A DNA stretch of 40,497 nucleotides, taken from NCBI GenBank assembly GCA_017453465.1, contig JAFTEV010000073.1:1-40497 (forward strand), in the 5' to 3' direction. Numbering within the stretch: position 1 is the first letter of the stretch; each line of letters begins with the position of its first letter. Both the position numbers and the translations under genes were made by a program. Source of the DNA: Bacteroidaceae bacterium. Lineage in GTDB: Bacteria > Bacteroidota > Bacteroidia > Bacteroidales > Bacteroidaceae. The notes under the pieces were generated by a model that was not told the DNA's origin, did not search any database, and saw only the letters and a list, made by a program, of their open reading frames with translations. Of the stretch, positions 1 through 40,497 are shown one piece after another.

Positions 1-120
1 AAAAGTTAAAAGTTAAAATGGGCTGGCGCGGTGTTGGGGGGGGAGTTAAAAGTTAAAAGTTAAAAGTTAAAATGGGCTGGCGCGGTGTTGGGGGGGGTAA
101 AAATTAAAAGTTAAAAGTTA
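1..120. repeat. AT-rich phrase repeat with conserved core, two copies
   Basis: Runs of the unit AAAAGTT alternate with a 26-nt core starting ATGGGCTGGCGCGGTG and ending in eight G. The core occurs identically at 18-43 and 72-97, a 54-nt period. A third partial unit at 100-124 supplies the stop codon of recF on the minus strand. The same phrase, including ATGGGCTGG, recurs at the far end of the window (40409-40497). No gene is seen in it. Its function is unknown. Confidence 0.85.
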
Positions 121-1215
121 AAATGGGGTGATTTCTCCGGCTTTGACGTTGAATAGCTGGTAGTCGCCGCTGGTGCGCTGGAGTATCTTGTCGAGGTTTT
201 CGCGGTTGGTGTCGGTGATGAAGATTTGCCCGAAGGTGGGCTGGAGGAGGAGTTTGACGATGTTCTCTACGCGCTGGGCATCGAGTTTGTCGAAGATGTC
301 GTCGAGCAGGATGATGGGGGTGGTCTGGCTGCCGGTGCGCTTCAGGAAGTTGAACTGGGCGAGCTTCAGGGCGATGAGGTATGACTTGTTCTGTCCCTGC
401 GACCCTTCGCGTTTGATGGGGAATCCGCCGAGCGACATTTCGAGTTCGTCCTTGTGTATGCCGTGGAGGGAGTAGCCCATGATGCGGTCTTTGTCGCGGC
501 TGGCCTGTATGGTGGCGAGCAGGTCGCCCCGCTGTCCGTGGCTGGTGTAGTGGATGTTGACGGTTTCGCAGCCGCCGGTGATGGTGTTGTGGAATTGCTG
601 GAAGACGGGGATGAACTCCTGGATGAAGTTTTCGCGCTTCCGATAGACGGTCTGTCCGTGGAGGGCCATCATCGCTTCGTAAACGGCCAGCACGTCGGGG
701 TTGGGCTCTTCTTCGGCCTTCAGCATGGCGTTGCGCTGCTGCAGGGCTTTGTTGTAGGCGGTGAGGGCGTTGATGTATTCGTTGTCGTACTGCGAAATGA
801 CGATGTCCATGAATTTCCGCCGCTCGTCGCTGCCGCCGAGGATGAGCTGGCTGTCGCTGGGCGAGACTATGATGAGGGGCAGCAGTCCGATGTGTTCGGA
901 GAGTCGCTTGTATTCCTTCTTGTTCCGCTTCACGTGCTTCTTCTGGTGCATCTTCATGCCGATGCTGATTTCTTCCTCGGTGCCGTTCAGGTCGTAGTGG
1001 CCCTGCACCATCAGGGCTTCTTCGCCGTGGCGGATGTTGCCGGAGTCTATGCTGCAGGCGGCACTCTTGGCAAAGGAGAGGAAGTAGATGGCATCGAGCA
1101 CATTGGTCTTCCCCTCGCCGTTTTGCCCTACCAGACAGTTTATTTTGGGCGAGAGGGTGAGGTCTGCTTCGGCAATGTTGCGATAGTTCAGGATGGTGAG
1201 TCGTTTCAGAATCAT
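118..1215 (-). CDS. recF: DNA replication/repair protein RecF
   Basis: RecF is an ABC/SMC-like ATPase that helps load RecA at gaps in single-stranded DNA in the cytoplasm. The 365-residue protein has the usual family length. Visible motifs are a Walker A near residues 30-38 (GQNGEGKTN), an ABC signature region SQGQNKSYLIALKLAQ, and a Walker B/D-loop PIILLDDIFDKLDAQR near the C-terminus. The ATG lies 6-13 nt from a TAACTTTG box (1221-1228, minus strand), so the transcript may have almost no leader; a -33 partner is not clear. The stop codon and last residues are formed by the AAAAGTT repeat. It stands alone, with no dnaA or dnaN neighbour here, as is common in Bacteroidota. Confidence 0.95.
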   Translation of the reverse strand: MILKRLTILNYRNIAEADLTLSPKINCLVGQNGEGKTNVLDAIYFLSFAKSAACSIDSGNIRHGEEALMVQGHYDLNGTEEEISIGMKMHQKKHVKRNKKEYKRLSEHIGLLPLIIVSPSDSQLILGGSDERRKFMDIVISQYDNEYINALTAYNKALQQRNAMLKAEEEPNPDVLAVYEAMMALHGQTVYRKRENFIQEFIPVFQQFHNTITGGCETVNIHYTSHGQRGDLLATIQASRDKDRIMGYSLHGIHKDELEMSLGGFPIKREGSQGQNKSYLIALKLAQFNFLKRTGSQTTPIILLDDIFDKLDAQRVENIVKLLLQPTFGQIFITDTNRENLDKILQRTSGDYQLFNVKAGEITPF

Positions 1216-1311
1216 GGCTGCAAAGTTACGCAGTTTTTTTCAAATACAGCCTCCTTTCTGTTAAGATTTTGCAAACGGGCATGGGCGGTTTTGGCTTTCT
1301 GCGCGATTCGT

Positions 1312-1385
1312 GTAGGCAATTCGCCGCGCTCACGTAGGCAATTCGTTGCGGTTGATTGCCTACGCGAGCGCGGCGAATTGCCTAC
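1312..1385. repeat. Bipartite inverted-repeat element A (TAGGCAA family)
   Basis: The outer arm GTAGGCAATTCGCCGCGCTC (1312-1331) is perfectly complementary to 1366-1385. One mismatch separates it from an inner 10-bp arm CGTAGGCAAT (1333-1342) pairing with 1355-1364. The loop is 12 nt. The phrase TAGGCAAT is therefore used twice in each arm. A second element with the same design is at 35875-35950. It lies between recF and the tRNA gene and could act as a transcription terminator or a mobile hairpin element. Confidence 0.85.
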
Positions 1386-1521
1386 GCGGGAAAAACAGAA
1401 TGGGTATGGCTGTGTGGTGCGGTTGTGTCAAACGTCCTGTAAATCTGTTGCTTCCGTGTCGGCGGGGAGATGCGCGAAGTAAAAAAGTGAAGATAGGCTG
1501 AAAATTTTTGTGGTAAAATGG

Positions 1522-1551
1522 TTGGCGATTCACATATTTTTAGTAATTTTG
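1522..1551 (+). promoter_or_regulatory. Bacteroidota-type promoter for tRNA-Gly
   Basis: A -33-like TTGG (1522-1525) and a -7 box TAATTTTG (1544-1551, consensus TAnnTTTG) are separated by 18 nt. The predicted start lies a few bases before the tRNA 5' end at 1567. Confidence 0.7.
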
Positions 1552-1566
1552 CAGCGTTTTTCAGCT

Positions 1567-1639
1567 GCGATAGTGGCTCAGTTGGTAGAGCATTGGCTTC
1601 CCAAGCCGAGGGTCGCGGGTTCGAGTCCCGTCTATCGCT
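1567..1639 (+). tRNA. tRNA-Gly (anticodon CCC)
   Basis: A 73-nt cloverleaf is visible. The acceptor stem is GCGATAG/CTATCGC with discriminator T. The D arm is GCTC/GAGC. The anticodon stem TTGGC/GCCGA carries loop TTCCCAA, giving anticodon CCC, which reads GGG glycine codons. The T arm is GCGGG-TTCGAGT-CCCGT. CCA is not encoded. A consensus promoter lies just upstream and a 28-bp perfect inverted repeat just downstream. Confidence 0.95.
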
Positions 1640-1649
1640 CAATAGAATT

Positions 1650-1731
1650 AGGAATTAGGAATGAGGAATTAGGAATGGGCACTATGACGGCTGAAACCGT
1701 ATTCATTCCTAATTCCTCATTCCTAATTCCT
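1650..1731. repeat. Perfect 28-bp inverted repeat, GGAATTA/GGAATGA phrase
   Basis: The left arm (1650-1677) is made of GGAATTA and GGAATGA units. The right arm (1704-1731) is its exact reverse complement over 28 nt, with a 26-nt loop. Placed immediately after the tRNA and before the antiporter gene, it could end tRNA transcription, although no strong T-tract follows. Confidence 0.9.
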
Positions 1732-1753
1732 CATTATATATAAATTACACGCT

Positions 1754-3145
1754 ATGTTGTTTACTACTCTTGTCATTGTGGCCGTGCTGCTGTTTGCCTT
1801 CCTGCTGATGAGCACAGAGCCGGTTAATCACTTGAACCGTGCAGCGGTAGCCATGTGTTGCGGCGTTGTTGTCTGGGTGGTCTATCTGCTCAGGGCGGGC
1901 GACTTCATCCAGCTGGTTCACCCCGACGAGTATTCGTTCTTTCTTTCGGGCACGCAGTCGAGCACGGACTCGGTGAAGGAGTTTGTGTCGAACAACATCA
2001 TCGTCCGCTACATCAGCGAGGCTTGCTCGGTCATCCTGTTCCTGATTGCCACGAACACCATCATCGAGGTGCTGCACAACAACGGCGTGTTCGACTCGCT
2101 GATTTCCTGGCTCCGGATGCGCAATAGTCATCTGTTTCTGTGGATTGTGTCGCTGCTGACGTTTGTGCTGTCGGCCAATGTGGACAACCTGACGACGGTG
2201 GTGCTGATGATGGGGCTGGTGGGCAACATCGTGCGCTCGCATTATCAGCGTGTGGTGTATGCCTGCAGCATCATGGTCTCGGCCATGCTGGGCGGTTGCT
2301 TCACGGTGATTGGCGATATGACATCGTTGATGCTGTGGGTGCGCGGACTGGTTACGCCGACGGTGTTTTCGGCAGGTCTGTTCTTGCCCGCCATCACGAG
2401 CCTGTGTGTGTTCAACTTGCTGATTGGTATGCGGCTCATCGGCAGGGTGGAGGTGGTCTCTGTCTTCGACAAGTTCGACGGCGATGACTCTTACCTGCGG
2501 GGCTGGCAGAAGATTCTGCTGCTCATCCTGGGGCTGGGCGGCTTGTGGTTTATCCCGACGTTCCATGTCCTCACGAAGTTGCCCCCGTTCCTGGGTGCGC
2601 TGTCGGTGCTGGCCCTGATGTGGATTGTGGAGGGGTTGTGCAACCTGGAGCGCAATGGCAATGTGCTGATGGTGCAACGCCACTATTTCCGCAATACGGA
2701 GTTCATCGGTATGCGCATGATTCTGTATTTTCTGGGCATCAGCCTGTGCGTAGGTGCACTGACGGAGTGTGGTGCGCTGATGTATATGCGGCAGTGGCTG
2801 GAGCATAATATAAATAATGTGTATGCTTACGGGGCTTTGACGGGGCTGCTGTCGAGCGTTCTGGACAATGTGCCCGTGATGATGCTGGGCATGAATGTGT
2901 TTCCGCTCGACACGGTGGCCAGTTCAGCCTCGGAGTTTGCCGTGAACGGCGAATACTGGCAGTTGCTGCCTTTCTGCTGTGCCATGGGTGGTTCGACGAT
3001 GTTCATCGGCACCATGGCTGGACAGGCTGTGCTGCAGGTGGAGCGTATGCGCTTTGGCTGGATGCTGCGTCACTACACGTGGCGCGTGTTCCTGGCCTGG
3101 GGCGCGGGGCTGCTGGTCTTTTGGCTGACACACATGGAAGGATAA
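1754..3145 (+). CDS. nhaD: NhaD-type sodium:proton antiporter (ion-transporter superfamily)
   Basis: This 463-residue, highly hydrophobic inner-membrane protein belongs to the NhaD / arsenite-permease-like superfamily. It probably exchanges Na+ for H+ in sodium and pH homeostasis. The diagnostic stretch SANVDNLTTVVLMMGLVG (about residues 138-157) matches the NhaD region with polar and acidic residues inside a membrane helix. A second polar region follows around residues 180-195 (GDMTSLMLW), and DNVPVMMLG lies near the C-terminus. About 11-13 membrane segments can be seen. Length fits the family. The ATG is the first in frame after the repeat region. The exact ion is not determined from sequence; NhaD is favoured over ArsB by the DNLTT motif. 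Confidence 0.8.
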   Translation: MLFTTLVIVAVLLFAFLLMSTEPVNHLNRAAVAMCCGVVVWVVYLLRAGDFIQLVHPDEYSFFLSGTQSSTDSVKEFVSNNIIVRYISEACSVILFLIATNTIIEVLHNNGVFDSLISWLRMRNSHLFLWIVSLLTFVLSANVDNLTTVVLMMGLVGNIVRSHYQRVVYACSIMVSAMLGGCFTVIGDMTSLMLWVRGLVTPTVFSAGLFLPAITSLCVFNLLIGMRLIGRVEVVSVFDKFDGDDSYLRGWQKILLLILGLGGLWFIPTFHVLTKLPPFLGALSVLALMWIVEGLCNLERNGNVLMVQRHYFRNTEFIGMRMILYFLGISLCVGALTECGALMYMRQWLEHNINNVYAYGALTGLLSSVLDNVPVMMLGMNVFPLDTVASSASEFAVNGEYWQLLPFCCAMGGSTMFIGTMAGQAVLQVERMRFGWMLRHYTWRVFLAWGAGLLVFWLTHMEG

Positions 3146-3151
3146 TAATTG

Positions 3152-3280
3152 GACAATTTACAATTTGACAATTACGGAACTTGCCAAATTGTCGATTACG
3201 AAATTTGTCCAATTGTAAATTGTCAAATTGTCCGATTGTAAATTGTCAAATTGTCAAATTGTAAATTGTCAAATTGTCAA
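3152..3280. repeat. AATTGTCAA phrase repeat running into the miaA start codon
   Basis: About 130 nt consist largely of AATTGTC / AATTGTA units. The 22-nt segment 3152-3173 is the exact reverse complement of 3249-3270, and several shorter alternative pairings exist. The last units end directly at the ATG at 3281, so the whole ribosome-binding region of the next gene is repeat-derived. Related phrases occur at 13122-13140, 30780-30805 and 36061-36083. Confidence 0.85.
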
Positions 3281-4036
3281 ATGATGAATCTCCTTACGAT
3301 ACTGGGTCCGACGGCGTGTGGCAAGACTGCGTTTGCCACACGGCTGGCTTGTAGGCTGGGGGGCGAAATCATCAGTGCCGACAGCCGTCAGGTGTTTCGT
3401 GGCATGGACATCGGTACGGGGAAGGACCTGGCCGACTATGAGGTAGGCGGGCAGCGGGTTCCCTACCATCTGATTGACATTGCCGAGCCTGGCACGCGCT
3501 ACAGTGTCTATCAGTTTCAGCAGGATTTCCATGCGGCTTACAGCGACATCGTGGGGCGGGGGAGGACTCCCATTCTCTGTGGCGGCACTGGGCTTTACAT
3601 CGAGAGCGTCATTCGTGGCTATGAGTTCGACGGGCGGCAGATGCCTCCGTTGCAGAGCCTGAACATTGGGCTGCTCATCAGCCGTGAAGAGCGTCGCCGT
3701 AAAATATCGCAGCGGCTTCAGGCCCGACTGGACGAGGGCATGATTGACGAGGTGCGCGGACTGATTGACCGTGGTGTTTCGACCGACGCGCTGATTCGCT
3801 ACGGACTGGAGTATAAGTATGTAACGCTTTATCTCTTGGGGCAGTTGAGCTACGAGGAAATGTACCGTCTGCTGGAGATTGCCATCCACCAGTTTGCCAA
3901 GCGGCAGATGACGTGGTTTCGGGGCATGGAGGAGCGGCGGGGCATTCCTATCCACTGGCTCAGCTGCGAGTTGCCAATAGAAGAAAGAATAGAAATAGCA
4001 GAAAGTTTATGGAGGAAAGAAATCGCTGGGGCGTAG
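3281..4036 (+). CDS. miaA: Short MiaA-like tRNA dimethylallyltransferase
   Basis: MiaA adds a dimethylallyl group to N6 of adenosine 37 in tRNAs reading U-initial codons. Visible features are the P-loop GPTACGKT (residues 9-16), ISADSRQVFRGMDIGTGK, GGTGLYIESV, and the C-terminal FAKRQMTWFR. The protein has 251 residues against about 300 for usual MiaA. The gap lies between GYEFDGRQMPP and the beta strand LNIGLLISREERR, which is where the helical tRNA-clamping insertion normally sits. Start is ATG 3281 or 3284; the upstream in-frame TTG would translate repeat DNA and is rejected. The end overlaps the next gene by 28 nt. It may be an alternative isopentenyltransferase-like enzyme with altered tRNA recognition. 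Confidence 0.8.
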   Translation: MMNLLTILGPTACGKTAFATRLACRLGGEIISADSRQVFRGMDIGTGKDLADYEVGGQRVPYHLIDIAEPGTRYSVYQFQQDFHAAYSDIVGRGRTPILCGGTGLYIESVIRGYEFDGRQMPPLQSLNIGLLISREERRRKISQRLQARLDEGMIDEVRGLIDRGVSTDALIRYGLEYKYVTLYLLGQLSYEEMYRLLEIAIHQFAKRQMTWFRGMEERRGIPIHWLSCELPIEERIEIAESLWRKEIAGA

Positions 4037-4935
4037 TCTATAGTTCACATTCAGGGTCGCACAAGGCTCACAAGCGTTGGTCGCACATCCGTTCCTACAT
4101 GGAGCAGAAGGGTGTGCAGTACGATTTTGTGCAGTCGGAGTCGTTTGGTTCGGTGGAGCGTCTGGTGGCGATGCTGTGTCAGAATGGCTACCACACCATT
4201 GTCATCGTGGGGGGCGACGGTGCCTTGAACGATGCCATCAATGCCATTATGACCAACCGCGAAGCCTTGCCCGCAGACTTTGCCCTGGGCGTGATTCCCA
4301 ATGGCATTGGCAATGACTTTGCGCGCTTCTGGGGATTTCAGGACGAGAACTTCCGGCAGACGGTTGACACGCTGATTGCCCGCCACACGCGCAAGGTGGA
4401 TGTGGCCTACTGTGTGTATCAGGACGACATGATTCCGCAGAAGCGTTATTTCCTTGACTGCATGAACATTGGACTGGGTGCAAAGTTGATTAAGGGCACC
4501 AACGATGCCGCCCGCCTCATCGGGTCGAAGCGGCTGTCTATCATTCCGGCTCTGCTTTCGCGCATTTTTGAGCGCAAGTCTTTTGTGTTCAAGATGCAGA
4601 TTGATACGGAAGTGGTGGAGGGTGAATATATGTCGGTCTGTATTGGCAACGCCCAGGGCTATGGGCAGACCCCCAACGCTGTGCCCTACAGCGGTTTTCT
4701 GGATATTTCGGCCATCACTCGCCCGAAGTGGTGGCAGCTTTTCGAGGGCTTCTGGCTCTTGGGCAAGGGCCGTTTCCTGAATTACAAGAATGTGCATCCT
4801 TACCGTGCCAGCAAAATCGTGATTGAGCAGTGCGGCAAGGCTTCCATCAGTCTGGATGGCCTCTACCTGCCCGGCAAGGATTTCACGCCCGTGAAGATTG
4901 GGCTGGAAAGGGAAGTGGTGGATTTTATTGTGTGA
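4009..4935 (+). CDS. Diacylglycerol kinase / YegS-like lipid kinase
   Basis: The DAGK-catalytic-domain family phosphorylates lipid alcohols such as diacylglycerol at the membrane surface. The 308-residue protein has the nucleotide-binding motif VVGGDGALND-like at residues 66-75 (GGDG at 68-71), followed by IPNGIGNDFAR, and later MNIGLGAKL and a C-terminal beta-rich half. ATG 4009 is chosen because homology-like sequence begins at once and the ATG lies inside the 3' end of miaA (28-nt overlap), indicating translational coupling. The longer in-frame extension upstream is only miaA read in another frame. The lipid substrate cannot be decided from sequence. Confidence 0.85.
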   Translation: MEERNRWGVVYSSHSGSHKAHKRWSHIRSYMEQKGVQYDFVQSESFGSVERLVAMLCQNGYHTIVIVGGDGALNDAINAIMTNREALPADFALGVIPNGIGNDFARFWGFQDENFRQTVDTLIARHTRKVDVAYCVYQDDMIPQKRYFLDCMNIGLGAKLIKGTNDAARLIGSKRLSIIPALLSRIFERKSFVFKMQIDTEVVEGEYMSVCIGNAQGYGQTPNAVPYSGFLDISAITRPKWWQLFEGFWLLGKGRFLNYKNVHPYRASKIVIEQCGKASISLDGLYLPGKDFTPVKIGLEREVVDFIV

Positions 4936-4955
4936 TAGGATGTGGTGTACACACA

Positions 4956-5204
4956 ATGCGAAACAGTTGTGAAGATGCCCCGCCTTACACGCATAACCAT
5001 AAGCGTTTAGCGATAGGCTGTGGCCTTTATTTGCAGATGAATGATGAGCAGCGTGATTTTATAGAGACGATTACCAATTACAATATTGAAGCCCGATACC
5101 CGGAAGACAGGGATGCACTTTCGCATACGCTTACCAAACAGGCGTGTCGGCAAATGATAGACCAAACAAAACAGTTGCAACGATGGATAAAAGACAAACT
5201 TTGA
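4956..5204 (+). pseudogene. 5'-truncated HEPN-domain protein (C-terminal half only)
   Basis: The translated sequence matches the second half of HEPN-domain proteins that pair with MNT nucleotidyltransferases. PPYTHN, then NIEARYP, then an alpha-helical tail KQLQRWIKDKL are visible. An RX4H-like motif (RDALSH) of the kind used by HEPN RNases is present. The N-terminal two helices, about 50 residues in full-length relatives, are missing: the sequence starts 21 nt after the lipid-kinase stop codon. An 82-residue product could be made from ATG 4956. It overlaps the MNT gene by 22 nt, keeping the normal HEPN-MNT arrangement. Most likely a decayed toxin gene; a mini-protein cannot be excluded. Confidence 0.7.
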
Positions 5205-5500
5205 CACGTGAAGAAGCGCTTGAACTTGTTCGTCAATACAAACAGGTTATTAGGTCTCGCTTCGACATAGAGCCGAAGGTAATGATGTTTGGCTCCTACT
5301 CAAAAGGGTATGCTAATCCAGACAGTGACATTGATGTGGCTGTTATTGTGCCAAGTTATGGTGACCGCAAGATGGAAATTTCAAAAAGGCTTTGGCATGA
5401 TGTGGATCAGGTAAGTTTCCTCATAGAACCTGTCCTCATGGCAGAAGACCGCTGGTCGCCCCTATATGATGATGTGATGCGCACAGGGGTGGCTGTATGA
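5183..5500 (+). CDS. MNT-type nucleotidyltransferase (HEPN partner, antitoxin-like)
   Basis: Minimal nucleotidyltransferases of this family act as antitoxins. In the characterised MntA-HepT pair the enzyme attaches AMP to the HEPN toxin. The 105-residue protein has the complete motif GSYSKGYANPDSDIDVAV (residues 37-54), with GS and two Asp (49 and 51) of the polymerase-beta fold. ATG 5183 gives a start just before the motif-bearing fold and overlaps the HEPN remnant by 22 nt. With its toxin truncated, this gene may be a relic antitoxin or may protect against a related toxin elsewhere. Confidence 0.85.
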   Translation: MDKRQTLTREEALELVRQYKQVIRSRFDIEPKVMMFGSYSKGYANPDSDIDVAVIVPSYGDRKMEISKRLWHDVDQVSFLIEPVLMAEDRWSPLYDDVMRTGVAV

Positions 5501-5553
5501 TTTTATGGCCTGAACATACGCCCTGTATGCCAATAAAGAAAAAAGAAATATAA

Positions 5554-5604
5554 AAGTGTGCGTGAGTTCAACAGGCTTTGTGTTGAACTCACGCATACTT
5601 TTTC
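5554..5604. terminator. Bidirectional intrinsic terminator
   Basis: A 20-bp stem, 5554-5573 with 5581-5600, contains one G-U type mismatch and a 7-nt loop. T-rich sequence follows on the plus strand and A-rich sequence precedes the left arm, so it can end both the MNT transcript and the convergent regulator transcript. Confidence 0.9.
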
Positions 5605-5607
5605 TTT

Positions 5608-6318
5608 TTATCCAATCTTACTGATTTTTTTGATTTGTTCTTCGTCGATGATTTTTATTTTCCTGCCGTCGATGGCGACGATGTGTTCGTTGGCAAAGGC
5701 GGAGAGGGTGCGGATGGCATTGGAGGTGGTCATGTTGGAGAGGTTGGCCAGGTCTTCACGCGAGAGGTAGATGGAGAGGGTGGCGCCGTCTTCTTCCAGT
5801 CCGTAGCAGTCTTTCAGGAAGAGCAGGGCTTCGGCCAGTCGGCCACGGATGTGCTTCTGGGTGAGGTTTACGGTGCGCTGGTCGCTGCTGCCGAGTTCGA
5901 TGGAGAGGTGACGGACGAAATAGAGGGCCAGCTTGAGGTTGGTCTGTGTCCATTTGTCGACTATCTCCATGGGGATGAGGCAGAGGGTGGAGGTCTCGAA
6001 TGCAGCCGCTGCTGTGACGTAGTTCTGGTTGGCAAAGAACGCCCGATAGCCAAAGATATCGACAGGCTTGATGACACGGATAATCTGGGTGCGACCGCCT
6101 ACGCCGTCTTTGTAGATTTTCACCTTGCCGCTGAGTAGGCAATGGAAGTACAGGGGGACGTCTCCTTCTTTATATATAATCTGGTTCTTCTTGAAGTGGC
6201 GAATGGAGAGGTGCTCTTTCAGCTCCTCAATCTCTTCGGGAGAGAGTAGGCTGCTGATGGGCGACAAGCTGTCCATGATGTCAGCTATGACGATTGTGTC
6301 CTGTTTCTTCTTTGGCAT
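5608..6318 (-). CDS. Crp/Fnr-family transcriptional regulator
   Basis: The 236-residue cytoplasmic regulator has an N-terminal cyclic-nucleotide-binding-like beta barrel (about residues 20-130, with IIYKEGDVPLYFHCLLSGKV). A C-terminal winged helix-turn-helix follows near 180-220 (SREDLANLSNMTTSNAIRTL). No Cys cluster for an Fnr iron-sulphur centre is seen in the N-terminus, so the ligand is unknown. ATG 6318 is preferred over the upstream in-frame ATG at 6426 because the promoter boxes lie between the two. It is divergent from the glycogen operon, sharing a 272-nt control region, so it may regulate that operon, but this is inference. Confidence 0.85.
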   Translation of the reverse strand: MPKKKQDTIVIADIMDSLSPISSLLSPEEIEELKEHLSIRHFKKNQIIYKEGDVPLYFHCLLSGKVKIYKDGVGGRTQIIRVIKPVDIFGYRAFFANQNYVTAAAAFETSTLCLIPMEIVDKWTQTNLKLALYFVRHLSIELGSSDQRTVNLTQKHIRGRLAEALLFLKDCYGLEEDGATLSIYLSREDLANLSNMTTSNAIRTLSAFANEHIVAIDGRKIKIIDEEQIKKISKIG

Positions 6319-6395
6319 TGTGGATGGATGCGTTTTTTGTGTTTTTGCGTCCTGTGTTTTTAAGTGTGAGAGAATGCAAAAACGTGAATCGGCTG

Positions 6396-6427
6396 CAAAG
6401 TTAACGTTAAGTTGAATAAAAAACAAA
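6396..6427 (-). promoter_or_regulatory. Bacteroidota-type promoter of the Crp/Fnr gene
   Basis: On the minus strand there is a -33 TTTG (6424-6427), a 20-nt spacer and a -7 box TAACTTTG (6396-6403). The predicted leader is about 70 nt. The context GCTGCAAAGTTA around the -7 box is identical to the one in front of recF. Confidence 0.75.
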
Positions 6428-6515
6428 GTTCCTAAGTTTTTTTATGTTTTGCAGCATGTTTTTTTGATTTTGCGAACTAAAAAATCTAAAAAACGGAATA
6501 AAAAAGGCCAAGAAG

Positions 6516-6546
6516 TTGGCTGAACAAAAAGAAATGGCTAAGTTTG
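6516..6546 (+). promoter_or_regulatory. Bacteroidota-type promoter of the glycogen operon
   Basis: TTGG (6516-6519), a 19-nt spacer and TAAGTTTG (6539-6546) match the TTTG / TAnnTTTG pattern. The leader to ATG 6591 would be about 38 nt. It is divergent from, and close to, the regulator promoter. Confidence 0.75.
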
Positions 6547-6590
6547 TACAATTTTACGGAAAACATAATTACAAACCTTAAAATATAACT

Positions 6591-8534
6591 ATGAGTTATT
6601 TACGTTTTGATAAACCCCTGATGACAAATTTGCAGGAGTCTCTGCCTAAGGAGATTCTCCGCACAAATTATTCGGGTGCGTATTCTTGCTCTTCCATCGT
6701 GGATTGCAATACGCGTAAATATCACGGATTGCTGGTTGTACCTGTGCCGGAGATTGATGATGACAATCATGTGTTGCTCTCGTCGCTTGACGAAACCGTG
6801 ATTCAGCACGGCGCACAGTTCAACTTGGCTCTTCACCGTTATGGCGGTGGCACTTATAGTCCAAATGGGCATAAGTATATCCGTGAGTTTGAGTGGAGTA
6901 AACTTCCAACAACCATCTATCGTGTGGGTGGAGTGGTGCTGAAGAAGGAGCGTGTGCTTCAGCACTTTGAGAATCGCTTCCTGATTCGCTACACGCTGCT
7001 GGATGCACATTCGGTTACGACGTTGCGTCTGCGTCCGTTCCTGGCTTTCCGCTCGGTGAAGTGCTGCACGCATGAGAATGGTCGTGCCAGCCGTGAGTAT
7101 CGTGTTGTGGACAACGGCATTGCAACGTGTATGTATGCGGGCTATCCCACGCTCTACATGCAGCTGAACAAGAAGAACGAGTTTATCTATGACCCCAACT
7201 GGTATCGTGGCATAGAGTATCAGAAGGAGCAGGAACTTGGCTATGAGTATAGCGAAGACCTCTACGTGCCAGGCTACTTTGAGTTTAACATCAAGAAGGG
7301 CGAGAGTGTGGTGTTCTCTGCAGGTGTGGATGAACTGAAGACCAATCAGCTGAAGAAGTTGTTTGACCATGAGTATGAAGTGCATGTGCCACGCGAGAAT
7401 TTCCAGTCCTGTCTGGTCAATGCGGCTCACCAGTTCCATTATGAAAAGGATGGCGAAAACTACATCATTGCAGGCTATCCGTGGTTCAAGTGCCGTGCGC
7501 GTGATATGTTTGTCTCACTGCCTGGCCTGACGTTGGCTATCGACGAGGTGGACTACTATGAGCGCGCCATGGTGACAGCCGTGAAAGCCATCAACGACTT
7601 TATTGCTGGTCGTCCCTTGAGTGTGCAAATCTCGGAGTTTGATAAGCCTGACATCCTGCTGTGGGCAATATGGTGTATTCATCAGTATGCTCGACTGGTA
7701 TCGCAAGAAGAGGCTGCCAAGAAGTATGGTGCTTTGGTGGAGAAAATCGTCAATTACATCAAGGCTGATGAACATCCTAATCTGAAACTCCACGACAATG
7801 GTTTGCTTTATACCAATGGGCGCGAAACTCCGGCTACGTGGATGAACTCTGAAGTGAATGGCTATCCCTGTGTGCCACGTTCTGGATATGTGGTAGAAAT
7901 CAATGCGCTGTGGTATAATGCCCTGATGTTCTGTGCCGAAATTTTGAAGGTGCAGGGACGTGAAGGTGATGCAGGGCAGCTGACAGCAATGGCTGAAAAG
8001 ACGGGAGCCAGTTTCAAGAACACCTTCCTCAACCAGCATGGTTATTTGCTGGACTATGTGGATGATGGCTACATTTCATGGAGCGTGCGTCCCAACATGC
8101 TGATTGCTTCTTCTTTGGAATATTCTCCACTGACGACAGCCGAGAAGAAGAAGATTTTTGATATTTGTACAAAAGAACTGCTCACGCCAAAGGGCATCCG
8201 CTCATTGTCTCCAAAATCGGGCGGCTACAATCCGATGTATGAAGGCGGACAGCAGCAACGCGATGCTGCTTATCATCAGGGTACGGTGTGGCCTTGGCTT
8301 TCGGGCTTCTACTTGGAGACTTGCCTCAAGATTTACAAGCACAGCGGACTTTCGTGGGTGGACCGTCACTTCATTGGGCTTGAAGAGGAAATGTTCTACC
8401 ACTGCATTGGCACACTGCCCGAACTCTTCGACGGCAACCCACCGTTCCACGGACGTGGTGCACTTTCGTTTGCCATGAATGTGGCTGCTGTGCTTCGTGT
8501 GAACAAAGTTCTTGCAAAATTCTATAACTATTAA
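6591..8534 (+). CDS. Glycogen debranching enzyme (amylo-alpha-1,6-glucosidase type)
   Basis: The 647-residue cytoplasmic enzyme hydrolyses alpha-1,6 branch points of glycogen. It has two parts: an N-terminal bacterial/archaeal debranching domain (about 1-240, SSIVDCNTRKYHGLLVV) and a C-terminal (alpha/alpha)6 GDE_C catalytic domain (about 270-640). Typical segments YPWFKCRARDMFVSLPGL and HQGTVWPWLSGFYLE are present in the second. Length and domain order fit the Bacteroidota enzymes. It is first in an operon with a glycosyltransferase and a GH57 protein, with spacings of 21 and 30 nt. No truncation is seen. Confidence 0.92.
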   Translation: MSYLRFDKPLMTNLQESLPKEILRTNYSGAYSCSSIVDCNTRKYHGLLVVPVPEIDDDNHVLLSSLDETVIQHGAQFNLALHRYGGGTYSPNGHKYIREFEWSKLPTTIYRVGGVVLKKERVLQHFENRFLIRYTLLDAHSVTTLRLRPFLAFRSVKCCTHENGRASREYRVVDNGIATCMYAGYPTLYMQLNKKNEFIYDPNWYRGIEYQKEQELGYEYSEDLYVPGYFEFNIKKGESVVFSAGVDELKTNQLKKLFDHEYEVHVPRENFQSCLVNAAHQFHYEKDGENYIIAGYPWFKCRARDMFVSLPGLTLAIDEVDYYERAMVTAVKAINDFIAGRPLSVQISEFDKPDILLWAIWCIHQYARLVSQEEAAKKYGALVEKIVNYIKADEHPNLKLHDNGLLYTNGRETPATWMNSEVNGYPCVPRSGYVVEINALWYNALMFCAEILKVQGREGDAGQLTAMAEKTGASFKNTFLNQHGYLLDYVDDGYISWSVRPNMLIASSLEYSPLTTAEKKKIFDICTKELLTPKGIRSLSPKSGGYNPMYEGGQQQRDAAYHQGTVWPWLSGFYLETCLKIYKHSGLSWVDRHFIGLEEEMFYHCIGTLPELFDGNPPFHGRGALSFAMNVAAVLRVNKVLAKFYNY

Positions 8535-8555
8535 ATAGAAGGAGGATAAGAATAT

Positions 8556-9830
8556 ATGAAAGTTATGATGTTTGGTTGGGAATTCCCACCTAAGATTTAT
8601 GGCGGTCTTGCTGTCGCTTCCTATGGTATCACCAAGGGCATGGTAGAAGGTCAGCCAGATGCTGAGATTACATTCTGCCTCCCAAGGCCAACGGGCGATG
8701 AAGAGAAGTTCCTCAAGATTATCAACATGAGCCAAGTGCCCGTGGCATGGCGTGATGTGCAGTACGACCAGATTAAGGACCGCTTCGTAGGCCATACGGC
8801 TGAGGACTACTATCGTTTCCGCGACCATATCTATGCTGACTTCAACTATATGGGCGTGGATGACCTCGGCTGCTTGCAGTTTGCTGGTGGCTATCCATCC
8901 AATCTGCATGAAGAGATTAACAACTTCTCCATTATTGCCGGTGTGTTGGCACGCAGCGAACAGTTTGACATCATTCATGCTCACGACTGGCTGACTTATC
9001 CCGCAGGTGTTCATGCCAAGATGGTCAGCGGAAAGCCACTCTGCATTCATGTCCACGCTACTGATTTTGACCGTTCTCGCGGCAAGGTGAATCCGACGGT
9101 CTATTCTATTGAAAAGAATGGCATGGATCATGCAGATTGCATCATGTGTGTGTCGGAACTGACTCGTCAGACGGTCATCAAGGAATATCATCAAGACCCA
9201 CGTAAGTGCTTCGCTATGCACAACGCTGTCTATCCACTGCCACAGGAATACCTTGACATTCCGCGTGTGGATAATGGCAAGGAGAAAGTGGTTACTTTCC
9301 TTGGACGTATTACCATGCAGAAGGGGCCTGAGTATTTCATCGAAGCAGCCGACCTTGTTTGCAAGCGTACCAAGAATGTGCGTTTCTGCTTTGCGGGTTC
9401 GGGCGATAAATACTGGGAAATGGTTGACCTGGCTGCTGCCAAGGGTATTGCTGACCGTTGCCACTTCCCTGGATTCCTGCGCGGCAAGCAGGTGTATGAA
9501 TGCTACAAAGCCAGCGACGTGTTTGTCATGCCGTCTGTCTCGGAACCTTTCGGTATTGCTCCGCTCGAAGCCATGCAGTGTGGCACACCTTGTATTATCT
9601 CTAAGCAGTCGGGCTGCGGTGAAATTCTCGACAAGGTCATCAAGGTGGACTATTGGGACATCAACGCCATGGCTGATGCCATCTATTCGCTCTGCACCAA
9701 TGAGGGTCTGCACCGCTATCTGCGTGAAGAAGGTCTCAAGGAGGTAGCCGAAATCACTTGGGTAAAGGTTGGCCACCGCATCCGCAAGCTCTACGACGAA
9801 TGCATCTACAACGGAGGCTTTATCCATTAA
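8556..9830 (+). CDS. GT4-type glycosyltransferase, probable glycogen synthase
   Basis: The 424-residue GT-B fold enzyme probably extends alpha-1,4-glucan from a nucleotide sugar. The N-terminal glycine-rich acceptor/donor loop is GWEFPPKIYGGLAVASYGI. The C-terminal donor-binding EX7E motif lies in SEPFGIAPLEAMQCGTPCI. HAHDWLTYPAG resembles the HAHDW segment of glycogen synthases. A purine-rich AGAAGGAGGA, unusual for this phylum, precedes the ATG by about 10 nt. Its position between the debrancher and GH57 protein supports glycogen synthesis over other GT4 roles. Donor (UDP- or ADP-glucose) cannot be told. Confidence 0.85.
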   Translation: MKVMMFGWEFPPKIYGGLAVASYGITKGMVEGQPDAEITFCLPRPTGDEEKFLKIINMSQVPVAWRDVQYDQIKDRFVGHTAEDYYRFRDHIYADFNYMGVDDLGCLQFAGGYPSNLHEEINNFSIIAGVLARSEQFDIIHAHDWLTYPAGVHAKMVSGKPLCIHVHATDFDRSRGKVNPTVYSIEKNGMDHADCIMCVSELTRQTVIKEYHQDPRKCFAMHNAVYPLPQEYLDIPRVDNGKEKVVTFLGRITMQKGPEYFIEAADLVCKRTKNVRFCFAGSGDKYWEMVDLAAAKGIADRCHFPGFLRGKQVYECYKASDVFVMPSVSEPFGIAPLEAMQCGTPCIISKQSGCGEILDKVIKVDYWDINAMADAIYSLCTNEGLHRYLREEGLKEVAEITWVKVGHRIRKLYDECIYNGGFIH

Positions 9831-9860
9831 ACGTAAAAACTTAAAAACGTAAATAGAAAT

Positions 9861-11219
9861 ATGAAAAAGATTTGTCTTTATTTTGAGATTCATCAGATAA
9901 TTCATCTCAAACGCTATCGTTTCTTCGACATTGGTCGCGACCACTACTACTATGACGATTATGAGAACGAGCGTTCCATCACAGACATAGCAGAGCGCAG
10001 CTATGTGCCAGCCCTCCAGACCCTGTTGCAGATGTGCAAAGACCACCCAGAGTTTCGTGTGGCATTCTCGCTGTCGGGCGTAGGACTGGAGCAGCTGGAG
10101 TTCCATGCTCCACAGGTCATCGACCTCTTGCAGGAAATCAATGCTACAGGACAGGTAGAGTTCCTGAGCGAACCTTACAGCCACGGCTTGGCATCTTTGG
10201 CCAACGAAGAAAGCTTCCAGCTGGAAGTGAAGCGCATGAGCAAGAAAATCAAGGAACTCTTTGGCAAAGAGCCGAAAGTATTCCGCAACTCATCGCTCAT
10301 CTACAACGACGAAATCGGTGCACAGGTAGCCGCCATGGGTTTCAAGGGCATCTTGACTGAAGGTGCAAAGCAAGTGCTCGGCTGGAAGTCCCCACATTAT
10401 ATATATCATTGTGCGCTCGACCCACGCTTGAAGATTCTGATGCGCGACATCAACCTTTCTGAAGACATCACTGAGCGTTTCTCCTCTCATCCACTTATGG
10501 CTGACCAGTGGCTCGACTGGATTGCTTCTACTCCAGAAGGCGAAGACATCATCAACATCTTTGGCGAACTTGTCACCTTTGGCATCTTCCATCCGCTGTC
10601 CGGCGGCATTCTGGAGTTCCTCAAGGCTATTCCAGTGCTGGCCAAGGAGCGCAACATTGGCTTCATCCTGCCATCCGAAGCCTGTGCAGAAAAGAGCGTA
10701 GGTGCAGTTGAGGTGCCTTACAACATTTCGTGGGTTGACGAAGAGCGCGACACCTCTTGCTGGCTGGGCAACCATCTGCAGCGTGAGGCATTCAACAAGC
10801 TCTACAGCGTGGCCGACCGTGTACGCATCTGTGACGACCGCCGCATCAAGATGGACTGGGACTACCTGCAGGCCAGCAACAATTTCCGCTTCATGACCAC
10901 CAAGCCTGGTATGCAGTTCCGAGGCATCTACGATTCGCCCTACGATGCTTTCACGAACTACATGAACATCCTTGGTGACTTCATCTCTCGCGTTAACAAC
11001 CTTTACGGTGGTGCTGAGAATGAGGAAATTGACAGCTTGATTACCACAATCCAGAATCAAGACGATGAGATTGCTGCCAAGGACAAGGAAATCGAAAAGT
11101 TGCAGAAGCTCCTTGCCAAGTACAACCCTGTTGAGGCTAAGAAGGCCACCGCTCCTACACCCAAGGAAGACAAGCCAGCCAAGAAGCCGGCAGCAAAGAA
11201 AACAACCAAGAAAGCATAA
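9861..11219 (+). CDS. GH57 alpha-amylase-like protein with atypical active site and basic tail
   Basis: The 452-residue protein belongs to glycoside hydrolase family 57, which cleaves or transfers alpha-glucans. The family start (EIHQIIHLKRYRFFD) and the nucleophile region GILTEGAKQ (Glu167) are present. The region that in active GH57 amylases carries the acid Asp in a DYETFGEH-type motif reads FGELVTFGIFHP, with Glu236 at the Asp position. Catalysis is therefore uncertain. After residue 390 come a coiled coil (about 394-425) and a Lys/Ala/Pro-rich tail resembling histone H1. It closes the glycogen operon and is followed by a terminator. A scaffolding or regulatory role on glycogen is possible. 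Confidence 0.85.
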   Translation: MKKICLYFEIHQIIHLKRYRFFDIGRDHYYYDDYENERSITDIAERSYVPALQTLLQMCKDHPEFRVAFSLSGVGLEQLEFHAPQVIDLLQEINATGQVEFLSEPYSHGLASLANEESFQLEVKRMSKKIKELFGKEPKVFRNSSLIYNDEIGAQVAAMGFKGILTEGAKQVLGWKSPHYIYHCALDPRLKILMRDINLSEDITERFSSHPLMADQWLDWIASTPEGEDIINIFGELVTFGIFHPLSGGILEFLKAIPVLAKERNIGFILPSEACAEKSVGAVEVPYNISWVDEERDTSCWLGNHLQREAFNKLYSVADRVRICDDRRIKMDWDYLQASNNFRFMTTKPGMQFRGIYDSPYDAFTNYMNILGDFISRVNNLYGGAENEEIDSLITTIQNQDDEIAAKDKEIEKLQKLLAKYNPVEAKKATAPTPKEDKPAKKPAAKKTTKKA

Positions 11220-11247
11220 CAAACAAATAATTCTTGTTAGAATGATG

Positions 11248-11287
11248 AAGCGAGAGGTAGGCTCTATGAGTTTGCCTCTCGCTTTTT
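11248..11287 (+). terminator. Intrinsic terminator of the glycogen operon
   Basis: A 10-bp stem AAGCGAGAGG (11248-11257) pairs with CCTCTCGCTT (11275-11284) and runs into TTTTT. Confidence 0.9.
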
Positions 11288-11489
11288 CTGTCCCAACATC
11301 GGCAGATTTTTCACAGCACTGTTACCGATGTAGCAGTGCAGTTTCATCGTTACAACACTTCAATGTTTTTGTTGTAAAACTTCGGTTTTGTAATTGCCGA
11401 ACTTAAACTTTTTTGACACGAAACACTGCTTTTGAGGGTGCAAAAGCAAAAAAACTCGCATTGTACTTTTTTGTTTGGGTTAATTATCT
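11288..11489 (+). other. Intergenic region upstream of rseC with small hairpins
   Basis: No gene is seen. Possible small hairpins are CACTG/CAGTG around 11321-11339, TTACAACA/TGTTGTAA at 11350-11377, and AAAAC-TTCG-GTTTT at 11376-11389, a UUCG-type loop. The stretch precedes the -7 box of the rnf operon and could be a regulatory region; nothing more specific can be supported. Confidence 0.4.
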
Positions 11490-11497
11490 TAAATTTG
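11490..11497 (+). promoter_or_regulatory. Probable -7 box of the rseC-rnf operon
   Basis: TAAATTTG fits TAnnTTTG and lies 28 nt before ATG 11526. TTTG upstream occurs at 16 and 12 nt spacing, shorter than the usual 18-20 nt, so the -33 element is uncertain. Confidence 0.55.
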
Positions 11498-11525
11498 CAC
11501 GCAGTATCAGTTGACCTAATAACCG

Positions 11526-11939
11526 ATGAGCGACAAAATAGAGCATCAGGGTGTGATAGAAAGCATCGCAGATGGTCATGTTCGTGTTTCCATTATGCAA
11601 GTTGCCGCTTGCAGCGAATGCAAGGCAAAAGCGTTGTGTACTTCTTCTGAAAGCAAGGAGAAGTTCATTGACGTGTATGGTCACTATGCCGACCGCTACC
11701 GTGTGGGCGACTCCGTGAAGGTGTGCGGGTCGCTGACGATGGGCAAACGCGCTGTGCGCTATGCCTTTGTCTGGCCTACGGTGATGGTGCTGCTGGTTTG
11801 CTTTGTGTTGCGCGGTGTGCTGGAACTGTCCGAAGCACTCACGCTGGGCGCAATGTTGCTTATCGTTGTGGCTTATTTCGCGGTGGGCTATCTCAACAGA
11901 GACCGGCTGAGCCGCGATTTTGCTTTCTGGATTGAGTAA
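11526..11939 (+). CDS. rseC: RseC/MucC-family protein of the SoxR-reducing system
   Basis: The 137-residue inner-membrane protein has an N-terminal beta-rich segment with a Cys cluster (C29, C32, C38 in CSECKAKALC), then two membrane helices (about 78-97 and 103-122). This matches the RseC/MucC family, often encoded first in Rnf operons in Bacteroidota and linked to redox control of SoxR or to Rnf maturation. It is separated from rnfB by 42 nt and shares the predicted promoter. Its exact role is not known from sequence. Confidence 0.88.
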   Translation: MSDKIEHQGVIESIADGHVRVSIMQVAACSECKAKALCTSSESKEKFIDVYGHYADRYRVGDSVKVCGSLTMGKRAVRYAFVWPTVMVLLVCFVLRGVLELSEALTLGAMLLIVVAYFAVGYLNRDRLSRDFAFWIE

Positions 11940-11981
11940 AGAGAACAACCATAAAACTAACAAACAAAATCTTTAAACATT

Positions 11982-13103
11982 ATGAACGTAATTCTAATTG
12001 CTGTAATCGTTCTGGGCCTTATCGGACTCATCCTTGCAGGAAGTATCTTCGGTGTGGCCAAGAAGTTTGCGGTGAAGGAAGACCCCCGCATTGGTCAGGT
12101 GCTGGAAGTGCTGCCTGGTGCTAACTGTGGCGGATGCGGTTTCCCTGGTTGTGGCGGTATGGCCGCAGCCTGTGTGAAAGCTGCCGACGCAGGTTCGCTG
12201 GGCGACTTGAACTGTCCCGTGGGTGGTACTGAGTGCATGAAGAAGGTAGCCGACATTTTGGGCATGGAGGTAACAGCCTCTGCTCCGAAGGCTGCCTTTG
12301 TTCGTTGTAACGGTACGTGTGAAAACCGTCCGAAGTTGAACATCTACGACGGTGTGAAGAGTTGCCGTGTGGCCAACACTGCCAGCATGGGCGAAACAGC
12401 CTGTGCATACGGCTGTCTGGGTTGTGGCGACTGCGAAGCAGCCTGTCAGTTCGATGCCATCAAGGTGAATCCCGCTACGGGCATACCTGAGGTTGACATG
12501 GAGAAGTGTACAGCTTGTGGTGCCTGTGCCAAGGCTTGTCCGCGCAACATCATCGAAATCCGTCAGGTCAGCGGCGACAACAAGGACGCCTTCGTCGTAG
12601 AGTGTATGAACAAAGACAAGGGCGCAGCCGCCATGAAAGCATGTGCCAACGCTTGTATTGCTTGCAAGAAGTGCGAAAATGCTTGTGGCAGCGATGCCGT
12701 CCACGTGGTTGACAACAAGGCTTACATCAATCCAGAGGCTTGTGTACTCTGCGGCTTGTGTTACGAAGCCTGTCCGCGTGGCACCATTGCTTCTGTCAGC
12801 ATCAAGGGCATTGAGCGCAAGCCAAAGGCTAAGCCAGCCGCCAAGCCAGCAGCAGGTGCCAAACCTGCCGTTGCTGCCAAAGCCGCTGCACCTGCCGCCA
12901 AGCCAGCTGCTCCTGCCAAGGAATGGAAGCCCATTGAAATCAAGTACGACGGTGCGCCGCTCATGCCATCACAGCAAATCCTGTTGGCTGGTCCGAAGGA
13001 CATCAGCAATCCCGTGACTCCTGCCAAGGAGACGGCCTTTGAGCCAAAGCGCACAGATGCCCCGCTGCCACCGAGCCAGATGATTCTGCTGGGACTGAAG
13101 TAA
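11982..13103 (+). CDS. rnfB: Rnf complex subunit RnfB (multi-[4Fe-4S] ferredoxin)
   Basis: RnfB accepts electrons from ferredoxin in the membrane Rnf complex, which couples ferredoxin:NAD+ electron transfer to ion pumping. An N-terminal membrane anchor (residues 3-24) is followed by the RnfB-type cluster GANCGGCGFPGC (C49, C52, C57 and a later Cys). Four CxxCxxC-type ferredoxin motifs follow, including CTACGACAKAC and CVLCGLCYEAC. The 373-residue length exceeds short RnfB forms because of an Ala/Pro/Lys-rich linker (about 275-315) and a tail carrying two copies of an APLxPSQxILLxG motif (residues 325-337 and 360-371). The tail is discussed under findings. Confidence 0.93.
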   Translation: MNVILIAVIVLGLIGLILAGSIFGVAKKFAVKEDPRIGQVLEVLPGANCGGCGFPGCGGMAAACVKAADAGSLGDLNCPVGGTECMKKVADILGMEVTASAPKAAFVRCNGTCENRPKLNIYDGVKSCRVANTASMGETACAYGCLGCGDCEAACQFDAIKVNPATGIPEVDMEKCTACGACAKACPRNIIEIRQVSGDNKDAFVVECMNKDKGAAAMKACANACIACKKCENACGSDAVHVVDNKAYINPEACVLCGLCYEACPRGTIASVSIKGIERKPKAKPAAKPAAGAKPAVAAKAAAPAAKPAAPAKEWKPIEIKYDGAPLMPSQQILLAGPKDISNPVTPAKETAFEPKRTDAPLPPSQMILLGLK

Positions 13104-13143
13104 GATTCTCAAATATGTAAATCGTCAAATTGAAAATTAGAAT

Positions 13144-14514
13144 ATGAAGACATTTAGAATAGGTGGTGTTCACCCCGCAGAGAACAAGCTGTCGAAGGCT
13201 GAACCCATCAAAGTGGCCGAACTGCCGAAAGTAGCTGTTTACCCCATGGGGCAGCACATCGGAGCACCAGCCAAGCCCGTCGTACAGAAAGGCGACAAGG
13301 TGAAGGTGGGCACGATGATTGCCGAGGCTGGCGGTTTCGTCTCTGCCCCCATTTTCTCTGGTGTCAGCGGCACTGTGCTCAAGGTTGACACGGTGATTGA
13401 TGCCAGTGGCTATGCCAAGCCCGCTGTCTATATCACGGTGGAGGGCGACGAATGGGAACCCAGCATTGACCGCTCAGACAAACTTGTGACACTGAAGGAG
13501 AAACCCGAACTCACACCCGAAGCCATCGTTGACAAAATCAAGGCTGCGGGCATTGTGGGCATGGGTGGTGCTTGTTTCCCAACCCACGTGAAACTTTGTC
13601 CCCCTCCAGGCAACACCCCAGAGTGGGTCATCATCAACGCCGTAGAGTGCGAACCTTACCTCACAGCCGACCATCGCCTGATGCTGGAAAAGGCCGACCA
13701 GGTGCTGGTCGGTGTTGACTTGCTGATGAAGGCAGGCAAGGTGAACAAAGGCTTCATCGGCATTGAGGAGAACAAGTCCGATGCCATCAAGCTGCTCTGC
13801 GAAAAGTGTGCAGCCCAGTACCCCAACATCGAAGTAGTTCCACTGAAGACAAAATACCCGCAGGGTGGTGAGAAGCAACTGATTGATGCCGTTGTTCGCC
13901 GTCAAGTGGCAGCTCCTCCAGCATTGCCCGTCAGCGTGGGTGCCATTGTGCAGAACGTGGGCACAGCATACGCCGTGTATGAAGCGGTGATGAAAAACAA
14001 GCCCCTCTTCGAGCGTGTTGTCACCGTGACAGGCAAATCACTCAAGCAGCCCAGCAACTTCCTCGCCCGCATGGGCACCCCCATGAGCCAGCTGATTGAT
14101 GCCTGTGGCGGTCTGCCCGAAGACACCGGCAAGGTCATAGGCGGTGGTCCAATGATGGGTAAGGCATTGCTCAACACCGAAGTACCCATTTGCAAAGGCT
14201 CTTCAGGCGTGCTGATTATGAACGAGAAGGAAGCCCTGCGCGGCGAGCCGAAGCCCTGCATCCGCTGTGCCAAGTGCGTGGGTGCTTGTCCGATGGGCCT
14301 GGAACCCTACCTCCTGGCCACACTCAGCCAGAAGCAGATGTGGGACAAGTGTCAGGCCGAAGACATTCCTTCTTGCATCGAATGTGGCTCTTGCCAGTTC
14401 ACCTGCCCGTCCAACCGCCCGTTGCTCGACCTCATCCGCATGGGCAAATCCACAGTGATTGGACTGATTCATGCACGCAAGATAGCCGAAGGAACAAAGA
14501 AGAATAACTTCTAA
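13144..14514 (+). CDS. rnfC: Rnf complex subunit RnfC
   Basis: RnfC is the peripheral NADH/FMN-binding subunit that reduces NAD+ on the cytoplasmic side. The 456-residue protein has the glycine-rich nucleotide/FMN region GIVGMGGACFPTHVKL, a central SLBB-like part, and two [4Fe-4S] motifs, CIRCAKCVGACPMG starting at C372 and CIECGSCQFTCPSNRP starting at C411. It lacks the long Ala-rich C-terminal repeats of proteobacterial RnfC. It lies 40 nt after rnfB and 15 nt before rnfD in one operon. Confidence 0.95.
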   Translation: MKTFRIGGVHPAENKLSKAEPIKVAELPKVAVYPMGQHIGAPAKPVVQKGDKVKVGTMIAEAGGFVSAPIFSGVSGTVLKVDTVIDASGYAKPAVYITVEGDEWEPSIDRSDKLVTLKEKPELTPEAIVDKIKAAGIVGMGGACFPTHVKLCPPPGNTPEWVIINAVECEPYLTADHRLMLEKADQVLVGVDLLMKAGKVNKGFIGIEENKSDAIKLLCEKCAAQYPNIEVVPLKTKYPQGGEKQLIDAVVRRQVAAPPALPVSVGAIVQNVGTAYAVYEAVMKNKPLFERVVTVTGKSLKQPSNFLARMGTPMSQLIDACGGLPEDTGKVIGGGPMMGKALLNTEVPICKGSSGVLIMNEKEALRGEPKPCIRCAKCVGACPMGLEPYLLATLSQKQMWDKCQAEDIPSCIECGSCQFTCPSNRPLLDLIRMGKSTVIGLIHARKIAEGTKKNNF

Positions 14515-14529
14515 TATAAGAACAAACTT

Positions 14530-15519
14530 ATGAATAAACTAATCGTATCACTTTCACCTCACGTTCACAGCGGCGACAGCATTGCCAGCAACATGTACGG
14601 GGTCATCATCGCCCTGGTGCCAGCACTTGTCTGTTCGTTTGTAGCCTTTGGCGTGGGTGCAATCATAACCACAGCCCTCAGTGTGGCTGCGTGTGTGTTC
14701 TTTGAGTGGGCCATCACCAAGTTCTGCTTAAAGAAAGCAAGTACCGTCTGCGACGGCTCTGCCATCCTGACGGGCATTCTGTTGGCTTTCAACATGCCAA
14801 GCAACATCCAGCCTTGGATTGTTGTCATTGGTGCTTTCTTCGCCATTGCTGTGGTGAAGATGACCTTTGGCGGACTGGGCTGCAACCTCTTCAACCCCGC
14901 TCTCGCTGGTCGTGCCTTTCTGCTCATTTCTTTCCCGGTAGATATGACCACATGGCCCGTGCCGGGACAAGGCTTCGGCACCTACCTCGACGCTGAGACC
15001 GGGGCTACACCTCTTTCTATTATGAAGGCAGCCTTCAAGTCGGGCGACGTGTCGATGCTCGAACAGCTTCCCTCCTTCAAAGACATGCTGATTGGCAACA
15101 CAGGCGGCTGTCTCGGTGAAGTCTGTGCACTGGCACTCATCATTGGCTGCATCTACATGCTGGTCAAGAAGATTATCACCTGGCACATCCCTGTGAGCAT
15201 TCTCCTCACCGTGTTCGTCTTCTCCGGTCTGCTCAATCTGGCCAACCCCGTTTATGCCAATCCGCTGGCCGAGTTGCTCAGCGGTGGTCTGCTCTTGGGT
15301 GCCATCTTCATGGCTACCGACTACGTGACCTCGCCCATGTCGGCCAAAGGTCAGATTGTCTATGGTGTGGCCATTGGCGCACTGACGGTCATCATCCGCA
15401 CCTTCGGAGCCTATCCCGAAGGTATGTCGTTTGCCATCCTCATCATGAACGCCTTCGTGCCCCTTATCAATTCTAAGTTTAAACCAACCCGCTTTGGCGA
15501 AGTGCCAGCAAAAAAGTAA
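14530..15519 (+). CDS. rnfD: Rnf complex subunit RnfD (flavinylated membrane subunit)
   Basis: RnfD is an integral membrane subunit homologous to NqrB, with about 8-10 helices across 329 residues. The motif TGATPL holds Thr160, the likely site of phosphoester-linked FMN; the usual Ser before Gly is Thr here. FGGLGCNLFNPALAGRAF and ATDYVTSPMSAKGQ are characteristic. It lies 15 nt after rnfC and 6 nt before rnfG. Confidence 0.95.
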   Translation: MNKLIVSLSPHVHSGDSIASNMYGVIIALVPALVCSFVAFGVGAIITTALSVAACVFFEWAITKFCLKKASTVCDGSAILTGILLAFNMPSNIQPWIVVIGAFFAIAVVKMTFGGLGCNLFNPALAGRAFLLISFPVDMTTWPVPGQGFGTYLDAETGATPLSIMKAAFKSGDVSMLEQLPSFKDMLIGNTGGCLGEVCALALIIGCIYMLVKKIITWHIPVSILLTVFVFSGLLNLANPVYANPLAELLSGGLLLGAIFMATDYVTSPMSAKGQIVYGVAIGALTVIIRTFGAYPEGMSFAILIMNAFVPLINSKFKPTRFGEVPAKK

Positions 15520-15525
15520 TCGGAC

Positions 15526-16233
15526 ATGAAAAAGCTTGAATCTTCACTTACAAACATGTTGGCAGTGCTCACCGTCATTGCCATCGTAGCTGCGGGAGTT
15601 TTGGCTTACGTCAATTCCGTTACAGCTCCACAGATAGAGAAAATCAACGCCGAGAATCTGGCCGCTGGCATACGTGCCGTCATGGGCTCAGACGACATTC
15701 AGGTGGCCCAGCCACAAGAGGCCGACGGCTTCACCTGCTATGCCATCACCGATGCTTCAGCCCAGCCGCTGGGCACAGCCATTGTCACCACAGAGAACGG
15801 CTTCGGCGGTCCCCTTAAGGTGCTTGTCGGTTTCGACCGCGAAGGCACCATCCTGGGCTACACCGTGCTGGAACACGCAGAGACTCCGGGGCTCGGCGCG
15901 AAGGCAGGCGAGTGGTTCCAGGACAAGATTATTGGCAAGAACCCCGGTCAGTGTAACTTCACCGTGTCGAAAGACGGCGGCGAGATTGATGCCATCACAG
16001 CATCGACCATCACCAGCCGTGCCTTCCTCCTCGCCATTCAGAATGCCTACGACAAGCTGAAGGGCAGTCAGGACGCACAGACTGGGGCCTCGCCCCAGGC
16101 CGGCAAGACCACAGCCGTGTGCGACGGCAAGAATGGCTGCTGCAAGGCCGAGGCTTCTCCTGGCTGCAATGGCGACTGCCATTGTGAGAAAGAAGCGGCC
16201 TGTGATGCAGAGACCTCTGAACCGAAAGAATAA
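15526..16233 (+). CDS. rnfG: Rnf complex subunit RnfG with Cys-rich C-terminal tail
   Basis: RnfG is a single-span membrane protein (helix about 11-30) whose outer domain carries covalent FMN. The flavinylation site reads DAITASTITSR, with Thr161 as the likely acceptor in a variant of SGATxT. The FMN-binding domain ends near residue 185. Residues 199-226 then contain seven Cys with pairs and CxC spacing (GCC, CHC), followed by an acidic end. Such a metallothionein-like tail is not part of the core family. The gene keeps normal spacing to its neighbours and an intact frame. Confidence 0.92.
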   Translation: MKKLESSLTNMLAVLTVIAIVAAGVLAYVNSVTAPQIEKINAENLAAGIRAVMGSDDIQVAQPQEADGFTCYAITDASAQPLGTAIVTTENGFGGPLKVLVGFDREGTILGYTVLEHAETPGLGAKAGEWFQDKIIGKNPGQCNFTVSKDGGEIDAITASTITSRAFLLAIQNAYDKLKGSQDAQTGASPQAGKTTAVCDGKNGCCKAEASPGCNGDCHCEKEAACDAETSEPKE

Positions 16234-16256
16234 CCCCAAAGAAAACGAATACAATT

Positions 16257-16844
16257 ATGAATAACATGAAAGTTTTGCTGAATGGTATCATCAAGGAGAA
16301 CCCTACCTTCGTCCTTCTTTTGGGTATGTGTCCTACACTCGGTACCACTTCCTCAGCACTCAACGGCATGTCGATGGGACTGGCTACAATGGCCGTGCTC
16401 ATCCTCAGCAACTTCATCATCTCTCTGATTAAGCAGCTTGTGCCCGACATGGTGCGCATCCCGTCCTACATCGTGGTCATTGCCAGCCTGGTGACAGTGC
16501 TGCAGATGCTCATCAAGGCATACGCGCCCGAAATAGACAAGAGCCTTGGCCTCTTCATTCCGCTCATCGTCGTGAACTGCATCATTCTGGGTCGCGCCGA
16601 GTCGTTTGCAGCCAAGAACAATCCCGTAGCCTCCATCTTCGACGGCATCGGCATTGGTCTGGGTTTCACACTGGGTCTCACCAGCCTGGGAGCCGTGCGC
16701 GAACTGCTGGGCACAGGAGCCATCTTTGGCCATACCCTCTGGGGCGAAAGCTACGGAATGCTCATGTTCGTGCTTGCCCCCGGTGCCTTCCTCGCCCTGG
16801 GCTATCTCATCGTAGTGTTTAACAAAATCTTTAAGAAGGCATAA
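16257..16844 (+). CDS. rnfE: Rnf complex subunit RnfE
   Basis: This 195-residue integral membrane subunit, homologous to NqrD, has six helices. The conserved NPTFVLLLGMCPTLGTTSS segment holds a Cys thought to contribute to the membrane iron-sulphur site shared with RnfA. The second half-repeat has VVNCIILGRAESFA with another Cys. It starts 23 nt after rnfG and ends 2 nt before rnfA. Confidence 0.95.
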   Translation: MNNMKVLLNGIIKENPTFVLLLGMCPTLGTTSSALNGMSMGLATMAVLILSNFIISLIKQLVPDMVRIPSYIVVIASLVTVLQMLIKAYAPEIDKSLGLFIPLIVVNCIILGRAESFAAKNNPVASIFDGIGIGLGFTLGLTSLGAVRELLGTGAIFGHTLWGESYGMLMFVLAPGAFLALGYLIVVFNKIFKKA

Positions 16845-16846
16845 CC

Positions 16847-17458
16847 ATGGAAACAGTACTTAGCTTAATACTCATCATCATCACAGCCATCTTCGTCAAC
16901 AACGTCGTATTGGCTCAGTTCCTCGGCATCTGTCCGTTCCTCGGCGTGTCCAAGAAGGTTGACACAGCCAGCGGCATGGGCATGGCCGTCACCGCAGTGC
17001 TTGTTGTGGCCACGGCAGTGACCTACGGCATACAGAAACTGGTGCTCGACCCCAATGGCCTCGGCTACCTCCAGACCATTGCCTTCATCCTCGTCATTGC
17101 GGCACTGGTGCAGATGATTGAAATCATCCTGAAGAAGACCATGCCCGCGCTCTATCAGGCACTGGGCGTGTTCCTTCCGCTCATCACCACCAACTGCTGC
17201 ATCCTCGGTGTGGCCATCCTCGTGATTCAGAAGGACTACAGCCTGCTCGAAGGAGTCATTTATGCCGCCTCCACAGGCATAGGCTTCCTCCTGGCCATGG
17301 TGCTCTTTGCCGGTCTGCGCGAACAGCTCGAACTGGTCAATGTGCCCAAATCCTTCACCGGCGTGCCCATCGCACTCATCACCGCTGGCCTTCTGGCCAT
17401 GGCCTTCATGGGCTTCAGCGGCGTTGACGGCGGTCTGAAGATTCTGTTCGGCCTCTAA
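16847..17458 (+). CDS. rnfA: Rnf complex subunit RnfA
   Basis: This 203-residue integral membrane subunit, homologous to NqrE and inverted in topology relative to RnfE, has six helices. NNVVLAQFLGICPFLGVSK and TTNCCILGVAI carry the conserved Cys residues of the intramembrane iron-sulphur centre. It closes the operon and is followed by a strong terminator. Confidence 0.95.
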   Translation: METVLSLILIIITAIFVNNVVLAQFLGICPFLGVSKKVDTASGMGMAVTAVLVVATAVTYGIQKLVLDPNGLGYLQTIAFILVIAALVQMIEIILKKTMPALYQALGVFLPLITTNCCILGVAILVIQKDYSLLEGVIYAASTGIGFLLAMVLFAGLREQLELVNVPKSFTGVPIALITAGLLAMAFMGFSGVDGGLKILFGL

Positions 17459-17486
17459 GCCGGCGACACAACATAACCCTGTAATG

Positions 17487-17544
17487 CTTGGCAAGCAGCG
17501 GTGCAAACTCGGCGAGAGTGCACAGTCTGCTTGCCAAGTTTTTT
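17487..17544 (+). terminator. Intrinsic terminator of the rnf operon
   Basis: The perfect 12-bp stem CTTGGCAAGCAG (17487-17498) pairs with 17527-17538 and is followed by six T. An inner hairpin, GTGCA (17501-17505) with TGCAC, stacks inside the loop. Confidence 0.93.
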
Positions 17545-17593
17545 GTGTAAACTCGCTCACACAGCTATCCAAACTGTCTTGCACTTCAGACAC

Positions 17594-17729
17594 AACGGAG
17601 CGAGATAGGCAACAATTCTATAAATCATTGTTTGATTCTTAAGAATCATTGTTTGATTTACAAGAATCATTGTTTGATTCTTAAGAATCAAAGTGTGATT
17701 CTTAGTTTTATTGCCTATCTCGCTCCGTT
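17594..17729. repeat. Inverted-repeat element with four internal 21-nt tandem repeats
   Basis: The 19-bp arms AACGGAGCGAGATAGGCAA (17594-17612) and its exact reverse complement (17711-17729) enclose about four tandem copies of a 21-nt unit, AATCATTGTTTGATTCTTAAG-like, at 17623-17643, 17644-17664, 17665-17685 and 17686-17705. Each unit contains small palindromes such as TTAAGAATCA. The TAGGCAA at the inner end of the arm is shared with the elements at 1312 and 35875. No coding capacity is seen. Confidence 0.88.
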
Positions 17730-17906
17730 TGGTTCGGTGTGTGACAGAATTTTCCCTTCGGCGGGGTGGGGAAGTAAAGGAAATGTTTGTGCAGAAATGA
17801 AACATTCTTTCTGCTGTGCAGATGCAGTGAAAGTGGGCGTGGTGCCTTCCGTTTTCGGCCTTTAGCCTTGTTTTATGTGCCCTTTATACTATTTTTGCAG
17901 ACAAAC

Positions 17907-17939
17907 ATTGCTGTGTTTAAAAAAATTTGCTTACCTTTG
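17907..17939 (+). promoter_or_regulatory. Probable promoter of the exopolysaccharide locus
   Basis: A -7 box TACCTTTG (17932-17939) and an ATTG (17907-17910) with 21-nt spacing fit the phylum pattern. The leader would be about 83 nt to ATG 18029 and contains a weak GGGC/GCCC hairpin (17950-17976). Between the inverted-repeat element and this promoter (17730-17906) nothing else is seen. Confidence 0.65.
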
Positions 17940-18028
17940 CAAGCATTTTGGGCTTGAAAACAATAAAGAATGCCCATTGTGCGTTAAATAAGTTAAAATA
18001 ACAACAGAAAAATCTTCAGCTAAGATAG

Positions 18029-18631
18029 ATGTCGGAGACGAACAATATAGATGGAATGAATGCCTTTCAGCGAGCACTGAAACGAATGGGTGACATTCTG
18101 GGTGCTGCCGTGTTGCTCGCGCTATTCCTTCCATTTTTCATTTTACTCATTATTATATATAAGGTGACGGGCGGTGGCCCCGCTTTCTATACACAGGAGC
18201 GCATCGGGCTGCATGGTAAGCCCTTCCAGATATACAAGTTCAGGACCATGGTGGTGAATGCCGAGAAGGAGGATGTCCCTGTGCTGGAACAGCCCGACGA
18301 TGTGCGGTTGCTGAAGTACGGGAAGTTCATGCGCAGTCACCACATTGACGAATTGCCACAGCTCTTGAATGTGCTTCGTGGCGATATGTCTTTTGTGGGC
18401 TACCGTCCTGAGCGACGCTATTTTATAGATAAAATCATGGAGGTCAACAGGGACTACGAACTGCTGTTTGTCAGTCGTCCGGGCGTTACGTCGCTGGCCA
18501 CCATTCGCAACGGATATACCGACACGCTGGACAAGATGCTTCGCCGGCTGGACTACGACCTTGACTATCTGCGCCATCGTTCACTCCTGCTCGACTGGAA
18601 GATTATCTTCGAGACCGTGTTCAGCATCTGA
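18029..18631 (+). CDS. Priming sugar-phosphate transferase (bacterial sugar transferase family)
   Basis: This membrane enzyme attaches the first sugar-1-phosphate to undecaprenyl phosphate. The 200-residue protein is the short form: one hydrophobic re-entrant segment (about 22-44) and the cytoplasmic catalytic domain. QERIG (56-60), KFRTM (70-74), HHIDELPQLLNVLRGDMS (from 104) and GYRPER are the family signatures; the catalytic Asp-Glu pair is in DELPQ. It is the first gene of the polysaccharide locus, consistent with the initiating step. The sugar donated cannot be read from sequence. Confidence 0.93.
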   Translation: MSETNNIDGMNAFQRALKRMGDILGAAVLLALFLPFFILLIIIYKVTGGGPAFYTQERIGLHGKPFQIYKFRTMVVNAEKEDVPVLEQPDDVRLLKYGKFMRSHHIDELPQLLNVLRGDMSFVGYRPERRYFIDKIMEVNRDYELLFVSRPGVTSLATIRNGYTDTLDKMLRRLDYDLDYLRHRSLLLDWKIIFETVFSI

Positions 18632-18684
18632 TTCGTTGCCCCCGTCTCTGTATTTAACATTTATCGCATAACTCATACATCATT

Positions 18685-21099
18685 ATGTTCAAGAAGATTC
18701 TTGTAGCTGCATTCATTTCCCTGACTCCGCTGTTTGTGGATGCTCAGTCTATGACTGATACGCAGGTTGTCAATTACATTCAGAAGGAACAGGAGCGAGG
18801 CACCTCGCAGCAGCAGATTGTTGTGAATTTGATGAAGCGCGGCGTGACAACAGCCCAGCTGCAACGCATTCGCCAGAAGTATCAGCACCAGCAGCAGGAA
18901 GTGACGGCTGTAGATAACACGACGACGAAGGAGAACGTGGAGGAAGAAGTAGATGTGTTCTACAGCGACTCGCTGGGCTATGAAGAAGATGACACAAGGG
19001 CCGAGGAGCGTGTATTTGGACGCAACATCTTCAACAACAGGCGTCTCACCTTCCAGCCCAACCACAATATGCCAACGCCGCAGAACTACCGCCTGGGTGC
19101 AGGCGACAATGTGGTGATTGAGGTGTGGGGCGCATCGCAGCAGACCTACAACAAGACCATCTCGCCCGACGGCACTGTGACCATCGAGGGTGTAGGCCCC
19201 GTGAAGTTGGCTGGCCTCTCGGTGAGCCAGGCCAATGCCGAACTGAAATCTACGCTGGGCAAATACTACAGCGCATCGAACATCCAGCTCACCGTCGGCG
19301 GCACCCGCTCCATCCAGGTGCAGGTGATGGGCGAGGTCCGTGTGCCGGGCACTTACACGCTGAGTTCGCTCTCTTCTGCCTTCAATGCACTCTATTCTGC
19401 CGGAGGCATCAACAACGTGGGTACTTTGCGCGACATCAAGGTGTATCGTGGAGGGCGCATCATTGCCACGATTGACGTATATGACTACATCCTGACAGGC
19501 AATTCGTCGGGCGATGTCCGCCTGCAAGACAATGATATTATTGTCGTTGGCCCCTACGACTGCATTGTGGCCGTGCGCGGTAGTGTCAAGCGTCCGATGT
19601 ACTACGAAATGCGCAAGTCGGAGTCTGTGGGCACCCTGCTGAAGTATGCGGGCGGATTCACGGGCGATGCCTACAAGAAGAGCGTCACACTGACCCGCAA
19701 GTCGGGGGCTACTTACAGCATCCACACCATTGATGAGTTCCAGTTCAACAACTTCACCGTTGACGATGCCGACTCGGTGTTTGTCGGAGCCACTTCCACA
19801 GAGTTTGCCAACAAGGTGGAAATCCGTGGAGCCGTAGAACGCCCCGGTGAGTTTGAAATCGGCACAGGCGTGAGCACCGTGAAGGAACTCGTTGCTGCCG
19901 CAGGCGGACTGAAGACGGATGCCTTCACCACCCACGTGATGATTCACCGCCACAAGCCCGACATGACGCTGGAAGTCATCAATATGGACATAGCAGCCCT
20001 TGTGAACGGCACTGCCCCCGACATCCCCTTGCAGAAGTACGATGTGCTCTTCATCCCCAGCAAGAGCGACATGCACGCCGACGAGGTTCTGAGCATCATC
20101 GGAGCCGTGCGTTTCCCCGGCGCATACAAGTATGCTGACAACACCACCCTTGAAGACCTCGTGCTTCAGGCCGGTGGCCTCACGGAGGGTGCTTCCACGG
20201 TGAAGGTTGACGTGAACCGCCGCATCAAGGATCCCACTGCCACCGAGAAATCAGCCCAGCTGACCCAAAACTTCACCTTTGCGCTGAAGGATGGCTTTGT
20301 GATTGACGGCGAGCCGGGCTTTGCGCTTCAGCCATTCGACCAAGTCATTGTGCGCAACAGTCCTGCCTTCCACCGTCAGGAGAACGTGATTATTGACGGT
20401 GCAGTCAACTTTGAAGGTACTTTCGCCTTGTCGAACAAGAACTATCGCCTGTCCGACCTGGTGAAGGATGCAGGCGGACTGACGAATTTTGCATACGCCA
20501 GAGGCGCACGCCTGAAGCGCATCCTGAGCGAGGAAGAACGAATTACACGTGTTAACACTATTCGTGCCCAGCACATAGGCTTCATCGAGGATGCCCTCAA
20601 GGGCGGCAGTGATTTCAACAAGGAAATGATTGACTCGCTCAATTCGCTCAAGACCAACCAGGGTTCCACTTACCTCGTGAGCATCGACCTTGAGGAAGCC
20701 CTGAAGAACCCAGGCGGCGAGGCTGACATCGAAATGCGCGAGGGCGATGTGCTCTATGTGCCTCAATATTCAAGTACGGTGAAGATTTCGGGTGCTGTAA
20801 GCTACCCCGTGTCAGTCCTCTACAAGAAGGGAAAGCCGCTGAAGTACTACATCCAGCACGCAGGAGGCTTCGACGACAATGCCAAGAAGAATCGTGTCTA
20901 TGCAGTGAACATGAACGGCACCGTGGCTAAGCTGAAAAAATCTTCGAGCAAGGGCATTGAGCCAGGCTGTGAGATTTACGTGCCCACCAAGCCTATCAAG
21001 CAGAACAAGATGAGCACCTCCGAGATGCTCAGTATTGGTTCGACTTCAGCCTCCGTAGCCAGTGTGATTGCTGTCATTGCTAATTTGTTGAAGAAGTAA
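18685..21099 (+). CDS. Outer-membrane polysaccharide export protein with multiple SLBB domains (Wza-like)
   Basis: The 804-residue protein has a signal peptide (cleavage near residue 20, FVDAQ). A Gln-rich helical section follows (about 25-75), then a Poly_export domain from about residue 130 (YRLGAGDNVVIEVWGASQQ). A series of about five or six SLBB-type beta-grasp domains follows, each with a phrase such as GEVRVPGTYTL or GAVERPGEFEI. A C-terminal hydrophobic segment (about 780-800) probably spans the outer membrane. It is roughly twice the length of E. coli Wza, as usual for Bacteroidota. It should form the periplasmic and outer-membrane export channel with the Wzz protein encoded 15 nt downstream. 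Confidence 0.9.
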   Translation: MFKKILVAAFISLTPLFVDAQSMTDTQVVNYIQKEQERGTSQQQIVVNLMKRGVTTAQLQRIRQKYQHQQQEVTAVDNTTTKENVEEEVDVFYSDSLGYEEDDTRAEERVFGRNIFNNRRLTFQPNHNMPTPQNYRLGAGDNVVIEVWGASQQTYNKTISPDGTVTIEGVGPVKLAGLSVSQANAELKSTLGKYYSASNIQLTVGGTRSIQVQVMGEVRVPGTYTLSSLSSAFNALYSAGGINNVGTLRDIKVYRGGRIIATIDVYDYILTGNSSGDVRLQDNDIIVVGPYDCIVAVRGSVKRPMYYEMRKSESVGTLLKYAGGFTGDAYKKSVTLTRKSGATYSIHTIDEFQFNNFTVDDADSVFVGATSTEFANKVEIRGAVERPGEFEIGTGVSTVKELVAAAGGLKTDAFTTHVMIHRHKPDMTLEVINMDIAALVNGTAPDIPLQKYDVLFIPSKSDMHADEVLSIIGAVRFPGAYKYADNTTLEDLVLQAGGLTEGASTVKVDVNRRIKDPTATEKSAQLTQNFTFALKDGFVIDGEPGFALQPFDQVIVRNSPAFHRQENVIIDGAVNFEGTFALSNKNYRLSDLVKDAGGLTNFAYARGARLKRILSEEERITRVNTIRAQHIGFIEDALKGGSDFNKEMIDSLNSLKTNQGSTYLVSIDLEEALKNPGGEADIEMREGDVLYVPQYSSTVKISGAVSYPVSVLYKKGKPLKYYIQHAGGFDDNAKKNRVYAVNMNGTVAKLKKSSSKGIEPGCEIYVPTKPIKQNKMSTSEMLSIGSTSASVASVIAVIANLLKK

Positions 21100-21114
21100 A
21101 GAAACTTGCAGATT

Positions 21115-22203
21115 ATGGAAGAAAACAAGAATAATTCCGAAGTCATTGACTTGCGCGAGGTCTTCAAGACTCTCTGGAACAAGAAGATGCTATTCATCAA
21201 GGTCTGGATAGTCACATTCATCCTGGCTTGTGCCTACATTCTGCCCATCCCTCGCACCTACACCTCCGAGCTTTCGCTGGCTCCAGAGCTGGGTAGCCAG
21301 ATGACAGGCGGTGGATTGGCTTCTTTGGCAGGTTCTTTTGGCATTGACTTGTCGAGTATGCAGGCCGAAGATGCGTTTTATCCTTTGCTATATCCCGATG
21401 TGGTTTCCTCTAACGAGTTTGTTGTACGCCTCTTTGATGTGCGTGTCAAATCGCTGGATGGGGAAATAGATACTGACTATTACACCTATTTGACCCAACA
21501 CCAAAAAGCGACGTTCTATAGAGTGCCTATCAATTGGGTGAAGAGGCAGATTAAGAATCTCCTTGAGGAGAAAGAAGAGAGACCTTCCGCAGGTGACGGC
21601 AAAATCAATCCGTTTATGATGACGGAGAATCAGGATAAGGTTGCCAAAGCTGTGAGTGCCAATATCTCGTGTGATGTTGACATCAAGACAAACGTGATAA
21701 CCATCAGTGTCGTTGATCAAGACCCGCTGATTTGTGCTACCATGTGTGACTCTGTGCGTGTACTCCTGCAGGATTTCATTACGAAGTATCGCACCAACAA
21801 GGCGAGCATTGATGTGGAGCACTATCAGGCTTTGCTTGATGAGGCTGAGAAGGATTATAATAAGTCTGTTGATGCTTACAGTGCTTATTGCGATGCACAT
21901 AAGAACTCTATTTTGCAGTCTTATCTTTCGGAAAGAGACAAGCTCGAAAACGATATGGCTGTAAAACTGAACGTGTATAACACGATGAGCAGTCAGCTGC
22001 AAGCCGTGAAATCTAAGCTTCAGGAGCGCACGCCTGCATTCACACAGCTTCGCGGTGCTTCTGTCCCCATTAAAGCCACAGGCCCTAAGCGCATGATTTT
22101 TGTAGCGGCAATGCTTTTCCTTGCTTTCTGGGGGACGTGTCTGTATATCTATCGTAAGGAAATAATAGAACAGCTTGTAAATCCAGCCTCCAAAAAATCC
22201 TAA
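21115..22203 (+). CDS. Wzz-type chain-length determinant / polysaccharide co-polymerase
   Basis: The 362-residue inner-membrane protein has two membrane helices (about 25-45 and 326-346) enclosing a periplasmic domain with a coiled-coil region (about 225-315). It controls polymer length and couples to the export channel. No cytoplasmic tyrosine-kinase domain follows the second helix, so it is not a BY-kinase fusion. ATG 21115 is chosen over the in-frame TTG at 21106. The DLREVFKTLWNKK start is typical of Bacteroidota Wzz proteins. Confidence 0.9.
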   Translation: MEENKNNSEVIDLREVFKTLWNKKMLFIKVWIVTFILACAYILPIPRTYTSELSLAPELGSQMTGGGLASLAGSFGIDLSSMQAEDAFYPLLYPDVVSSNEFVVRLFDVRVKSLDGEIDTDYYTYLTQHQKATFYRVPINWVKRQIKNLLEEKEERPSAGDGKINPFMMTENQDKVAKAVSANISCDVDIKTNVITISVVDQDPLICATMCDSVRVLLQDFITKYRTNKASIDVEHYQALLDEAEKDYNKSVDAYSAYCDAHKNSILQSYLSERDKLENDMAVKLNVYNTMSSQLQAVKSKLQERTPAFTQLRGASVPIKATGPKRMIFVAAMLFLAFWGTCLYIYRKEIIEQLVNPASKKS

Positions 22204-22243
22204 TTACAAGCGGCTTCTTATTGTTGTCTTCTTATTATAAACA

Positions 22244-23545
22244 ATGAAGCTCGATAATATTTTTCTGATACGTAAAAATGCAATAGACAGGCTCTTTCTG
22301 TTCCGGAAGATAGACTTTGAAAGTCTTTTGACCATACAGAAGGTAGATGTAGTACGTTGGGTGTTCTATTTTGGAATGCTCATCGTTTACTATGCATCTA
22401 TGACTCCTTGGTTTCTGTGGCGAATTTATTCCTATTTCCCGCTGTTTGCCTTTTTCCCGATAGTGCTCAGTATGTTGCTGTCAAGAGGTTTGAGCACACC
22501 GCTTTTTACCCGAAAGGACTATATTTATCCTACGGTGGCATACTTCTTCTTGATTTTTACGGTAGTCATCATCAATGGGCGCAATGCCTTTGCCTATATA
22601 TTCATGGTGTTTAATCTCACCATATTCTTGTCTGTGTTTAAGTTGAATATTGACGAGCTGGACAGGCTGGGGACTTTCTTGGCAAAGAGTATGGGCTGCT
22701 TGCTGGCAGTGTCCATACCTTTCTATCTGCTCTATTTGGTGGGTTTCCCTATACCTCATTATCATCTGGTTAATCCTGATTTCGATTATTCGTATGAGAA
22801 CTATCGTTTTTTTCTGATAGACGACCGTTCCACCTTTGAATTGGTGCCGCGTTTCCACTCTGTCTTTCTGGAACCTTCGCATCTTGGTATGGCCTGTATC
22901 TCTTTGCTGTTTGCTCAGATAGGTAAATGGAGAAGGTGGTACAACATTGTGCTGTTTGTAGCACTGATTCTCACCTTTTCGCTTGCAGCCTATGTGTTCC
23001 TGGTCATCATGCTGTATTCTGCCAGCTGGATGAAGGGGAAAGCGATTATCGCAAAATTGATGATGTTGGGAGGGCTGTGCCTTGTTGTGGTCGTAGCCTC
23101 CTTATTCTACAATAAAGGTGACAATCTCGTCAATCAGCTGATTGTGCAACGTCTGACCATCAATGAGGATGGAAAGCTGGAAGGCGACAACCGTGTTTCA
23201 TCTATTTTTGAGAGGGAGTATGACCAAATGGCATCTTCGAGCGAAATACTGGTTGGGCGTGGAAGCGAGAGCATGAAAAAGTTCGGCTTCGGAAATGCTG
23301 GGTATCGCGTCTATATCTATAGCAATGGTCTGATTACGGTCTTTGTGCTTATCATCTTTTTTGCAGTTGTCGTCAGTACAAGCCGAAACACTAAAGCCAA
23401 AATAGTCATGCTGCTGGTACATGCCATTTCTTTTATCCCCCATGCGGTGCCAGTGAAACAAAGTTTTTTCATACCCCTCTATATCATGCTGTTTATAACC
23501 ATTAAGCAATCAGAAGAGAAACAACAGGAAAGTAAAGAAGCATAG
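22244..23545 (+). CDS. Wzy-like polysaccharide polymerase (O-antigen ligase/polymerase-like)
   Basis: The 433-residue protein has about 10-12 membrane helices and a large periplasmic loop in its second half (about 290-360). It contains RFHSVFLEPSHLGMA before a helix, as in many Wzy proteins. Position between Wzz and the flippase supports the role of joining repeat units. The family diverges strongly in sequence, so the assignment rests on topology and context. Base composition is AT-richer than in the rnf genes, as usual for variable polysaccharide genes. Confidence 0.75.
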   Translation: MKLDNIFLIRKNAIDRLFLFRKIDFESLLTIQKVDVVRWVFYFGMLIVYYASMTPWFLWRIYSYFPLFAFFPIVLSMLLSRGLSTPLFTRKDYIYPTVAYFFLIFTVVIINGRNAFAYIFMVFNLTIFLSVFKLNIDELDRLGTFLAKSMGCLLAVSIPFYLLYLVGFPIPHYHLVNPDFDYSYENYRFFLIDDRSTFELVPRFHSVFLEPSHLGMACISLLFAQIGKWRRWYNIVLFVALILTFSLAAYVFLVIMLYSASWMKGKAIIAKLMMLGGLCLVVVVASLFYNKGDNLVNQLIVQRLTINEDGKLEGDNRVSSIFEREYDQMASSSEILVGRGSESMKKFGFGNAGYRVYIYSNGLITVFVLIIFFAVVVSTSRNTKAKIVMLLVHAISFIPHAVPVKQSFFIPLYIMLFITIKQSEEKQQESKEA

Positions 23546-23546
23546 A

Positions 23547-25070
23547 ATGGAACCAGCCAAAAGAATTATATTGAATACATCTGTACAGTATGTCCGTTCC
23601 TTCATATACATGGTGCTGACACTGTTTTCTACGCGCTTTATCTTGAGTGCGTTGGGGCAGTCGGACTTCGGACTTTATTCTGTCATTGGCAGTATTGTGA
23701 TGATGCTGGGTTTCATTACCAGTTCGCTGGCCAGCAGCACACAGCGTTTTTTGTCTTATACGCATGGCTTGGATGACAAGCAGGAATTGCGACACATCTT
23801 CAGCAATGCCTTGCTTTTGCATGTTACTATTGCTCTGGTTCTGGTCCTGTTGATGGTGGTGATAGAGCCTTTTATGATGAACTATTTGCGCATACCCGCA
23901 GGAAGGCTGGAGGCTGGTGTCTTTGTTTATTATATGGTGACCATTATGATTGCCATGACCTTTATCACATCGCCGATACGTGCGCTGTATATTGCCCGTG
24001 AGAACATTGTTTACGTTTCCGTTGTAGAAGTGACAGATGCCGTCTTGAGGTTGGTCGGGGCCATCTCTCTTGCCTATATCTCTTGGGATTCGCTCAAGGT
24101 CTATGCCTTTTTGATGTCTTCCTTGTCTGTCTTCAATCTGCTTGTTTACATGATTTATGCAGGGGCAAAATATGATGAGTGTCATTTCCCCCGGATAGAA
24201 GAAATAAAGAAAGCATACTTGAAGAAACTTACGGGATTCGCCGTCTGGAATGTCTATGCTGTTGGCTCCACCGTGTTGCGGACACAGGGCTTGGCCATTA
24301 TCATCAATCGCTTCTTCGGCACCGTTGTCAACGCTTCCTACGGCATTGCTCTTCAAATTTCCCATGCTATCAGTTTCATTGCCCTCTCAATCTTGAACTC
24401 TATCAATCCGCAGCTGATGAAGGCAGAAGGGCGAGGTGACAGAAAACAAATGCTGAAGTTGGCAACGATGGAGAGTAAGTATTCCTATATGATTCTGTCT
24501 TTAGTGCTGATACCAGTCATGATAGAGATACCCCAGATATTGATGTTCTGGTTGGGCCGAGTGCCTGAATATGCAGTGGAGTTTTGCACCTGTATTGTCC
24601 TTGCCTTTATTCTCGACCAGTCCACCATAGGTCTGACTTCAGCCAACCAGGCAATAGGCCGAATCCGCAATTATACCTTGCTGGTCAGCACAATCCGTCT
24701 GATGATATTGCCAGCATCGTGGATTTGTCTTTATATAGGCTATCCTGCTCACTCTGTGATGATTGTGTATATCATATTTGAACTGCTTTGTGGAGTGGTT
24801 CGTATTCCGTTCTTGAAATATACAGGCGGACTGGACGTGAAGGATTATTGCCGAAATGTCTTTTTGAAAACATTGCTTCCCATCATAGGTAACATTGTAG
24901 TCTCTTATGCCATTTCGCAAAAGCTTGACATCCCTTATCGGTTCATCCTGACAGAGTGTGTGGGTGTAAGCGTAGGAGCGGCTTTGATTTACCTGTTTGC
25001 ACTGTCTGCTGCAGAAAAAGAGTGGCTCAATCATTTGATAAAAACCAAAGTGCTGAGACGTATATCATGA
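23547..25070 (+). CDS. Wzx-like lipid-linked oligosaccharide flippase (MATE/MOP superfamily)
   Basis: The 507-residue protein with 12-14 membrane helices starts MEPAKRIILNTSVQYVRSF and contains TRFILSALGQSDFGLYSVIG, a typical Wzx beginning. It would flip undecaprenyl-linked repeat units to the periplasmic face. It starts 1 nt after the polymerase stop and overlaps the next gene by 4 nt (ATGA), indicating tight translational coupling. Confidence 0.88.
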   Translation: MEPAKRIILNTSVQYVRSFIYMVLTLFSTRFILSALGQSDFGLYSVIGSIVMMLGFITSSLASSTQRFLSYTHGLDDKQELRHIFSNALLLHVTIALVLVLLMVVIEPFMMNYLRIPAGRLEAGVFVYYMVTIMIAMTFITSPIRALYIARENIVYVSVVEVTDAVLRLVGAISLAYISWDSLKVYAFLMSSLSVFNLLVYMIYAGAKYDECHFPRIEEIKKAYLKKLTGFAVWNVYAVGSTVLRTQGLAIIINRFFGTVVNASYGIALQISHAISFIALSILNSINPQLMKAEGRGDRKQMLKLATMESKYSYMILSLVLIPVMIEIPQILMFWLGRVPEYAVEFCTCIVLAFILDQSTIGLTSANQAIGRIRNYTLLVSTIRLMILPASWICLYIGYPAHSVMIVYIIFELLCGVVRIPFLKYTGGLDVKDYCRNVFLKTLLPIIGNIVVSYAISQKLDIPYRFILTECVGVSVGAALIYLFALSAAEKEWLNHLIKTKVLRRIS

Positions 25071-25825
25071 AACTGCGAATAATAGACACCATTTTGTTCA
25101 ATATAAGAGCTTTTGGATTTCGTCAAGGGCTAAAACTTCCTGTGTATATATACGGGAAGGTTAAGTTCTATCAGATTGGTAAAATAGAAATACATTGCCC
25201 CTTGAAGCGGGCTATTGTAATTATAGGCATGAATGCTCATGACACATCAGCCCCCTACAGCATCTTCAACAACCAGGGTACGATAGAGGTTCACGGTCGT
25301 GTCTATTTGCATCATGGAAGCCGATTGACCAACAAGGGGCGAATCGTTTTTGGCGCTAACAACATTTTTAGTCACAACACAGAGTTTGATATCAAAGAGC
25401 GGATTGAATTCGGACATGATGTTTCTGTTGGTTATCAATCTGTTTTTACGGACTCCGATGTGCACTACTCTGTAGATGTATCCACCCGTCGAGTTTATAG
25501 GAACACAAAGGCTATTCGGATTGGCAATTACAATTGGTTTGGCAGTCACACGTATGTGAAGAAAGGGACTGTTACACCAGATTATACGATGGTGGCATCT
25601 CCGAATGCATTACTGTCGAAAGACTACAGCAATCTGCCTCCTTATACAGTGTTGGGAGGATGTCCTGCCCGTCCCATAAAACAGGGACTTCGCCGTGTAT
25701 ATAAATTCCGTTCAGAAAATGCCATTCGCGACTTTTTTGCGGATAATCCCCATGCAGAGTATTATTCTATTGTTGATGATATGGATTTGGACGATTTTTG
25801 CAAATTATTTGATATTCCTCAATGA
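25067..25825 (+). CDS. Left-handed beta-helix (hexapeptide) acyltransferase
   Basis: The 252-residue cytoplasmic protein has hexapeptide repeats from about residue 65 to 200 (for example FGHDVSVGYQ), ending with VLGGCPARPIK. It probably acetylates a sugar of the repeat unit. A C-terminal helical extension of about 45 residues follows the beta helix. ATG 25067 overlaps the flippase stop (ATGA), and its own stop overlaps the next start in the same way. The upstream frame extension is the flippase in another frame. Confidence 0.82.
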   Translation: MKLRIIDTILFNIRAFGFRQGLKLPVYIYGKVKFYQIGKIEIHCPLKRAIVIIGMNAHDTSAPYSIFNNQGTIEVHGRVYLHHGSRLTNKGRIVFGANNIFSHNTEFDIKERIEFGHDVSVGYQSVFTDSDVHYSVDVSTRRVYRNTKAIRIGNYNWFGSHTYVKKGTVTPDYTMVASPNALLSKDYSNLPPYTVLGGCPARPIKQGLRRVYKFRSENAIRDFFADNPHAEYYSIVDDMDLDDFCKLFDIPQ

Positions 25826-27000
25826 AAGTAGCATATATTACTAACAGTTCTCGCAACTTGGGCGGTGCGACCAAAGCCCTGCTCCAGCTTATTGAGAAGC
25901 TTGCTGAAAAAGGCGTAGAACCCATTATCATACTGCCCGATTCTAATGGTATTTATCATGAACTGAAAGAAAAGGGAATCAAGGTTTACGCTCTTGAGTA
26001 CAGAATGAATATATACCCCCCACTGCGTGGCATTAAAGATCTGCTGTTCTTTATTCCCCGTTCAGTAGGACGCTATTATTTGACGCGAAAGGCTGCGAGT
26101 CGCTTGGCTGGTATTCTGAAATCCAACGGCGTTCAGCTTGTCCATGCCAACACAAGTGTTGAGGAGATTGGGCGGTTGGCAGCTGAGCACCTGAAAATTC
26201 CTCATGTCTATCATGTCAGAGAGTATGCTGACAAGGATTTCGGGATGCACTATATTCCGTCAAAAAGCTATATCCATGCCAAAATGAGGGGAGGCAATAC
26301 AATTTGCATCACCAAGGGAATACAGCACTATCATGGACTGGACAGGCTTCGTGGAGCGAAGGGAAAATCACTTGTCGTATATGATGGAGTATTGCCAGTG
26401 CAGGACGAGCCCCAATATTCTGATGCCGGAACCTATTTCCTCTTTGCTGGGCGTGTAGAAGCAGCCAAAGGATTGGACTTCCTTTTGCGTGGCTATTCAC
26501 AGTATGCAAAATCTGTACAATCTCCGCTTCCGCTAAAAATTGCGGGTGGGCTGAATCGCAAAGAATATCTGGCAGAACTCCAAGACTATGTCCGTGTGAA
26601 TGGCCTGGAGCAAAGCGTGGAGTTTCTGGGGCCCCGCAGTGACATCTTCGACTTGATGCGCGGTGCTAAAGCCATCATCGTCGCATCCTCTTTCGAAGGC
26701 TTTGGATTCTGCACGGCAGAAGCAATGTTTAATGGTTGTTTGGTGATTGGCCGTGACTTGACAGGCACAAATGAACAGTTCGACAATGGTCTGAAAATGC
26801 ACGGCAAAGAGATTGGTCTGAGATACAAGACTACCGACGAACTGGCTCGAATCCTGCAAGAGGTGGATACTTCTTCCGACGACAAGTATCTTGAAATGAA
26901 AAAACGCGCTTTTGCAACGGTCAATACCCTTTACACCTCTGGTCATTCTGCACAGCAGGTATATGAGTTCTATAAATCAATACTGATGGGGCGTGAATGA
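25822..27000 (+). CDS. GT4-family glycosyltransferase of the polysaccharide locus
   Basis: The 392-residue GT-B enzyme has N-terminal TNSSRNLGGATKALLQL, the HANTS segment, and C-terminal ASSFEGFGFCTAEAMFNG with the EX7E-type motif. It transfers a sugar to the lipid-linked intermediate in the cytoplasm. It is the only recognisable dedicated glycosyltransferase in the locus apart from the priming enzyme. Coupled to the preceding acyltransferase by an ATGA overlap. Confidence 0.88.
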   Translation: MKVAYITNSSRNLGGATKALLQLIEKLAEKGVEPIIILPDSNGIYHELKEKGIKVYALEYRMNIYPPLRGIKDLLFFIPRSVGRYYLTRKAASRLAGILKSNGVQLVHANTSVEEIGRLAAEHLKIPHVYHVREYADKDFGMHYIPSKSYIHAKMRGGNTICITKGIQHYHGLDRLRGAKGKSLVVYDGVLPVQDEPQYSDAGTYFLFAGRVEAAKGLDFLLRGYSQYAKSVQSPLPLKIAGGLNRKEYLAELQDYVRVNGLEQSVEFLGPRSDIFDLMRGAKAIIVASSFEGFGFCTAEAMFNGCLVIGRDLTGTNEQFDNGLKMHGKEIGLRYKTTDELARILQEVDTSSDDKYLEMKKRAFATVNTLYTSGHSAQQVYEFYKSILMGRE

Positions 27001-27063
27001 GTTAAGCCAATACTGGTGGCAGCGTGTAAAACCATATAACCGCAAAGCCGTAAAACCGCAATT

Positions 27064-27696
27064 ATGTACAAGCTATTAGATAAATTGATTTGCCTATTGG
27101 CAACAACACTGCATTTCGTTTGGAACTTCCACTGCTATTCTGTCTTGCTAATTTGGAAAAGAAAGTTCTACACAGCCTGGATTTCCAAAGAATTTGCAGC
27201 ATGTGGTAAGCAGAGCAAGTTCTACGGATTTAAAGCTCTTTATGGTGCAAAATACTGCACAATAGGGAGCGGTGTCAGAGTGGGGGCGGATGTGGTCTTA
27301 GAAGTATATGACCGATACATGGATCAGCATTTCAATCCACACTTTTCTATAGGCAACGACTCCTGCATCGGTGACGATAGTCATTTGACTTGTATCAATG
27401 AAATCAGAATTGGCAACAATGTGCGCATGGGCAGGAAAATCTTCATTACCGACAATGCTCATGGAGCCTCCGACCCCGCACTTCTGGATATACGTCCCAA
27501 CCTGCGTCCGATGGTGAGCAAGGGCCCTGTGATTATAGAGGACAATGCTTGGATAGGTGAAATGGTGTGCATCATGCCTGGAGTAACCATCGGGCGGGGT
27601 GCCATCATCGGAGCCAACGCCGTAGTGACCAAGGATGTTCCGCCCTACAGCCTTGTGGGTGGAAACCCCGCAAGGGTTATCAAACAGCTGCGATGA
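27064..27696 (+). CDS. WbbJ/NodL-like hexapeptide acetyltransferase
   Basis: The 210-residue protein has a hydrophobic N-terminus (about 5-30), hexapeptide repeats, and the active-site region ITDNAHG with a His typical of maltose/galactoside acetyltransferase relatives. The end reads GAIIGANAVVTKDVPPYSLV followed by GGNPARVIKQ, very characteristic of the family. It probably O-acetylates the polysaccharide precursor using acetyl-CoA. The 63-nt gap before it is filled with AACCGCAAA/CCGTAAAACC phrases. Confidence 0.88.
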   Translation: MYKLLDKLICLLATTLHFVWNFHCYSVLLIWKRKFYTAWISKEFAACGKQSKFYGFKALYGAKYCTIGSGVRVGADVVLEVYDRYMDQHFNPHFSIGNDSCIGDDSHLTCINEIRIGNNVRMGRKIFITDNAHGASDPALLDIRPNLRPMVSKGPVIIEDNAWIGEMVCIMPGVTIGRGAIIGANAVVTKDVPPYSLVGGNPARVIKQLR

Positions 27697-27733
27697 CCGC
27701 CCAACCGTAAAACCTCACAACCACAAAAACCGC

Positions 27734-29131
27734 ATGAGACTACTTTTGTTTAATATCTTGTTACTTTGTTCCGTCCTGCTTTCCGCTGCTGAGCCTCTTG
27801 TCCTGACACAGGCTATGATAGACAAGGCTGGGGGACAACTGACTGTGTCTTCCGACTACACCCTGAAGGGGGAAACCATCGTCCTGCCCCAAAAGTTCAG
27901 ACTGGTATTCAAGGGCGGAACAATGGCGGGCGGAGTACTGCAAGGCAACCAGTCGGTCATCAAGGCGGAGGCAGACAAGCAGATTTTCGGACCAGGGCTG
28001 CAAATTAAGGGTACATGGAACATCGCCAATATCTACGATACATGGTTTATTTTTGATGAAAGGAAAACCTTTGTTTCCAATCAGATAATCACAAACATTC
28101 TTGCCCTGGCCAGCGACAATGTGAAGAACCACATCTATTTTAGGGCAGGGCGAACCTATTATTTTGAACTGCCCTATAAAGGCCGGGGCGACTTTGGAGA
28201 AATGTTTTCCTACAAAATGGTGGATGGCAAGAAGAAAGTGAATTACGGAGAAGTTTATGATGACAAGTATTCCTATCTGCGCATCTTTACCATTCCATCC
28301 AACACACACGTCACCATTGACTGCACCCTGCAGATGTTGCCTACAAATATCGGTGCATACTTTGTGTTTTGGGAGAAAGACAAACGCAACGTGACGGTTG
28401 ACGGCAGCGGCAGAGTGAGTGCAGACAACAGCGTCCATGTCTTCGACAACCCTTATCGTGGCAAGAATTACTACGGCGAATGGGGCTTCATTTTCAATTG
28501 CATCCGATGCAAGAACTTCACCTTCCGAGACATTACCCTGACCGATGCCTTTGGCGACTGCCTGATATTTCGAGGTTCGTATAGCAAGGGGGACACCTCT
28601 CCCCGGTATGCCGAAGGTTTGACAATGGAGAACGTGAAGATTCTTCGTGCACGCCGTAATGGACTGACGGTCGCTGCCCGTAATTGTACGATAAGAGATT
28701 GCAGATTTGAAAAATGCGGTAAGGTCAATGGCACACTCCCCAAGTCTGCCGTCGATTTTGAAGCCGACAACCTTCAAGACTATCCCGAGCTGGAAAATCG
28801 AGATGTCCTGCTTGACAACTGCGTGTTTGTTGACAATGTTCGCGACATAGCATCATCGAACAATGCCACACTGGAGTACGGACAACCGGCAACCGTCATA
28901 TCGAATTGCGTTTTCTCTAACCCGCTGAAAATTTGCTGGGCTTATTGGCTGAAGTTTGACAATTGTACCATTACATCCCTTATTGGTCCCAATGGCGCGG
29001 AAATCAGTGGCGGCAATTGGGTGAAAAACGTGTCGTTCAGCAATTGCAATATCAAGTCTATGCCTCGGATTCTTCAGACAAAGTCTTGGAACAATAAATT
29101 TATTAATTGTAAAATAGAAAATTTAAAATAG
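27734..29131 (+). CDS. Secreted right-handed beta-helix protein (pectate-lyase-like fold)
   Basis: The 465-residue protein has a signal peptide (about 1-18, LLLCSVLLSAAEP). The rest shows parallel beta-helix rungs: GTMAGGVLQGNQSVI early, then NFTFRDITLTDAFGDCLIF, MENVKILRARRNGLTVAARN and CTIRDCRFEKC. It could cleave or bind the exported polysaccharide, as lyases in such loci often control chain length. No catalytic triad can be assigned, so the activity is unknown. ATG 27734 is chosen because it begins the signal peptide; the upstream extension is acetyltransferase sequence in another frame. Confidence 0.8.
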   Translation: MRLLLFNILLLCSVLLSAAEPLVLTQAMIDKAGGQLTVSSDYTLKGETIVLPQKFRLVFKGGTMAGGVLQGNQSVIKAEADKQIFGPGLQIKGTWNIANIYDTWFIFDERKTFVSNQIITNILALASDNVKNHIYFRAGRTYYFELPYKGRGDFGEMFSYKMVDGKKKVNYGEVYDDKYSYLRIFTIPSNTHVTIDCTLQMLPTNIGAYFVFWEKDKRNVTVDGSGRVSADNSVHVFDNPYRGKNYYGEWGFIFNCIRCKNFTFRDITLTDAFGDCLIFRGSYSKGDTSPRYAEGLTMENVKILRARRNGLTVAARNCTIRDCRFEKCGKVNGTLPKSAVDFEADNLQDYPELENRDVLLDNCVFVDNVRDIASSNNATLEYGQPATVISNCVFSNPLKICWAYWLKFDNCTITSLIGPNGAEISGGNWVKNVSFSNCNIKSMPRILQTKSWNNKFINCKIENLK

Positions 29132-29136
29132 TGATT

Positions 29137-30768
29137 ATGAATTCAAATTCAAGACCCCATTCCGAAGCTCTCAATCTTTTACGCTTCCCCTTAGCGCTTG
29201 TTGTTGTGCTTGTACATGTTGTGGGTGCAGGCATCCCCAATCGTGAAAGTTATATGGAAACAAGTCCTCCTTTTGCGGAAGTACTGAATTTTATCAAGGC
29301 TTTTCTGAGTGGTCAAAGTGTGCCTATCTATTTTTTGATTGTATTAATGTCATACCTTTGCGTACTTTCTGCCCATGCCCAGAGGGTAGATATGGACGCA
29401 CTTTGGAACATCAACATACCTGTACTGCGCATCACCACACAGAATGGCGAGGAACCGACCTGCGACTACGTCCACTCCCCCGGCGGCCGTTCCCGTTCCA
29501 TTGCCAATGCCGTGCAAGTGCCAGGCCGAATGGTCATCACCCAGAAACGCGACACCCTCTACGATAGCGGCCAATACGCCGAGGGCAAGTCGGGGATGAC
29601 AATAAAGATTCGCGGCAACACCAGTGCTTATACCCCTAAGAAGCCCTTTAAGCTCAAGTTGCAGAAAAAGGCCGACTTGCTGTTTAGGGACTCGAAGGAC
29701 TACCGTGACAAGAACTGGGTACTGCTCAAGATGGGCAATACTCTGAATACTGCCATCGGCAATTTTGTGAATGAGAAGACAGGACTCCGCTGGACACCAA
29801 GATACCAGTTTGTCAATCTGGTCATCAATGACGACTACAGGGGACTGTATTACCTTTCGGAAAATGTACGAAAATCATCTACCCGCATCAACGTTGACGA
29901 TACAGGCTACATTTTTGAATATGATGCCTATTACTGGAAAGACTCGCTCTACGTTAAGAGTTTCTTTGCGAGCAATATGGGCTATACCCTGAAATATCCC
30001 GAACCAGAAGAAATCTCACCCGCAGCCTATGCCTATTTTCAGGACATGATTCCCCAGATGGAAAGGGCGATGGTATCTGGCAAATACGACGAAATGCTAA
30101 ATGTCGAGACTTTCGCTCAATGGATTTTAGCCCACGACATATTGGGCACCGATGATGCGTTTGGCTCTAACCTCTACTTTACAAAGTACGACCCTTCTCC
30201 CAACTCCAAAATCGAAATGGCCAACTTGTGGGACTTCGATTCAATCTTGAAGACAAGCTACGATGCGTGGGGAACTTCCCACACCAGCGGAGCTTTCTTC
30301 CCCTACTACATGTTCAGGAAAGGTGACAGTATGCTTCGGCACTATTATTACCGGTGGAGACAACTGCAGCAAGACGACTTCTTCTTGCAGCTCTATGACT
30401 TCTTGGACAGTTTCCTGTCCCCAGAAGTCTGTGAAGACATAGACAAATGCAGGCAAATGGACGCCGCACGCTGGGGAAGCAGATTTAAAGCAATTTCTCA
30501 AGAAGTCGCCGACGCCAAAACATACTTTGCCAACCGCGAAGTATGGTTGACCGACACCATTGCATCCATGGGGAAACAACTCACCCCAAGGCTAGGCGAC
30601 TTAGACAACGATGGCCTCTTGACCACAGCCGACATCACTCAACCGATAAGTCTCTACCTGAACCATTCCGATACAGATGCGGTAGAGGCCTTTACCGACA
30701 TTACGGGCGACGGTAAGCTGACGATTATCGACATAACAGAACTCATTACAATGTTTCTGAATCAGTAA
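29137..30768 (+). CDS. Chimera: acyltransferase-3 N-terminus fused to CotH-like kinase with dockerin-like tail
   Basis: Residues 1-68 look like the start of a membrane acyltransferase-3 protein ([20 protein letters not shown], then QSVPIYFLI). The sequence then passes in frame into [13 protein letters not shown], the end of a signal peptide, and a complete CotH-family domain (about 82-480). CotH signs are [43 protein letters not shown] and WDFDSIL. CotH proteins are secreted atypical protein kinases. The C-terminus (about 487-543) has two dockerin/EF-hand-like repeats, [12 protein letters not shown] and [12 protein letters not shown]. An internal ATG at 29347 (residue 71) could start the CotH part alone with a shortened signal. 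About 280 codons of the acyltransferase are missing. Confidence 0.8.
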
Positions 30769-30812
30769 TAGGAAAAGAATTGTCCAAGCATAAATTGTCC
30801 AATTATATAAAT

Positions 30813-32156
30813 ATGAGAGATTTTCAAAACATCAAGATTGCTGTGGCCGGCACGGGCTACGTGGGCCTCAGCATTGCCACACTGCTGGCACAGCACCATG
30901 AGGTGGTGGCTGTGGATGTGGTGGAAGAGAAAGTGAACCTGATTAACCAGCGGAAGTCGCCCATTCAGGACGAATACATCGAGAAGTATCTGGCAGAGAA
31001 GGAACTGAACCTGCGTGCCACGCTGGACGGCAAGGAGGCTTATCGCGATGCAGACTTTGTAGTCATCGCAGCCCCCACGAACTACGACCCCGTGAAGAAC
31101 TACTTCGACACGAGCCACGTGGAGGAAGTCATCGACCTCGTGCTGGAGGTCAATCCCGATGCCGTGATGGTCATCAAGAGTACCATCCCCGTGGGCTATT
31201 GCCGCAGCCTCTACTCTAAGTACGCCATGAAGTTCCTGGCCAATCCTAACTTGGCGGGCAAGAAGTTCAACCTGCTTTTCTCGCCCGAATTTCTGCGCGA
31301 GTCGAAGGCACTGTACGACAACCTGTACCCCAGCCGCATCATCGTGGGCTACCCCAAGCTGATTCAGAACGCCGACTACGCCAACGAAAATGCCGCTATC
31401 GAAGCCATTGCTGGGCCGAACCTGGAACACGCTGCCCACACCTTCGCCAAGCTCTTGCAGGAAGGTGCCCTCAAGCCCGAAATCGACACCCTCTTCATGG
31501 GCATGAAGGAGGCCGAGGCCGTCAAGCTCTTTGCCAACACCTACCTGGCCCTGCGTGTCAGCTACTTCAACGAACTGGACACCTACGCCGAAGTGAAGGG
31601 ACTCGATGCCAAAGCCATCATTCAGGGCGTTGGACTCGACCCCCGCATTGGTTCGCACTACAACAACCCCTCCTTCGGCTACGGCGGCTACTGTCTGCCC
31701 AAGGACACCAAGCAACTCCTGGCCAACTACCAGGACGTGCCGCAGACCATGATGTCGGCCATCGTCGATTCCAACCGCACCCGCAAAGACTTCATTGCCG
31801 ACCGCGTGCTGCAGATGGCAGGCTACTACAACTACACCAACCGCATCCGCTGGAATCAGAACGAAGAGACGCAGGTGACCATCGGCGTGTTCCGTCTCAC
31901 CATGAAGTCCAACAGCGACAACTTCCGGCAGTCCTCCATCCAGGGCATCATGAAGCGCATCAAAGCCAAGGGAGCCACCGTCATCATCTACGAGCCCACG
32001 CTGGAAGACGGCACCACCTTCTTCGGTTCCCGTGTGGTCAACAACCTGGCCGACTTCAAGGCGCAGAGCCAAGCCATCATCGCCAACCGCTACGACTCCT
32101 GCCTCGACGACGTGCAGGACAAAGTCTATACAAGAGATATTTTCAGGAGGGATTAA
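30813..32156 (+). CDS. ugd: UDP-glucose / UDP-sugar 6-dehydrogenase
   Basis: This 447-residue cytoplasmic enzyme oxidises a UDP-hexose to the uronic acid with two NAD+. The Rossmann motif GTGYVG is at 13-18. The catalytic Cys is Cys294 in [33 protein letters not shown] matches short UDP-glucose dehydrogenases. ATG 30813 gives the motif at the normal place; the upstream extension is repeat-like AATTGTCC sequence. GC content is higher than in the preceding variable genes, suggesting a conserved core gene at the edge of the locus. It ends in a terminator overlapping the stop codon. Confidence 0.93.
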
Positions 32157-32171
32157 CAGTCCCTCCTTTTT
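32145..32171 (+). terminator. Intrinsic terminator at the end of ugd
   Basis: The 8-bp stem AGGAGGGA/TCCCTCCT (32145-32152 with 32160-32167) includes the TAA stop of ugd in its loop and is followed by five T. Confidence 0.88.
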
Positions 32172-32338
32172 GCATTATTGTACATAAATGCCGCATAACT
32201 TCGACTTAATTTCAAGTCAGAAGTTCGACTAAACTTTGACTAAAAAAGTTCGACTAAAGCCCACTTTTTCTTTTCATCAAGGAACAGAAGGTATTTGCGT
32301 ATATCAATATTCTGATTCGCCGAGTTGTTCATAAATCT

Positions 32339-33142
32339 TCACAAGACATTTGATATATCATTCCTTGGAGTAACAAACTTTACAATACAGTCTATGCATG
32401 TTGGCTTCCCTGTTATCTCGTCGATGAAAACATTGGCAGGGTGCATGTCCTCCAAAGCTAACCGGTTTGATATATAATTTACGCCTTGTCCCTCCCTGTT
32501 GTCACGGAATCCTTTTGCAGCCACCATTTTGTCTATTTCTTCTTTGGTAGCAAGACGTTGACAACGTATGTATGGCTGCGTAAGCACAACCCGGAGCAAT
32601 CCGTCACCATCGCGAGTAAAGCCAATAACCCTCATTGCTGTTTCGGGGAAAAGATAGTTGTGCAAGGCAATGGCTTCTAAAGCTTTTTGAGTCGTAGAAT
32701 ATATAGAGGTACGCTCTTTTGCCACAGAAAAGTCGCCCGCTTTGTAATAGACTTTGGCTTCTGCACCCTGAGCAATCATTGGTCCGAAATTCTTCTCAAT
32801 GATAGCCTCCGAATGTTCAAACCACAGGCCACAAGCCTTCGCCCACATTTCGAGCAGCCGCTCTTGCTCTTCGTCTATTTGCCAATTGGCCGGGCCGCTT
32901 CCTTCGCTGCTTTCAGCATTGCCACCTGCTGTAAGGCTTCTTTTCGCGTAGCCCACGACGATGGACGCCCCAATGAGAGGCGCGCCTCCCTTGCAGAGTC
33001 CTGCATGCTCTGGTAGAGTAAATCCAATAAAATCTTTTCTTCCATATTGTATGTCGCTTGTTAAGTTATTAATCATTTGCAACGTTCTTTCCGAAAAGCC
33101 TTCTGTTGCAATGGCTGTATAGATATCGTTTAATTCGTCCAT
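32339..33142 (-). CDS. Polyvalent-protein-type kinase-like protein
   Basis: The 267-residue protein has a kinase-like C-terminal half: a glycine loop AQGAEAKVY (124-132), a Lys in VAKE (142), a hinge VLTQPYI (186-192), a catalytic-loop-like DMHPANVF (232-239), and an ID pair (250-251). This pattern fits the small kinase domain found in polyvalent proteins of phages and conjugative elements. The N-terminal 110 residues are helical and not recognised. It starts 5 nt beyond the end of a broken tcmP gene on the same strand, suggesting an acquired or rearranged segment. The substrate is unknown. Confidence 0.6.
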   Translation of the reverse strand: MDELNDIYTAIATEGFSERTLQMINNLTSDIQYGRKDFIGFTLPEHAGLCKGGAPLIGASIVVGYAKRSLTAGGNAESSEGSGPANWQIDEEQERLLEMWAKACGLWFEHSEAIIEKNFGPMIAQGAEAKVYYKAGDFSVAKERTSIYSTTQKALEAIALHNYLFPETAMRVIGFTRDGDGLLRVVLTQPYIRCQRLATKEEIDKMVAAKGFRDNREGQGVNYISNRLALEDMHPANVFIDEITGKPTCIDCIVKFVTPRNDISNVL

Positions 33143-33146
33143 AATC

Positions 33147-33389
33147 TCATGCGTTGTTTGCTATTTGGTGGGCATCATAAATACCTTTTATGGTGTCGTA
33201 TGCAACAACAGGGCTTCCCTATCCTCCGTCATCGTAAATCCCCATACCACAAAACACGTCATATATTCTGATATGCCTTATGTATTGCGATTGGCATAGT
33301 ATAGACACATATTTCTCAAGGTAAGTTTTGTAGAAATCTACTTTAGCCCTGGAGTGTATCTGCATTGTGTTTTTTACATCTGCCTTCAT
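33147..33389 (-). pseudogene. TcmP (three-Cys-motif partner) N-terminal remnant with in-frame amber stop
   Basis: From ATG 33389 the frame reads MKADVKNTMQIHSRAK, then FYKTYLEKYVSIL, then IYDVFCGMGIYDDGG. This resembles the N-terminus of three-Cys-motif partner proteins, which are normally about 300-400 residues. A TAG at 33219-33221 interrupts it, but the same frame continues with family-like GSPVVAYDTIKGIYDAH before a second stop at 33147-33149. The rest of the gene is absent and the kinase-like gene begins at once. It is therefore a nonsense-mutated, 3'-deleted remnant. Confidence 0.65.
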
Positions 33390-33732
33390 TGTCAATCTTA
33401 TTTGGTTGAGAATTATATTGAGTACAAAATTAGTAATTTTTATCCTAACAGAGCGCATTGCTCTGAGAAATTTGGCAAATAATCACAATTTAACATCATT
33501 TTTCCTGCCATTTCAGCATTTTTGTAACAGTATCCGCTGGAAGTTCTCTGGACATTCTTCCCAATCCGAAAACGATTTACACTATCTTGTCCGAAAAAGC
33601 CTCATCCTTCCCAACAACCTTGGTATTCGTAGAAATAGCATGGTCTCCAAATCGTACATCGTAATTCGTATTTCGCAATTCGTACATTGTCTATCTCTGT
33701 GTTCAAACCATAGCACTTACCTTGTGCAATTT
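33390..33732. other. Intergenic region with TTCGTA phrase repeats
   Basis: No gene is supported. Position 33650-33689 contains a phrase of TCGTACA / TCGTAAT / TTCGTAT units, followed by TCTCTGTGTT, half of the unit that makes the perfect palindrome at 36027-36112. Weak complementary ends CATGGT/ACCATG-like (33640-33712) are seen. No clear promoter for the remnant downstream could be identified. Confidence 0.5.
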
Positions 33733-35571
33733 TCAAAACGCGCTTATCTCCTCCATCATGGCACGGCGTTTCTTGTACTTTGTGCGAAACTCCTCGGCCA
33801 GCAGGTGAGCATCCTCTCGTCCACCGGGAAGTTGCTGCATCTTCTTCATGGAGCGGGCTACCCGTGTATAATGGTCACGTCCCATGTTTTGTTCCGCATA
33901 TAGGCGCAGGTCGCAGATGTAGAAACCAATAAGCCTATCGGCATACTCTTTGGGCAGATGATGAGCATAGCTGTCAAGTAAATCCAAACGGTCGGACGTA
34001 GCACCTGCCAAGAACTGAAACAGTCTTTCACCGTCTTTTTCTTCCACATAGATGTCTGCCAACACGCTATTGCCTCCGTAGTCATGGAAAGAACAGTCTG
34101 TTTCTGCCAGCAGTTGGGTAAGAAACGGCTTCCATTGGTCTGCTTCCACCCAAGCCTTCAGCTTGTGGTAAATGTCCATAGTGCCTCTTTCACAGATGAA
34201 TAGCATTCTGGCTGTATCAATCTGTTTCTCTTTGTCTTTTAGCAGGTCATAAACGGCCTGCTTCTTTTCCAGCCAAGGTTTGATGTTCCAAAGGTTTTTA
34301 TTCCCTTCCCTGTCTTTTGCAATGCCCTCATCTGCCAGGCGCAAAGCCTCGTCGTATTGTTGCAGCCCTATGGCATGGTCGATGGCATCACTGCGAATCT
34401 CTTTCAGATACAGGTACTTCTTGACTACATTCTCTGCTTCCTCCTCCTCCTTCATCCTTCTGAGCAAGTCAATCTTTCTTCTGACGAGTTTGTAGAAATC
34501 ATACTTGTCCGCTTGCTCCCTTATCAGTTTGTCAAGTAGTTTCAGGGCCTCCTCCTCCGACTGCACGATGATAGTAACTTGTTGCAGCAAGTCATTAATG
34601 TCATAGATGTCATAGTTGCGGTACATACTGCCGTGGCGTGCCACCTCTTTCAGTTCTTTAAGCACCTGGTCCTTCGATTCCTGACAGACCGAAGCATGGT
34701 CCAGGGCTTCCAGCATCAGTTTGGCAGCCTGTTCACAATGGTAGCTCACATCTACTTCCTCTTCATAACAGTCGGGCGACTCTGGGTCAAACTCATCCGT
34801 CAGCGTCGTGAAGAACTGTGCACTGACGGCCAGCGCAGCTTCCGCATTGCCCATCTTCATCAGCTCACGACTATCATCAAACAACGCATCTATCCGTGCA
34901 AAAATGGCAGACCAGTCGTGCATGTCATCCTCATAGTATCGTGAATACCGATAGGTCTCATACTGCTGGAATGCCATCACCACTTCACTGCGGTAATCCG
35001 CCACCGTCTGCCTGTTCTTCAGGTATTTCTCTCGAAGGTAAGCCAGCAAGTCGCTCTTGAACACTCCGTGCGCTTTTGCATAACCAAGGATAAACTCGCG
35101 CATACCCTCTGCATCTTCCAGCGCAAACAAACGCTCAAATTCTTTTTCCTCGCTGGAGGCCGATGTGTTGACTGGAGCATTTTTGCCCCCTTCTCGAATT
35201 TCTGCAAACTCTGCATCCACAGCATTTTCTTTCATGGCTTTTGCCCAACTGCTATTGCTCGCTTTCTTTGAAAACGCACTCCCTTTTCCCTTCTCCCGCT
35301 CCTTGCGAATAGCCAAGAGTACAGCCACCACATGTTTGCACATTGCCCCGCCATCGTAAGGGCAATCGCAGTCCCAGGAAATGCTACCGTCCTCATCCAC
35401 TTCCACTCCCACCTCGTAGGTGTCCGTGCCTTCCACTTCAGCATTCCATATACCATCCCCAGCCTCTTCCAGTTTCGTCACCGCGCCGCTCTCATAATAC
35501 TCCTCGCCGCGATACAGAATCTTCTGAGGCACATAATTCTCAAAATTGTCCAGTGTAATTTTCATGTTCAT
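33733..35571 (-). CDS. SWIM zinc-finger protein with helical repeat region
   Basis: The 612-residue protein has an N-terminal SWIM zinc finger, CDCPYDGGAMCKH (C68, C70, C78, H80), predicted to bind zinc and nucleic acid or protein. Residues about 140-600 are almost wholly alpha-helical, with TPR/HEAT-like paired helices such as AVGLQ..YDEALRLADEGIAK. Such proteins are widespread in bacteria with unknown function. Start is ATG 35571 or the second ATG at 35565. A promoter is visible 47 nt upstream. The frame is intact and the gene stands alone. Confidence 0.82.
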   Translation of the reverse strand: MNMKITLDNFENYVPQKILYRGEEYYESGAVTKLEEAGDGIWNAEVEGTDTYEVGVEVDEDGSISWDCDCPYDGGAMCKHVVAVLLAIRKEREKGKGSAFSKKASNSSWAKAMKENAVDAEFAEIREGGKNAPVNTSASSEEKEFERLFALEDAEGMREFILGYAKAHGVFKSDLLAYLREKYLKNRQTVADYRSEVVMAFQQYETYRYSRYYEDDMHDWSAIFARIDALFDDSRELMKMGNAEAALAVSAQFFTTLTDEFDPESPDCYEEEVDVSYHCEQAAKLMLEALDHASVCQESKDQVLKELKEVARHGSMYRNYDIYDINDLLQQVTIIVQSEEEALKLLDKLIREQADKYDFYKLVRRKIDLLRRMKEEEEAENVVKKYLYLKEIRSDAIDHAIGLQQYDEALRLADEGIAKDREGNKNLWNIKPWLEKKQAVYDLLKDKEKQIDTARMLFICERGTMDIYHKLKAWVEADQWKPFLTQLLAETDCSFHDYGGNSVLADIYVEEKDGERLFQFLAGATSDRLDLLDSYAHHLPKEYADRLIGFYICDLRLYAEQNMGRDHYTRVARSMKKMQQLPGGREDAHLLAEEFRTKYKKRRAMMEEISAF

Positions 35572-35617
35572 CTATGGTTGCCGTGCGAATATCACGGCTC
35601 TTTTTGTTTATGCCCCA

Positions 35618-35649
35618 CAAAGATAGACTCTTTTTTTCGTTTGAACAAC
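35618..35649 (-). promoter_or_regulatory. Bacteroidota-type promoter of the SWIM gene
   Basis: On the minus strand a -7 box TATCTTTG (35618-35625) and a -33-like GTTG (35646-35649) are 20 nt apart. The leader would be about 40 nt. From 35650 to 35874 nothing else is seen. Confidence 0.65.
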
Positions 35650-35874
35650 CATTCTTCAGGAAAATGTGTGATAAGTCCTCATAAATACAAAAAGCAGACC
35701 GTTATTAAGCGAAAGCCACCCATTTCCCTGTTAACAAAACTTTTCTTTTTACGCATCAAACGCCCACTTTTCTCCTCTTCTGAACCTACATAAAACACTC
35801 TTCAAAAACATACTCGACTATTCCATTGTTAATCAGCGACCTTCCGCGCCCTCATGCGCAACCCCTCTGAACGA

Positions 35875-35950
35875 CGTAGGCAATGCACCGCGCTCGCGTA
35901 GGCAATTAAGTCCGCAGCATTGCCTACACGAGCGCGACTGGTTGCCTACG
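35875..35950. repeat. Bipartite inverted-repeat element B (TAGGCAA family)
   Basis: Same design as the element at 1312-1385: outer CGTAGGCAA, middle CGCGCTCG, inner GTAGGCAAT, a 12-nt loop (35907-35918), then the complements in reverse order to 35950. The arms are less perfect than in element A, with a mismatched TGCAC / ACTGG section and one further mismatch. Confidence 0.82.
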
Positions 35951-36026
35951 CGGTAGAAACGGAAACCCATAATTTTTGCAAAAACATTGCCATGCTTTTA
36001 AGGTTTGTTCTATAATTGGAGTTTTG

Positions 36027-36112
36027 AACACAGAGACACAGAGGCACAGAGAGAAGATTGAAATTGTCAAATTGTCCAATTGTCTATCTCTGTGCCTCTG
36101 TGTCTCTGTGTT
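36027..36112. repeat. Perfect 26-bp inverted repeat, ACAGAG phrase, with AATTGTC loop
   Basis: The left arm 36027-36052 consists of ACAGAGAC / ACAGAGGC units and is the exact reverse complement of 36087-36112. The 34-nt loop itself contains the AATTGTCAAATTGTCC phrase that forms another repeat family at 3152-3280. Confidence 0.9.
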
Positions 36113-36183
36113 TAATTTATAGAAGTTACCTTATTTACATAACCAACAAATCCAACGCTACCCACTAAAAAAAGTCCAGAAAA

Positions 36184-36215
36184 TTTGCCTAAAAACTTAG
36201 AACGCTGTATATTTG
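36184..36215 (+). promoter_or_regulatory. Strong Bacteroidota-type promoter upstream of the Ig-like protein gene
   Basis: TTTG (36184-36187), a 20-nt spacer and TATATTTG (36208-36215) match the consensus fully. Transcription would start near 36222, giving a 5' leader of about 375 nt. Confidence 0.8.
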
Positions 36216-36429
36216 CAGCCAAAATCCAAGAGAATCAGTAACAAGATTATTCACCTCTAACCCCCTTTTTACCAAGAACCAGACAGTACAGAACCGACAC
36301 ACAGGGATGCAGCCACACGGGTGCGGCTCGCCCACAGCGAGAAACACAAAACCATTTTATTAACCCTTAAAAAAGGTCTGTGTTTCCATTTTGTACTTAT
36401 TGATATAGAGCTTTCTGCTCTTGTTCTCT

Positions 36430-36551
36430 CCTTCAGAATACCGCCAATATTCACACTTTGAGAACAAGCTATACAGAAAGTTCACGTCCCCTGGGGCGTG
36501 GACTATTCTTGCTTGTTTAAAGTGAAGGTCACTTGGCGGTAACCATGAAGG
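36430..36551 (+). ncRNA. Rod-like structured leader RNA (candidate cis-regulatory element)
   Basis: Six successive complementary segments nest in order: CCTTCA (36430) with TGAAGG (36546); ACCGCCAA (36440) with TTGGCGGT (36533); CACTTT (36454) with AAAGTG (36519); AACAAGC (36463) with GCTTGTT (36511); TTCACG (36481) with CGTGGA (36497); CCCC with GGGG at the tip. Short internal loops separate them. The outermost stem includes the TG of the ATG of a 16-codon ORF. Further upstream, 36302-36400, weaker hairpins occur (AGCC/GGCT, GAAACACA/TGTGTTTC). It could instead be a stand-alone small RNA; no family is recognised. Confidence 0.6.
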
Positions 36552-36595
36552 AAAATAAGCATCAATGGTTGCACGCCTTTCTTATTTCCAATTAG
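36545..36595 (+). CDS. 16-residue leader peptide (upstream ORF)
   Basis: ATG 36545 opens a frame MKENKHQWLHAFLISN ending in TAG at 36593-36595, directly followed by the ATG of the next gene with no gap. Its start codon is held in the closing stem of the leader RNA. The ORF itself spans a second hairpin, GGAAAATAAG/CTTATTTCC (36550-36589). Stop-start adjacency suggests translational coupling. Expression is inferred only. Confidence 0.45.
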   Translation: MKENKHQWLHAFLISN

Positions 36596-37990
36596 ATGAA
36601 AAGACTATTTTCTATTTTTATTGTTTTTGCCTTTGTTTTTATAGGCAAAACACAAGCACAGTACAGGTTAGAGTATGGAGAAGCTCAATTTTTAAAGATT
36701 CCTACTAATGAATATGTGGCAAGTGCTACATGGAATGTTGACAACCCTAATCTTTCATTTGAAGAAGCTGATGCAGCTGGTGCCATTATTTATCCAAATC
36801 ATTATTTTGAAGAAACGTCTGTTGTTACTTGCTCATACAGGTATGAATATTTAGACTCTCGGACAGGACGTACCCTAACAGCACTAAGAACTGCGACATA
36901 TACAGTTTCATTTGTGAGTAATCATGCAATACTTAAGAAAGAAGAATTGTTCTTAAATGTTAATCAAAGGGAAAGGCTGACATACTCTTTGGAAAAAAAT
37001 TACAGCACAGCCTATGGTAGCCCTCGTATGTCATGGACCAGCAGTAACAGGAGTGTAGCCACGGTTGACGACAATGGCAACGTGACGGCTGTGGGGGAAG
37101 GAACTGCTTTCATCACCTTTGACCCTGTTGTTGGCCCCGAAGTGTATTGCTATGTTACAGTAAAGTCTGTACCAGACCCGACAAGTATTGAACTCTCGAC
37201 AAACAACATTTCCATCGTAGAAAAGGAAACGGCTACATTAACCTATACCCTGTCTCCTTCAAATGCCGCATCAACCGTCACGTGGCAATCATCCAATTCC
37301 AACATTGCCACGGTAACTAACGATGGTGTGGTGACAGGCGTGAAAGAAGGAACGGCGCAAATAACAGCAACAACCGCTAATGGCAAATCGGCTTCGTGCA
37401 CTGTCAATGTTGTTAAGTCTGTAATATCTCCCACTCGTATAGAGTTGTCTGTAAGGGAACTTTCTGTAAAACCCAATGGGACAGCAAGGCTTTCATATAC
37501 GCTATATCCTTCTGGCTCATCATCAAATGTCACATGGCGTTCATCCAACACGGGCATAGCTACAGTAAGTACAGGAGGTGTGGTAACAGGAGTAAAAGAA
37601 GGTACAGTGCAGATAACAGTAACAACAGACAATGGCTTGTCTGCCTCATGTACAGTCAAGGTTGCTTCTGATGCTTCGCCCACAACAGAACAGTTCATTA
37701 TACCGCAGTCGGAAACCATAACGCTGGGATATATTACGATTCTTACGCCTACGGTGTCATCAGTCTCTTATCAGTGGAAATCGAGTAATACAACCGTTGC
37801 TGTTGTTGACTCTGAGGGAAGAGTGACTGGGATGAGAACTGGTAAGGCCAAGATTACGGTAACTACTTCTGACAACATTTCTGGGACGTGCGAAGTGACC
37901 GTTGTAGCTCCACCCTCTGGAATGGGTGCCAATCGTGCAAAAATACATATTGAGAAGATAAAGAGTTTGGTAAATCGAAGTAAGAAATAA
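36596..37990 (+). CDS. Secreted protein with four Ig-like (Big_2/BID_2) domains
   Basis: The 464-residue protein has a signal peptide (about 1-22, VFIGKTQAQ). Residues 23-105 are unrecognised beta-rich sequence. Four bacterial Ig-like group 2 domains follow at about 106-192, 195-278, 280-362 and 365-440. Each has the hallmark W-x-SSN-x-x-(I/V)A-V and G-x-V-T-G-x-(R/K)-x-G-x-A-x-I pattern, for example WQSSNSNIATV and VVTGVKEGTAQIT. A basic C-terminal tail (about 445-464) ends the protein. The domains suggest cell-surface adhesion or carbohydrate contact. Base composition is AT-rich. It probably forms an operon with the lipoprotein 18 nt downstream. Confidence 0.85.
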   Translation: MKRLFSIFIVFAFVFIGKTQAQYRLEYGEAQFLKIPTNEYVASATWNVDNPNLSFEEADAAGAIIYPNHYFEETSVVTCSYRYEYLDSRTGRTLTALRTATYTVSFVSNHAILKKEELFLNVNQRERLTYSLEKNYSTAYGSPRMSWTSSNRSVATVDDNGNVTAVGEGTAFITFDPVVGPEVYCYVTVKSVPDPTSIELSTNNISIVEKETATLTYTLSPSNAASTVTWQSSNSNIATVTNDGVVTGVKEGTAQITATTANGKSASCTVNVVKSVISPTRIELSVRELSVKPNGTARLSYTLYPSGSSSNVTWRSSNTGIATVSTGGVVTGVKEGTVQITVTTDNGLSASCTVKVASDASPTTEQFIIPQSETITLGYITILTPTVSSVSYQWKSSNTTVAVVDSEGRVTGMRTGKAKITVTTSDNISGTCEVTVVAPPSGMGANRAKIHIEKIKSLVNRSKK

Positions 37991-38008
37991 GAAAACGCAA
38001 TAATAACT

Positions 38009-39064
38009 ATGAGGACAATCTATAGATTTTTATTGATGACAGTATTAATCTCTGTTTCATCATGCAAAGAAGACAGCAGCGAACCTTTCAATCCAGAGGT
38101 GATCAAGATCATCTTGCAAAGTGCAGATACAGAATGGGGCGCATCTAAATCGGCTGTTCAGCAAGCCATGGATGGCTATTCAGAAATTGCCAATGAAGAC
38201 GATTTCTTGGAATACCAAATTCCAAATACACAACACAAAGTCTCTTTTCAGTTTGAGAAGGACCAACTATGCACAAAGGCTATCATTTTATCTGATGCAT
38301 CTGGTTCCAGCGAAGTGTCTTCTTATATCAGTTCCTACCAGTATCTTGGTATGCTGGATGGTGTGAAAGTATATAACAATATGGCAGTAAACACCATGGC
38401 TATTACATATTCTTTAAATGTAGATGGTAGAGGATTACTGGTTGTTGGGTTTAGACCCCATATAACTCCTGATCAAAGTGGGTCGGAAAATGGCCATACT
38501 TATGTTGACCTCGGTCTCTCTGTGAAATGGGCAACTATGAATATTGGCGCAAACGCCCCCGAAGAATATGGCGACTACTTTGCATGGGGCGAGACCACAG
38601 CTAAGACAGACTACAGCTGGAGCACCTACAAATGGTGCAATGGTTTATACGGTACCCTGATCAAGTACAACACGATTAGCAGCTACGGCACGGTTGACAA
38701 CAAGTCCCAGCTTGAGCTTGCTGACGATGCCGCCAATGCTAACTGGGGCGGCACATGGCGCATGCCGACCTATGCAGAGTTGACAGAACTCCGAACAAAA
38801 TGCACATGGACATGGACCACCTTGAACGGCGTGAATGGAATGAATGTGACAGGTCCTTCAGGCTATTCCTTTTTCTTGCCCGTTGCAGGGTATCGCAGCG
38901 ACACTTCGCTCAACAGTGTGGGCAGCAGCGGCAACTATTGGTCGAGTTCGCTCAATGAGTTCACACCGAGCTACGCTTGGGGCGTGTACTTTAACTCGAT
39001 CGGTGCGAATCGGAACGATAACGGTCGTTGCTACGGGCGAAGTGTTCGCGCTGTCTGCCCGTAG
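38009..39064 (+). CDS. Lipoprotein with major-paralogous (FISUMP-type) domain and lectin-like variable-looking C-terminus
   Basis: The 351-residue protein has a lipoprotein signal with lipobox ISVSSC (Cys19), so it is anchored in the outer membrane. Residues about 20-150 are unrecognised. From about 165, YVDLGLSVKWATMNIGA and EEYGDYFAWGETTAK mark the major paralogous domain common in Bacteroidota. The C-terminal 60 residues contain GNYWSSS, then SYAWGVYFNS, NRNDNGRCYG and finally SVRAVCP, the pattern of formylglycine-enzyme/C-type-lectin-like domains used as variable targets of diversity-generating retroelements. The last codons form an inverted repeat TACGGGC/GCCCGTA (39032-39038 with 39057-39063). 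No reverse transcriptase is present in the window. Confidence 0.82.
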   Translation: MRTIYRFLLMTVLISVSSCKEDSSEPFNPEVIKIILQSADTEWGASKSAVQQAMDGYSEIANEDDFLEYQIPNTQHKVSFQFEKDQLCTKAIILSDASGSSEVSSYISSYQYLGMLDGVKVYNNMAVNTMAITYSLNVDGRGLLVVGFRPHITPDQSGSENGHTYVDLGLSVKWATMNIGANAPEEYGDYFAWGETTAKTDYSWSTYKWCNGLYGTLIKYNTISSYGTVDNKSQLELADDAANANWGGTWRMPTYAELTELRTKCTWTWTTLNGVNGMNVTGPSGYSFFLPVAGYRSDTSLNSVGSSGNYWSSSLNEFTPSYAWGVYFNSIGANRNDNGRCYGRSVRAVCP

Positions 39065-39127
39065 TCCCCAAAACCTTTAGCTCGCCGTTAGGTTATTTGC
39101 ATCCTTCCCCCACGGTCAAATCTCCAA

Positions 39128-39212
39128 AAACTTTTCGCTTTTGCAGAGGTGTAGGCGGCAGCCCTCCCCGAAAAGAGGCCGCTGCAGACACCTCTGTACA
39201 GGCGAAAAGTTT
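39128..39212. repeat. Long imperfect hairpin (AAACTTTTCGC arms)
   Basis: Arms AAACTTTTCGC (39128-39138) with 39202-39212, GAGGTGT (39146-39152) with 39188-39194, and GCGGC (39155-39159) with 39178-39182 stack into one hairpin. It may terminate the lipoprotein transcript but lacks a T-tract, so it looks more like a repeat element. Confidence 0.75.
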
Positions 39213-39232
39213 ACACGGCATAACACAATCCC

Positions 39233-39680
39233 GACCTCGGAGAGATTATACCTTGATTAACCCATGGTAAGACTGCGTCAAGCAGGCTCACCATGGGTGA
39301 TAGGGCAGACAAACACAGGCTCTGGCACTTCGGTAGATGTGCCACACCTCCCCTGGGGGAGGTAGGTGTGTTCAGTTGTCCTTTGTGCGAGTAACCGAGT
39401 TCGACTCGCTGTGCTCGTCGAAGAAATCTTACAAATCTGCACAAATCATACAAATCTCTCTTATGGCAACAACTGCAAACATATTTGTTGGATTTGAAAA
39501 GATTTGTATGATTTCTGCGCGAAGCGCACTTCTTTCATTTTTCCATACACTCATCTGCGATGGTGTGGCACATCTATCGAAGTGCCACGTATATATCCCC
39601 CTATCTATGCAACACCCACGGTGAGCCTGCCTGACGCAGTCTTACCGTGGGTTATTCAGTGGTGCGACCTCTCCGAGGTC
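39233..39680. repeat. Pair of inverted ~115-bp repeat units
   Basis: The unit 39233-39348 is matched in opposite orientation by 39562-39680. Outer ends GACCTCGGAGAG / CTCTCCGAGGTC are perfect. A 41-nt block (39259-39299 versus 39613-39653) and a 26-nt block (39323-39348 versus 39562-39587) differ at only a few positions. Each unit contains its own palindrome, ACCCATGGT/ACCATGGGT or ACCCACGGT/ACCGTGGGT. The 213-nt centre has another 14-bp perfect inverted repeat, AAATCATACAAATC (39443-39456) with 39501-39514. No transposase is seen. Confidence 0.8.
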
Positions 39681-39722
39681 TTGCTTTACGTAAAGCAGCG
39701 GAGTGTGAACAGGCTCCAGTGG

Positions 39723-39762
39723 CAAAGTTCTGCCACCGCAATGTCAAAGTTCTGCCACCGCA
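39723..39762. repeat. Two direct 18-nt repeats CAAAGTTCTGCCACCGCA
   Basis: Copies at 39723-39740 and 39745-39762 are identical, with a 22-nt period. Just upstream is a 14-bp palindrome GCTTTACGTAAAGC (39683-39696). From 39763 to 39980 nothing further can be supported. Confidence 0.75.
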
Positions 39763-39980
39763 GCAGGAGAACTGTGCGGCAGTTGGTTGTTGATGGAGTT
39801 GTCGTATATGTAAGCACGGTCAACAAAAGAGAGAGCCTTTGCACTTGACTCTCTGGCTGTAGCTGCCACATCTTCCATCAATGGAGCATCTCGTCGGTTG
39901 ATTCCTCCATTGATGTCAGGCGATATTTCTTGTGAATCTCTGTCATATACATTCGTTTCTTGTTTCTTCAGCCTTGTTCT

Positions 39981-40394
39981 CTACATGAGTTCATCAAAGG
40001 GGAAGTCGCGCTTCATGCGGTAGGCCAGGCCGGTCATGGCAGCAAGGAGTTCGCCGCGCTGGTTGGTGACCTTCATGTCGCAGTAGGGTAGGCGGTGGTG
40101 GTTGAGCTGTTCGGTACACTCGGCTGTGAGGTGGTCACCCAGTTGGGCGGACTTCAGGAAGGTGATGGTGTTCGAGATACCGAGGGTGAGCGTGCCGTGG
40201 CAGTTGGCTACGCCGGCAAAGGCAAGGTCGGCCAGGGTGTAGATGACACCGCCTTGGCAGACACCTGCACCGTTGAGGTGTCTTTCCGCTACGGTGAGTT
40301 CGGCTTTGGCATAGCCGGGACGTACTTCGGTAAGCTGTGCGCCGATGCTGTGTGCAAAGCGGTCGTCGTGGTTGAGGGTTTCGAGTAGAGTCAT
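39981..40394 (-). CDS. PaaI-type hotdog-fold thioesterase
   Basis: The 137-residue cytoplasmic protein has the hotdog motif HLNGAGVCQGGVIYTLADLA (residues 39-58), with the Asp/Gly pattern of PaaI thioesterases, which hydrolyse acyl- or aryl-CoA esters. The strand GISNTITFLKSAQLGDHL also fits. Length is normal. ATG 40394 is preceded by the AAAAGTT repeat region, with the repeat beginning within 15 nt of the start codon. The substrate cannot be inferred. Confidence 0.88.
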   Translation of the reverse strand: MTLLETLNHDDRFAHSIGAQLTEVRPGYAKAELTVAERHLNGAGVCQGGVIYTLADLAFAGVANCHGTLTLGISNTITFLKSAQLGDHLTAECTEQLNHHRLPYCDMKVTNQRGELLAAMTGLAYRMKRDFPFDELM

Positions 40395-40408
40395 GTGTTT
40401 GTTGGGGA

Positions 40409-40497
40409 AAATTAAAAGTTAAAAGTTAAAAATTAAAATGGGCTGGCCCAGTGCACGGCCATTCCGCACGGCATTATAACTTTTAACTTTTAACTTT
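40409..40497. repeat. AAAAGTT phrase repeat with ATGGGCTGG core, inverted ends
   Basis: AAAAGTT units (40414-40431) and ATGGGCTGG (40438-40446) repeat the phrase found at 1-120. The region closes with AACTTTTAACTTTTAACTTT (40478-40497), complementary to the left part, so it can form a hairpin of at least 17 bp. The window ends inside it. Confidence 0.85.

Follow-up and report, generated by a model that had tools for sequence, protein, structure and literature searches.

Closest described systems

Among described proteins, those closest in layout to the gene presented here are the AT3-SGNH proteins OatA, OafA and OafB, in which an N-terminal acyltransferase-3 (AT3) domain is followed by another hydrophobic segment and then by an enzymatic domain (PMC9558356, PMC7448272, PMC9833829). 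The available portions of these papers describe the loop between transmembrane helices 1 and 2 (TMH1 and TMH2) of AT3 proteins as periplasmic, and indicate that AT3-SGNH proteins need an 11th helix, after the 10 helices of the AT3 domain, in order to place their C-terminal partner outside, in the periplasm. As far as two of these partial sources go, the R-X10-H residues of TMH1 are essential in OafA, and an RXXR motif is found in TMH3 (PMC7448272, PMC9833829). The most common partner of AT3 domains is SGNH, with alanine racemase second, and the word kinase is absent from the main text of the review as available (PMC9558356).

The second relevant system is the CotH kinase of Bacillus (5jd9; PMC7821199). 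In the accessible part of that source, the D228Q and D251A variants of CotH are reported to be catalytically inactive. CotH genes have also been described in or beside Pel clusters of Gram-positive bacteria (PMC7112168) and in the sfz stalk cluster (PMC8250860), according to the sections of these papers that were at hand. A literature search of partial coverage for CotH together with an acyltransferase (Prevotella; polysaccharide biosynthesis, kinase) or with PorZ found no such report.

The gene studied here occupies positions 29137 to 30768 of a stretch of 40,497 nucleotides from a Bacteroidaceae bacterium, which we call the window. Like OatA, OafA and OafB, it begins with AT3 sequence and continues, past another hydrophobic segment, into an enzymatic domain. 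However, it retains one complete helix in place of their 10 plus an 11th, and its partner is a putative kinase. It shares with Bacillus CotH the CotH domain and equivalents of the two catalytic aspartates, but it lies in a bacterial surface or exopolysaccharide setting and also has a dockerin and an AT3 remnant. A polysaccharide or stalk setting is what it has in common with the Pel and sfz CotH genes, although the cluster types and hosts differ.

The exopolysaccharide locus and its counterpart in a related genome

The genome that contains the gene (G000) is represented by a single MAG, a 3.16-Mb bin of 108 contigs that is 84.97% complete with 6.04% contamination. Immediately upstream of the gene (27635..29131, + strand) is a gene for a secreted protein that looks by eye like a beta-helix protein and is without a Pfam match; 5 bases separate its stop codon from the ATG at 29137. 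A possible relative of this upstream gene, the beta-helix neighbor in locus L062, was set aside because the match is weak (34 bits over 61 residues). Downstream (30813..32156, + strand) is a UDP-glucose/GDP-mannose dehydrogenase gene. The rest of the locus (18029..27696, + strand), as assigned with Pfam, encodes a sugar transferase, a Poly_export/SLBB protein, a Wzz protein, a putative polymerase (no Pfam match), a MatE-like flippase (below the cut-off), a protein that Pfam leaves unassigned, a group 1 glycosyltransferase and a hexapeptide transferase.

The initial annotation had pointed to related strains as a place where a separate AT3 gene might stand at this position. Such a gene is indeed present in a genome of the same genus (G004), which carries an intact 383-aa AT3 protein (P0002) in the same exopolysaccharide locus. 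Between the loci of G004 and G000, identity amounts to 87% for the export gene (over the 500 residues compared), 66% for the Wzz-type gene and 94% for the dehydrogenase, which is also downstream of the AT3 gene in G004.

In two other exopolysaccharide loci, a CotH gene that has a signal peptide of its own lies near the export and Wzz-type genes (L038:3831-5300, L060:7917-9338), and the presence of CotH in exopolysaccharide loci is therefore recurrent.

One open frame with an AT3 start and a CotH-dockerin remainder

According to the ORF listing and translation, positions 29137 to 30768 (+ strand) form a single uninterrupted frame of 543 codons without a stop. A mechanical ORF start is the GTG at 29131 (545 aa), while the natural-looking start is the ATG at 29137 (543 aa). 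In order, the product comprises AT3 residues 1-68 (29137..29340), the final 13 residues of a signal peptide (V69-A81; 29341..29379), the N-terminal part of the mature CotH protein, which precedes the Pfam match and is conserved in relatives (29380..29601), the CotH kinase domain (29602..30549) and a Dockerin_1 module (30592..30756). The identities of both halves exceed chance. The open frame, the Pfam matches and the AT3 identity to G004 together bear out the initial annotation's proposal of an in-frame chimera between an acyltransferase start and a CotH-dockerin protein.

We assign the AT3 identity of residues 1-68 independently of Pfam, because the intact AT3 protein of G004, a full Acyl_transf_3 member (93.4 bits), shares 68% identity with residues 3-70 of the 545-aa mechanical ORF. 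Pfam itself matches residues 11-68 to positions 3-54 of the 326-position Acyl_transf_3 profile (PF01757) with 16 bits, which is under the cut-off of 31. A profile of 11 AT3 sequences, from which the 543-aa gene was left out, matches the AT3 part with an E-value of 8.4e-20. The fragment corresponds to the first fifth of an AT3 gene and contains TMH1, a loop expected to be periplasmic and the first part of TMH2. The R/K-X10-H motif expected of AT3 members is present in TMH1 as R16...H27, but the complete 10-helix domain with the RXXR motif of TMH3 is lacking, as is a Pfam score over the cut-off. When G000 was searched with the intact AT3 protein at E-values up to 1, the fragment was the sole match, and the remainder of the AT3 gene was not found in the assembly. 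With TMH1 and R-X10-H kept, and with TMH3-10 and the RXXR motif of TMH3 gone, the AT3 half is predicted to be dead.

From V69 on, the protein can be aligned to the final part of CotH signal peptides and to full-length CotH sequences; the CotH part has 34-45% identity to its nearer relatives. Pfam places the CotH domain (PF08757) at residues 156-471, with 74.4 bits against a cut-off of 23.8 and with the whole profile covered (1-322/322). Searching the PDB with one sequence alone gave no CotH match, but a profile of 14 CotH proteins did match Bacillus CotH (5jd9, E 4.5e-07). In the 5jd9 profile alignment, inspected by eye, D340 (30154-30156) and D366 (30232-30234) correspond to D228 and D251 of B. 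subtilis CotH, the spacing of these aspartates in 5jd9 being 23 residues. Both D340 and D366 are invariant in a 13-sequence alignment (A1). The CotH half thus keeps its domain and both of the predicted catalytic aspartates.

Most of the complete CotH relatives begin with an ordinary signal peptide of their own, while other N-terminal extensions occur in L008/L024, L059, L064, L073 and L074. We also considered that residues 1-68 might be the normal N-terminus of CotH proteins, which the initial annotation had named as an outcome that would refute its reading. This idea was rejected, as the AT3 piece occurs in no CotH relative whose N-terminus is visible; the N-termini of a few relatives, e.g., L069, are out of view because contig ends cut them.

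In a Q-rule test for Sec export and signal peptidase I, a hydrophobic core and an A-x-A/Q-type site (...VLSAHA/Q) were present. Comparison with complete CotH proteins suggests that signal peptidase I would cleave between A81 and Q82. The available text of one study describes an N-terminal Q after signal peptidase I cleavage as typical of Bacteroidetes (PMC5837995). However, a basic n-region before the core was lacking: there is 1 K/R here versus 2-5 in the nine fusions described below, and the core is preceded by TMH1 and the outer loop.

The initial annotation described a full CotH domain with two dockerin-like repeats. The CotH domain is confirmed, and the two repeats amount to one Dockerin_1 match (PF00404, residues 486-540), which is marginal at 23 bits versus a cut-off of 22.9 (27.7 bits in the genome search). 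G000 (L130-L152, L161-L164) has 20 Dockerin_1 matches over the cut-off, two of them on identical stretches, C4 and C85, and by eye many of its dockerins are at the extreme C-terminus of large secreted proteins. The same genome has five Cohesin matches over the cut-off and a sixth under it, in a short protein that also bears the best dockerin match (L164:2354-2875). Cohesin matches over the cut-off occur in 13 of the 45 genomes of the genus, and G004 and G000 have six each if matches over and under the cut-off are taken together. The cohesins and dockerins of G000 may form a cohesin-dockerin system, or the dockerin-like tails may serve as surface modules.

Position and uniqueness of the joint

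In an ungapped comparison, codon identity with the AT3 gene of G004 ends at I68 (codon ATT, 29338-29340) and is at chance level from V69 (29341). This comparison puts the AT3 edge of the joint at 29340/29341, a few bases of microhomology being allowed for. The edge is inside the interval 29330-29347 in which the initial annotation had placed the joint. No long repeat marks the joint, and none is found at 29330-29347. A repeat-mediated or invertible joint was ruled out, given the lack of a repeat and the single AT3 N-terminus of this type in G000.

We searched for further instances of the joint using residues 1-130 as the query and three genome sets that partly overlap. Matches were obtained in 7 of 45 genomes of the genus and 30 of 399 genomes of the family, where both counts include the gene's own genome, and in 51 of 398 genomes of another group, centered on G450. 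Apart from the 543-aa gene itself, none of the matches in these sets (45, 399 and 398 genomes) contained both halves. Some of them overran the joint through hydrophobic sequence, AT3-side matches extending as far as residue 97 and CotH-side matches starting as early as residue 48; such cases were judged by frame length and query range, and G399 alone was inspected directly. The G399 match (3-97), a candidate for a second joint, proved to be a usual AT3 gene that the end of its contig interrupts. Also rejected were G453, whose match goes back to residue 315 of P0004 and which by eye has no AT3 upstream, and G599, a 725-aa frame whose upstream part looks by eye like wrong-frame sequence. A scan of genome contigs with the full protein yielded 17 loci, none of which has the joint (L069 is cut before its N-terminus), and the exact 29-base joint pattern had zero matches in viral contigs.

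The fact that the joint is in no second assembly, among the genomes and viral contigs searched, raises the concern of an assembly artefact, in which the MAG would join the AT3 gene of one strain to the CotH-dehydrogenase segment of another strain in a variable locus. Capsule-type loci differ between strains, and the number of contigs and the contamination of the bin are compatible with such an error. However, the joint is in frame and inside one hydrophobic segment. The longest exact word that the 81-base joint region shares with the rest of the window, the G004 locus and 25 other loci is 14 bases, an indirect measure, since the loci compared may not be the parental sequences. A word of 14 bases is shorter than the usual k-mers of assemblers. 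The bin also has no alternative allele, its only other CotH gene being a distant paralogue on C24, and both halves fit the same genome. We consider an artefact somewhat unlikely.

A proposed local deletion as the origin of the gene

The explanation that we favor, with a confidence slightly above even, is that the 543-aa gene is a recent and largely inactivating rearrangement, i.e., a local deletion derivative, in a variable polysaccharide locus. In the ancestral locus, the beta-helix-like gene and the dehydrogenase gene would have flanked two genes, one for an AT3 protein like that of G004 and one for a CotH-dockerin protein. Illegitimate recombination or a deletion would then have removed the AT3 sequence from residue 69 to its end, together with the start codon and the signal-peptide n-region of CotH. 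The missing parts are observed, while the parental order and a single event are what we infer.

Several findings argue for a deletion. There is the intact AT3 gene at the G004 locus, the remaining AT3 sequence was not found in G000, and the codon edge at 29340 is sharp. Most relatives have a CotH protein that starts with its own signal peptide, and the fusions have a more basic segment than the single K/R here. G000 has a single CotH copy of this type, with its catalytic aspartates kept. Moreover, both halves suit G000: the nearest AT3 gene is from the same genus and the same locus, and the dockerin is one of the 20 over the cut-off.

Other findings argue against it. The frame has neither a stop nor a shift, which a dead gene could soon gain. 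Full-length AT3-CotH fusions exist elsewhere, so that selection for such a joint is conceivable. An AT3 gene of the window's type was not seen directly beside a CotH gene in the same orientation. Finally, the gene is from one assembly only, which is 85% complete.

The initial annotation had proposed a deletion that joined two neighboring genes. The in-frame join inside a signal-peptide-like segment and the intact, separate AT3 gene at the same place in G004 agree with this proposal, while prior adjacency of the two genes is a putative element of it. No CotH match was found in the 12 loci retrieved through an intact AT3 gene of the window's type (L021, L022, L026, L027, L043-L045, L047-L051), several or most of which have a flank of only about 1.5 kb or less. 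In L065, an AT3 gene of the window's type is 4.2 kb beyond the CotH gene, and similar AT3 genes are, by eye, near CotH in L107 and L111. We regard it as plausible that the parental AT3 and CotH genes were neighbors.

Predicted topology and fate of the product

The signal remnant is fused onto the first half of TMH2, directly after the loop between TMH1 and TMH2, and the resulting hybrid helix has a mean hydropathy of up to 2.06 (residues 61-79). If translation begins at 29137, TMH1 would cross the membrane outward, and the hybrid helix (about residues 60-81) would have to cross it back inward. Given the AT3 topology in the literature, CotH would then stay in the cytoplasm, with the AHA/Q site on the wrong side of the membrane. 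CotH could be exported only if TMH1 did not insert or if translation began at a weak internal codon, GTG 29320 or TTG 29335. The acyltransferase is thus probably lost, and there is probably little or no CotH export unless one of these exceptions applies, because the signal remnant follows one helix and a loop expected to be periplasmic and would have the wrong orientation.

The segment 29320..29349 (+ strand) contains three candidate internal starts, namely GTG 29320, TTG 29335 and ATG 29347. CotH could still be secreted normally if translation began at GTG 29320 or TTG 29335, the AT3 part being a leftover leader; this possibility is compatible with a deletion. A start at GTG 29320 would give a signal peptide of 20 residues up to AHA/Q, which is about the usual length in relatives. 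However, a signal peptide from either codon would have no basic n-region, and by eye there is no recognizable ribosome-binding sequence. In addition, the ATG at 29137 looks translationally coupled, given its short distance from the upstream stop. We judge normal secretion from an internal start to be unlikely.

Natural fusions of CotH in other genomes

We collected CotH fusions from the scan of genome contigs and from a search with one of its hits, in which 360 of 398 genomes had a match and two candidates were scored per genome. A complete AT3 and a CotH domain occur in one frame in at least four genomes: L061:6924-9320 (G451, 798 aa), L065:6957-9359 (G450, 800 aa), L107:6354-8774 (G512, 806 aa) and L109:3398-5746 (G580, 782 aa), with the L107 gene inside a 2.69-Mb contig. 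The order in these proteins is a complete AT3 domain, a basic tail, a signal-like helix and CotH. All four keep R-X10-H in the AT3 domain, and the L107 and L109 proteins align over nearly their whole length with 29% identity.

The 543-aa gene resembles these fusions in its N-terminal AT3 part, its C-terminal CotH part, and its in-frame connection through a signal-like segment that keeps an ...A/Q site. However, a complete AT3 domain (Pfam 2-325 of 326 in the four fusions) and the basic tail before the signal segment are found in them and not in the 543-aa gene. The AT3 domains of L061 and L065 do not match the AT3 profile of the window's type. The four genes lie beside porZ-type genes and not in an exopolysaccharide locus. 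Their proteins end in a G-Y-I-x-x-G-K-K-like tail, which we take to be a T9SS sorting tail (Pfam names no such domain), while the 543-aa protein ends in a dockerin. A regular-expression count of T9SS-like tails, 27 of 48, is too strict, as many of the misses end by eye in similar motifs; L089 and L098 were counted as having none, though by eye they have dockerin-like repeats at the end. The initial annotation's suggestion of a new architecture does not hold as worded, given the four full-length fusions, whose topology the 543-aa gene lacks.

CotH is also joined in frame, via a signal segment, to PMT_2-type membrane proteins (L087:1498-4215 in G796, L094:1498-4269 in G487 and L099:115-2850 in G728) and to GT2-like cytosolic proteins (L106:4049-6160 in G452 and L115:2434-4443 in G765), where GT2 was recognized by eye and the Pfam glycosyltransferase matches are sub-threshold. 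The L115 fusion has a lipobox-like LTAGC in mid-protein, and no W[DE]xD motif was found in the three PMT-type fusions. All nine fusions have 2-5 K/R before the hydrophobic core (L087 and L099 share the same segment), and the residue after the presumed cleavage site, placed by eye, is Q in five, E in two, I in one and a lipobox C in one.

These fusions bear on the possibility that the 543-aa gene is a shortened relative of the full-length AT3-CotH proteins and still functions, either as a tethered fusion or as a polyprotein. It would then be expressed from the AT3 start, with CotH either anchored by the helices or released at AHA/Q. The retained internal signal segment in four full-length proteins, one of them inside a very long contig, and the same Q-rule-type site are points in its favor. 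However, the AT3 subfamily and the locus are different, and no second genome has the joint. Furthermore, TMH1 is the only complete helix, so that the expected orientation would be reversed, and the basic stretch before the signal core is missing. We find such a functional fusion quite improbable. The AT3-CotH fusion occurs intact elsewhere, and for the 543-aa gene, derivation by deletion is the best reading.

AT3 and CotH genes are also found as unfused neighbors downstream of a porZ-type gene, in L108, L110, L111, L112 and L113 (on opposite strands in L113). In L105, an AT3-CotH pair overlaps, with no porZ in the stretch examined; in L070 and L071, a porZ-type gene is followed by CotH without AT3; and in G451:C30, an intact AT3 gene overlaps an intact CotH gene. 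PorZ was identified by Pfam only in L061 and L111, and by position and sequence likeness in the others, including L065, L107 and L109. Among the matches listed, 12 genomes have one separate AT3 match and one separate CotH match, and the two lie within 60 bases of each other in 4 of them (G627, G631, G636, G664), the others being G501, G521, G568, G628, G629, G646, G657 and G776. In genomes of 2.6 Mb and more, this is far above chance, but as the genomes are related, it should be taken as an indication.

The neighborhood is itself recurrent: YitT-like, rdgB-like and porZ-type genes are followed by AT3 and/or CotH, and often by a nadA-like gene (L105, L107-L113, L061, L065, L070, L071). These gene names were given by eye, except for AT3, CotH and, in L061 and L111, PorZ. 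The neighborhood suggests a T9SS- or A-LPS-linked role of AT3 and CotH.

Implications

The recurrent intact fusions are more interesting than the 543-aa gene. Taken together (AT3 in four genomes, PMT_2 in three and GT2-like in two), they lead us to a tentative idea, possible but doubtful, that the CotH signal peptide is a recurrent fusion hinge in Prevotella-type bacteria. CotH genes that retain this peptide would have been attached in frame, time and again, to the 3' ends of genes for glycan-modifying enzymes. Signal peptidase would cut the resulting polyprotein in two, releasing a kinase for export and leaving an enzyme in the inner membrane or the cytosol. That the 543-aa gene itself works as a polyprotein is highly improbable. 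If the polyprotein idea is true, the two partners of a surface-glycan module would come from one gene, which in the AT3 fusions lies beside a T9SS gene, and the 543-aa gene would be a trimmed member of the CotH fusion series. The fusions with an internal signal peptide offer a simple test of polyprotein delivery of an inner-membrane enzyme and an exported partner.

As a probable deletion derivative, the 543-aa gene illustrates how a single step may cost a polysaccharide locus its acyltransferase and perhaps also stop a kinase from being exported. In several genomes, AT3 and CotH genes near porZ-type genes are either fused or adjacent, which points to a putative shared role in the modification of surface glycans or of T9SS-anchored material.
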